42,839 nucleotides of DNA from Rickettsiales bacterium. GTDB lineage: Bacteria; Pseudomonadota; Alphaproteobacteria; Rickettsiales; SXRF01. Each line of letters begins with the position of its first letter. Positions within the stretch are counted from its first letter, which is position 1. The DNA is taken from positions 1 to 42,839 of the forward strand of contig JAJTHB010000003.1 of assembly GCA_021299465.1 (NCBI GenBank), given 5' to 3'. The position numbers were made by a program, and so were the translations under genes. The notes beneath the pieces were generated by a model. The model saw only the letters and a list, made by a program, of their open reading frames with translations. It made no database searches and was not told the DNA's origin. Of this stretch, positions 1 to 42,839 are shown piece after piece.

Positions 1-2
1 CC

Positions 3-968
3 GACCAGAGCCTCTATCCGGCGGATTCGGTTCCGGCGGTGGTGAAGAAAATCAATAACTGCCTGATGCGCGCTGACCAGCTGCACCACGCCGAAGGCAA
101 AGACGATATTGATTGGCTGATGCCGATTGTGGCCGATGCTGAGGCAGGCTTTGGTGGCTCGCTTAATGCTTTTGAGCTGATGAAAGGTATGATCGAAGCA
201 GGCGCAGCCGGCGTTCATTTTGAAGACCAGCTCGCTTCGGCTAAGAAATGCGGCCATATGGGCGGCAAGGTGCTCGTTCCGGTTTCGGAACAAAACCAGA
301 AGCTGATTGCGGCGCGCTTAGCTGCGGATATCATGGATGTGCCCACCGCGATTGTCGCGCGCACAGATGCCAACGGTGCCTATCTCATCACCAGCGATAT
401 CGACCCGCTTGATGCTCCTTTTATCGAGAAAGAACGCACCTCGGAAGGCTTCTATAAATATAAAGGCGGCCTTGATGCAGCGATCATGCGCGGCATTGCC
501 TACGCCCCCTACTCCGACCTCGTCTGGTGTGAAACCAGCAAGCCGGATATCGCCGAAGCACGCCGCTTTGCCGAGGCGCTGCATAAGGCGCATCCGGGCA
601 AGCTGCTCGCTTATAACTGCTCGCCGTCGTTTAACTGGAAGAAAAATCTGGACGACGCGACGATTGCCAAATTCCAGACCGAGCTTGGCGCGATGGGCTA
701 CAAGTTCCAGTTTATCACGCTCGCAGGTTTCCACTCGCTGAACCACGGCATGTTCAGCCTCGCGAAAAGCTACAAAGAGCGCGGCATGAGCGGCTATGTT
801 GAATTGCAGCAGAAAGAATTCGCTGATGAGGCGCACGGCTTCACCGCGGTGAAACACCAGCGCGAAGTCGGTACCGGCTATTTCGATGAGGTGGCGAAAG
901 TTATCGCGGGCGGCCAGTCTTCCACCACGGCGCTTACCGGCTCCACCGAGGCAGAACAATTTCACTGA
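3..968 (+). CDS. aceA: Isocitrate lyase, 5'-truncated by the window edge
   Basis: Cleaves isocitrate to glyoxylate and succinate, the first step of the glyoxylate shunt that allows growth on acetate or fatty acids; cytosolic. The open frame enters from the window edge in frame 3 ([14 protein letters not shown] is typical isocitrate lyase), so the GTG at 39 is not the start. About 321 residues are present against the usual ~430, so roughly the first 100 are outside. The catalytic KKCGHMGGK signature is encoded near 239-265, and the substrate-binding stretches VARTDA and NCSPSFNW follow. It ends with TGA, about 64 bp before a parS site. The family call is very secure; the regulation cannot be seen because the promoter is outside the window. 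Confidence 0.96.
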
Positions 969-1032
969 GCATAACTTGCTTTGCTCAGGAAGCGGGAATT
1001 TGCTGTGAATATCCGGCGGCTATGCTAGAAAA

Positions 1033-1048
1033 TGTTTCACGTGAAACA
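1033..1048. promoter_or_regulatory. parS: parS centromere site (ParB binding)
   Basis: TGTTTCACGTGAAACA is a perfect 16-bp palindrome that fits the conserved bacterial parS consensus; the symmetry extends two further bases on each side (1031-1050). It sits between aceA and the Rieske gene, ending 14 bp before the latter's ATG. ParB/Spo0J spreads from such sites, which cluster around the replication origin. No parA or parB gene is in the window. I noticed no second complete copy. Confidence 0.85.
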
Positions 1049-1062
1049 TTTTTTTGCTACCC

Positions 1063-2109
1063 ATGACAAGCACTGAACTGATCTATGATTGTTGGTATGT
1101 CGCCGCACCAGCGGGAACGCTTGCACGCGGCAAGACCATCAAAGCTCAGATGCTTGGCGTCAAATTGCTGCTGGTACGCGGTGATGATGGAAGGGTCTCA
1201 GCGCTTCGGGATTTTTGCCCGCATCGTGGCATTCCGCTTTCTTACGGAACGTTCGACGGCAAGGAAATCGAATGCTGCTACCATGGCTGGCGGTTTGATT
1301 GCAGCGGTCAGTGCACCGCCATTCCCTCGCTTTCCGAAAGCGAAACCGTCGATATCTCGCGCATCCGCGCGCAATCCTTTCCCTGCCGCGAGCAAAACGG
1401 CCTGATCTGGGTCTATATCCCCGCACCCAAAACCCGAGCGCCGGAGCAGCTGCCACCGCTACCCGTTCTTCCCGGGCCTGAGAATTTGAGCTTCGATGTG
1501 GTGGATAGTGTTCACCTGCCGTGCAACATCGACCATGCGGTAATTGGCCTGATGGACCCTTCGCACGGGCCGTTTGTGCATGCCTCGTGGTGGTGGCGCA
1601 GCACCCGTTCGATGCATGAAAAGCAAAAACATTTCGCACCGACTGAGCGTGGCTTTAAGATGGTAGCACACAAGCCCTCTTCCAACTCGCGCGCTTATAA
1701 AATTCTCGGCGGCGAGCGCACCACCGAGATTGCTTTCGAGCTGCCCGGGCTTCGCAGCGAACATATCACCGTTGGCGATCGCCATATTGTGCTACTCACC
1801 GCACTCACTCCAATTGACGAGCAGAACACGGTGCTGCACCAGTTTGTGTTCACGACGATCAGCGCACTGAAGTTTCTGATGCCGCTACTAAAACCTTTTG
1901 GCAAAAAATTTATCCAGCAGGATGTGAGGGTGGTGAAGATGCAGCAGGAGGGGCTGACCGAAGGCCACCCATCACTGATGCTGCTCGGTGATGCCGACCA
2001 GCAGGCGCTATGGTATTTTAAGATCAAACGCGAGTTCTTAGCTGCGCAGCAAGCACGCGAACCGTTCGCCAATCCGATCAAGGAAAAAGTGCTGCGGTGG
2101 AAGAGTTAG
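1063..2109 (+). CDS. Rieske [2Fe-2S] non-heme iron oxygenase, alpha subunit
   Basis: A 348-aa aromatic ring-hydroxylating-type oxygenase. The N-terminal Rieske domain has the ligands C52-P-H54 and C71-C-Y-H74 (16 residues between the pairs, canonical). The C-terminal catalytic domain has an iron-binding D-x2-H-x4-H pattern in MDPSHGPFVH. The overall form resembles the VanA / PaO-like branch of single-component hydroxylases; the substrate cannot be inferred. The ATG at 1063 is preferred to the TTG at 1054, which lies in the T-rich stretch just after parS. No reductase or ferredoxin gene is adjacent, so electrons must come from elsewhere. The convergent dehydrogenase gene overlaps its end by 4 bp. 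Confidence 0.9.
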   Translation: MTSTELIYDCWYVAAPAGTLARGKTIKAQMLGVKLLLVRGDDGRVSALRDFCPHRGIPLSYGTFDGKEIECCYHGWRFDCSGQCTAIPSLSESETVDISRIRAQSFPCREQNGLIWVYIPAPKTRAPEQLPPLPVLPGPENLSFDVVDSVHLPCNIDHAVIGLMDPSHGPFVHASWWWRSTRSMHEKQKHFAPTERGFKMVAHKPSSNSRAYKILGGERTTEIAFELPGLRSEHITVGDRHIVLLTALTPIDEQNTVLHQFVFTTISALKFLMPLLKPFGKKFIQQDVRVVKMQQEGLTEGHPSLMLLGDADQQALWYFKIKREFLAAQQAREPFANPIKEKVLRWKS

Positions 2110-3446
2110 GCCACAATCACCGTTTTGATATTCACAAACTCATGAAGGCCGAACGGCCCAAGCTCTCGGCCATAGCCGCTTTCCTTAACACCGCCGAATG
2201 GTAGGCGCGGATCGCTGCGAACCATCATATTCACAAAACAAAGGCCGGAATCCACACGCTCACGCGCGATTTTTTCGGCGCGTGCCAGATCGGTTGAAAA
2301 CACCGCGCCGCCAAGGCCAAACGGCGTGTCGTTGGCGATTGCGATAGCCTCTTCTTCGTCTTTCGCTGGAATGATGATGGCGACCGGCCCGAAGAACTCT
2401 TCTTCGTAAGCTGCCATGCCTTTTTTCACATCCGAGAGAATGGTGGCCGGATAAAAAGCGGACTTGCCGCCGGGATTTTTGCCGCCGAGAACGAGGCGAG
2501 CGCCAGCGCTGACGCTGCGCATCACCTGCTCATGCAACTCATCGCGAAGATCGGCGCGCGACATCGGCCCAATCGTCGCCGCTGCAAACAGCTCTTTGAT
2601 TCCGGATTCAAAACGATCTTTATGCTTTTCAATCACAATCATCCTCTTGGCCGACACGCAGGACTGGCCGCAGTTATTTAAGCGACTAGCCGCGCAGGTT
2701 TTGATGGCGTGCTCTAAATCAGCATCTTCCAAAATGAGATAAGGATCGCTGCCCCCCAGCTCCAGCACTGTTTTTTTGAGATACTTGCCTGCCGCCGCAG
2801 CCACCGCCTTTCCCGCTGGCGTGCTGCCGGTCAGCGTGACGGCGCGAATACGCGGATCGGCAATCACTCGCTCGACACGGCTGCCGGGGATCAGAAGGCT
2901 GCGAAAGAGATGATCAGGTAGGCCTGCTTCCTTGAATATCGATTCAATGGCAAGCGCACAGCCGGGCGTGTTCGAGGCATGTTTAAGGAGCGCGCCATTA
3001 CCCGCAACCAACGTTGGGAATGCGTAGCGCAGCACCTGCCAGAACGGGAAATTCCACGGCATGACACCCAGCACAATGCCGATCGGCTGATAAGTGACAT
3101 AGCTCTTCCGGTATTCGGTGGGAACGATTTTATCCTGCAAAAATTCGGTGCCATGCTCAGCGTAATAACGCGCGGCAGAGGCGCATTTTTCAACCTCGGC
3201 GATGGATTCCTTGAAAGGCTTTCCCATTTCTTCGGTGATGATCGTGGCATAGCGATCTTTATTCTTCAGGATCACGTCGGACACACGCAATAGCGCTGCC
3301 GCCCGCTCAGCAACAGGCACCCGTCGCCATGCAAGAAACGCCTGATGCGTAGACGCAACGATGGCATCGACCTCTTCGTCATTATGAATAGCATAGCGGG
3401 CGATTTCTTCGCCGATTGCTGGATTGATAGCGATCTGATGGGTCAT
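2106..3446 (-). CDS. NAD(P)-dependent succinate-semialdehyde-type aldehyde dehydrogenase
   Basis: A 446-aa member of the aldehyde dehydrogenase superfamily, closest in feel to Sad/GabD-like enzymes that oxidise succinate semialdehyde to succinate. The general-base glutamate (E229 in LELGGSDP) and catalytic cysteine (C263 in GQSCVSAK) are both present, as is the PWNFPFWQ nucleotide-binding loop and the C-terminal [14 protein letters not shown] stretch. The ATG at 3446 has GAGGAA a few bases upstream; a TTG at 3458 is less likely. The substrate is inferred from family resemblance only. It converges on the Rieske oxygenase with a 4-bp overlap of the coding ends. Confidence 0.9.
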
Positions 3447-3498
3447 GGGATTCCTCAAACGAAAAAACCATCATGCCGTATAAACGGTAAACAGCGTG

Positions 3499-3816
3499 TT
3501 AAAAACCGCTGCCCATGCCGATGCTTTCAAATGTGGAAGGAGTTTTAGAGGAAGCAAGCGAGAAGCGGCAGTAAGAAAAGCCCTCGTTCCAGCCTTGTTT
3601 ATACTGGTCATTCGCGGCCAGCTCCGGACGCTTTTTGAAGCCGTACATGACCTTGTAGTACCACGATCCTTCGGCCGAAATACCAGAATCGCAGCCATCT
3701 TCCCAACCCAGTGAATATTCGGGTGTACCCGCTGGATCGACCGTCAGCAGCCATGCCGGTCTGCACCCGCTGATGGCAAGCAACACGGCAACAAGAAGAA
3801 GGTTACGTTTTGACAT
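3499..3816 (-). CDS. Small lipoprotein of unknown function
   Basis: A 105-aa protein with an N-terminal KR, a hydrophobic stretch and a lipobox LAISGC, so C18 is the expected lipidated residue after signal peptidase II cleavage. The mature part is short and rich in Gly, Tyr and Trp (SLGWEDGCDSG, QGWNEGFSYCR), with two repeats of a G-W-x-x-G type and two further cysteines. I do not recognise the family. It stands alone: 52 bp separate its end from the dehydrogenase start, and 76 bp separate its start from the end of the 536-aa gene, all on the same strand. Confidence 0.7.
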   Translation of the reverse strand: MSKRNLLLVAVLLAISGCRPAWLLTVDPAGTPEYSLGWEDGCDSGISAEGSWYYKVMYGFKKRPELAANDQYKQGWNEGFSYCRFSLASSKTPSTFESIGMGSGF

Positions 3817-3892
3817 TTTTACCCCGAACTAACATGGCAGAATTATAAACTATTTTGGCCGGCTACACAAAAAACTAATTTGATAATACTCA

Positions 3893-5503
3893 TTAAGGTA
3901 AGGGTGGGTTATTGCCGGATCTTCCCCCTGGACCTGCGTTACGAATTGTTTCGATTGGCGGTGCCGCGCCAGCGCGTTCAAGAAGTCTCTTTACCCCTGT
4001 TGGCAATATGACAATCTCTGGCGGCTCTTTTGCTTCGGCCTGCGTTGATGTGGTTTTATGTTTATCCAGCGCCTTTACAATCCATTCCTGAATCACCTTC
4101 AAACTATCAGCAGGATCCTGACCATGCACGGCGTTGATAATAAATGGATGACTTGCTAAATGAATGATTCTGTGGCCTTGCAGGCTTGGCAACCGTACCG
4201 CGCGATCTGCAAACTCTGCCTCCATGTCGAAATGACGACTCTCGACCGTATGATCAATACCAAATTTCTTATCCTCGCCTTTTTTGGGATCTAATAGCGT
4301 GATTTCTGGCAATGATCTGTTCTTAAGTTCACCGTTGACGTCTTTGAGCACAGCATTGATGGTCGCGATCTGCCGACGAAGCTCTGCAACATCATGCGAT
4401 AAAAACTCAGAGGAAATTCTGAAGTAACGAGACTTATTTTCATCGCGCTTATCGTCACCATAACTCTTAATGCGCCAAACCTGTTCGTTTGGCTCAAGTG
4501 CATTAGTATTAAACATGTAGTCATGGCTTTTTTCAATTGGATCAGGCTCGGCATTTGGCAGCCCATCCTTTACATCGCGCATTTGCTGCTTGGTCATTAC
4601 ATTAAGAAAATAGTCCTGCGAGATAGGATGCTCAGGATCCGGGCTGGAGACAATGAATTGTCCATCATCATGAACCAAGCTGAATAAATCTGTATAAAAA
4701 TCCTGAGCTTGTTTGAGGCCCGAACTTTTACTGTAATAGTCTGTGCTCAAGTATGGATCCATGAAATCCATCATCGATGAAATATACATGGCCCCAACAC
4801 GAAGCTTTCTTTCGTCAAGCCAGCCCCTCAATTGATTCACGCGATCCCTATCACGAAGGTCAAAATTGAATAGCTGTATTTTGCCTGCTTTTGCTAACTC
4901 GCGAATCGCCGTGTAATTTTTCTTAGATAACCAACTCAGCTCACCCGCATTACCTGGCGTTTTTTCCAAATAGGTTTCCAATTCAACTTTCGTCTGAGGC
5001 TGATATTTCTTTTTATTCGCGCCGAATACGTTGAAATATTCCTTATATTCATCGCTCGTTTTACTTATGCCTAATTTTTTCTCTGGGCGTTCCTGATACC
5101 TCATGTAAAGGGGTACAAATCGTTCTTTGAATAACTCTGGCGTTGGGCAGCCTTTGATCAAGTTGATAACTTCTTGCATCGCTGAGATCTGCCCCTGGTT
5201 CACATCATAGAGAATGATTTGCTGAAAAGAGTGGCCTTTACCAAGGCCCGCTATCGAAACGATATCAAGACTTTTGAGGCCCGCTACACCCAGATAAACT
5301 TCATCATCTGCAATTCGTCGCGACCTGAGTTTGTTTTCAACATCCGATAGTTTCGATTTATCGAGCTCATTTTCTTTTCTGCTTTTGACGGACTCATTAA
5401 TCAGAAAAGGTTTTCGAAATACGAAGAAAGGATTGCCGGCAATGTAATGGCTTCCCAGCTCACCAGAGATCCTGTTGGTAGAATGCGGATTCCTAGAACT
5501 CAT
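3893..5503 (-). CDS. Uncharacterised 536-aa protein, possible methyltransferase-like core
   Basis: I do not recognise a named family. Residues ~60-110 (VYLGVAGLKSLDIVSIAG then IILYDVNQGQ) look like the first strand-loop and the acidic second strand of a Rossmann-type SAM-binding fold, and a later VGAMYISSMMDFMD segment could be the matching strand 4. The rest is hydrophilic and Lys/Asp rich, with a Pro-rich C-terminus (GRSGNNPPLP). There is no signal peptide or membrane segment. The gene is more AT-rich than its neighbours and has no operon partner, which suggests transfer or fast evolution. A secreted effector is possible but the sequence does not show it. The ATG at 5503 has AGGG just upstream. 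Confidence 0.6.
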   Translation of the reverse strand: MSSRNPHSTNRISGELGSHYIAGNPFFVFRKPFLINESVKSRKENELDKSKLSDVENKLRSRRIADDEVYLGVAGLKSLDIVSIAGLGKGHSFQQIILYDVNQGQISAMQEVINLIKGCPTPELFKERFVPLYMRYQERPEKKLGISKTSDEYKEYFNVFGANKKKYQPQTKVELETYLEKTPGNAGELSWLSKKNYTAIRELAKAGKIQLFNFDLRDRDRVNQLRGWLDERKLRVGAMYISSMMDFMDPYLSTDYYSKSSGLKQAQDFYTDLFSLVHDDGQFIVSSPDPEHPISQDYFLNVMTKQQMRDVKDGLPNAEPDPIEKSHDYMFNTNALEPNEQVWRIKSYGDDKRDENKSRYFRISSEFLSHDVAELRRQIATINAVLKDVNGELKNRSLPEITLLDPKKGEDKKFGIDHTVESRHFDMEAEFADRAVRLPSLQGHRIIHLASHPFIINAVHGQDPADSLKVIQEWIVKALDKHKTTSTQAEAKEPPEIVILPTGVKRLLERAGAAPPIETIRNAGPGGRSGNNPPLP

Positions 5504-5890
5504 GCCCTGCCATGAAATTAATTTTGATTAATTTATAGCACAATATGGTAAAGTTAAGGTTTATAGTTCCGTGACAATTGAAGTGCTTAATGTTTATTAA
5601 TTTATATTAAGATGACATTTTTATGACAGCCGCAATCACATGAATCATCGTTTTAATTATTTTAAACAATGGATTAGCCGATTTATGGCCAGAATCCCAA
5701 ATATAGGCAATCATATACCAATCGAGCGGATATAACACAGACTCAAAAAATTTGTCACATGAGATCGAAACAGCAACGGTTAGTGGCAGGGGTGGGATTC
5801 GCTTGCTAGACATGATGCAGATGCGGTACCGCCCCATCAAAAGCGATGATTTTGAGCAAAACACTTTTCATTGATTCTTGATCGGCCAGT
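5504..5890. other. AT-rich intergenic stretch without a convincing gene
   Basis: Between the 536-aa gene and the disrupted reading frame at 5891-6103. It contains one 85-codon open frame on the minus strand (5607-5864) that lacks a recognisable domain and a ribosome-binding site. I see no repeat, RNA gene or clear terminator. Confidence 0.4.
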
Positions 5891-6103
5891 TCACAAAGCG
5901 TTTAATTTCTTACGAACGTCTTGCCTCACGGCTGCGACGAGTGAATCGCCGGAGGTAACATCCATATAATTATTACGAACCCGTAGTCCCAAATGGATTG
6001 CAAAGACAGGTTTGAAATCTCAACCCTGCATAACGTGATGTTCAATCCAGCTAAGCTTAGCGGCACTGCCGTGACTATTCTGATAGTGTCGTGACGTTAT
6101 CAT
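5891..6103 (-). pseudogene. Remnant of a small protein gene with an in-frame TGA
   Basis: On the minus strand an ATG at 6103 opens a frame of 70 codons that reads well except for one TGA at 6020-6022. Before it: SWIEHHVMQG; after it: DFKPVFAIHLGLRVRNNY and onward to SGDSLVAAVRQDVRKKLNAL. The amphipathic, protein-like composition on both sides of the stop argues for a decayed gene and not for random frame. I do not recognise the family. The ECF sigma gene begins on the opposite strand 85 bp away, so the frame lies where that gene's promoter should be. Confidence 0.4.
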
Positions 6104-6188
6104 CCTTAACGCCTTGTCGTTTACATGCAATACTCTACAATGAACGTTCGGTAGGGGTACACATTAGAAAAACGTGGGGCCATTTGGC

Positions 6189-6731
6189 ATGGTTGCATCT
6201 GAAAATAAATATGCGGAAATCAGCGCTTTGATGCTTGCCGGTCTTGACGGAGATCAGGCAGCGTATGGTAAGTTCCTAAGCACGATCGCACCGATGCTTC
6301 GCCGGATGGTAAGCAGGAAACTTTCGCAGCCCGATGTTGAAGACGTAGTGCAAGAGATATTGATTTCAATCCATAAAGCCCGTCATACCTATGATGGCAA
6401 GCGCCCGATCATGCCTTGGCTGTATTCTATCGCGACTTTCCGCATCACCGACCATTTACGCAAGCATTATTCGCAAATGCGTCACCAGAGCGTTGATATC
6501 GCCGATTTTGAAAATATTTTATCGGATGTAACCGAAGAAGCATCGAACCACGAATCCATAGAAGAACTACTAGAAAACGTTCCTGAAAAGCATAAACGAA
6601 TTCTGACTCTGATGCATGTGGAAGGTTATACGGCCAAAGAAGTGGGTAAGAAAATGGGGATGAATGAATCTGCCGTGAAAGTGGCAGCGCATCGAGCGAT
6701 CAAAAAAATTAGAGGAAAATTTGGAACATGA
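6189..6731 (+). CDS. sigF: ECF sigma factor, SigF type
   Basis: A 180-aa extracytoplasmic-function sigma factor. Region 2 spans roughly residues 25-95 (DVEDVVQEILISIHKARHTYD, PWLYSIATFRITDHLR) and region 4 residues ~125-175 (EKHKRILTLMHVEGYTAKEV, MNESAVKVAAHRAIKKIR). In Caulobacter the SigF-NrsF pair controls metal and oxidant response genes, including a bufferin operon; here the same kinds of gene lie immediately downstream, so the role is inferred to be the same. The start is ambiguous: the ATG at 6189 follows a GTGGGG about 9 bp upstream, and a GTG at 6174 would add five residues. The stop overlaps the anti-sigma start by ATGA, so the two are translationally coupled. Confidence 0.9.
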   Translation: MVASENKYAEISALMLAGLDGDQAAYGKFLSTIAPMLRRMVSRKLSQPDVEDVVQEILISIHKARHTYDGKRPIMPWLYSIATFRITDHLRKHYSQMRHQSVDIADFENILSDVTEEASNHESIEELLENVPEKHKRILTLMHVEGYTAKEVGKKMGMNESAVKVAAHRAIKKIRGKFGT

Positions 6732-7378
6732 GTAATACTGCTGATTTAATTGCGAGTTTGAGTGCTGAAGCAAAATCAACCAGCAAAGTCAGAGCACCCT
6801 CTTATTGGTCTATCCGTTTGCTGGCTGTCCTTACAATATACGCCATCGGTTGCCAGTTGTTTCTTGGACTGAGAGCCGATTTGCCCTTACAGCTTGTGCG
6901 CCCGTTATTTGCGCTGGAAACATTATTGCTGACCTTGTTATTACTCACCAGTGCCATTGCCGCCACGCTGGCGATGTATCCCGATGTCTACCAAAGACCA
7001 GGATTTCTGAAGCTGCCCTATATCGTTTTTGCGTTACTGGCGATGCTGATGTGCTTTCAGTTATGGATGCCTATCGATAGTCGCATGGTCATACCTGATG
7101 GCCCTGACGTGCATACCATTGAATGTGCCCTTTGTATTGCATCAGCCGCACTCATCCCTTCGGCGCTTATGTTTGTTTTACTGCGCAAAGGCGCAAGCAT
7201 ACGGCAACTTCAAGCAGGATCATTCGCCGTGCTAACGGCAACGGCTATCGGCTGTTTGACGCTTAGATTGTCTGAAGAAAATGATTCCATCATGCATTTG
7301 CTGCAATGGCATTATCTACCAACCCTGCTCTTCGCCGCGCTGGGCGCATTGGCGGGTAAATGGCTGTTAAAGTGGTAG
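6728..7378 (+). CDS. nrsF: NrsF-type anti-sigma factor (DUF1109), six membrane helices
   Basis: A 216-aa integral membrane protein with about six hydrophobic segments (from SIRLLAVLTIYAIGC near residue 30 to the last helix near 210), matching the DUF1109/NrsF family that holds the SigF-type sigma at the inner membrane. Family members sense through a pair of cysteines between helices; here cysteines occur in TIECALCIASA (C136 and C139 region), which would be the candidate sensor pair. It is coupled to the sigma gene by a 4-bp ATGA overlap. Release of the sigma would turn on the downstream operon. The family assignment rests on topology, length and context. Confidence 0.85.
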   Translation: MSNTADLIASLSAEAKSTSKVRAPSYWSIRLLAVLTIYAIGCQLFLGLRADLPLQLVRPLFALETLLLTLLLLTSAIAATLAMYPDVYQRPGFLKLPYIVFALLAMLMCFQLWMPIDSRMVIPDGPDVHTIECALCIASAALIPSALMFVLLRKGASIRQLQAGSFAVLTATAIGCLTLRLSEENDSIMHLLQWHYLPTLLFAALGALAGKWLLKW

Positions 7379-7495
7379 TTTAAATCACCAAATAAAAAGC
7401 ACCATAACTGTACAACCAAACGCTGCCAGATAATCGTATGAGTATTAATAAGCTGTCAAAGCTACCGTAATTATCCACCTACTTATCGCCACGAC

Positions 7496-8092
7496 TTACC
7501 TGCTATGCGCAGCAATTATCAGCTCTGCTGTTTTCTTGCCTTGTTTGGCCGCATCTTTTAATCCACCAACAAACCATGTGGTGTATGCACCGGCGATACA
7601 TCCGGCTATTTGTTCTGCAACGGCACGCGGCTTGACCAGATTTGCATCACGGGCGAATTGCTCCAAATGATCTGTTAAGAAGTTATAATGATTTTCACAC
7701 ACCCGCCGAACAGGGCTATCACGATCCGTATATTCACTGGCGGCGTTAATGAATGGACAGCCATAGCAATCCGGCTCTTTAAAAAAAAGATGCATTTCAT
7801 CGAAAAGGATCGTTAATCGGTCTGTCGGCGATAATCCCTTCCTGTTCCATGCCTTGGTATAATTGCTGCGATGAAGCTCGCTTAAATATTGCAGTGTTTC
7901 TTCGATCAGCTCATCTTTGTTTTGGAAATGGTGGTAAAGCGTGGCCTTAGTTATATCCACTGCTTTTGAAATAGCCTCGACACCTGTGGCTTTGTAGCCA
8001 TGCTTGTAGAAAACCTTTGCGGCTGTGTCGAGTATTCGGTTTTTTGTATTCTTTGACTTGGGCATAGCTCGTTTATTTTTAGCTTCTAACAT
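7496..8092 (-). CDS. TetR/AcrR-family repressor
   Basis: A 198-aa regulator. The N-terminal helix-turn-helix (residues ~20-65: RILDTAAKVFYKHGYKATGV, ITKATLYHHFQNKDELIE) is classic TetR. The ligand domain carries the GCPFINAASEY stretch, with C-Y-G-C just ahead of it, a possible thiol or metal switch. It is divergent from the peptide gene at 8289, and the shared 196-bp region contains half-sites ACCGA/TCGGT overlapping a TATAAT box, so repression of that operon is a reasonable inference. The ATG at 8092 has GGAA upstream; an in-frame ATG at 8065 is an alternative start. The ligand is unknown. Confidence 0.9.
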   Translation of the reverse strand: MLEAKNKRAMPKSKNTKNRILDTAAKVFYKHGYKATGVEAISKAVDITKATLYHHFQNKDELIEETLQYLSELHRSNYTKAWNRKGLSPTDRLTILFDEMHLFFKEPDCYGCPFINAASEYTDRDSPVRRVCENHYNFLTDHLEQFARDANLVKPRAVAEQIAGCIAGAYTTWFVGGLKDAAKQGKKTAELIIAAHSR

Positions 8093-8108
8093 TTATTTTC
8101 CAATGCCT

Positions 8109-8134
8109 GTAACTATACCCGTTAATTCAGCGAA
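8109..8134 (+). promoter_or_regulatory. Candidate SigF-type promoter for the bufferin-like operon
   Basis: GTAACT (8109-8114), 16 bp, CGAA (8131-8134). This is close to the GTAACC-N16-CGAA pattern that I recall for the Caulobacter SigF regulon. It would give a leader of about 150 nt before the peptide gene. Function is inferred. Confidence 0.5.
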
Positions 8135-8211
8135 TCACGTTCATGTAATCGCGATGTAAATTTACAAACATTTCACTTGAATGAGTAAAACATCAAAATT
8201 ATAAAACTGTC

Positions 8212-8240
8212 AACCGAATGGTCGGTATAATTATTCGGTT
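8212..8240. promoter_or_regulatory. Operator with ACCGA/TCGGT half-sites over a TATAAT box
   Basis: AACCGAAT (8212-8219) and ATTCGGTT (8233-8240) form a perfect 8-bp inverted repeat with 13 bp between. Within it ACCGA-N4-TCGGT (8213-8226) is a second, tighter palindrome that abuts TATAAT (8226-8231). The overlap of symmetry and -10 box in the region shared with a divergent tetR gene points to a TetR operator. Confidence 0.6.
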
Positions 8241-8288
8241 ACAGGAACTAAATATAAACCAATTAATCACATCAAGGAGGTCTCTCAC

Positions 8289-8591
8289 ATGTCTATCAAT
8301 AAAACTCTTGCTACCGCTGCTCTCGCAGGCCTCTTAAGCTCTGCTTTTACGCTCACTGCTTTCGCTGCAGAAGATAAAGCTCCAGCAGCATCTAAAACCG
8401 AAGCTGCAAAAGAAAAAAGCGCTTGCAGCGGCAAAGAAGGCTGCGGCAGCAAAGATGGTAAAGAAAAGCACTCCTGCAACGGCAAAGAGAGCTGCGGCAG
8501 TAAGGATGGTAAAGAAAAAAGCTCGTGCAGTGGAAAAGAAGGCTGTGGCAGCAAAGATGGCGCTGAAGGCAGCAAAAAAGAGGCAAAATAA
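8289..8591 (+). CDS. bufA: Secreted Cys-repeat precursor peptide (bufferin/oxazolin-like)
   Basis: A 100-aa protein with a Sec signal peptide (hydrophobic residues 7-25, cleavage expected after AFA at about 26). The mature part carries three near-identical 17-residue repeats with cysteines at 46/52, 63/69 and 80/86, each of form C-x-G-K-E-x-C-G-S-K-D-G. Peptides of this kind are substrates of MNIO (DUF692) enzymes, which convert cysteines to thiooxazole-type heterocycles and give copper-binding bufferins. The downstream gene encodes such an enzyme, which supports the call. A strong AAGGAGG lies 8 bp upstream of the ATG. Its spacing of Cys differs from the EGKCG motif I recall for related peptides, so the exact subfamily is uncertain. 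Confidence 0.82.
   Translation: MSINKTLATAALAGLLSSAFTLTAFAAEDKAPAASKTEAAKEKSACSGKEGCGSKDGKEKHSCNGKESCGSKDGKEKSSCSGKEGCGSKDGAEGSKKEAK
8424..8574 (+). repeat. Three 51-bp tandem repeats within the precursor gene
   Basis: Three in-frame units of 51 bp encode the 17-residue Cys repeats. The units differ mostly at synonymous sites, which suggests selection on the protein and not very recent duplication. Confidence 0.75.
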
Positions 8592-8619
8592 GCTCCTGCT
8601 GATTGTCTAATCAGGGAAG

Positions 8620-8648
8620 CGGGGGCTGGTGACAGCCCCCGTCTTTTC
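8620..8648 (+). terminator. Intercistronic hairpin between peptide and enzyme genes
   Basis: A 9-bp GC-rich stem (8620-8628 pairing with 8633-8641) with a GTGA loop, followed by TCTTTTC. It lies 29 bp after the peptide stop and 13 bp before the enzyme ATG. The short, interrupted T-run suggests a partial terminator or 3' stabiliser that keeps peptide mRNA in excess over enzyme mRNA. Confidence 0.65.
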
Positions 8649-8661
8649 TTGGAACCCTGTT

Positions 8662-10344
8662 ATGAAAAACGTATCCGATTTTTTCCCGAATCTTGGTTTT
8701 GGCCTTGGGCTTCGTCCTAAGCATTATCAGTATATTTTTGAGCATCAGCCAGATATCGATTGGTTCGAAATCATCTCGGAAAACTTCATGGATACCGGCG
8801 GCAGGCCGCGACGCAATCTCGATAAAGTACGCGCTAATTACCCCATTGTGATGCATGGAGTGGCGATGTCGATTGGTACGGTTGATCCGCTCAATTCCGA
8901 ATATCTTATCAAGCTGAAAAAGCTAGCGGATGAGATTGAACCCGCCTGGATTTCTGATCATTTATGCTGGACAGGCGTTGCCCATAAAAACAGCCATGAC
9001 TTGCTGCCTGTACCCTACACAAAAGAAGCGCTGAAACACATCGTTTCGCGCATTCAACAGGTGCAGGATTTTCTGGGGCGGCCTATTGCACTGGAAAACC
9101 CCTCCACTTATCTCGAGTTCAAAACCTCCTGTATTCCAGAGAATGAATTCATCGCGGAAATGGCACGTGAATCTGGCTGCCATCTGCTGCTTGACGTTAA
9201 TAACATCTATGTCACCTGCTACAATCACCGGCTTGATGCGAAAGCCTATATCGACGCACTGCCATTAGACAAAGTCGTTCAGATTCATCTTTCCGGTCAC
9301 AGCAACAAGGGGACGCATATCATCGATACGCATGACGATCATGTGGTGGATGGCGTATGGCAGCTGTATAAATATGTAGTGCATAAAGGCGGTCGCACGC
9401 CCAACACCATGGTCGAATGGGATGATAATATCCCGCAATTTGATGTGCTCTATGCAGAATTAAGCAAAGCAAAATTAGCCGCTAAAGATGCAAAAAATTA
9501 TGCCACGCTGCCAGATCTGGCTAAGCAGGAAGCACCGTATGTGGCGAACCTGCAAACCCCGCTTGCTGATTCACAAACCTTGATGCAAGAAGCTATTTTA
9601 AAGGGCGCAAAGCTTGATTCCAGCCCAGATGCATGGATCCGCGCCAAAGAAAAATTTGCACCGAAAGACCAGCTTGCAGTCTATGTGAATGCTTACCGGT
9701 TTCGTTTATATGATGTGACGGCAGAAGATTATCCAGTGCTCAAGCATGCTTTAGGCGATGATAATTTTGATAAACTGATCAAAGATTTTGTTAATGCCAC
9801 CCATTCCGGCCATTTTAATGTTGCCCGCTATGCCGCGCATTTGCCAGATTTTTTGTCGAACCATGAATTAGCTAGTGATTTTGCTGTGGCATTAGCAACG
9901 TTCGAAAATGCGATTGTACAGCTAAGCGACCCAAAAGAAACCACGCCGCTTACGCCAGAACACCTGGCAGGAGTGACGCCGGAAATGTTGATGAAAAAAA
10001 TGCTTTATCCGCGGAAAGCCTTGCAGCTTTTTGCGTTTGATTATCCGATCAATCGCTATTATCGCGAAGTGAAAGACGAAAGATCCCCCACCCTACCCGC
10101 AAATGAAAAAAGTTTTGTGGTTGTATTTCGTCATGAGGATGTCGTCTGGCGCATGGATCTGGAAGCGATGGAACATATTTTGCTCAGCGATTTGTTTGCA
10201 GGAAAAACCATCGGTGAAGCACTTGGCGGCCTTGATGAATCCGCCGCTACAAAACTTTCTGAATATTTCTCACGCTGGATTAGTAACGGAATGCTAGCAC
10301 ATTACGAACACGTGGATGAACAATCACGAAGGATCGTCGCATGA
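8662..10344 (+). CDS. Fused MNIO (DUF692) peptide-modifying oxidase and DUF2063 partner protein
   Basis: A 560-aa polypeptide joining two proteins that are normally separate (BufB/HvfB and BufC/HvfC). Residues ~1-275 are the DUF692 TIM barrel, a multinuclear non-heme iron oxidase: metal-ligand candidates are H65 (VMHGV), H100 (SDHL), the Glu of ALENPS, the Asp of LLDVNN, the His of IHLSGH, DTHDD and the Glu of MVEWD. After a linker near 280-300, DUF2063 begins (LMQEAILKGA, DQLAVYVNAYRFRLYDV, YPVLKHALGDDNF) and continues to a second domain at the C-terminus. DUF2063 partners help recognise the precursor. The ATG at 8662 follows a GGAA at 8651; a GTG at 8629 lies in the hairpin loop and is rejected. 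The next gene overlaps by ATGA. Confidence 0.9.
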   Translation: MKNVSDFFPNLGFGLGLRPKHYQYIFEHQPDIDWFEIISENFMDTGGRPRRNLDKVRANYPIVMHGVAMSIGTVDPLNSEYLIKLKKLADEIEPAWISDHLCWTGVAHKNSHDLLPVPYTKEALKHIVSRIQQVQDFLGRPIALENPSTYLEFKTSCIPENEFIAEMARESGCHLLLDVNNIYVTCYNHRLDAKAYIDALPLDKVVQIHLSGHSNKGTHIIDTHDDHVVDGVWQLYKYVVHKGGRTPNTMVEWDDNIPQFDVLYAELSKAKLAAKDAKNYATLPDLAKQEAPYVANLQTPLADSQTLMQEAILKGAKLDSSPDAWIRAKEKFAPKDQLAVYVNAYRFRLYDVTAEDYPVLKHALGDDNFDKLIKDFVNATHSGHFNVARYAAHLPDFLSNHELASDFAVALATFENAIVQLSDPKETTPLTPEHLAGVTPEMLMKKMLYPRKALQLFAFDYPINRYYREVKDERSPTLPANEKSFVVVFRHEDVVWRMDLEAMEHILLSDLFAGKTIGEALGGLDESAATKLSEYFSRWISNGMLAHYEHVDEQSRRIVA

Positions 10345-10790
10345 AAATCATTCAGTTTCTGATCAGCTGGCCCGAGCGCGTTGCGTCAAATTTCCTATGG
10401 GCAGGACCGCTGATTGCCCGCATCACAGTTGGCTACGTGTTCATGCTTAGCGGCTGGGCCAAGTTGCAGAATCTTGATCGTGTCACCGATTTTTTTTCTA
10501 GCCTTGGCATTCCATTTCCTGAAATCATGACACCGCTTGTTTCTGGCATTGAGTTTACAGGCGGCCTGTTCCTGATCGTAGGCATTCTGACTAGGATCAG
10601 CAGTGGGGCACTGGCCGTTACCATGATTGTCGCTATCATTTCAGCCAAATGGGAAGAAGTCGATTCGCTACATACACTACTCGCCTTCGAAGAGACCCTG
10701 TTCCTTGCTATCTTCACCTGGCTTGCCATCTGCGGCGCTGGTAAGGCATCGCTGGATTATTTGATAAGTCCGCAATTACGAAAAATATAA
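10341..10790 (+). CDS. DoxX-family membrane protein
   Basis: A 149-aa inner-membrane protein with four hydrophobic helices and the DoxX hallmarks: RITVGYVFMLSGWAKLQN early and SGIEFTGGLFLIVGILTR in the middle. DoxX proteins are recurrent members of bufferin and MNIO operons (there called BufD), where their exact redox or quinone-linked role is not settled. It is translationally coupled to the fusion enzyme (ATGA overlap at 10341-10344) and closes the operon. No clear terminator follows. Confidence 0.9.
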   Translation: MKIIQFLISWPERVASNFLWAGPLIARITVGYVFMLSGWAKLQNLDRVTDFFSSLGIPFPEIMTPLVSGIEFTGGLFLIVGILTRISSGALAVTMIVAIISAKWEEVDSLHTLLAFEETLFLAIFTWLAICGAGKASLDYLISPQLRKI

Positions 10791-11092
10791 AGTTTATGCA
10801 GAGCGCCGCACCATCGTCTATGCCCTTTGTGTGTAATAGTGCCATGGGCGTTTCTGGCAATTGCTAGGCGGAAGCTGTACCAGCTCCCTTCGTTCCTGCG
10901 GAACCGCGGCGGACATCGGTTTTGCAAGACCACGCTCAAGTGCTTACAAAATCGGTGGCGGTCTGTTGGCCGCACCGCTCGCTCCTCGTTATAAAAAGAC
11001 ACAAGGAAAAATGCGGCTCTCAAAATCCGTACTCTGCTGTCATGAATACTACGCTAGGCATGATATTCTTGACAGATAAAAACGACTCAATG
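10791..11092. other. Intergenic stretch with a repeat-like GC-rich segment
   Basis: The segment ~10840-10990 is GC-richer than its flanks and carries CCATGGGCGTTT-C-TGGCA at 10844-10861, nearly the same as the sequence just inside the right island end (31412-31429). It contains open frames on both strands but none with a recognisable domain. It may be a remnant of an element boundary or a dispersed repeat. The end (11050-11061) holds one arm of the inverted repeat around the next gene. Confidence 0.35.
11050..11061. repeat. Left arm of inverted repeat framing the 236-aa gene
   Basis: TACGCTAGGCAT here and ATGCCTAGCGTA at 11839-11850 are exact reverse complements. They sit 32 bp outside the stop and 36 bp outside the start of the gene between them. 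Confidence 0.6.
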
Positions 11093-11803
11093 CTATTTCA
11101 AATTAACCTGCGGGATCTTCTGTTGTGAAAGTTGTTTCATAGAAGGAATGCTATATAATTCGGATACAGTTTCTTTGTTCTTTTGATAGAGTACCAACAC
11201 TTTATCATCTGCTATCTGTTTAACAGAATACAGCCGATCAATTCCTTCAATTAATTTCCTATAATTGGTTCCATCAATAGCGCTTGTTGATAAGGTGATC
11301 ACATCCTTATTTGTCAATCGACCATCACCATCGGAATCCTTCTCAACTAGTGAATAGACAATTCCCACAGCCTTATTAGTTTCAGCAGGTAAGTTTTTTA
11401 ATTTATCAGACAGCACCGTATCTGAAATGAATAACTGATTTGTACTTTCTAATAACCACTTGCTTTCATTATTGGAGGCGTTCAAGAACAGATAATTTAC
11501 TTCGTTCCCCCCACTGCTTTTTGAATAATACGACATGTCATAGGATTGATCGCGGTACAGAGGAATTCTTACATACTCTGTACCAGTCATTGTGTCTGGG
11601 TATCCCAATACAAATTCTTCATTCACTTTTGCGTTTTCGCCTACATTTACTACATTCGTGACATGGCGTTCTCTGGTTGCATCCATGAAAATATTAATGG
11701 CAGCAAAACTGCCAATTAAAATGCAAAGAACTGCTGCGCCAGCTATAATCAGAGCATTGAAGCGCCATATAAATTTGAAGAATTTATTTTCGCTTTGTTC
11801 CAT
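11093..11803 (-). CDS. Membrane-anchored protein of unknown function with an EF-hand-like loop
   Basis: A 236-aa protein with a short cytoplasmic N-terminus, one membrane helix (ALIIAGAAVLCILIGSFAA, about residues 18-37) and a soluble, probably periplasmic, domain. Near residue 165 the loop DSDGDGRLTNKD matches a calcium-binding EF-hand loop (D-x-D-x-D-G). The rest is not a family I know. The ATG at 11803 has GGGG about 8 bp upstream; an ATG at 11839 would lie inside the flanking inverted repeat and is less likely. The gene is AT-rich, stands alone and is framed by a perfect 12-bp inverted repeat, which suggests acquisition as a cassette. Confidence 0.65.
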   Translation of the reverse strand: MEQSENKFFKFIWRFNALIIAGAAVLCILIGSFAAINIFMDATRERHVTNVVNVGENAKVNEEFVLGYPDTMTGTEYVRIPLYRDQSYDMSYYSKSSGGNEVNYLFLNASNNESKWLLESTNQLFISDTVLSDKLKNLPAETNKAVGIVYSLVEKDSDGDGRLTNKDVITLSTSAIDGTNYRKLIEGIDRLYSVKQIADDKVLVLYQKNKETVSELYSIPSMKQLSQQKIPQVNLK

Positions 11804-11838
11804 AATTTTATCCCCGTACCGTTGGTTTTTTGTCATCA

Positions 11839-11850
11839 ATGCCTAGCGTA
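11839..11850. repeat. Right arm of inverted repeat framing the 236-aa gene
   Basis: ATGCCTAGCGTA, exact reverse complement of 11050-11061. Together the arms delimit an ~800-bp unit holding one gene and no transposase. Confidence 0.6.
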
Positions 11851-12082
11851 ATTTTATAGCAATTCTTACTAAGCATGCAAGCAAGTTATTGGATTCTCTT
11901 GACTAAAAGAAATCCGTACTTCCCCAAAAAAATATAATAACGCACTCTCAAACCCGTACTTGAGAATAAAAACACATCATTTTCTGCATTCTCAAGTCAG
12001 GAGCTAATCTCGTGAGGCGCAGAAAGCCTAAGGTTTTTCTTAAGCGCAGAAACCGCACGAAAAGCAGTTTCCAAAAATACAT
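11851..12082. other. Intergenic stretch left of the island
   Basis: AT-rich, with a small hairpin TCTCAA (11946-11951) / TTGAGA (11960-11965). The motif TTCTTAAGCGCA-GAAACCG near 12036-12054 recurs, with one extra base, just upstream of the hsd operon (17261-17280). No gene is supported; the short frames running into 12083-12206 are read-through of tRNA sequence. Confidence 0.4.
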
Positions 12083-12140
12083 GGCGGAGGAAGTGAGATT
12101 CGAACTCACGGTACCCTTACGAGTACGGCAGTTTTCAAGG
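12083..12140. repeat. Left attachment copy (58-bp partial tRNA-Ser 3' half)
   Basis: Identical over 58 bp to 31444-31501, from the 3' CCA of the tRNA through the T-arm, variable arm and into the anticodon loop. Identity ends at 12140/31501; beyond it the tRNA 5' half is absent here. Confidence 0.9.
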
Positions 12141-12257
12141 CGCTTTTTATTGATAAATGACAACCTCTTACAAACCAACGCGACAAGCTCACCGTCACAT
12201 TTTTAGATTATGCCTTTTGTGCGCGATTGTCAAAATTCGTGACTATTTGCGCCAGAG

Positions 12258-12275
12258 TGTCCCACCAGTGTCCCA
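12258..12275. promoter_or_regulatory. Candidate integrase arm-type sites, left end
   Basis: TGTCCCA at 12258-12264 and 12269-12275, spaced 11 bp start to start, plus an inverted GGGACA at 12289-12294. The same pair with the same spacing occurs inside the right end (31397-31414). Confidence 0.55.
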
Positions 12276-12420
12276 TAGAGCCGTTTGCGGGACAGTTGGT
12301 TTGAATGCCAAACTTGCGGTTCGACTTCAATGATGCAGCGCATGTGCGCGATTGGTGTGTAGTGGGAGAAATACGGGTGGAGTGACTCAGAACACCCCTT
12401 AATAAACCCAGAAAGCTATA

Positions 12421-12469
12421 GCTATTATAATAGCCGTTAATTGACTTTTAAGATGTTTATAGCTATAAT
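12421..12469 (+). promoter_or_regulatory. hipBA promoter with overlapping palindromic operators
   Basis: TTGACT (12441-12446), 17 bp, TATAAT (12464-12469) is a near-consensus sigma-70 promoter. A perfect 14-bp palindrome GCTATTATAATAGC (12421-12434) lies upstream, and TATAGCTATA (12458-12467) overlaps the -10 box; HipB autorepression fits. Transcription would start at about 12476, only a few bases before the ATG, so the mRNA is effectively leaderless. Confidence 0.75.
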
Positions 12470-12478
12470 GATGGCTAT

Positions 12479-12778
12479 ATGATGAAGCTGCCCCAAGAGA
12501 TTATACAAGAAATTGCCGCCCGCGCGAAAGCGCGGAGGCTTGCGCTTGATTTGACGCAAGAAGGCTTGGCCTCTCGCTCAGGTGTGCCACTCAGCACATT
12601 GAAGCAATTCGAGCATACCGGCAAAACTTCTCTCGAGTCACTGCTTGCAATCTCACTCGCGCTAGGCACCAGCCATGAGTTTGATGGGCTATTCGCCACC
12701 GCGCAATCAAGTGCGGGTCTATCGCTTGATGAGCTGATGAAAGCACCGAAGCAACGTAAGCGCGGGAGTGTTAAATGA
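12479..12778 (+). CDS. hipB: HipB-like XRE-family antitoxin
   Basis: A 99-aa DNA-binding protein with a helix-turn-helix at about residues 20-60 (LALDLTQEGLASRSGVPLSTLKQFEHTGKTSLESLLAIS). It pairs with HipA, neutralises it and represses the operon. The coding end overlaps hipA by ATGA. Two overlapping ATG codons (12479 and 12482) are possible starts; neither has a Shine-Dalgarno, which fits the near-leaderless promoter just upstream. The C-terminal tail is basic (KQRKRGSVK). Confidence 0.9.
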   Translation: MMKLPQEIIQEIAARAKARRLALDLTQEGLASRSGVPLSTLKQFEHTGKTSLESLLAISLALGTSHEFDGLFATAQSSAGLSLDELMKAPKQRKRGSVK

Positions 12779-14022
12779 CGTATCAGCCTGTATCTCTCGT
12801 GCATGTCAGTCTCAACTTTGGCAGTGTTACTCACAAAGTGGGAAGGCTCGCGCTGGTAAAGCGTAAGATTTATTTTGAGTATGATCCCACATTCATAAAA
12901 TCCGGCCTGGATATTTCTCCGCTTAAGCTACCCAAACAGACCGATGCAATCCCCTGTGATGATGCGGTGTTCGAGGGATTGTTCGGCGTGTTCAATGATA
13001 GCCTTCCCGATGGCTGGGGACGTTTGTTGCTAGATCGACAGGTGCGTAAACATGGTATCGCGCCTGAACAGCTCACCCCGCTGGATCGGCTGACGCATGT
13101 GGGCAGCTTTGGTATGGGGGCACTCACCTACGAGCCGGACACTAGCGAGCATTCGCACAACGCCGATGCCATTAGCCTCGACAAGCTGGCCGCCGAATCT
13201 TCTGATGTGTTGGGGGGCGAAGTTCTGGAAGGCGAGGCAGGTGATGTTTTCGCAGAGCTGCTGGGGCTCTCTGGTTCATCCGCCGGTGCGCGTCCCAAGG
13301 TGATGCTCGGCGTAAGTGCAAACAAGAAAAACCTGATTCACGGTCAGCAGGAATTGCCTAAAGGATATGCACATTGGATGGTGAAGTTTTCCTCTTCCTC
13401 GGACGCTAAAGACATCGGCGCGATTGAGTATGCCTATAGCCTGATGGCGCGTGCGGCGGGGCTGGAGATGATGCCGACGTACTTATTTCCCGCCAAAAAA
13501 GGCGCGGGCTATTTCGGCGTCGAGCGCTTTGATCGCGTTCACGACAAGCGGCTGCATATGCACACCGTGTCCGGTCTTCTGCATGCCGATCACCGTTTAC
13601 CCTCACTCGATTACGAGCAGATCATACGGGCAACTCTGGCATTGACGCGTAATGTGCAGGAGGTAGAAAAAATACTGCGGCTCGCGGCGTTTAACATATT
13701 CGCCCATAACCGTGACGATCACGCGAAGAATTTCAGCTTCCTTATGGACGATAAAGGCAGCTGGAATGTTTCCCCAGCCTACGATCTGACCTTCTCAGGT
13801 GGTCCAGGCGGCGAACATAGCACCACCGTCATGGGTGAAGGCAAGCGCCCAGGCAAAGAACATTTGCTGATGCTTGCAACAAAAATAGGGATCGCAAAAC
13901 CGCTTGCAAACTCGATCATTGATGAAGTGAAAGACGCCGTGCAGCAGTGGCCAATCCATGCCGAAGAAGCTGGTGTCACCAAGGCATCAAAGAAAATCAT
14001 CGCCGACGTGATTACCAACTAA
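12775..14022 (+). CDS. hipA: HipA serine/threonine kinase toxin
   Basis: A 415-aa HipA-family kinase. The N-terminal subdomain is present (VGRLALV, FNDSLPDGWGRLLLDR). The ATP-binding SSAGARPK loop lies near residues 168-175, the catalytic N312-R-D314-D-H316-A-K-N motif follows, and the metal-binding Asp is in PAYDLTFS. E. coli HipA phosphorylates glutamyl-tRNA synthetase and causes growth arrest; related toxins hit other tRNA synthetases, so the target here is not certain. All catalytic residues are intact, so the toxin is expected to be active. It is translationally coupled to hipB. Confidence 0.93.
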   Translation: MTYQPVSLVHVSLNFGSVTHKVGRLALVKRKIYFEYDPTFIKSGLDISPLKLPKQTDAIPCDDAVFEGLFGVFNDSLPDGWGRLLLDRQVRKHGIAPEQLTPLDRLTHVGSFGMGALTYEPDTSEHSHNADAISLDKLAAESSDVLGGEVLEGEAGDVFAELLGLSGSSAGARPKVMLGVSANKKNLIHGQQELPKGYAHWMVKFSSSSDAKDIGAIEYAYSLMARAAGLEMMPTYLFPAKKGAGYFGVERFDRVHDKRLHMHTVSGLLHADHRLPSLDYEQIIRATLALTRNVQEVEKILRLAAFNIFAHNRDDHAKNFSFLMDDKGSWNVSPAYDLTFSGGPGGEHSTTVMGEGKRPGKEHLLMLATKIGIAKPLANSIIDEVKDAVQQWPIHAEEAGVTKASKKIIADVITN

Positions 14023-14057
14023 AAAGACTATTGACCTCAGCTGCCAGTAACTTATCC
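14022..14057 (+). repeat. 36-bp island repeat, copy 1
   Basis: Begins at the hipA stop. Shares with 15811-15846 (33 of 36) and 24835-24870 (about 30 of 36) the core CTATTGA-N4-CAGCTGCCAG and TTATCC. TTGACC-N16-TATCCA fits a promoter geometry. Confidence 0.7.
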
Positions 14058-14091
14058 AAAAAGCCTATCCTCAAACAAGAGGGTCTTTTTT
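14058..14091 (+). terminator. Terminator between hipA and abiEii
   Basis: Stem ATCCTC (14067-14072) with GAGGGT (14079-14084), one G-T pair, then a run of T (14086-14091); an A-run on the other side makes it plausible in both directions for these convergent genes. Confidence 0.5.
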
Positions 14092-14101
14092 GCCCAATAG
14101 C

Positions 14102-15121
14102 TTAGCTGTTGATCAGTTTTTCCAAGTCAGCAATGCCCTGCATCATCGTCTCAAAGTCGGGAGCCTGCTGGATAAACATTGCCGCCATCTCGACATAGTC
14201 TTTCTTCAAATCTTCCATTGCTTCAGGCTTTGGCATTAACCTCAGTTGCCCAATAACGGCAGTATCGTATGAGGCTTTATTGTCAGAGAACATCAGGCTT
14301 TTGTTTCTAACCACTTGTTCCAGTAACGCCACGTCTGGCATCGCTCTGTCTGCAATGCCTTTTTGTGCCAGGATGTAGGTGTCATAGTAATGGCGGGACA
14401 TGCGTTCGCGCATTTTCTTCCCATGATGTAGCGCATGCAGAATGGTGACTTTTTCCCAGAAGGTACGATCCGCTGTCAGCACATGCACCGAGCTATTCGG
14501 TTCATCAAAAAGCTGCGGGAACAATTCAGCGACATAAGATGCTATGTGCTTATTCTCGCTTGGCTCGATGTCACCTCGTGCGCCGAACTCCAACCGTATG
14601 ATTGGTTGTACATAGCCACCCATTCCAGTGCCCATGCCGTAACTCATTAGCTTGGGATAGGTAAACAGAATGGTCTGGTTATCGGGATCCTTTGTATCAA
14701 GTTCCAGTTTCCAGCCATCCGGTAGTTTTGAGGCGATGGATTGGTGTAGTATCGGCAGAGCCAGTTCCACAACAAACCGGCGGGCATTGTCTTTCAACGC
14801 GTCAATCCTGCGCTGACGCTCCTTGCCGGATACGCCATCCTCCATTGCATCCTTGCCGTCTGCCAAATAAGGCGCATCCTTGCTGATGGTAAGGTCAATA
14901 TCCTCGGAGAAACGGTCAATCAGGCGATAGGCTTTTGACAGTGATGTGCCACCCTTAAAGGTAATATGTGGTGCGAGCTGTGGATTCTCGAAAATCTGCT
15001 TCAGTGTCCAACATACCCAAAAATCTTTCTCCACAATGGCCGACGCAATCGAATGTCGAGTGCCCGTTTCATCAAACGCTTCGATTTTATCCGCATCCGG
15101 CAGTGTGAAGAATTTATCCAT
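14102..15121 (-). CDS. abiEii: AbiEii-type nucleotidyltransferase toxin
   Basis: A 339-aa protein of the AbiEii/DUF1814 nucleotidyltransferase family, the toxin of a type IV (AbiE) toxin-antitoxin and phage abortive infection system. The polymerase-beta-like signature is clear: FKGGTSLSKAY near residues 57-67, then FSEDIDLTIS with two metal-binding Asp, and an EKDFWVCWTLKQ helix before it. A later EKVTILHALHHGK helix is also typical. Family members add nucleotides to tRNA or use GTP. It overlaps the end of the antitoxin gene by 8 bp, so translation is coupled. Confidence 0.92.
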   Translation of the reverse strand: MDKFFTLPDADKIEAFDETGTRHSIASAIVEKDFWVCWTLKQIFENPQLAPHITFKGGTSLSKAYRLIDRFSEDIDLTISKDAPYLADGKDAMEDGVSGKERQRRIDALKDNARRFVVELALPILHQSIASKLPDGWKLELDTKDPDNQTILFTYPKLMSYGMGTGMGGYVQPIIRLEFGARGDIEPSENKHIASYVAELFPQLFDEPNSSVHVLTADRTFWEKVTILHALHHGKKMRERMSRHYYDTYILAQKGIADRAMPDVALLEQVVRNKSLMFSDNKASYDTAVIGQLRLMPKPEAMEDLKKDYVEMAAMFIQQAPDFETMMQGIADLEKLINS

Positions 15122-15716
15122 GCTTTACGTTCTCTATCTTATGAATCGCATCCGCCATCCAGCTAGGGATACGATCCATCGCTTGATGCAATGCGCCTAA
15201 ATCCTTGTCCGTCAGCATGTCTGCACAACGACTGATGATCTGGTCGTCCACGCTTTTCCTGCCAAGGTAAGAAAGCGCTTGCAGCGTCAGATTAGCATGG
15301 TCAGGCATATTGTCGAGCCATGCTACGCGTGTACGTTTCAACTGAATATTTTGCCCCGCCACGCGCCGTGTGCGATCCGTTGCATTCGTATTATAGGCCA
15401 GCTTGATTGGCACTTGCGTGGAAAGACGCATAAGATTTGCCGCCATTGCACCAGAGGGGAAAACCTTGTCGCCAGCTGCGAGTGCGCGCGCGATATTATC
15501 TGGCGTAGGTGAAAGCGTGCCCAGCAATTTGCTTTGCTTTGGATAATGATAAATGCCGCGATCAAGCCTACGAACCATGCCCTGCTTCACGAGCCGAGAC
15601 AGCACCTGATCAACCGCAGCACGCGAACCAACGTCGAGAAAGTCTTTGGGCGTAAACACCCAACCTGGCTTCCTGCGTTTGATTCGGCTGATTATCTGGT
15701 CGCTTATGGACTTCAT
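15114..15716 (-). CDS. abiEi: AbiEi-type antitoxin / transcriptional regulator (DUF6088-like)
   Basis: A 200-aa protein with an N-terminal winged helix (residues ~1-60: WVFTPKDFLDVGSRAAVDQVLSRL, GMVRRLDRGIYHYPK) and a C-terminal antitoxin domain. In AbiE systems this protein binds inverted repeats in its own promoter and represses the pair, without binding the toxin directly. An exact inverted repeat lies 14 bp upstream of its start, matching that behaviour. The start has GAGG a few bases before the ATG. It precedes and overlaps the toxin gene. Confidence 0.88.
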   Translation of the reverse strand: MKSISDQIISRIKRRKPGWVFTPKDFLDVGSRAAVDQVLSRLVKQGMVRRLDRGIYHYPKQSKLLGTLSPTPDNIARALAAGDKVFPSGAMAANLMRLSTQVPIKLAYNTNATDRTRRVAGQNIQLKRTRVAWLDNMPDHANLTLQALSYLGRKSVDDQIISRCADMLTDKDLGALHQAMDRIPSWMADAIHKIENVKHG

Positions 15717-15729
15717 ATTTTCCTCTTAT

Positions 15730-15761
15730 TTGTCAGATTATAGCATAGTTTTATCTGACAA
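15730..15761. promoter_or_regulatory. abiE operator (inverted repeat)
   Basis: TTGTCAGAT (15730-15738) and ATCTGACAA (15753-15761) are exact reverse complements separated by 14 bp. The position upstream of the antitoxin gene suggests binding by AbiEi. Confidence 0.65.
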
Positions 15762-15810
15762 TCAACACGGCTTATATAATCATCAAGATACTGAATATGA
15801 ATAATAATGT

Positions 15811-15846
15811 AAAATACTATTGACCCCAGCTGCCAGTAGCTTATCC
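15811..15846 (+). repeat. 36-bp island repeat, copy 2
   Basis: Directly precedes the gene at 15855. Read as a promoter (TTGACC-N16-TATCCG) it would start transcription near 15854, giving a leaderless message for that gene. Confidence 0.7.
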
Positions 15847-15854
15847 GATAGAGG

Positions 15855-16430
15855 ATGAAGCAAGAGATTGCCCAAGTTATCACCTTCCAACGCGACCAGC
15901 TCTATGATGAAATCTGGTCGGTGCCGATCCTCCAGCTGGCAAAGCAATATGGCCTGTCCGATGTCGGCCTCGCCAAAATCTGCACCAAGATGAAAATCCC
16001 GCGTCCACCGCGCGGCTATTGGGCGAAGCGCTCCTATGGCCAACCCACCACCAAACCCATCCTGCGCCCAGCGCCTGCCGACATCCCCACCGAAATTACC
16101 GTCGATCGTGACGCCAAGCAGCTCGCCAAAGCCAACGATAAACGCCGCGTGCAAAAACCCGACATGATAACCGAACGCCAGCGCGTGCGCCGCCTAAAGA
16201 TTGCCCTGCGCGATATTGAAATTGCCCGACGCACCCGTCATTATCTGGAAGCGATGAAGCAACTTCCCAACGCTACTGAGCCCGAGCAGGCCGAGTGGCT
16301 CAACTGGGTAGCGCGTTATGCCGACCACATCGACCCCACCGTCGATTACAAAATGGATACGCCCCTGAAATCCAACCCCAACGCCAAAGTGCTCTATAAA
16401 TTCACCGCACAGGGGTTCGTGGATGATTAA
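15855..16430 (+). CDS. Uncharacterised 191-aa protein with a putative N-terminal HTH
   Basis: The N-terminus (FQRDQLYDEIWSVPILQLAKQYGLSDVGLAKICTKMKIPRPPRGYWAK, described here by its start and end) reads as a resolvase-like helix-turn-helix followed by a conserved PRPPRGYWAK. I have seen this N-terminus on hypothetical proteins in accessory regions, but know no function. The remainder is Arg/Lys-rich and helical. The ATG at 15855 lacks a Shine-Dalgarno and follows the 36-bp repeat by eight bases. It converges on the HipB-like gene, with a palindrome-rich gap between. A DNA-binding role is an inference. Confidence 0.65.
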   Translation: MKQEIAQVITFQRDQLYDEIWSVPILQLAKQYGLSDVGLAKICTKMKIPRPPRGYWAKRSYGQPTTKPILRPAPADIPTEITVDRDAKQLAKANDKRRVQKPDMITERQRVRRLKIALRDIEIARRTRHYLEAMKQLPNATEPEQAEWLNWVARYADHIDPTVDYKMDTPLKSNPNAKVLYKFTAQGFVDD

Positions 16431-16482
16431 ATCATCCCGAGCGGGAGCATTGTCGATAAAAACTCCTGATTGAGGCGAGAAT

Positions 16483-16590
16483 AATCCCGATCGGGATTCT
16501 GCTTTGCTCCAACACTTCGGGATTTTCGAATAGTTCAACCGTCAAGGAATGCTTGACGGTTCCCAGTATGTGCAAATTTTGCACATACTG
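16483..16590. repeat. Palindrome cluster between convergent genes
   Basis: Three exact palindromic units in 108 bp: AATCCCGATCGGGATT (16483-16498); AACCGTCAAG / CTTGACGGTT with a 5-nt loop (16537-16561); and CAGTATGTGCAAA / TTTGCACATACTG with a 1-nt centre (16564-16590). A weaker CCCGAGCGGG lies at 16437-16446. None has a good T-run, so simple terminators do not explain them all. Confidence 0.75.
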
Positions 16591-16596
16591 ATGCGC

Positions 16597-16914
16597 TTAC
16601 TTCTTGGCTGAATAGCGGATACGTTTCGGCAGGCGCCCTTCTTCCAGCTGCTGCCCTACCAAATCATCGCGCACGTCGGCGAGCTCATACAACCGCTGCG
16701 TCATTCCCAAAATGAAAAGCGCCGTCGCATATATACCCATGGAAACGCCCGCATCTCCTTTTTCCACTTTACGAAGCGTGGTTCGCGTCACCAACATCCG
16801 TTCTGCCATTAGCGCAGTTGGGATGCGGCGACGTATACGTGCGGTGCGAATGTCGTCACCTAATTTAGCAAGCGCTCGCTTTACTGGCAGTGGCATAGGT
16901 GGGTTAACACGCAT
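16597..16914 (-). CDS. HipB-like XRE-family regulator, orphan
   Basis: A 105-aa helix-turn-helix protein (DIRTARIRRRIPTALMAERM, VTRTTLRKVEKGDAGVSMG) of the kind found upstream of hipA genes. No hipA follows it here, so it is either an orphan regulator or the remnant of a second toxin-antitoxin pair. A 14-bp perfect inverted repeat upstream of its start suggests self-control. It starts at the ATG at 16914; the spacing to its operator is 12 bp. Confidence 0.8.
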   Translation of the reverse strand: MRVNPPMPLPVKRALAKLGDDIRTARIRRRIPTALMAERMLVTRTTLRKVEKGDAGVSMGIYATALFILGMTQRLYELADVRDDLVGQQLEEGRLPKRIRYSAKK

Positions 16915-17292
16915 AATATCCTCTTATGTCTATTACTATAGGCACTATATCATATAATGAGCATAGTAATAGACATTAAATGTATTACTCACGAGTTTAG
17001 TTGTCCGGAGTTTCCGGATAACTGGCGCAAATAGAGCAATCTACATTTTTGAAACCAGCGTCGCTTTTTAGAAGCGTCATGGTAGCTCCTCCTGCAGCAT
17101 GGTAGGGGAGAATTCGAGTATAATTAAAAGCTCACAGAAATCCACAAGAAGCTCTGGATAAAAACCTGTCTTAATCTTGGACACTCAGCGCCTTATTTCG
17201 TTTCGTAAAATGTCGTGGTGTGTTGTGAATTTCCTTGTTGATTCGTTCCTTTGCTGTATTTTCTTAAGCGCAAGAAACCGTAAGGGCTTCAT
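16915..17292. other. Intergenic region upstream of the hsd operon
   Basis: Contains the operator at 16926-16976, an imperfect stem GTTGTCCGG / CCGGATAAC near 17000-17023, an isolated TATAAT (17119-17124) without a good -35, a motif ATTTCGTTTCGT near 17195-17206 that recurs inverted at 25442-25453, and a TTCTTAAGCGCAAGAAACCG stretch shared with 12036-12054. No gene is supported before 17293. Confidence 0.45.
16926..16976. promoter_or_regulatory. Operator of the orphan HipB-like gene
   Basis: ATGTCTATTACTAT (16926-16939) and ATAGTAATAGACAT (16963-16976) are exact reverse complements with 23 bp between, lying over the likely promoter of the minus-strand gene. Confidence 0.7.
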
Positions 17293-17472
17293 ATGAAAAC
17301 CGAAATTTTGACCATTGACGAAGTTGCTGAATACCTGAAACTCAAGCTCAAGACTGCGTATGCGCTGGTCGCACGTGGCGACATTCCTGGCTTTAAGGTT
17401 GGTGGGCAATGGCGCTTCCGCAAAAGCGAAATTGATCGATGGATTGTGCAGCAGGAGAAGAAACGCGCATGA
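17293..17472 (+). CDS. Excisionase-family helix-turn-helix protein, first gene of the hsd operon
   Basis: A 59-aa protein that is almost entirely one winged-HTH of the excisionase/MerR-like kind: ILTIDEVAEYLKLKLKTAYA, then GDIPGFKVGGQWRFRKSEID, then a basic tail. The ATGA at 17469-17472 joins its stop to the hsdR start, so it is part of the restriction operon. Such proteins often act as small regulators or accessory DNA-binding factors; timing expression of the nuclease or island excision are both possible. The ATG at 17293 has AAGGG about 8 bp upstream. Confidence 0.85.
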   Translation: MKTEILTIDEVAEYLKLKLKTAYALVARGDIPGFKVGGQWRFRKSEIDRWIVQQEKKRA

Positions 17473-20234
17473 CCGAGCTGAACCAAAACCCTGAGCAAAT
17501 TGCGCGCGATAAAATCGATGCCATGCTGAAAGAAGCTGGCTGGGTGGTTCAGCCTGCTAAGAAAATTGATTTCGGTGCGGGGCTTGGTATTGCCGCGCGC
17601 GAATACCAAACGGATGTCGGTCCGGTAGATTATGCGCTATTTGTCGGCCAGAAGGCTGTTGGTGTAATCGAAGCCAAACCCGAAGACTGGGGACATAAAA
17701 TCACCACCGTGGAAGAGCAATCGACCGGCTACGCCACTGCCAAACTCAAATGGGTGAATAACAAAGAGCCGCTGCCCTTCGTGTATGAAAGCACTGGTGC
17801 CATCACCCGCTTTACCGATGGACGCGATCCGAAGCCACGCTCCCGCGAGGTATTCACCTTCCATCGTCCCGAAACGCTGCAGGAATGGGCGCAGCAAAAG
17901 ACATCCCTACGCGGGCGCTTGCAGAATATGCCACCGCTTAAGCCAGATCGCCTGCGCGATTGCCAGATCATTGCCATCAATAACCTCGAGCAATCCTTCA
18001 AAGAAGGTAAGCCGCGCGCGCTGGTGCAAATGGCCACCGGTTCCGGCAAAACCTTCACCGCTATCACCTCGGTGTATCGCCTGCTGAAACACGCCGATGC
18101 CAAGCGCATCCTGTTTCTGGTGGATACCAAAAACCTCGGCGAGCAGGCCGAGCAGGAATTCATGTCGTACCTGCCCAACGACGAAAACCGCAAATTCACT
18201 GAGCTTTATACCGTCCAGCGCCTGAAATCATCCTTCGCCGCGAAGGACGCGCAGGTGTGCATCAGCACCATCCAGCGCATGTATTCTATGCTCAAGGATG
18301 AAGAATTCGACGAATCGCTGGAGATCGAAAACCCCGCCGAGCGCATGGTGCTGCCCAAGCAGCCCGTGCCAGTGGCGTATAACCCCAAAATCCCGATTGA
18401 GTTTTTTGACTTCATCTTCATCGATGAATGCCACCGCTCGATTTACAACCTCTGGCAACAGGTGCTGGATTATTTCGATGCCTCGCTCATTGGCCTCACC
18501 GCCACGCCGGATAACCGCACCTACGGCTTCTTCCACAAAAACGTGGTGAGCGAATATACGCACGAAAAAGCCGTGGCCGACGGCGTGAATGTCGGCAATG
18601 AAATCTTCATCATCGAAACCGAGCGCACCAAATCCGGTGGCGTGATCAAAGCAGAAACACAAGTGGAACGCCGCGAACGCCTGACCCGCAAGAAACGCTG
18701 GGAACGCAAAGACGAGGACGAAGTCTACAGCGCCACGCAACTGGATCGCGACATTGTGAACCCCGATCAAATCCGGACCGTCATCCGCACGTTTAAGGAA
18801 AAACTGCCCGAGATCTTCCCTGGCCGCAAAGAAGTGCCCAAAACGCTGATCTTCGCCAAAACCGATAGCCATGCGGATGACATCATCCAAACCGTGCGCG
18901 ATGAATTCGGCGAAAGCAACGAGTTCTGCCGCAAAATCACCCACCAAGCCAAAAACCCCAAGGATGAGCTGGCCGCTTTCCGTAATGACTATAACCCACG
19001 CATCGCCGTCACCGTGGATATGATCGCCACCGGCACGGACGTCAAAGCCCTCGAATGCCTGCTCTTTATGCGCGACGTAAAAAGCCGCAACTACTTCGAG
19101 CAAATGAAAGGGCGCGGCACCCGCGTGTTGGAGCATGACGATCTGAAAAAAGTCACCCCATCCGCCACCAGCGCCAAAACCCATTATGTGATTGTGGATG
19201 CCATCGGCGTTACTAAATCCCTCAAAACTGCTAGCCAACCACTCATCACCAAACCCACCGTACCACTGAAAGACCTCGCCATGGGCGTGATGATGGGCGC
19301 GCGAGATGAAGATACCGTCAGTTCGCTCGCCGGTCGCCTTGCGCGGCTGAATAAGCAGCTTGAAGAAAAAGACCAAAAGCGCATCCAGGAAAAAACTGGC
19401 GGCATCACGCTGACCGATATTGTTAGCGGCCTCATTGCCGCCATTGACCCTGACCGCGTGGAAATTAAAGCCCGCGAGATCGCCAAGCTCCCCGCCAGCG
19501 TGGAGCCAGACGAAACCCAGCGCGAAAACGCGCAAGGCGAGCTGGTGAAGCAAGCCGCTAGCATACTCAACGGCGAGTTGATCGAACTGCTCGACACCAT
19601 CCGCCGCGACAAAGAGCAAATCATAGACCATGAGAACCTCGATGAAGTGAAGGTGGCAGAGTGGGCAGGCGACCAGAAAGAAAACGCCGCCGCCATGGTG
19701 CAGGACTTCAAGGAATATCTGGAAGCGAACCGCGACGAGATCGAGGCGCTGCATATCTTTTACAGCCAACCCGCCCGCCGACGCGAGGTGACGTATGACA
19801 TGATCAAAAGCCTGTTCGAGAAGCTAAAATCCGACAGGCCAAAGCTCGCCCCCATCCGCGTGTGGCGTGCCTATGCGCTGTTGGATGAGGTGAAGGGTGA
19901 AGACCCCGCGAATGAACTCACCGCGCTGGTGTCGCTGGTGCGCCGCGCCTGCGGCATTGATGCCACCGTGGTGCGCTACGCCGATGTGGTGCGCCGCAAT
20001 TTCCAAAACTGGATCATGAAGCGGCACAGCGGCAACGGCGAGAAATTCACCAACGAGCAGATGGAATGGCTGCACATGATCCGCGACCATATCATCAACT
20101 CATTCCATATCGACCGCAGCGATTTAGAAACCGCGCCCTTCGATGCCCAAGGCGGCCTTGGCAAGTTGTATCAACTATTCGGCGAAAAGATGGACAGCCT
20201 CCTCGATGAGCTCAACGAGGTGATGGCGGCATGA
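17469..20234 (+). CDS. hsdR: Type I restriction enzyme, R (motor and nuclease) subunit
   Basis: A 921-aa EcoEI-like HsdR. The N-terminal PD-(D/E)xK nuclease shows D-Y-A-L-F-V-G and VIEAKPED near residues 55-75. The SF2 translocase has Walker A MATGSGKTF (residue 188 on), the DECH box (from D319), GLTATPD, IATGTDVKALECLLF and the arginine-finger region QMKGRGTR. The C-terminal domain resembles EcoEI_R_C and docks to the methyltransferase. The ATG at 17469 overlaps the HTH gene stop; an upstream in-frame ATG (17439) would lie within that gene. The stop overlaps hsdS by ATGA. All motifs are intact. Confidence 0.96.
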   Translation: MTELNQNPEQIARDKIDAMLKEAGWVVQPAKKIDFGAGLGIAAREYQTDVGPVDYALFVGQKAVGVIEAKPEDWGHKITTVEEQSTGYATAKLKWVNNKEPLPFVYESTGAITRFTDGRDPKPRSREVFTFHRPETLQEWAQQKTSLRGRLQNMPPLKPDRLRDCQIIAINNLEQSFKEGKPRALVQMATGSGKTFTAITSVYRLLKHADAKRILFLVDTKNLGEQAEQEFMSYLPNDENRKFTELYTVQRLKSSFAAKDAQVCISTIQRMYSMLKDEEFDESLEIENPAERMVLPKQPVPVAYNPKIPIEFFDFIFIDECHRSIYNLWQQVLDYFDASLIGLTATPDNRTYGFFHKNVVSEYTHEKAVADGVNVGNEIFIIETERTKSGGVIKAETQVERRERLTRKKRWERKDEDEVYSATQLDRDIVNPDQIRTVIRTFKEKLPEIFPGRKEVPKTLIFAKTDSHADDIIQTVRDEFGESNEFCRKITHQAKNPKDELAAFRNDYNPRIAVTVDMIATGTDVKALECLLFMRDVKSRNYFEQMKGRGTRVLEHDDLKKVTPSATSAKTHYVIVDAIGVTKSLKTASQPLITKPTVPLKDLAMGVMMGARDEDTVSSLAGRLARLNKQLEEKDQKRIQEKTGGITLTDIVSGLIAAIDPDRVEIKAREIAKLPASVEPDETQRENAQGELVKQAASILNGELIELLDTIRRDKEQIIDHENLDEVKVAEWAGDQKENAAAMVQDFKEYLEANRDEIEALHIFYSQPARRREVTYDMIKSLFEKLKSDRPKLAPIRVWRAYALLDEVKGEDPANELTALVSLVRRACGIDATVVRYADVVRRNFQNWIMKRHSGNGEKFTNEQMEWLHMIRDHIINSFHIDRSDLETAPFDAQGGLGKLYQLFGEKMDSLLDELNEVMAA

Positions 20235-21607
20235 ATGAAACAAACAAAGATATACCTGCAAGCTGGCTACTCGTTAGCCTTGATAAGCTCGGAAAAATAG
20301 AATGGGGAAACACATCCATCACAAAAAAGTCTTATGTTGAAAAAGGTGTAGTAGCTTTTAGTGCTACAGGTCCAGACGGTTTCTTGCCTGAGGCAGAATG
20401 GTTCGGCCCTGGCATTGTAGTTTCCGCCATAGGTGCAAACTGCGGCAAATGTTTTTACGCAGACGGTGAATGGGCAACGATAAAAAATACCATCGTATTT
20501 CAATCAAATGAAGAATTCGTTCTGAGCAAATTTCTCTATTACCAACTCGACGGGCAGAGAAACTGGTATATTTCTGGCTCTGGTCAGCCTTTCATAACCC
20601 TAAAAACAGCTAGAGAAAAGGAAGTTGTCCTTCCTCCGCTCAACGAACAAAAACGGATTGTGGCGAAGATTGAGGAATTATTCTCCGAGCTGGAAAGCGG
20701 TATCGAGAGCCTCAAAACCGCCCGCGAGCAACTGAAAATCTATCGCCAAGCCGTCCTCAAACACGCCTTCGAAGGCAAACTCACCGCCGCATGGCGCGAG
20801 AAAAACAAAGACAAACTCGAATCCGCCGAACAACTCCTGAAACGAATGGGAACAGAGCGGATCAAGCAAGCTAATTTGGCTGACCTACCAGCGTCATGGG
20901 CTTGGATTAAATCGACTGCATTATTTAGCATGGTTACAAGCGGGTCGCGTGGCTGGGCGAAGTATTATTCAGATAATGGCGCGCTGTTTATCCGTATTGG
21001 CAACCTTGATTTTGATTCTCTAAAACTTGATCTTGCCGACATACAATATGTTTCGCCTCCCGCTAGCGCGGAAGGATCAAGAACAAGAGTCCAAGAGGGA
21101 GATTTCTTGTTCTCGATCACAGGATATTTGGGCATGTTTGCCATCGCCCCAAAACTCGACGAAGCATATGTTAATCAGCATATAGCACTCGCACGACCCT
21201 GTGACGGGTTTAACAAAGAATATGTTGGCTATTACATTACTTCAAAAACTGGCGGTCATTACTACCTAAACGGCTTAACGAAGGGGGCTGTAAAAGCTGG
21301 TCTTCGCCTTGATGATATTCGTTCATTCCCTGTGCCTATGTGCAGTATTGCTGAACAGGAAGAAATTGTAGGGCAAATCAAGCAAACGCTTTCGGTAATA
21401 GAAAATCTGGAAAGTACTATTGAAGCAGAACTCCAAAAATCCGAAGCCCTGCGCCAATCAATCCTAAAAAAAGCCTTCTCCGGCCAACTCGTCGCCCAAA
21501 ACCCCGCCGATGAACCCGCCAGCCTCCTCCTCGAACGCATTCGCAGCGAAAAAGCCACCCCCAAACCCACCACCAAAAAACCAAAAGAAAAGAGTAAAGC
21601 CGCATGA
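20231..21607 (+). CDS. hsdS: Type I restriction-modification, S (specificity) subunit
   Basis: A 458-aa HsdS with two target-recognition domains (about residues 5-140 and 210-385), each followed by a conserved coiled-coil spacer: LPPLNEQKRIVAKIEELFSE near 137-156 and CSIAEQEEIVGQIKQTLSVI near 375-395. The two TRDs read half-sites of a bipartite DNA target; the sequence cannot be predicted by eye. The TRD parts are more AT-rich than the spacers and the neighbours, as usual for exchangeable TRDs. The C-terminal tail is Lys/Pro rich. Overlaps both hsdR and hsdM by 4 bp. Confidence 0.95.
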   Translation: MNETNKDIPASWLLVSLDKLGKIEWGNTSITKKSYVEKGVVAFSATGPDGFLPEAEWFGPGIVVSAIGANCGKCFYADGEWATIKNTIVFQSNEEFVLSKFLYYQLDGQRNWYISGSGQPFITLKTAREKEVVLPPLNEQKRIVAKIEELFSELESGIESLKTAREQLKIYRQAVLKHAFEGKLTAAWREKNKDKLESAEQLLKRMGTERIKQANLADLPASWAWIKSTALFSMVTSGSRGWAKYYSDNGALFIRIGNLDFDSLKLDLADIQYVSPPASAEGSRTRVQEGDFLFSITGYLGMFAIAPKLDEAYVNQHIALARPCDGFNKEYVGYYITSKTGGHYYLNGLTKGAVKAGLRLDDIRSFPVPMCSIAEQEEIVGQIKQTLSVIENLESTIEAELQKSEALRQSILKKAFSGQLVAQNPADEPASLLLERIRSEKATPKPTTKKPKEKSKAA

Positions 21608-23088
21608 ACACCGCCACCATCATTTCCAAAGTCTGGAGTTTCTGTACCACATTACGCGATGACGGTGTGGGGTATGGCGACTATCTGGAGCAGCTAACTT
21701 ATCTCATTTTCCTGAAAATGGCGGATGAATACTCCAAGCCGCCTTATAATCGCGATGTTGGTATTCCTGCTGTACATAGCTGGCAGAGCTTAAAATCCAA
21801 AAAAGGCGCGGAACTGGAAGTGCATTACGTCACACTGTTGCGCGAGTTGGGCAACAAGGGCGGTATGCTCGGGCAGATATTCACCAAGGCACAAAACAAA
21901 ATCCAAGACCCTGCAAAGCTCTATCGCCTGATCGACATGGTGGACAGCACCGAGTGGATTACGATGGGTGCGGACACGAAGGGCGATATTTACGAGGGAT
22001 TGCTTGAGAAGAACGCGGAAGATACCAAGTCCGGCGCTGGGCAATACTTCACGCCGCGCGCGCTAATTAAGGCCATGGTGGAATGCGTTCGCCCCGAGCC
22101 TGGCAAGACTATCGCCGATCCTGCGTCAGGTACGGGCGGGTTCTTCCTCGCGGCGTATGATTTTTTGGTGGCGAATTATAGCCTTGATAAGAATCAGAAA
22201 AACTTCCTGAAACACGAAACCTTTTACGGCAACGAGATCGTCGCCAACACGCGCCGCCTGTGCTTGATGAATATGTTCCTGCACAATATTGGTGAGATGG
22301 ATGGTGAATCTGCGGTATCACCTAACGATGCGCTTGTGGCACCGAGCGGCAAAACTTTTGACTATGTGCTTGCCAACCCGCCTTTCGGCAAAAAAAGCAG
22401 CATGAGTTTTACCAACGAGGAAGGCGAGCAGGAAACCGACGATCTGACCTATAACCGGCAGGATTTCTGGGCAACCACCTCCAACAAACAGCTGAATTTC
22501 GTGCAGCATATCCGCACCATGCTCAAAACCACTGGGCGCACAGCAGTGGTTGTGCCGGATAACGTCTTATTCGAAGGCGGTGCTGGCGAAACCATTCGCC
22601 GCAAGTTGCTCGAAAACACGGACTTGCACACCATACTGCGCCTTCCCACCGGCATTTTCTACGCCAATGGCGTGAAAGCAAACGTGATCTTCTTCGATAA
22701 CCGTGAGGCTAGCAAGGAACCGTGGACGAAGGAAGTGTGGTATTACGATTACCGCACCAACATCCACCACACGCTCAAAAAGAAAACTATGCGTGCGGAT
22801 GATCTGAGCGACTTTATTGCCTGCTATAACCCTGAAAATCGCCATGCACGCAAAGAAACATGGAGTGCAGAATCTGCACCCGAAGGCCGCTGGCGCAAGT
22901 TCAGTTATCAGGAGCTGATCGCACGTGACAAAACCAGCCTCGATATTTTCTGGCTGAAAGACAAAAGCCTGAGCGATCTGGATAACCTGCCAGAGCCGGA
23001 TGTGCTGGCCACCGAGATCATCGATAACCTTGAGGCAGGTCTGAATAGCTTCCGCGAGATTCTTGGGGCGTTGGAGAAGGCTGCTTGA
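21604..23088 (+). CDS. hsdM: Type I restriction-modification, M (adenine methyltransferase) subunit
   Basis: A 494-aa HsdM that makes N6-methyladenine. The N-terminal helical domain (SKVWSFCTTLRDDGVGYGDYLEQLTYLIFLKM) is followed by the SAM-binding motif I in ADPASGTGGFFL (near residue 175) and catalytic motif IV NPPF (near residue 258). The linker GQYFTPRALIKAMV is typical. The order R-S-M, with M last, is less common than R-M-S. All domains are complete, so the host DNA should be modified. Overlaps hsdS by ATGA; 152 bp of structured DNA follow before the next, convergent gene. Confidence 0.96.
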   Translation: MNTATIISKVWSFCTTLRDDGVGYGDYLEQLTYLIFLKMADEYSKPPYNRDVGIPAVHSWQSLKSKKGAELEVHYVTLLRELGNKGGMLGQIFTKAQNKIQDPAKLYRLIDMVDSTEWITMGADTKGDIYEGLLEKNAEDTKSGAGQYFTPRALIKAMVECVRPEPGKTIADPASGTGGFFLAAYDFLVANYSLDKNQKNFLKHETFYGNEIVANTRRLCLMNMFLHNIGEMDGESAVSPNDALVAPSGKTFDYVLANPPFGKKSSMSFTNEEGEQETDDLTYNRQDFWATTSNKQLNFVQHIRTMLKTTGRTAVVVPDNVLFEGGAGETIRRKLLENTDLHTILRLPTGIFYANGVKANVIFFDNREASKEPWTKEVWYYDYRTNIHHTLKKKTMRADDLSDFIACYNPENRHARKETWSAESAPEGRWRKFSYQELIARDKTSLDIFWLKDKSLSDLDNLPEPDVLATEIIDNLEAGLNSFREILGALEKAA

Positions 23089-23183
23089 TAGGAGCCTCAT
23101 TTCAGTGGGGCAAAAGCTATTATTGTATAGCTAAATAACGAATTGCTTCCAGATCAAGGCGTGGTGTGTATAGTAAATGCATT

Positions 23184-23253
23184 AGGTGCAGGTGAACGCG
23201 CGGCTTCATGTCGGGTGTTTAGAGGTCTAACCATCTAAACCTAGCCTGCACCT
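23184..23253. other. Nested inverted repeats between hsdM and the nuclease gene
   Basis: Outer arms AGGTGCAGG (23184-23192) and CCTGCACCT (23245-23253), inner arms GTTTAGA (23217-23223) and TCTAAAC (23234-23240), all exact. A weaker AGCTAT/ATAGCT stem lies at 23115-23132. The right outer arm runs into the last codons of the nuclease gene. A bidirectional terminator or a structured RNA would fit. Confidence 0.5.
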
Positions 23254-24692
23254 CTTACCCTCTCCAGAGCCAACGTCCGCAGCCACTCTTCCAGCTTGCG
23301 CGTCGCCATCACGTCATCGAAGTTGTAGGTGAGGATGTCTTTTTTCATCTGCTCGCGGCGGTCTTTCAAGGGTTCGAGCAGGTAATTGACGTATTGTACC
23401 ACCGACCACTGCGAGCCGGATTCGTCATCCTGCCATTGGAAATTCACCAGCCCTTCGTTTTTGCAGATAGGCTTCAGGCCATAGCCCATCACCGGCAGCA
23501 CCAACGCTTCTTTGATCGGCTTTTGGATGTCGAATAGCGGCGAATCATCGCCCAGCAGCCACGCCACTGTGGGGTGTTCTTCCATGCCGTAACGCTTAGC
23601 ATAGCGCTTGATGTTGGTGACCTCGTAATTCGAGAAATGGCAGAGAATGAGATCTGGATACTCCGCACGCAGCCGCGCCACTACGTCCAAGAACTCAAGC
23701 CAACCCTGCTGATCCTGCTCGAACCCATCCGTCCACACATATTCGAAGCTCTGACCGTTGTATGGCGGCTTGAGTAGCCCCCAGAGATAAACATGGTCTT
23801 CGCCAGAATCGTTGAGCGGGTTGGCCTCGATGTCAAAATGCACCCAGGTGCCGGTGGGCAGCTGAATATCGCCGATGCGATGTGTCTCATGCGTGAAATA
23901 GGATTTCGCCTGCAACACCGCCCGCAGTTTCTTATCCGTGCCTTTGAGGTAAGGCACATCCGCAATCGCCTCGGGATCGCTGTCGGCCAGCTGGCGGATG
24001 GTGGTGATGCCCTGCGCCTCCAAATGCGGCGCGTTGCGCGAATCAATGCCATACACCAGCGTCAGTTCCTGCTTGGCCTCGAACTCGGGCTTGCAGATGC
24101 CGACATAGCTGCAGAGAGAGCATTTGCTGTGGCTGTAGCGTGCAGGTGGTTTGGTTGGCTGCGCGAGGATCTGGCGCATATCGCCCAGGAACTCGTCGGC
24201 CAGCTTATTGGCTTCATCGCCAATCTCGCTGGTAGTGCCGTTGCCATGAATCACCAGCGCAGGCAACGTACTGCCTAGCATTTTGCGATAGACCGCCAGC
24301 TGAATCTGGATTTCATCTTTGTCACCGCTGCGGGCGAGCTTGGCATCCGCCGCCTGATATTCGCCCGACGGGGTGCGGAGCAGAAAATCAGGATCACCGA
24401 CAATGCCGAGCGCCTCATCCACCAGTTTCGGCTGATAGATAATCTCCGCCCCAGCTTCCATCAGCGCCTTCGTATGTTCCGGCGAAACGGCCTCCACCAC
24501 CTGATGTTCTTTTTCCATCTGGCGTTTGACGTTCCACTCATGGCGCATACCCAACGTCATGATCAACTGGTCAAACGGGTTGGCATCAACCTGTTCCATC
24601 CCTGGCGGCGGGTTATTATCGAACCACACGCGCCGACTGCATGATAACCATGACCGCGCATCGCTGGGCTTGATATGTTTTTGTGTGCTCAT
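23241..24692 (-). CDS. TM0106-family RecB-like nuclease with RNase H-like domain
   Basis: A 483-aa two-domain protein. The N-terminal half is a PD-(D/E)xK (RecB/Cas4-like) nuclease: GDPDFLL, then AADAKLAR with the catalytic D and K, then a Cys cluster KCSLCSYVGICK that with an early Cys (SCSRRVW) would bind a 4Fe-4S cluster. A helix-hairpin-helix stretch (ITTIRQLADSDPEAIADVP) follows. The C-terminal half begins at THVHFDIEANP-like WVHFDIEANP and is a DnaQ/RNase H-type exonuclease. The family is known by sequence, with no well-settled role; it recurs in defence regions. The ATG at 24692 is preferred to a GTG at 24710. Confidence 0.88.
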   Translation of the reverse strand: MSTQKHIKPSDARSWLSCSRRVWFDNNPPPGMEQVDANPFDQLIMTLGMRHEWNVKRQMEKEHQVVEAVSPEHTKALMEAGAEIIYQPKLVDEALGIVGDPDFLLRTPSGEYQAADAKLARSGDKDEIQIQLAVYRKMLGSTLPALVIHGNGTTSEIGDEANKLADEFLGDMRQILAQPTKPPARYSHSKCSLCSYVGICKPEFEAKQELTLVYGIDSRNAPHLEAQGITTIRQLADSDPEAIADVPYLKGTDKKLRAVLQAKSYFTHETHRIGDIQLPTGTWVHFDIEANPLNDSGEDHVYLWGLLKPPYNGQSFEYVWTDGFEQDQQGWLEFLDVVARLRAEYPDLILCHFSNYEVTNIKRYAKRYGMEEHPTVAWLLGDDSPLFDIQKPIKEALVLPVMGYGLKPICKNEGLVNFQWQDDESGSQWSVVQYVNYLLEPLKDRREQMKKDILTYNFDDVMATRKLEEWLRTLALERVRGAG

Positions 24693-24834
24693 GACAACAA
24701 CATACGACACAACACAAACTCTCGCACCGCATTTTGAAAAAGTTGATATTTTGGTAGTGTGGCTACCAATCCGTCACAAAATATAAAGTGGCTTCGGTTG
24801 AGTCTCCGCATTCTAACCACCTGTATTTCCATCA

Positions 24835-24870
24835 AAAAGACTATTGATTGCAGCTGCCAGCTTGTTATCC
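24835..24870 (+). repeat. 36-bp island repeat, copy 3
   Basis: Diverges most (TTGATT in place of TTGACC) but keeps CAGCTGCCAG and TTATCC. It lies 38 bp before the DUF3768 gene, again upstream of a plus-strand gene. Confidence 0.65.
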
Positions 24871-24907
24871 CCTAAGGACAGTAACCAACTGTTTTTATGG
24901 AGGAAAG

Positions 24908-25246
24908 ATGCAGCAAGTGATGGACAAGGCCGCGCGGATTGCGGCGCTGAATGATCGGCTGCGGCAGACATTTTGGGGCGGGAAGATTATGACCACGCCG
25001 GGAGTGAATGAGCTACCGGATGATCTGCAGCTATCTCTATTTCGCGCGGTGGCGGAGTATGATGATTTCACGCCCGACAATGATCCGCATGGCGAGCGGG
25101 ATTTCGGGTGCATCACCATCGCCGGTGAGAAGTTCTTCTGGAAGATTTCCTATTACGACGCCCGGATGGAATTTGGATCAGACGATCCCGCCAACCCGGA
25201 AATCACCACTCGCGTACTGACCATGATGTGTGCGGACGAATACTAA
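24908..25246 (+). CDS. DUF3768 family protein
   Basis: A 112-aa protein matching the DUF3768 pattern, common in alphaproteobacterial plasmids and islands: ARIAALNDRLRQTF, then TPGVNELPDDLQ, then FTPDNDPHGERDFG, FFWKISYYD and a C-terminal TRVLTMMCADEY. No function is known to me. The ATG at 24908 has GGAGGA 5 bp upstream and is chosen over an upstream alternative at 24848. It may be expressed from the 36-bp repeat promoter just upstream. Confidence 0.88.
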   Translation: MQQVMDKAARIAALNDRLRQTFWGGKIMTTPGVNELPDDLQLSLFRAVAEYDDFTPDNDPHGERDFGCITIAGEKFFWKISYYDARMEFGSDDPANPEITTRVLTMMCADEY

Positions 25247-25598
25247 TTACGCAGCAACCCCATCGAATTTAGGCCAAAAACACGCATAGTGGATCGAAAA
25301 TGCTGCGGTGAGTTTCGTGCGACAACATCTCACCACACACTACAATACAAACTACTTCAGTCATTTCGTTTTTTTACATGACCCATTTCGTTTTTTATTT
25401 TTTGGTTTTCGTTATTTCTCATAGGGATGCACCGAAAAAAACGAAACGAAATGCAACTTTGGCAGCTGGCGCTAGGCAAATCCTGCGCTCGCGGCGTACC
25501 CGTAGGATACCCCTTGGAAGGACCCGCTGCTATTAAGGTAGGGATCGATCTGGCCATGGTATGGTTTTATCCACAGATCTGGCATGCTCTATTAATTC
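25247..25598. other. Non-coding region with iteron-like TTTCG repeats
   Basis: CATTTCGTTTTTT occurs at 25362-25374 and 25384-25396, a partial copy at 25406-25417, and inverted copies (AAAAAAACGAAACGAAATG) at 25435-25453. Copies sit in an AT-rich tract downstream of the DUF1376 gene. The layout recalls a replication origin or a binding array. An open frame on the plus strand (25427-25735) runs through it but has no family signature. Confidence 0.5.
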
Positions 25599-26072
25599 TT
25601 AGTTCTGGTTATGGTTTGGTTCTAGTTCTAGCTGATTTAGCACATCACCAATATGTCGACCTGATCCATGATCCCGACGCCTTGCCCCAGCGCCACCTGC
25701 ACCATTCGCTGGGGCGGTCGCTTGATGAGATTTGAACTTTTCTGCGGTTTTCAAGCCTCCGACTTTACCATTTTCTGCATTCTTTTTACTGATTTCACAG
25801 GCGCGCTTATAATCTTTCTGAATGCGTTTCTGGCTGATGATGCCCAGATCGATGATGAGATAATCTGCAAGCCGTGGCCTAATTTTCTGCCAGCGTTTGA
25901 TCGAAATCCTCAGGAGCCTTGCAATCTCTTTATCATTATCACGCAGGTGGCCTCCTTTTATCCACATGTGATCCATCAGCAGCCTATACGCGCCTTGCTC
26001 CTCCAGTGTCAGGTTAGCGGTGTCGGCAATGTGCGCGTCGGGATACCATTGCTGCATCGGGATTTTACTCAT
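25599..26072 (-). CDS. DUF1376 (YdaU-like) protein, phage/element replication type
   Basis: A 157-aa protein. Residues 1-85 match DUF1376: QWYPDAHIADTANLTLEEQGAYRLLMDHMW, then DNDKEIARLLRISIKRWQKIR, a winged-helix found at the N-terminus of phage and island replication-initiation-like proteins such as YdaU. The C-terminal part is short, basic and low-complexity (GAGARRRDHG, ELEPNHNQN), so the protein is shorter than many relatives. The ATG at 26072 starts MSKIPMQ; the longer upstream version adds a basic tail without family support. It is adjacent to the iteron-like repeats, which fits a replication role. Confidence 0.8.
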   Translation of the reverse strand: MSKIPMQQWYPDAHIADTANLTLEEQGAYRLLMDHMWIKGGHLRDNDKEIARLLRISIKRWQKIRPRLADYLIIDLGIISQKRIQKDYKRACEISKKNAENGKVGGLKTAEKFKSHQATAPANGAGGAGARRRDHGSGRHIGDVLNQLELEPNHNQN

Positions 26073-26140
26073 GAGTAAATCTCCCCTGCGCGATCGGTGG
26101 CGAGTGATCACGCCCTACCTTTGCACCAATATGGGTGTAT

Positions 26141-26359
26141 TTAGCGTTTCGCATTTTGCTCCTCCATCCACTGGAAGAAGGCGGCTTCATCGATCAGCAC
26201 GCGGCGACCGCAACGGCGAATGACTTTATCAAAGCCGTTATCGGCGGCAAAAAAGACCAGATGCCGCAAGCCCCCTAAAGGTGGCCATTGATGATGCTCG
26301 TTCCATTTGGTGACGGGGATAAGGCGGGTTTGCGGTTTGAGAGAATCGTTGTTGTCCAT
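26141..26359 (-). CDS. Small AlpA/excisionase-like DNA-binding protein
   Basis: A 72-aa protein: LIPVTKWNEHHQWPPLGGLRHLVF, then VIRRCGRRVLIDEAAFFQWM. The closing RVLIDEAAFFQW pattern is typical of excisionase/AlpA-like winged-HTH proteins on alphaproteobacterial islands, where they sit near the integrase and replication gene. Probable roles are directing excision or regulating the element. It lies between the DUF1376 gene and the 152-aa gene on the same strand. Confidence 0.75.
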   Translation of the reverse strand: MDNNDSLKPQTRLIPVTKWNEHHQWPPLGGLRHLVFFAADNGFDKVIRRCGRRVLIDEAAFFQWMEEQNAKR

Positions 26360-26513
26360 TGGTCATGCTCCGTAGTGTGTTGCGTAAATTCCGACGACAT
26401 CGCCGGATACGGAGCAGGATATAGATCGACTGGATGTTGGCGATGCGGTCTAGATCGGCACTGCATCAGTGTAGGTCTTTACTGTTGCAGTGTACGCGTA
26501 GGCTGTAACAGCG

Positions 26514-26972
26514 CTATGCGGTTTTCTTCTTAAACGGGGTCTTCTTTTCCTCTGCAGGACGAGGATCGAGATCTTTGATCCATTCGCGCACTGTTCTATC
26601 ATCATATGGTTTTCTCTCGCCGAACTGCTCCATCCAAGGATGTTCGATAACCTGCTTGATCTGATAGCTGGAGTTCTGCGCCCAAAGAATTGCCGCGATT
26701 GCTCTACAGCGTTCACGCACCAGTTGGCTTTTACGAGGCTGCACCTCCTTGACCTTATGAATCTTGGCAAGAAAATTGTTTGATTGGATGTCTGCCAATT
26801 CTGAGGCTTCCTGCATGAGAGGGTAACAAAACTCTAGAAGATCCTCCGGTGAGTCATACATCATTTTCATCAGCGAAAGCTGCATAAGTGCATAGGGATT
26901 TGGCACACGCTGACCATTCGCCAGAATAATGTCATCTTTTTTGGGCTTTCTGCCCGGCCAATCTTTGCTCAT
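26514..26972 (-). CDS. Uncharacterised 152-aa island protein
   Basis: I do not recognise a family. It is hydrophilic and helical with a KPKKDD N-terminus and a Lys-rich tail (EEKKTPFKKKTA); RTVREWIKDLDPR near residue 128 could be the recognition end of a small helix-turn-helix. The start overlaps the integrase stop (TCAT at 26969-26972), so it is translationally coupled to the integrase and probably belongs to the mobility module. Confidence 0.65.
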   Translation of the reverse strand: MSKDWPGRKPKKDDIILANGQRVPNPYALMQLSLMKMMYDSPEDLLEFCYPLMQEASELADIQSNNFLAKIHKVKEVQPRKSQLVRERCRAIAAILWAQNSSYQIKQVIEHPWMEQFGERKPYDDRTVREWIKDLDPRPAEEKKTPFKKKTA

Positions 26973-28036
26973 ACAGCCCCCTCAAACATTTTCTTATTCA
27001 TCTTCTCCACCACACCAGCGGTGTGGACTTCGCTTAGGTGTGAGTAACGCTTCACCATCGCCAGCGTTTTGTGGCCAAGGACTTCCGCGATTTCGTTGGT
27101 GGATGCACCGTTCATGGCGAGGTAACTCGCAGCGGTGTGGCGCAGGTCATGGAAACGGAAGTCTTCGATCTCTGCCTTCTCAAGCACAGCCAACCACGCG
27201 GCGCGGCTCTCCCACGGGCGGGTGGGGTTTTGCGGGGATGGGAACACCAGCGGGCTGACCCTATTACGACCTTCATATTGCGCCTGCATCAGCTCCAGCG
27301 CGTGGTGGGCGAGTGGCAGCACGCGGCGTTCGCCGTTCTTCGTGTCCTGCAGCACGATGGCTTTGCGCTTAAAGTCCACATCCTTCCATTGCAGGTTAAT
27401 TAGCTCGCCATGGCGTGCGCCGGTGGAGAGCGCCAGAACCACCAACGGGTAGATGAATTCGCTGTTGATTTCGGTGCAGGCGGCAAGCAGGCGCGTGCGC
27501 TCGTCGTCGCTTAAGAAGCGCACACGGCCACGCGGCTCGGGTAGTTTGGCGATTTTATTCATGGGGTGTTCTTGCAGCCATTCCCATTCGTTCACCGCGA
27601 CGCTGAAGGCGTGGCTGAGTGCGCCCATGTAGCGGTTGGCGGTGCCAGCGCTGCGGCGTTCGACGTTTTTGCCGGTGGCGATCAGCTTCTCGCGCTTTTC
27701 GATAATCAGAGTTTTGGTGACATCCGCCAACGCATACGCGCCGAGTTCGCTTTTTCACCAGTCGAGATACATCTCCACCGCGCCCGCACGTTTAGGATTG
27801 CGGGTTTTCTGGTAATCGAGGTAGCGCTTGATGAGGTCGGCGACGGTGTATTTTTTTGCCTGCGTGGTTTTGAAATAGCGACCTTCACGCATCGCCGTTT
27901 CGGTTTGTTGCGCCCATTGGCGGGCATCGGTTTTGCGTTCGAACGTGGCCGACTGAGAGGGAAAACCGCGAATGCGAATTTTCACGCGGTAGCTGGTTTT
28001 GCCGTCAGGCGTTTGCCTCGTTTCGATGGTTGCCAT
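26969..28036 (-). pseudogene. int: Tyrosine integrase interrupted by one in-frame TGA
   Basis: Reading from the ATG at 28036, 93 codons give the arm-binding domain (MATIETRQTPDGKTSYRVKI, then FERKTDARQWA) and core-binding start, then TGA at 27755-27757. The frame stays open and continues with KSELGAYALADVTKTLI and the full catalytic domain: Arg in TGARHGE, HDLRHTAAS, the second His in LGHKT and Tyr in VKRYSHL. Related integrases have WWK where this has W-stop-K, so a TGG to TGA change is the simple explanation. The catalytic residues are intact, so the loss is recent or read-through occurs. Without full product the island should not excise by itself. Confidence 0.88.
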
Positions 28037-28173
28037 GCCATTTGCCTCTCATAGCGAAAGACTACAAAACATGGCGATATTATGCAACGCTCTAAATAAG
28101 AAAAACGGATGAAGATTGAAAGAAGGTGTTATCTATCAGATACTTGAGTTAAAAAGTATCGTTGTGGGACAAC
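28037..28173. other. Short gap upstream of the integrase
   Basis: No gene. It holds one TGGGACA (28165-28171), the inverse of the heptamer found at both island ends. Confidence 0.4.
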
Positions 28174-28764
28174 CTATCTTGCCTCATTCCCCAGTTGTCG
28201 CACGTCATCAATATAACGGCTATAGCGTTTTGAGGATTTAGGCGAATGATCGATAACAAGACCGCATATAGTGATGCCGGTGACCTTCATGCCGCAGAGT
28301 TTGAACAGGGTACGAAGTGCCTTGCTGGTTGGTTGTCCTGAGAACCATCGATAGATGAAGCGCGGCATACCGCAAGTGATGATGATGTGTACGCTTTTTC
28401 CTTTGAAAGCAGGCAGTGCAGTAGGCCAATAGCCATTATATTCAAAGGCAAAACCGCGTGTGATGATACGCTCAAGGAAGCCTTTGACCAGCGCAGGCGG
28501 CAAGCCCATCCATAATGGAAACACCAACACCCAATGCTCCGCTTGCACCATCGCATCGCGCAGCATGTGTAAATCAGGCTCGAGCAGTTGATCTTTGTTG
28601 TAACCTTCATGCAGAATCGGATCAAAAGTGAGCGTTGCAAGTGCGAGGGATTTCACATCATTTCCTGATGTTTTTGCGCCGTTTTCGTAGGCATCCGCAA
28701 GCGCCGCACAGAGCGTCTTGCGCTCGCGAGCGGGATTACCGTTTATGATGAGAACTTTTTTCAC
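28174..28764 (-). CDS. NAD(P)H-dependent flavin oxidoreductase (flavodoxin-like fold)
   Basis: A 196-aa member of the Flavodoxin_2 family (KefF, MdaB and WrbA-like quinone reductases). The FMN phosphate loop is INGNPARERKTLC near residues 7-19; VFPLWMGLPPALVKGFLERI near 80-100 is the family signature with the W-x-G-x-P loop. Enzymes of this family reduce quinones with two electrons and limit oxidative damage. The gene leads the group next to the tRNA, with a cytochrome b and a metal ATPase on the same strand. The substrate is not known. Confidence 0.88.
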   Translation of the reverse strand: MKKVLIINGNPARERKTLCAALADAYENGAKTSGNDVKSLALATLTFDPILHEGYNKDQLLEPDLHMLRDAMVQAEHWVLVFPLWMGLPPALVKGFLERIITRGFAFEYNGYWPTALPAFKGKSVHIIITCGMPRFIYRWFSGQPTSKALRTLFKLCGMKVTGITICGLVIDHSPKSSKRYSRYIDDVRQLGNEAR

Positions 28765-28840
28765 GCTATAACCTTAATCTTCTTACATTAGGATGCGATA
28801 CGAAAATGCACGGCTGGCGTATAGTTTGCGTAAGGAGTCT

Positions 28841-29374
28841 TTATTTTTTACTGTCACCCTTCGGCACAAACAGCATGAACTTGGCCAGTGGAAATTTGAA
28901 AAGCACAATATACGTTACATGCATTCCAACGAATAACAGCATCAGGTTGGCGAATAATTCGTGCGATTCGTCAAGGAATCCTTCTTCTTGTTCGCCTTCG
29001 TGTTCCTCGTCATCGGCATAGGCACTGGCAACAATTTTAGCATTCGCCAGCCCAATAGATTTTCCTTTGTCGAGCGCGATGCCGGTGCCGGTAGCTAAAA
29101 TCAAGCTCAAAGCAATGCCCAGCATCAGGCTTTTGCTGATAGAGGGGTGCGTAAATGCGTTGTCGAATTTCAAGCCTTCAAATGATGGATAAAAGCGCAT
29201 CAGCCCAACTTGTCGCTCACCACTGAGCGCCCATAGAAGGCGCAAGGCAATGACAATAGCGACGCCGTAACCAAGCCATGCGTGGACAAAGCCAAGCTCA
29301 CCTGTGAGGTACGCCAGTATCGCTAGAATAGCGAGCGTTGCGTGGTAGATGCGTATGCGTTGCATGATGTTCAT
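28841..29374 (-). CDS. Cytochrome b561-like membrane protein
   Basis: A 177-aa four-helix membrane protein. The helix RIRIYHATLAILAILAYLTGE carries the first heme His; HPSISKSLMLGIALSLILATG and HELFANLMLLFVGMHVTYIV supply further axial His candidates. It matches the short cytochrome b/b6 domain proteins (COG3658) that pass electrons to periplasmic partners. Between helices 3 and 4 is an acidic loop (DDEEHEGEQEEG) that could bind metal. The ATG at 29374 has no strong Shine-Dalgarno. It ends 76 bp before the oxidoreductase. Confidence 0.82.
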   Translation of the reverse strand: MNIMQRIRIYHATLAILAILAYLTGELGFVHAWLGYGVAIVIALRLLWALSGERQVGLMRFYPSFEGLKFDNAFTHPSISKSLMLGIALSLILATGTGIALDKGKSIGLANAKIVASAYADDEEHEGEQEEGFLDESHELFANLMLLFVGMHVTYIVLFKFPLAKFMLFVPKGDSKK

Positions 29375-29424
29375 GGTGTCACTCTATCAGAATTACGAAC
29401 ATCAGAATTGATGCGCGTCAATAA

Positions 29425-31317
29425 TCAGCGGTTCATATCCGTTTCGATGCGCTTGCCGAGGCTTAGGCGCAGCGCGTTGGCAATGGCCAGCACGTCGATA
29501 AATTCCTGAAACAACGCCGCCTGCACGGGGCTGATATAGCCAGCCGCCGCAAAGCCCATACCGATGAGCGAGAGCGCCATGCCACCGATAGCGCTTTGCA
29601 GCGCGATCAGTCGCAAGCGCGTGCTGATATGTAGCAGCTCATCCACCTTAGCAAGTGAGTTTTCCATGATCACCACACCAGCGGCCTCAGCCGTCACGCT
29701 GCTATGCTGGCCGAAAGCAATGCCCACCGTGGCGGATGCCAGCGCAGGCGCATCGTTAATGCCATCGCCCATAAACAGCGTCGGCGCTTTGGCTGTTTCC
29801 TCGCGCACAATCGTCACTTTTTGCTCAGGGCTTTGCGAGGCCAGCGTTTCTTTAATACCAAGCAATTCAGCCAGATACGCCACCTCTGATTCACGATCAC
29901 CCGACACCAGCATGATCTTGTTGAACTGGTGCGAGGGTGCCAGATGGCCGATGAAGGATTTGCCGTCCGAACGCGGTGCATCGCGGAAGCGGAGCGTGGC
30001 AGCGTATTTGCCATCCATCACGATGATGCTTTCTAACCCCGCAGCGGTGGGGGGTAATTTTAATTCCGGTTGCAACTGCAAAAGTTTTTTGCGGCTGGTG
30101 ACAGCAATTTCATGCCCTGCCACCATGCCGGTTAAGCCTTGCCCAGGCTTTTCAGAAACACTTGCTGCTTCTATCAGCACCAGCTTGGCTTTCTCAGCGG
30201 CTTGTAAAATCGCGCTTGCCAGCGGGTGTTTTGAATAACGCTCAAGGCTGGCTGCACGGCCTAAAATATCATCGGCATTTAATCCTGCTGCAGGTAAAAT
30301 CTCGGTGAGTTCCGGCTTGCCATACGTCAGCGTGCCGGTTTTATCGAAGATAGCTGTGCGGCAGGTGGGCAGCCGCTCCAGCACCGTTGGGTCTTTGATG
30401 ATAATGCCCAGCCGCGCCGCCATTGAAATCGCGCCGATGATGGTAATTGGAATCGCGATAATCAGGGGGCATGGCGTGGCAATCACCAACACAGAGAGAA
30501 ACCGCAACGCGTCGCCTGTGACCAGCCACACAATGCCAGAGACAATCAGCGCGAATACAGCGAAAGCTCCGCCCAACTGATCGCCCAGCCGCCGCAGTTG
30601 TGGTCTTTTCTGCTCGGCCTCCTGCATCACTTCCATGATCTGCGCGTAGCGGGAATCATGCGCGAGTTTTTCAGCGCGGATAGTCAGCACTGCTTCGCCG
30701 TTAATCGCACCCGAGAGCACCGCTGCACCTGGGGCTTTCGATACGCGGTAGGGCTCACCCGTTAAATAGGACTCGTCCATCGAGCCTTGGCCTTCCACCA
30801 CGATACCATCCACCGGCGCAGTCTCATGCGGGAACACCACAATCTCATCACCAATGGCAATGTCGGCGAGTGCAATTTCTTCCACCTTCGCGCCATGCTT
30901 GCGGTGTGCTTTAGATGGCATCCGATCCGAGAGCGCACGCAGCACTGAGGATGCTTTACGCATCGCATACGCCTCCAGTGCCTGACCGCCCGAAAGCATG
31001 ATGATAATGAGAATAGCGGCGAGGTATTGATCCAATAGCGCGGCTGCTACCAGTTCGATTGCGCCCAAGAAATCCGCACCAACACTGCCTTTGAATAATT
31101 TACTGCTGATCTGAATCAGTAGCGGAATGCCACCGATGATGATGACCGCCAGCAAGGGAATATCCACCGCCGTAATACCCGCAACCGCAGGCAGGTCAGC
31201 CGCGCCCAGTGCAAAATGCAGCGCGATGGAAACGAGACTGGCAGCCAGCAAGCCAATATGCCAGCGCGAAGCCAGTGGGAGAGATGTGCTTGTTTTTGTT
31301 GAGGTAGCTGTATTCAT
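29425..31317 (-). CDS. P1B-type heavy-metal-transporting ATPase
   Basis: A 630-aa metal-export pump. It has the actuator loop TGEP, the transmembrane metal motif TPCPL in VIATPCPLIIA, the phosphorylation motif DKTGTLT, the SKHPLA motif of the nucleotide domain and the hinge GDGINDAPAL. It lacks an N-terminal HMA domain and begins with membrane helices. The TPC motif and the final FQEFIDVLAIANALRLS helix do not settle whether the substrate is Zn, Cd, Co or Cu. It is 50 bp from the cytochrome gene and on the same strand; its start lies about 126 bp from the tRNA-Ser gene. Confidence 0.93.
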   Translation of the reverse strand: MNTATSTKTSTSLPLASRWHIGLLAASLVSIALHFALGAADLPAVAGITAVDIPLLAVIIIGGIPLLIQISSKLFKGSVGADFLGAIELVAAALLDQYLAAILIIIMLSGGQALEAYAMRKASSVLRALSDRMPSKAHRKHGAKVEEIALADIAIGDEIVVFPHETAPVDGIVVEGQGSMDESYLTGEPYRVSKAPGAAVLSGAINGEAVLTIRAEKLAHDSRYAQIMEVMQEAEQKRPQLRRLGDQLGGAFAVFALIVSGIVWLVTGDALRFLSVLVIATPCPLIIAIPITIIGAISMAARLGIIIKDPTVLERLPTCRTAIFDKTGTLTYGKPELTEILPAAGLNADDILGRAASLERYSKHPLASAILQAAEKAKLVLIEAASVSEKPGQGLTGMVAGHEIAVTSRKKLLQLQPELKLPPTAAGLESIIVMDGKYAATLRFRDAPRSDGKSFIGHLAPSHQFNKIMLVSGDRESEVAYLAELLGIKETLASQSPEQKVTIVREETAKAPTLFMGDGINDAPALASATVGIAFGQHSSVTAEAAGVVIMENSLAKVDELLHISTRLRLIALQSAIGGMALSLIGMGFAAAGYISPVQAALFQEFIDVLAIANALRLSLGKRIETDMNR

Positions 31318-31396
31318 AGGGCTCTATCATAGACCCTTATGCAGAAAATAGATTGCGATAGTTTATCGCTGGTTGTTGCAGTGATTTATTTTGAAC

Positions 31397-31414
31397 TGTC
31401 CCAGAATTGTCCCA
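31397..31414. promoter_or_regulatory. Candidate integrase arm-type sites, right end
   Basis: TGTCCCA at 31397-31403 and 31408-31414, spaced 11 bp start to start, as at the left end (12258-12275). They lie 30 bp inside the right core repeat. Confidence 0.55.
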
Positions 31415-31443
31415 TGGGCGTTTTTGGCATTCGAACTGGGTGG

Positions 31444-31533
31444 TGGCGGAGGAAGTGAGATTCGAACTCACGGTACCCTTACGAGTACGGCAGTTTTCAA
31501 GACTGCTGCCTTAAACCACTCGGCCATTCCTCC
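31444..31533 (-). tRNA. tRNA-Ser (anticodon UGA)
   Basis: A complete class II tRNA on the minus strand: acceptor GGAGGA pairing with TCCTCC, D-arm GGCCGAGTGGTTTAAGGC, anticodon loop CTTGAAA with anticodon TGA, a long variable arm (TACTCGTAAGGGTA) and T-loop GTTCGAATC, ending with an encoded CCA. Its 3' 58 bp are the island attachment core, so the gene was kept functional by integration. Confidence 0.95.
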
Positions 31534-31903
31534 GTATAAAATTTGCCTCTCGGCGACCCTAAAACACTCCAACCTTCACCCGTTTTCAAGACTGCTGCCT
31601 TAAACCACTCGGCCAAGCTTCCGTATATAAACTCCTGTTTCCACAGGAGTGGTTTAATTTTACTCGCTCAAGCGCCGCTTAAGCTGGCACTCGGCCATTA
31701 CTGCGTATAACACTTGCCTTTCGGCTGCCCTAAAAACACTCAAACCTACAACCGCTTCAAGCACGTTTTTATTGCTTAGGCCACGACTTGCTAGCACCCT
31801 TTGAAAATATTGTAAACGGGGATGCGATACAATCGTGGGCGAGGTCTGGAAATTGGATAAGACTGCACTATATTGCCTCTCAAATTTAACCATAGGAGAT
31901 TCT
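31534..31903. repeat. Degenerate tandem copies of the tRNA-Ser 5' half and its 5' flank
   Basis: A unit of about 86-89 bp that starts in the tRNA anticodon region and runs through its 5' flank recurs twice. Copy 2 (from 31582) repeats 34 bp of the tRNA exactly (31582-31615 = 31493-31526). Copy 3 (about 31671-31760) is more decayed but keeps CACTCGGCCATT and the flanking GCCCTAAAAACACTC. Neither copy is a whole tRNA. The end of the region (31894-31898) has AGGAG for the next gene. Confidence 0.75.
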
Positions 31904-32641
31904 ATGCTCGACCCCAAGGCACTTTTAGGCAATGTTAACAGCAGCGGCCTCGTTGGCAAAATGCTCTCTGGCATGGCCACCAAAAACTTCGCGGCGGGAC
32001 TGCTCGCAGGCGGCGTGGGCGGCGCGATGATGCGCAAGGGCGGCAAGGATATGATCGAAGACGCGGCAAAACTCGGCGGTCTCGCGCTGCTGGGCACGCT
32101 GGCCTACAAAGCCTATAATAATTACCAGCAGGATAAAGCTGCGGGGCGTGATCCGAACGTGATGGGTAATGTAAAGCAATCGGCCAGTGATTTGATCGCG
32201 CAGGCTAAGCAGCTCGCAGGCGGCATTGCCGCGCCCGCCGCTGCTGCCCCGCAGATCGCCGCGCCTCAGCACAGCCCGGAACTGACGCTCGCCATCATGC
32301 GCGCGATGATCGCCGCTGCCAAGGCCGACGGCAAGATGGATGATGCTGAGATGCAGAAAATCCTGAGCCACACCGAGCAAGGCGGGCTATCGCAGGATGA
32401 AAAAATGCTGCTGATGCGTGAAATGGCCTCAAGCGCCGATGCCGCGACCATTGCCAGCGGTGCAAAAACACCGGAAGAAGCCGCTGAGATTTACCTCGCC
32501 GCCCTACTCGTCTGCGACAGCCAATGCGCGGCTGAGCAGCAGTTCCTAAGCAGCCTTGCCGGCGCGCTGAAACTCGATAGCGGCTTTACCGGCGCACTCC
32601 AGCAGCAGCTGCTCGCCATGAACAGCCAGCAGGCGGCTTGA
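31904..32641 (+). CDS. DUF533 / TerB-like protein
   Basis: A 245-aa protein like E. coli YebE (DUF533). The N-terminal part has glycine-rich hydrophobic stretches (FAAGLLAGGVGGAMM, LGGLALLGTLAYKAYNNYQ) that may insert in the membrane. The C-terminal half is a TerB-like helical domain: ELTLAIMRAMIAAAKADGKMDDAEMQKIL with the acidic D-G-x-x-x-x-x-E motif of metal binding. It is a Cpx/envelope-stress gene in E. coli; the role here is unknown. The ATG at 31904 has AGGAG 5 bp upstream; a longer frame from 31835 has no support. Confidence 0.85.
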   Translation: MLDPKALLGNVNSSGLVGKMLSGMATKNFAAGLLAGGVGGAMMRKGGKDMIEDAAKLGGLALLGTLAYKAYNNYQQDKAAGRDPNVMGNVKQSASDLIAQAKQLAGGIAAPAAAAPQIAAPQHSPELTLAIMRAMIAAAKADGKMDDAEMQKILSHTEQGGLSQDEKMLLMREMASSADAATIASGAKTPEEAAEIYLAALLVCDSQCAAEQQFLSSLAGALKLDSGFTGALQQQLLAMNSQQAA

Positions 32642-32700
32642 GCGATTTTATCTTGAAAATCGGCGCCCTAGCCACTAACCACTAGCCACCAGCTTATTTT

Positions 32701-32718
32701 GGGGGCATAGCTCAGCGG
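32701..32718 (+). repeat. Truncated 5' copy of the CAU tRNA
   Basis: GGGGGCATAGCTCAGCGG, identical to the first 18 nt of the tRNA at 32779, 78 bp upstream. What follows is not tRNA-like, so it is a remnant. Confidence 0.7.
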
Positions 32719-32778
32719 CCAGCCATACGGCGCTTGAGTCTTGTGCTCTAACCGCCATATAGTAGCTTGGTTTAATCT

Positions 32779-32854
32779 GGGGGCATAGCTCAGCGGTTAG
32801 AGCAGGGCGCTCATAACGCCTTGGCCGGGGGTTCAAATCCCTCTGCCCCCACCA
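32779..32854 (+). tRNA. tRNA with anticodon CAU (Ile2 or elongator Met)
   Basis: A 76-nt cloverleaf with a GGGGGCA/TGCCCCC acceptor, D-arm AGCTCAGCGGTTAGAGC, anticodon stem GGGCG/CGCC around CTCATAA, T-loop GTTCAAATC and encoded CCA. The GAGCAGGG-CGCTCATAACGCC body resembles E. coli ileX-type tRNAs, so a lysidine-modified Ile reading AUA is possible; Met cannot be excluded by eye. Confidence 0.9.
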
Positions 32855-32858
32855 CTTA

Positions 32859-32943
32859 GATTTTCTTACGCGCTTCGCGCGTTAGAAAATCAAGTGCCCG
32901 CCGAAGCCCTGCGTAGCTTAGCGAAGCACGGGCGAAGGCTGGG
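32859..32943. terminator. Stem-loops after the CAU tRNA
   Basis: A 15-bp stem with one mismatch (32859-32873 with 32877-32891, TTC loop) follows the tRNA by 4 bp. A second, GC-rich stem-rich segment to about 32943 (GCCCTGCGTAGCTTAGCGAA and its partner) has the look of a REP-type extragenic repeat. No long T-run is seen. Confidence 0.55.
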
Positions 32944-33071
32944 CTGTTGCCGGTAGGTTCTTAACGTACCCCAAAACGGGTTCGGAAAATGCTAGTTTTT
33001 AATAGTGGCAAAATTTAATCCCCTGTATATTCTATAATTATTAGGTTCCAATCTACTGGCGGTGGCGGGCA
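32944..33071. other. Intergenic region before the 490-aa gene
   Basis: No gene or RNA is seen. GGCGGGC just before the ATG at 33072 can serve as the ribosome-binding site. Confidence 0.3.
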
Positions 33072-34544
33072 ATGAAACAATCTAAAACTGCGCTAGATTG
33101 GCCTCTAAAAGGGGTAAGCCCTCCGGCGACTTGGGGCGCTCATGGAGAAATCAATGCATTGATCATTGGTAAAATTGAGGATTTGTGCTCTCGTTTATCA
33201 AACAAAAAAATACTGCCTGATAAATCCATAAATGTATTAATCGGCTGTGATTATGAACTGGAGCTAAAAGACATTGAAAGAATTACGCCGGAAATAGAGC
33301 AAGCACAACAGTCTCTTATTGAGCAAGCACCGAAAATTCGGGCATTCTTCGAAGAAAAATACAAGGCCGAGAAAAAGAAATCCCTTAGAGATATTATTGC
33401 AAATGACATTGCGCTGGTTGATCAGGGCGATGTACGGACTTTAGCAATTGGCAAATTACATCTCGATAAACAAAATGCACTTCAATATATGGGAGTGTAT
33501 GACAATTACCCCTATATTGAGCTTAGATTCACTCCCAAAGCGCCGGTGGAGTTTATAAACCAAATACATGAAACTATTTCTGGTTTAGAGAGCATAAGTA
33601 AAAAATACGGCTTTAATCTTATATTACGCAGACCTCATATCCACCTAAGCGCATGGCACGATGGCGAGAACCTAACGGCGATTGATTCACCCCAGAAGTT
33701 GGAACTGAATCAAAATGTCAGCGCATGGACATTAAAAATTTTGCATGAAGGGCTTCCTTCTTTTGTAGTTCCGGAAGATGCAACAGGAAACCTTAGGGCT
33801 GGGTTGGGCAAAACCAACTGTTTACGTATGTGCAAGGATCGTTACGAACAACGTCTTTCCAAGGATTATGGTACGGATCATATCGCCCTGAAAATACTGC
33901 TCTTACTCAGCGGGTTGTCTAAGGGCTTACAGCCTTCTTGTGAAGCTGAAATGGAACTTTCTCAAGTGATACCATCACGCGTCGTGCGGGGCTTACATGT
34001 CAGCGGAGCGCCTGATTTTTTAGCGACAGCCTTGAATACTTCGACAGTTGATTCTGAAAACAATATACGTGTTCCTGAAGATTATCTTGATGCGCGCGCT
34101 ATACGTATAAGAGGCGCCTTGCTTGGAAATGATCCTATGCGAGAGCTTGGAAGTATGAAAAAACCATGGGATCGCGAAAATATTCCTTTGCTGAAGCTTG
34201 ATTCAGGGGAAGTGATAAAACCCGAAGAAATTATGAAGCATTTAACAATAAACTCGCCGCAGACAGGAGTAATTGATCTGCCTAATTATAGTTATACGGA
34301 AAAAATGAAAGGCGACCCGATTGCGACATGTTTTGATGACATCCATGTAGAGCAAATATTTGATTCGGTGCAAAACGATGGGTATGTGACCCCATCATTT
34401 TTGTCTTCCGTTGAGCGTTTTTCTGGAAGCGAACTCCTAAAAGAAATGTGGGGTAATGAACTTCATGATAGCCTTATTGCTGCGATCAAAAAATCATACC
34501 TCAAATCGCCAGCGGGAGAAAGGTCGTTAATCCAACGCCCTTAA
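33072..34544 (+). CDS. Uncharacterised 490-aa protein
   Basis: I do not recognise the family. It has no signal peptide or membrane segment. Notable pieces: a central LILRRPHIHLSAWHDGENL (near residue 190) with paired His in H-x-H form preceded by YIELRFTPKAP, and a later NLRAGLGKTNCLRMCKDRYEQR. The arrangement of strand, H-x-H and Arg recalls metal-binding enzyme sheets such as those in glutamine-synthetase-like folds, but that is a guess. It is AT-rich compared with rpmE and dnaK beside it and stands alone. Like the 536-aa orphan it may be a recent arrival. Confidence 0.6.
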   Translation: MKQSKTALDWPLKGVSPPATWGAHGEINALIIGKIEDLCSRLSNKKILPDKSINVLIGCDYELELKDIERITPEIEQAQQSLIEQAPKIRAFFEEKYKAEKKKSLRDIIANDIALVDQGDVRTLAIGKLHLDKQNALQYMGVYDNYPYIELRFTPKAPVEFINQIHETISGLESISKKYGFNLILRRPHIHLSAWHDGENLTAIDSPQKLELNQNVSAWTLKILHEGLPSFVVPEDATGNLRAGLGKTNCLRMCKDRYEQRLSKDYGTDHIALKILLLLSGLSKGLQPSCEAEMELSQVIPSRVVRGLHVSGAPDFLATALNTSTVDSENNIRVPEDYLDARAIRIRGALLGNDPMRELGSMKKPWDRENIPLLKLDSGEVIKPEEIMKHLTINSPQTGVIDLPNYSYTEKMKGDPIATCFDDIHVEQIFDSVQNDGYVTPSFLSSVERFSGSELLKEMWGNELHDSLIAAIKKSYLKSPAGERSLIQRP

Positions 34545-34724
34545 ATTTGATAGACATCCGTAAAATAATCAGTCTTTTCTCAGCGCAGGTTCTGAATGTA
34601 TCTACCAGCCCCCACCACCCCTACCCTAGTTAATTTATGCAGCAGACTCGTAAATCAGCTAAAAACCCCTTGCCTTAAACCCGCCTTTGCGCTAACTAAC
34701 CCCTCCCTAAACAAGGATACGCAT

Positions 34725-35012
34725 ATGGCAAAGCAAGGCATTCACCCGGATTACCACAAAATCACCGTCCAGATGACGGATGGCACGAAATACGACACCT
34801 ACTCCACCTATGGCAAAGAGGGCGATGTGCTCCAGCTTGATGTAGATCCCAAAACCCATCCGGCATGGGTGGGCGGCGTGAATCTGCGTAAAACCGGCCA
34901 GATGGAAAAATTCCAGAACAAATTCGGCGCATTTGCGGCTGCATCCAGCGGTAAAGCAGCAAGCCCCAAAGCAGACGCCAAAACTGAAAAGAAAAAAGAA
35001 GATAAAAAATAA
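34725..35012 (+). CDS. rpmE: 50S ribosomal protein L31
   Basis: A 95-aa L31: [20 protein letters not shown], then [20 protein letters not shown]. The zinc-binding Cys pairs of C+ type L31 are absent, so this is a zinc-independent form, useful when zinc is low. The Lys/Ala-rich tail ([19 protein letters not shown]) extends past the usual end. The ATG at 34725 has AAGGA 8 bp upstream; the longer frame from 34596 is not supported. A terminator follows. Confidence 0.95.
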
Positions 35013-35034
35013 GCAGCAAGCTGCTTGGATTAGG

Positions 35035-35062
35035 AAAGGCGGGCTACATGCCTGCCTTTTTT
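35035..35062 (+). terminator. rpmE terminator
   Basis: AAAGGCGGGC (35035-35044) pairs with GCCTGCCTTT (one G-T pair), with loop TACAT, followed by TTT to 35062. A smaller hairpin AGCAG-CAAG-CTGCT lies directly after the stop codon. Confidence 0.8.
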
Positions 35063-35068
35063 ATTGCC

Positions 35069-35362
35069 TTACTCGGCAAGGTCGTTCTCACAAAGCTGCT
35101 GGATGGTCGCTTTGCGGCGCATGAAAGTAAAGAGAGCCTTTTCTAACTGCGGCCAGGAAAGCCCCGCCTCACCATCAAACTGATCGCCCGCGATAACAAA
35201 CACTTCCATCGCTTCTTCGTCAGTGAGCTCCGGCAGATGGTACTGCTCACATATAAAGCGCACATCCTGCACATGCCAGAGTTTATCAACGTAATAGCCA
35301 TTCGCTTTCAATAGGCCCCGTGCGGCTTCCACAATCTTTATTGTAACGATATTTTGTTTCAT
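35069..35362 (-). CDS. Uncharacterised 97-aa protein
   Basis: A small acidic cytosolic protein (KIVEAARGLLKANGYYVDKLWHVQDVRFICEQYHLPELTDEEAMEVF shown here only by character: two helices, then a DEEAMEVF stretch). No family is recognised. The ATG at 35362 has AGAGAGG 9 bp upstream; an ATG at 35371 directly abuts that sequence and is less likely. Convergent with rpmE and next to its terminator. Confidence 0.65.
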   Translation of the reverse strand: MKQNIVTIKIVEAARGLLKANGYYVDKLWHVQDVRFICEQYHLPELTDEEAMEVFVIAGDQFDGEAGLSWPQLEKALFTFMRRKATIQQLCENDLAE

Positions 35363-35400
35363 GACATACATCCTCTCTAAAGTTAGTGCGCGCGTTAATA

Positions 35401-35461
35401 AAGGTTAATTATTAAATAATAGTTAAAATATTAACCTTTCTAGCATTCTGATATTAACCTT
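35401..35461. repeat. ATTAACCTT repeats upstream of dnaK
   Basis: AAGGTTAAT (35401-35409) faces ATTAACCTT (35430-35438), and a third ATTAACCTT lies at 35453-35461. The gap between the divergent 97-aa gene and dnaK is AT-rich here; a regulator site is possible. Confidence 0.45.
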
Positions 35462-35491
35462 CTTTTTTTCTGGTCTTTTTTGGGGTCAGAT

Positions 35492-35519
35492 CTTGTCATT
35501 ATAAAAATCCCTCTTATAT
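35492..35519 (+). promoter_or_regulatory. RpoH-type heat-shock promoter of dnaK
   Basis: CTTG (35492-35495), 17 bp, CTTATAT (35513-35519). This fits the CTTG-N17-CYTATnT form of alphaproteobacterial sigma-32 promoters. The distance to the dnaK ATG is about 80 bp. Confidence 0.65.
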
Positions 35520-35599
35520 CACCATCATCAACCAAGATTGCATCCTATAAAGCCGGGTGTTTCCGGCGGCGGGGAAGCTGACACTAAAAGGAGATTATT

Positions 35600-37531
35600 A
35601 TGAGCAAAATCATTGGCATTGACCTTGGCACCACCAATAGCTGTGTTGCCATTATGGAAGGTTCGCAGGTGAAGGTGATTCATTCGCCGGAAGGGCGCAA
35701 CGTGGTGCCGTCGATTGTGGCGATGACGGAATCAGGCGAGCGCCTGGTTGGCGATTCGGCAAAGCGCCAAGCGGTCACCAATCCGGAGAACACGTTGTTT
35801 GCGATCAAGCGCCTGATCGGCCGCAATTTCAGCGACCCGATGGTGAAAAAAGATATGGGTCTTGTTCCCTATAAAATCGTGCAGGCGGATAATAAAGATG
35901 CATGGGTGGAAGTGCGCGGCGAGAAATTTTCGCCGTCGCAGATCTCGGCCTTCATCCTCACCAAAATGAAAGAAGTGGCCGAGGCCTATCTCGGCGAAAA
36001 AGTTTCGCAGGCGGTCATCACGGTGCCCGCATACTTTAACGACGCGCAGCGCCAAGCCACCAAAGACGCTGGCCGCATCGCCGGTCTTGAAGTGCTTCGT
36101 ATCATCAACGAGCCGACGGCAGCCGCGCTTGCTTACGGCCTTGATAAAGACAAGAAGAAAGGCCACACCGTCGCCGTGTATGACCTTGGCGGTGGCACGT
36201 TTGACGTGTCGATCCTCGAGATTGATGACGGCGTATTTGAAGTAAAAGCGACCAATGGCGACACGTTCCTTGGCGGTGAAGACTTCGACATGCGCATTAT
36301 TGATTTTCTTGCGGATGAATTTAAACGCGATCAAGGGATCGATCTGCGTAATGACAAGCTGGCACTTCAGCGCCTGAAAGAAGCCGCTGAAAAAGCAAAA
36401 ATCGAGCTTTCCAGCAGCCTGCAGACCGATGTGAACCTGCCGTTCATTACGGCGGATGCTTCAGGTCCGAAACACATGAACATCAAGCTCACCCGCGCTA
36501 AACTTGAATCGATCGTGGATGATCTGATCGCCAAGACCATTGCGCCGTGCGCAAACGCGCTGAAAGATGCGGGCCTCAAAGCCTCCGACATTGATGAAGT
36601 AATTCTGGTTGGCGGTATGACGCGTATGCCGAAAGTCATTGAAAAAGTGAAAGAATTCTTCGGCAAAGAACCGCATAAAGGCGTGAACCCCGACGAGGTG
36701 GTGGCGATGGGTGCGGCCATTCAAGGCGCAGTGCTCAGGGGCGACGTGAAGGACGTGCTGCTGCTCGACGTGACACCGCTGAGCCTCGGCATCGAAACGC
36801 TCGGCGGCGTATTTACGCGCCTGATCGATCGCAACACCACGATCCCAACCAAAAAATCGCAGGTGTTTTCGACGGCCGATGACAACCAGACGGCGGTCAC
36901 CATACGTGTATTCCAGGGCGAGCGCGAGATGGCGGCAGACAACAAACTACTAGGCCAGTTCGATCTGGTGGGCATCCCCCCTTCCCCACGCGGCATGCCG
37001 CAGATTGAAGTGACGTTCGATATTGATGCAAACGGCATTGTAAATGTCTCAGCCAAAGATAAAGCCACCGGCAAAGAGCAGCAAATCCGTATTCAGGCAA
37101 GCGGTGGCCTGTCTGACGCCGATATTGAAAAAATGGTGAAGGAAGCGCAGGCAAACGCCGAGGCGGATAAAAAACGCCGCGCGCAGGTGGAAGCGAAAAA
37201 CCAGGCAGAAAGCCTGATTCACTCAGCCGAGAAAAATTTAAAAGAGCATGGTGATAAAATTCCGGCCGCAGATAAAGAGGCGATCGAGAAAGATATTGCG
37301 GCGCTGAAAGAAACGCTCGGCTCCGACGATACCGCCAAAATCGAAGAACGTACACAGGCGCTCACCCAGTCCTCGATGAAAATGGGCGAGGCAATCTACA
37401 AAGCTGAGCAAGCCAAAGCGCAAGCCTCGGGCGATAATGCGGGCAACGGCGATTCGTCTGGCAGTACCAACGACAATGTCGTGGATGCGTCCTATGAAGA
37501 AGTGGATGAGAATAAGAAAAAAAATGGGTAA
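35600..37531 (+). CDS. dnaK: Chaperone DnaK (Hsp70)
   Basis: A 643-aa Hsp70. The ATPase domain opens with [17 protein letters not shown] and has the [13 protein letters not shown] and [13 protein letters not shown] signatures and [11 protein letters not shown]. The linker [19 protein letters not shown] begins the substrate domain, and the helical lid follows (EIEKMV onward). The C-terminus ends [17 protein letters not shown], with a few residues beyond the usual EEV. It folds proteins together with DnaJ and GrpE. AAAGGAG precedes the ATG; an RpoH-type promoter lies about 80 bp upstream. Confidence 0.99.
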
Positions 37532-37534
37532 TTA

Positions 37535-37611
37535 GGTTGTATGGGGATAAGGTTATAAGGGATTTCCCTTTTCCTTTCCCCAAAACCCTGTACCCCAATA
37601 ACCCTGCAACC
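37535..37611 (+). other. Hairpin in the dnaK-dnaJ gap
   Basis: An inner stem AAGGGA (37557-37562) / TCCCTT (37565-37570) lies in an outer pairing of GGGGATAAGG (37543-37552) with CCTTTCCCC (37573-37581). GGTTG (37535) and CAACC (37607) could close it further. It may slow or partly end transcription to keep DnaK above DnaJ. Confidence 0.5.
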
Positions 37612-37621
37612 ATCCCTTCCC

Positions 37622-38758
37622 ATGCCCCGCGATTTTTACGAGATACTCGGTGTTTCCAAGACTGCCTCGGCTGATGAGCTGAAGAAGGCTTATCGCAAAC
37701 TCGCCATGCAGCATCATCCGGATAAAAACCCGGGCGATAAGAAGGCGGAAGAAAAATTCAAAGAGATTTCGCACGCTTATGATATTCTCTCTGATGAGCA
37801 GAAGCGCGCGGCTTATGATCGCTACGGCCATGATGCGTTCACGCAGGGTGGCATGGGCGGCGCCGGGGGTGGTGCGGGCGGGTTTGATTTTTCAGCTTCC
37901 GGCTTTGCCGATATTTTCGAAGATTTGTTTGGCATGGGTGGTGGCGGACGCGAGCGCCAACCGTCAGGCCCTGCGCGCGGCGCCGATCTGCGCTATAATC
38001 TTTCCATCTCGCTCGAAGATGCTTTCAAAGGCAAACAAGAAACGATCAAGGTAGCAACGGCAGTTGCTTGTGAACCATGCAGCGGCAGTGGTGGTGAGAA
38101 AGGAAGTGCACCAGTTACCTGCACTACCTGCAACGGTGCCGGCCGCATCCGCATGAGTCAGGGATTCTTTACCATGGAACGCACCTGCACCAGCTGCGGT
38201 GGCACGGGCAAGGTCATCAAAAATCCGTGCAAGAGCTGTGCTGGCTCCGGCCGCGTGCGTAAGGAAAAGACGCTCTCGGTGAATATCCCTGCCGGCGTCG
38301 AGGAAGGCACACGCATTCGCCTCAGCAATGAAGGAGAAGTTGGTGCGCGCGGCGGGCCAGCGGGCGATCTTTATATTTTTATCACGGTTGCCGAACATTC
38401 GCTTTTCAAGCGTGATGGCGCTGATATTCACTGCTCCATCCCCATCCCCATGACCACGGCAGCGCTTGGCGGAAGCATTGAAGCGCCAACCATCGACGGC
38501 ACGCGAGTGAAGGTGAACATCCCCGAAGGAACCCAGTCCGGCCACCAGATGCGCCTGCGCGGAAAAGGCATGAGCGTGCTGCGCAGTGGGCATCGCGGTG
38601 ACATGTACATCCATACGCAGGTGGAAACCCCTGTAAAGTTGAATAAAAAGCAAAAAGAGCTGCTCAAGGAATTTGAAACCTCCGGCGGCCATACCAGCCC
38701 CGAGTCCGAGGGCTTCTTTGCAAAAGTCAAAGAATTCTGGGATGATTTAAAGGAATGA
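37622..38758 (+). CDS. dnaJ: Co-chaperone DnaJ (Hsp40)
   Basis: A 378-aa type I J-protein. The J-domain has HPD at residues 32-34 and starts [14 protein letters not shown] Gly/Phe-rich region follows ([15 protein letters not shown]). The zinc-binding domain has four C-x2-C-x-G-x-G repeats ([32 protein letters not shown]). The C-terminal client domains end with [14 protein letters not shown]. It stimulates DnaK ATPase and delivers clients. No Shine-Dalgarno is obvious before the ATG. Its stop overlaps the sugE start by ATGA. Confidence 0.98.
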
Positions 38759-39081
38759 GCGCCGCGTGGATTCAGCTTATACTTGCTGGACTGCTCGAAA
38801 TCGTCTGGGCGATTGGCATTAAATATACCGAAGGTTTCACCAAGCTCTGGCCGAGCCTCATCACCGGCGCGGCGATGGTGGCAAGTTTTTACCTGCTGGC
38901 ACAGGCGATCAAGGTGATTCCGGTCGGCACAGCTTACGCCGTGTGGGTGGGCATTGGCGCGTCTGGCGTTGCGCTGGTCAGCATGGTGCTTTTTAAAGAA
39001 CCAGCGACCATGATTCGCCTAGTTTGCATTGCGCTGATTGTTGGCGGTGTGGTAGGGCTGAAACTGGCTGAAATTCGCTAA
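38755..39081 (+). CDS. sugE: SMR-family guanidinium/quaternary-ammonium exporter (SugE/Gdx)
   Basis: A 108-aa four-helix small multidrug-resistance protein. The membrane-embedded Glu of helix 1 ([19 protein letters not shown]) and the [14 protein letters not shown] motif of helix 3 are the SugE/Gdx markers. These dimers export guanidinium in exchange for protons. It is coupled to dnaJ by a 4-bp overlap, so heat-shock transcription should reach it. No guanidine riboswitch is seen in front. A terminator follows at 39080-39111. Confidence 0.92.
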
Positions 39082-39111
39082 GACCAGCCAACTGATTTAA
39101 TTGGTCTTTTT
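39080..39111 (+). terminator. Terminator after sugE
   Basis: AAGACCA (39080-39086) pairs with TGGTCTT (39102-39108), then TTT. An inner CCAA/TTGG pair is possible. It starts at the sugE stop. Confidence 0.75.
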
Positions 39112-39156
39112 GAGTGAGTTTCTAATTCTAACTACCAAAAAATGTGAACTACAACC

Positions 39157-40335
39157 ATGTATAAGCTAAGCCTCCTCAAAAAAATCTCTCTGGTACTTGT
39201 ATTTATAGCATTGCTCGGGGCGTCCTTTTTAGCCGGAGCTTATCAGCATCGAACGAATGCCTGGCCGTTTGGCAGGGGTATGTTCAGCGGTGCCTATGAT
39301 ACAATCAATAAAGAACAGATTGAAAAGCAGAAGCAAGCAATACTCAGCGCGGATAGTGGTCGTCATCACGATTTAGCTGGGAATAGTTTTACCGATCCGG
39401 CCATCATCAAGAAGCAGCTGCTGCGATCCAATAACAGCCTAAGTTATCTTTATGACGATCTGCCTTTCATGATGGTTGTCGACCCATCCTATTGCGCTGC
39501 ACTGGAGACGATTTTTATTAAAAACTTCAGCGCCCATCGTATGCAGTGCTTCCGGATTTACTATCAGAATTTTGAGTTTGATACTTATGTGGTTAGAATT
39601 TTTTCTAACACGCAGACACCTGATAATAAAAAACTAATTATCTATAATCATGGTCATGACGGACATGATGCGATTGCAGAATACGCGCGGATATTCCTTC
39701 ATGAAAGATTGGCTAAAGGAACTGACCTGCTTATTACCTCAATGCCATTGACTGGCTTTAATAATAATGCAGGGCGGGTGTTTAACGTCAAAACTCATGA
39801 CGGTGTCGCCACATGGGATTTTAAGAAAGCGCAAGTTACGCATGAACTTTTTGAGTTTTTAGATACTGGTCGCTCACACTACATGCGCTTTTTTATAGAT
39901 AGCGCCGTTTTACCAATGCTGCATCTAAAGGATGAATATAACTCAGTAAGCTATCTTGGTCTTTCCGGCGGCAGTGCAACCGGTTTACCTGCCTGCAACG
40001 TTCTTAAAGATCGCCTTGCGCACTGCATACTTATTGCGGGTTTGCTACCTACCAACCTTCGCTCAAACTACAAAACCGTCGGCCATGCGGAAGAAATCAG
40101 TACCGCCTACTACTCAAAAAACCCTGTGATGCAAACACTTCGTGAACTTTCAGAAAGCCGTGTCAAAGTCCATATGATTTATAATGATGAGGATGATTGC
40201 TGTTTTGATAAAGAATCCGCTGTCCCATTCAAGGAACTGGTTAAACGCGAAGAATTAAACATCGATTTCAGGATTGTTGCATCAAAGCAGCACGGCTATA
40301 ATCCGGATATGGTGGCCAATATCCTTGATAAATAA
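39157..40335 (+). CDS. Membrane-anchored alpha/beta-hydrolase-like protein of unknown function
   Basis: A 392-aa protein with an N-terminal signal anchor (KISLVLVFIALLGASFLAGAY, about residues 9-29) and a large soluble domain, probably periplasmic. The fold markers are: IIYNHGHDGHDA as the oxyanion-hole strand, GLSGGSATG as the nucleophile elbow (G-x-S-G-G), NDEDDCCFDKES for the acid, and SKQHGYNPD with the final His. The substrate is unknown. Gene and codon makeup is more AT-rich than dapB. It follows the sugE terminator and has its own weak start without a clear Shine-Dalgarno. Confidence 0.72.
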   Translation: MYKLSLLKKISLVLVFIALLGASFLAGAYQHRTNAWPFGRGMFSGAYDTINKEQIEKQKQAILSADSGRHHDLAGNSFTDPAIIKKQLLRSNNSLSYLYDDLPFMMVVDPSYCAALETIFIKNFSAHRMQCFRIYYQNFEFDTYVVRIFSNTQTPDNKKLIIYNHGHDGHDAIAEYARIFLHERLAKGTDLLITSMPLTGFNNNAGRVFNVKTHDGVATWDFKKAQVTHELFEFLDTGRSHYMRFFIDSAVLPMLHLKDEYNSVSYLGLSGGSATGLPACNVLKDRLAHCILIAGLLPTNLRSNYKTVGHAEEISTAYYSKNPVMQTLRELSESRVKVHMIYNDEDDCCFDKESAVPFKELVKREELNIDFRIVASKQHGYNPDMVANILDK

Positions 40336-40378
40336 GCTAAATACTGCCATCGTTGTTCCAACCAATTGAGTATTACTT

Positions 40379-41151
40379 ATGTCATCCATTGTTAAGTTAG
40401 CGATTAATGGTGCCAGCGGACGCATGGGACAGACGCTGATTAAGGCTGCAATGCATGATGCACGTTTTTCACTGGTGGCGGCCAGCGAGCGAGCCGAAGC
40501 ATTATCCTTACTGAGCCTAGATGAGTCGATTGCTCTAGTTACTAGCCCGCAGGAGCTGATGGCAAAAGCCGAAGCAGTGATCGATTTTACTACCCCCTCT
40601 TCTTCCCTCGCACTTGCCGAGGTCGCAGCAAGCAGAGGCGGCATCCATATCATCGGCACCACCGGATTTTCAGCTAGCGAGCAGCATAAGATTGCCGAGC
40701 TGGCAAAGCATGCGCGCATCGTGCAATCGGGTAATTTCTCGCTGGGCGTCAATCTGCTGTCGGCACTGGTAGAGCAAGCGGCAAAAGCACTCGATGATCA
40801 CTACGATATTGAGCTCTTCGAAATGCACCATAAGCATAAGAAAGACGCCCCCAGCGGTACCGCACTCATGCTTGGTCGCTCAGCAGCAAAAGGACGCAGT
40901 GTAGATTTTGACAGCAAGAAAAAGCTGGATCGTGATGGTGAGCGTCGCCCTGGCGATATTGGTTTTTCAGTAGCGCGCGGCGGCGATGTGGTGGGCATCC
41001 ATGATGTCATGTTTGCCGGGCCTGGTGAAACGATCACGCTGTCACATCAAGGGTTTGATCGCAGCATCTACGCCAATGGAGCACTGGCCGCCGCACTCTG
41101 GGCTAAAAACCAGAAGCCCGGGCTTTACTCGATGCGCGATGTGCTTGGCTT

Positions 41152-41155
<4 letters not shown>
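40379..41155 (+). CDS. dapB: 4-hydroxy-tetrahydrodipicolinate reductase
   Basis: A 258-aa DapB, which reduces 4-hydroxy-tetrahydrodipicolinate with NAD(P)H on the way to lysine and diaminopimelate for the cell wall. The nucleotide loop is INGASGRMGQTLI, the second signature IIGTTGFS, the active-site region FEMHHKHKKDAPSGTAL contains the catalytic His and Lys. dnaK-dnaJ-dapB neighbourhood is known in alphaproteobacteria; here two genes sit between. Its last 3 bases overlap the convergent histidine kinase stop. Confidence 0.97.
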
Positions 41156-42834
<1,679 letters not shown>

Positions 42835-42839
42835 GTGCG

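Follow-up and report, generated by a model that had tools for sequence, protein, structure and literature searches.

A one-chain MNIO-DUF2063-RRE protein as the probable maturase of a bufferin-type operon in Rickettsiales and other bacteria

The window analyzed here, a 42,839-nucleotide stretch of DNA from a Rickettsiales bacterium, carries a gene that we believe, with a probability of roughly 0.8, to encode a self-contained bufferin maturase, in which BufB (the MNIO enzyme) and BufC (its DUF2063-plus-RRE partner) make up a single chain. Alignments and predicted models support the view that both halves are complete and that the iron-site residues are kept. The gene belongs to a clade of one-chain proteins that extends into Methylophilaceae. 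This architecture was noted once before, in 2009, and its clade and biology are apparently undescribed.

Domain organization and predicted fold

The maturase frame translates into 560 amino acids without a stop (Table 1). A GTG at 8629 is an alternative start that would give 571 amino acids; the ATG at 8662 is favored because the GTG would lie within the hairpin at 8619 to 8642. A sequence-only reading of this DNA had described an MNIO enzyme fused to its DUF2063 partner in one 560-residue polypeptide, and the domain matches, alignment, and fold models agree on this. The domains occur in the predicted order, DUF692 and then DUF2063, with PF05114 (MbnB_TglH_ChrH, formerly DUF692) scoring 356 bits against a curated cutoff of 25 and PF09836 (DUF2063) scoring 54.7 bits against a cutoff of 27.2; the latter match, expected beyond residue 300, begins at residue 305. 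The NCBIfam equivalog for the bufferin maturase BufB (NF050167) matches the N-terminal part with 370 bits, exceeding its cutoff of 310, and the HvfC equivalog (NF050145) matches residues 334 to 527 with 48 bits, below its cutoff of 142. The partner half, DUF2063 plus RRE, spans about residues 305 to 548. PME1 proteins are encoded by a separate gene after the MNIO gene; at the window locus both halves lie in one frame, and so the partner is a PME1 domain rather than a PME1 protein. The gene is present in a single copy in its genome (1.95 Mb, 98.6% complete).

An AlphaFold2 model of the whole chain, built from 30 one-chain sequences, has a pLDDT of 89 and a pTM of 0.87. By VIA-align, its N-terminal half matches TglH (8hi7_B; Z, 28.4) and 3bww (Z, 25.8), and its residues 338 to 550 match NGO1945 (3dee; Z, 15.1). 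Two alignments, of 20 and of 30 one-chain proteins, show no variation at residues H65, H100, E145, D178, N181, H209, H213, D222, H224, and E252. The sequence-only reading had held that all metal-ligand positions are visible. For H65, H100, E145, D178, H209, H213, and E252, the invariance stands, and they are taken to be iron-site residues. The claim is borne out more directly for N181, D222, and H224, which are equated through the 3bww alignment (with HvfB itself outside that alignment) to HvfB N175, D242, and H244, residues whose replacement is reported to abolish activity (PMC13419390).

Table 1. Features of the window locus and the evidence for each.
Feature	Coordinates	Strand	Basis
ECF sigma factor	6174..6731	+	profile match
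NrsF anti-sigma factor	6728..7378	+	PF06532, E 2e-30
TetR-family regulator, divergent from precursor gene	7496..8092	-	profile match
Sigma-F-type promoter box GTAACT-N16-CGAA	8109..8134	+	Caulobacter consensus
Putative precursor, 100 aa, 6 Cys spaced 5-10-5-10-5	8289..8591	+	directly upstream of maturase
Three tandem 51-nt units inside precursor gene	8409..8560	+	repeat analysis
Terminator-like hairpin between precursor and maturase genes	8619..8642	+	10 pairs, 8 G-C, then CTTTTCTTGG
One-chain MNIO-DUF2063-RRE maturase (bufBC), 560 aa	8662..10344	+	single uninterrupted frame
MNIO (DUF692) domain, residues 13-272	8698..9477	+	PF05114, E 1.2e-106; fold
Linker, about residues 273-304	9478..9573	+	between two Pfam matches
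DUF2063 domain, residues 305-398	9574..9855	+	PF09836, E 1.3e-14
RRE-like domain, about residues 446-548	9997..10305	+	fold of C-terminal half
DoxX/HvfX-like membrane protein	10341..10790	+	PF07681, E 1.1e-22; start overlaps maturase stop by 4 nt

The operon

The window locus is a bufferin-type operon comprising sigma and anti-sigma factor genes, a promoter box, a Cys-repeat precursor, a hairpin, the fused maturase, and a DoxX-like protein, the last of which scores 76.3 bits against the HvfX family, under the cutoff of 80. Among 33 fused loci scanned for relatives of these neighbors (L078 and L080 were left out), a sigma factor was found at 10, NrsF at 7, and DoxX at 17, some of the flanks being short.

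The Caulobacter sigma-F box is GTAACC-N16-CGAA (PMC3511200). A strict pattern, GTAAC[CT]-N16-CGAA, occurs within 800 nt upstream of the gene at 14 of the 33 fused loci, against 0.04 expected from shuffles, although the match at L055 is oddly placed; the strict box is absent from all 7 Methylophilaceae loci. A looser pattern matches the window four times, where 0.72 matches are expected, and two of the four fall inside genes. The hairpin stands directly before the fused gene at 19 of the 33 loci, against 0.05 expected, and occupies the same place in relatives. Its fold in the window has a z of −2.9; terminator-like sites in the region number 6, against 6.0 expected in shuffles. Across nine aligned gaps, double changes affect 5 of the 12 pairs, and the covariation term is about nil. 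Neither element can serve as a mark of fusion, since split relatives also have the hairpin (8 of 18) and the sigma-F box (10 of 18); the hairpin therefore belongs to the operon type and not to the fusion. Its purpose is likely to be a precursor-rich transcript.

Other features surround the operon. A palindrome, ACCGAATGGTCGGT, lies at 8213 to 8226 in the gap shared by the TetR-family gene and the precursor gene, and it is a possible operator that would add a second layer of control. After the operon come two toxin-antitoxin-like pairs, HTH plus HipA (12479 to 14022) and DUF6088/AbiEi-like plus AbiEii (14102 to 15716). On the minus strand, 3893 to 5503 encodes a 536-residue protein with a DUF7790 match and otherwise no assignment.

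The precursor and the type of substrate

By eye, the start of the window precursor resembles a signal peptide. Profile searches gave it no family match, the single match obtained at E values up to 5 being unrelated (11.7 bits); this includes the profiles for BufA1 (DUF2282, PF10048) and, at E values up to 5, BufA2 (NF050166, cutoff of 60). The peptide is therefore a putative substrate by its position and Cys spacing. Many relatives have precursors with a C-x5-C-x10-C-x5-C core, often within CKG motifs, and in the L052 precursor the motif block is present twice. The C-x5-C relatives tried against the BufA2 profile score 18 to 56 bits, all below the cutoff; such weak matches are not specific, because three DUF2282 precursors score 20 to 32 bits against the same profile.

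In the concatenated tree described below, the ingroup has 54 rows, and the precursor type could be scored for 40 of them. DUF2282 (Buf1)-type precursors accompany 15 split rows and 2 fused rows (L006 and L041), with Pfam confirming DUF2282 at L006, L041, and L082 and a sequence motif providing the label for the remaining split rows; C-x5-C-type precursors accompany 23 fused rows. Outside these scored rows, Pfam also confirms DUF2282 at L004 (second precursor gene) and L150. The unscored rows are L004, which has both types, and 13 in which neither type was found, among them L005, L058, and L073, which have other Cys-rich candidates. On this tree the precursor type needs to change only once, near the fusion. 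As an association, this fits the earlier suggestion that fusion may alter how the precursor is recognized. A general tie between fusion and C-x5-C precursors fails, given that L150, L006, and L041 are fused and have DUF2282 precursors; at L150 the precursor lies directly upstream. L121, for its part, is accompanied by a BufA2-like precursor of its own (55.9 bits against the cutoff of 60).

Two further arrangements were observed. At L004 (3244 to 3838), one DUF2282 precursor gene and one CKGK-type precursor gene precede a single one-chain maturase; this locus, which branches early in the fused clade, is possibly an intermediate of the substrate switch. Also, L070, L073, and L077, which belong to one subclade of alphaproteobacterial MAGs, have an adjacent precursor candidate with 9 to 12 Cys residues in dense runs, many as C-x5-C, whose frame overlaps the assumed maturase start.

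The substrates raise the question of whether the same enzyme performs other chemistry, modifying C-x5-C peptides differently from the 5-thiooxazole formed by related pairs. The window precursor is unlike every family profile tried, and DUF2282 precursors are in the minority among the scored substrates of the clade. We nevertheless consider other chemistry unlikely, considering that the enzyme half scores above the BufB cutoff and that 5-thiooxazole is the product of the MNIO-PME1 pairs covered in PMC13097082.

The junction

The sequence-only reading named a frameshift or an assembly error as what would undo it. A check for either found none: 19 further one-chain open reading frames align with the window protein across the junction. 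Moreover, for six pairs of relatives (eight were tried, of which two were saturated), dN/dS over the 44-residue junction stretch came to 0.05, 0.07, 0.21, 0.34, 0.23, and 0.32, compared with 0.05 to 0.06 for the enzyme and 0.11 to 0.19 for the partner; these ratios are rough because synonymous distances are 0.8 to 1.8. As judged from these substitution patterns, the junction is under purifying selection, and the fusion is maintained in the clade.

One chain might nevertheless be made and two pieces do the work, through cleavage of the linker or an internal start of the partner half. The linker differs in length and sequence across the alignment of 20 one-chain proteins, the gap between the MNIO and partner domain models being 33 to 50 residues (median, 38) in the 35 fused proteins, and by eye the partner half begins with a Met in 13 of 20 rows. 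Yet that Met is missing from the other 7, the junction ratios are 0.05 to 0.34, and the chain is modeled confidently as a whole (pTM, 0.87), so that separate working pieces seem quite improbable.

The partner half

The C-terminal half was also folded alone, because the enzyme domain took all rows but one in the fold list for the whole model. This second model, built from 30 rows of which 4 were split partners, matches the two-domain protein NGO1945 (3dee; Z, 15.0; 3.7 Å; 191 residues) and TglI (8hi7_A; Z, 13.2; 227 residues). Its last approximately 100 residues match leader-bound RRE domains, e.g., TbiB1 (5v1u_A; Z, 7.9; 77 residues), a match that is borderline taken alone. Given the fold matches of both halves, the chain is best described as enzyme plus DUF2063 plus RRE, the RRE domain being an addition to the two-part description in the sequence-only reading.

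PF09836 bears the title "Putative DNA-binding domain," and the NGO1945 paper proposes transcriptional regulation (PMC2954202), which might suggest a DNA-binding regulator in the C-terminal half and, in the whole protein, a metal-sensing autoregulator. Later work, by contrast, presents PME1 proteins as dedicated MNIO partners (PMC13097082 and PMC12452194), and the resemblance of the half to TglI and leader-bound RREs makes a regulator very hard to credit.

Occurrence

How often the fusion occurs, and in which clades, had been posed as a check, and the surveys run here place the one-chain form in a minority of genomes with a match. Matches occur in 85 of the 343 genomes of the window's order, and at least 16 of the 85 contain an intact one-chain open reading frame, the window included (L001 to L006 and L032 to L041). 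For the class sample, 148 of 385 genomes match and at least 5 of the 148 are verified as fused (the window, G442, G352, G647, and G701); for the phylum sample, the figures are 146 of 398 and at least 2 of 146 (the window and G989). These fused counts are lower bounds based on checking the best or long-frame rows; the window is counted in every sample, and the three samples share some genomes. In the window's family, 2 of the 13 genomes with a match have an intact fusion.

Scanning contigs with the C-terminal half of each of 14 one-chain proteins gave 155 stretches and 108 relatives, of which 80 were kept. Thirty of the 80 kept loci are one-chain (L052 to L078, L080, L128, and L121), and all of these but L121 fall in the main group, 14 of the 29 being the same genes as in the genome surveys. 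The main group holds 35 distinct one-chain proteins, not counting L121 and L031. Seven one-chain loci are from Methylophilaceae (L059, L060, L061, L063, L064, L068, and L071), including those of the cultured Methylophilus methylotrophus DSM 46235 (L060, with the gene at 4251 to 5900) and of Methylophilus aquaticus VKM B-3159 (L068). A plasmid search gave 355 records; among the 25 listed, no match exceeds 60% identity, and the matched stretch carries two separately annotated genes in 24 and no annotation in 1.

An artifact in which a sequencing or assembly frameshift merges genes that are separate in the organism does occur elsewhere: in the joint frame at L031 (G008:C16), the last part of the MNIO enzyme before the junction is read out of frame. 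In addition, 9 of the 17 split pairs close to the clade share a 4-nt overlap, and a small shift could join such genes. For the main clade this explanation is negligible, since the same architecture recurs in 35 distinct proteins from many assemblies, including isolate genomes, the MNIO C terminus is conserved and in frame, and the junction is under purifying selection.

L031 (4743 to 6341) is the second MNIO locus of genome G008; another frame holds the expected enzyme tail and stop, and the joint 532-residue frame is thus a decoy for automated fusion counts. Other long-frame candidates were split on checking (G327, G304:C45, G202, G377, G370, G506, G635, G612, G556, G953, G1017, G729, and G986). 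The candidate frames of G799 and G1030 each have a stop inside, G315:C105, a long frame suspected of being a fusion, gave no domain match, and G989 (L150) proved to be fused.

History of the fusion

The MNIO tree was built from 127 loci with a usable MNIO domain, which left 109 rows after 18 identical ones were removed. The fused label requires three changes on this tree and four on the partner tree. In the MNIO tree a single branch, weakly supported (78/64), separates the main 35 rows from all others; in the partner tree the long-branched split row L020 joins them, and the 35 rows as a group are not rejected (p-AU, 0.41). In a concatenated tree of 63 rows, from which L121 was excluded, the 35 fused rows group together (87/87) around a 31-row core (100/99), adjoined by L020 (90/61) and then by 17 split rows, mostly of the same order, and the frameshifted L031. 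The Methylophilaceae form one nested clade within the fused group (100/99).

These trees are compatible with, but do not prove, a history in which a split bufB-bufC pair fused once and the fused gene then spread sideways. The 4-nt overlap of so many split pairs would have been an easy starting point. Because L020, which is split, joins or adjoins the main fused rows, later fission may also have occurred. The closest fused relative of the window protein, G328 (75%), comes from another family, and this, together with the nesting of Methylophilaceae, suggests horizontal spread.

A common origin for all fusions is unsupported, as L121 and L031 lie outside the main clade in both domain trees. Two in-frame fusions beyond the main clade, L121 and L150, look separate; L150, which is outside all trees, has 627 residues with Pfam matches at 16 to 285 and 370 to 461. 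Two observations concern individual rows. The MNIO domain of L008, from the window's family, is identical to that of L082. Also, L066, on a contig titled Rickettsia typhi, adjoins the Rickettsiales MAG L065, near Methylophilus in the trees, and the title may be a mislabel.

Relation to known systems

The window operon shares both domains, a Cys-rich precursor, DoxX, and the sigma/NrsF pair with the BufB1-BufC1 and BufB2-BufC2 (MNIO plus PME1) systems, but BufB and BufC are two genes there and one chain here. MovX and ChrH, two other MNIO enzymes, have other substrates and chemistry. MovX has a fused C-terminal RRE and ChrH another extra domain, and both are described as exceptions to the PME partner rule (PMC13419390). 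Sigma/NrsF genes are reported in Buf1 and not Buf2 clusters (PMC12452194), whereas in the window they stand beside a non-DUF2282 precursor; an ancestry in Buf1 would explain this. The order of the parts, MNIO first and partner second, is that of HvfB-HvfC and of the engineered HvfBC chain (PMC13419390). HvfBC is linkerless and acts on an oxazolin precursor, as reported in the same source, whereas the natural form has a gap of 33 to 50 residues and a C-x5-C precursor.

A DUF692-DUF2063 protein with the same architecture, DUF692 being N-terminal, was mentioned in 2009 as 1 of 216 DUF2063 proteins then known; in the portions of that paper available to us, the mention is in passing, with no name, clade, operon, or substrate (PMC2954202). 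The available portions of PMC12452194, PMC13419390, PMC12710340, PMC13097082, PMC12538549, PMC13174530, PMC12141560, PMC11002830, PMC8692599, and PMC8719888 contain no description of a natural MNIO-DUF2063 fusion. The open-licence literature yielded no experiment on any natural fusion and no paper on DUF692 in Methylophilus.

Proposed function and significance

Work on HvfB and HvfC provides a rationale for the linkage. HvfC is required, binds HvfB weakly, and is needed for the mixed-valent Fe(II)/Fe(III) state; joining the two in an engineered HvfB-HvfC chain raises activity markedly over that of the coexpressed pair (PMC13419390, a 2026 preprint). That a fusion fixes the stoichiometry at 1:1, as had been pointed out from the sequence, follows from the single chain; the same preprint gives this as the aim of engineering HvfBC. 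For the self-contained BufB-BufC maturase, then, the tethered partner would dock on the enzyme, guide the exported Cys-repeat precursor, whose gene lies immediately upstream, and allow the iron centre to attain the mixed-valent state in which it is active, one-chain linkage removing the weak-binding step known for HvfB and HvfC. Precursor Cys residues would be converted to 5-thiooxazoles, and the modified peptide, like the bufferins, which undergo Sec export and bind copper (PMC12452194), would leave by Sec and bind copper in the periplasm. The sigma-F/NrsF switch may activate the operon in response to metal stress. The hairpin downstream of the precursor gene would lower the enzyme-to-precursor ratio.

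A broader reading, which we offer tentatively and regard as somewhat doubtful, is that fusion let a sigma-F-controlled Buf1 maturase change clients, with DUF2282 dropped for short, expandable C-x5-C repeats and the old promoter often kept, before the fused gene spread among alphaproteobacterial families and into Methylophilaceae. If this is true, the clade of fused proteins would serve as a natural experiment in substrate swapping by RRE-guided maturases.

The weak binding between HvfB and its partner in vitro hampers study of the partner's effect on the iron centre. A natural fusion in culturable Methylophilus would offer a 1:1 complex tuned by evolution for structures and spectroscopy. Also, with precursor type switching just once near the fusion, the clade may provide a defined system for studying the role of the RRE partner in substrate choice.
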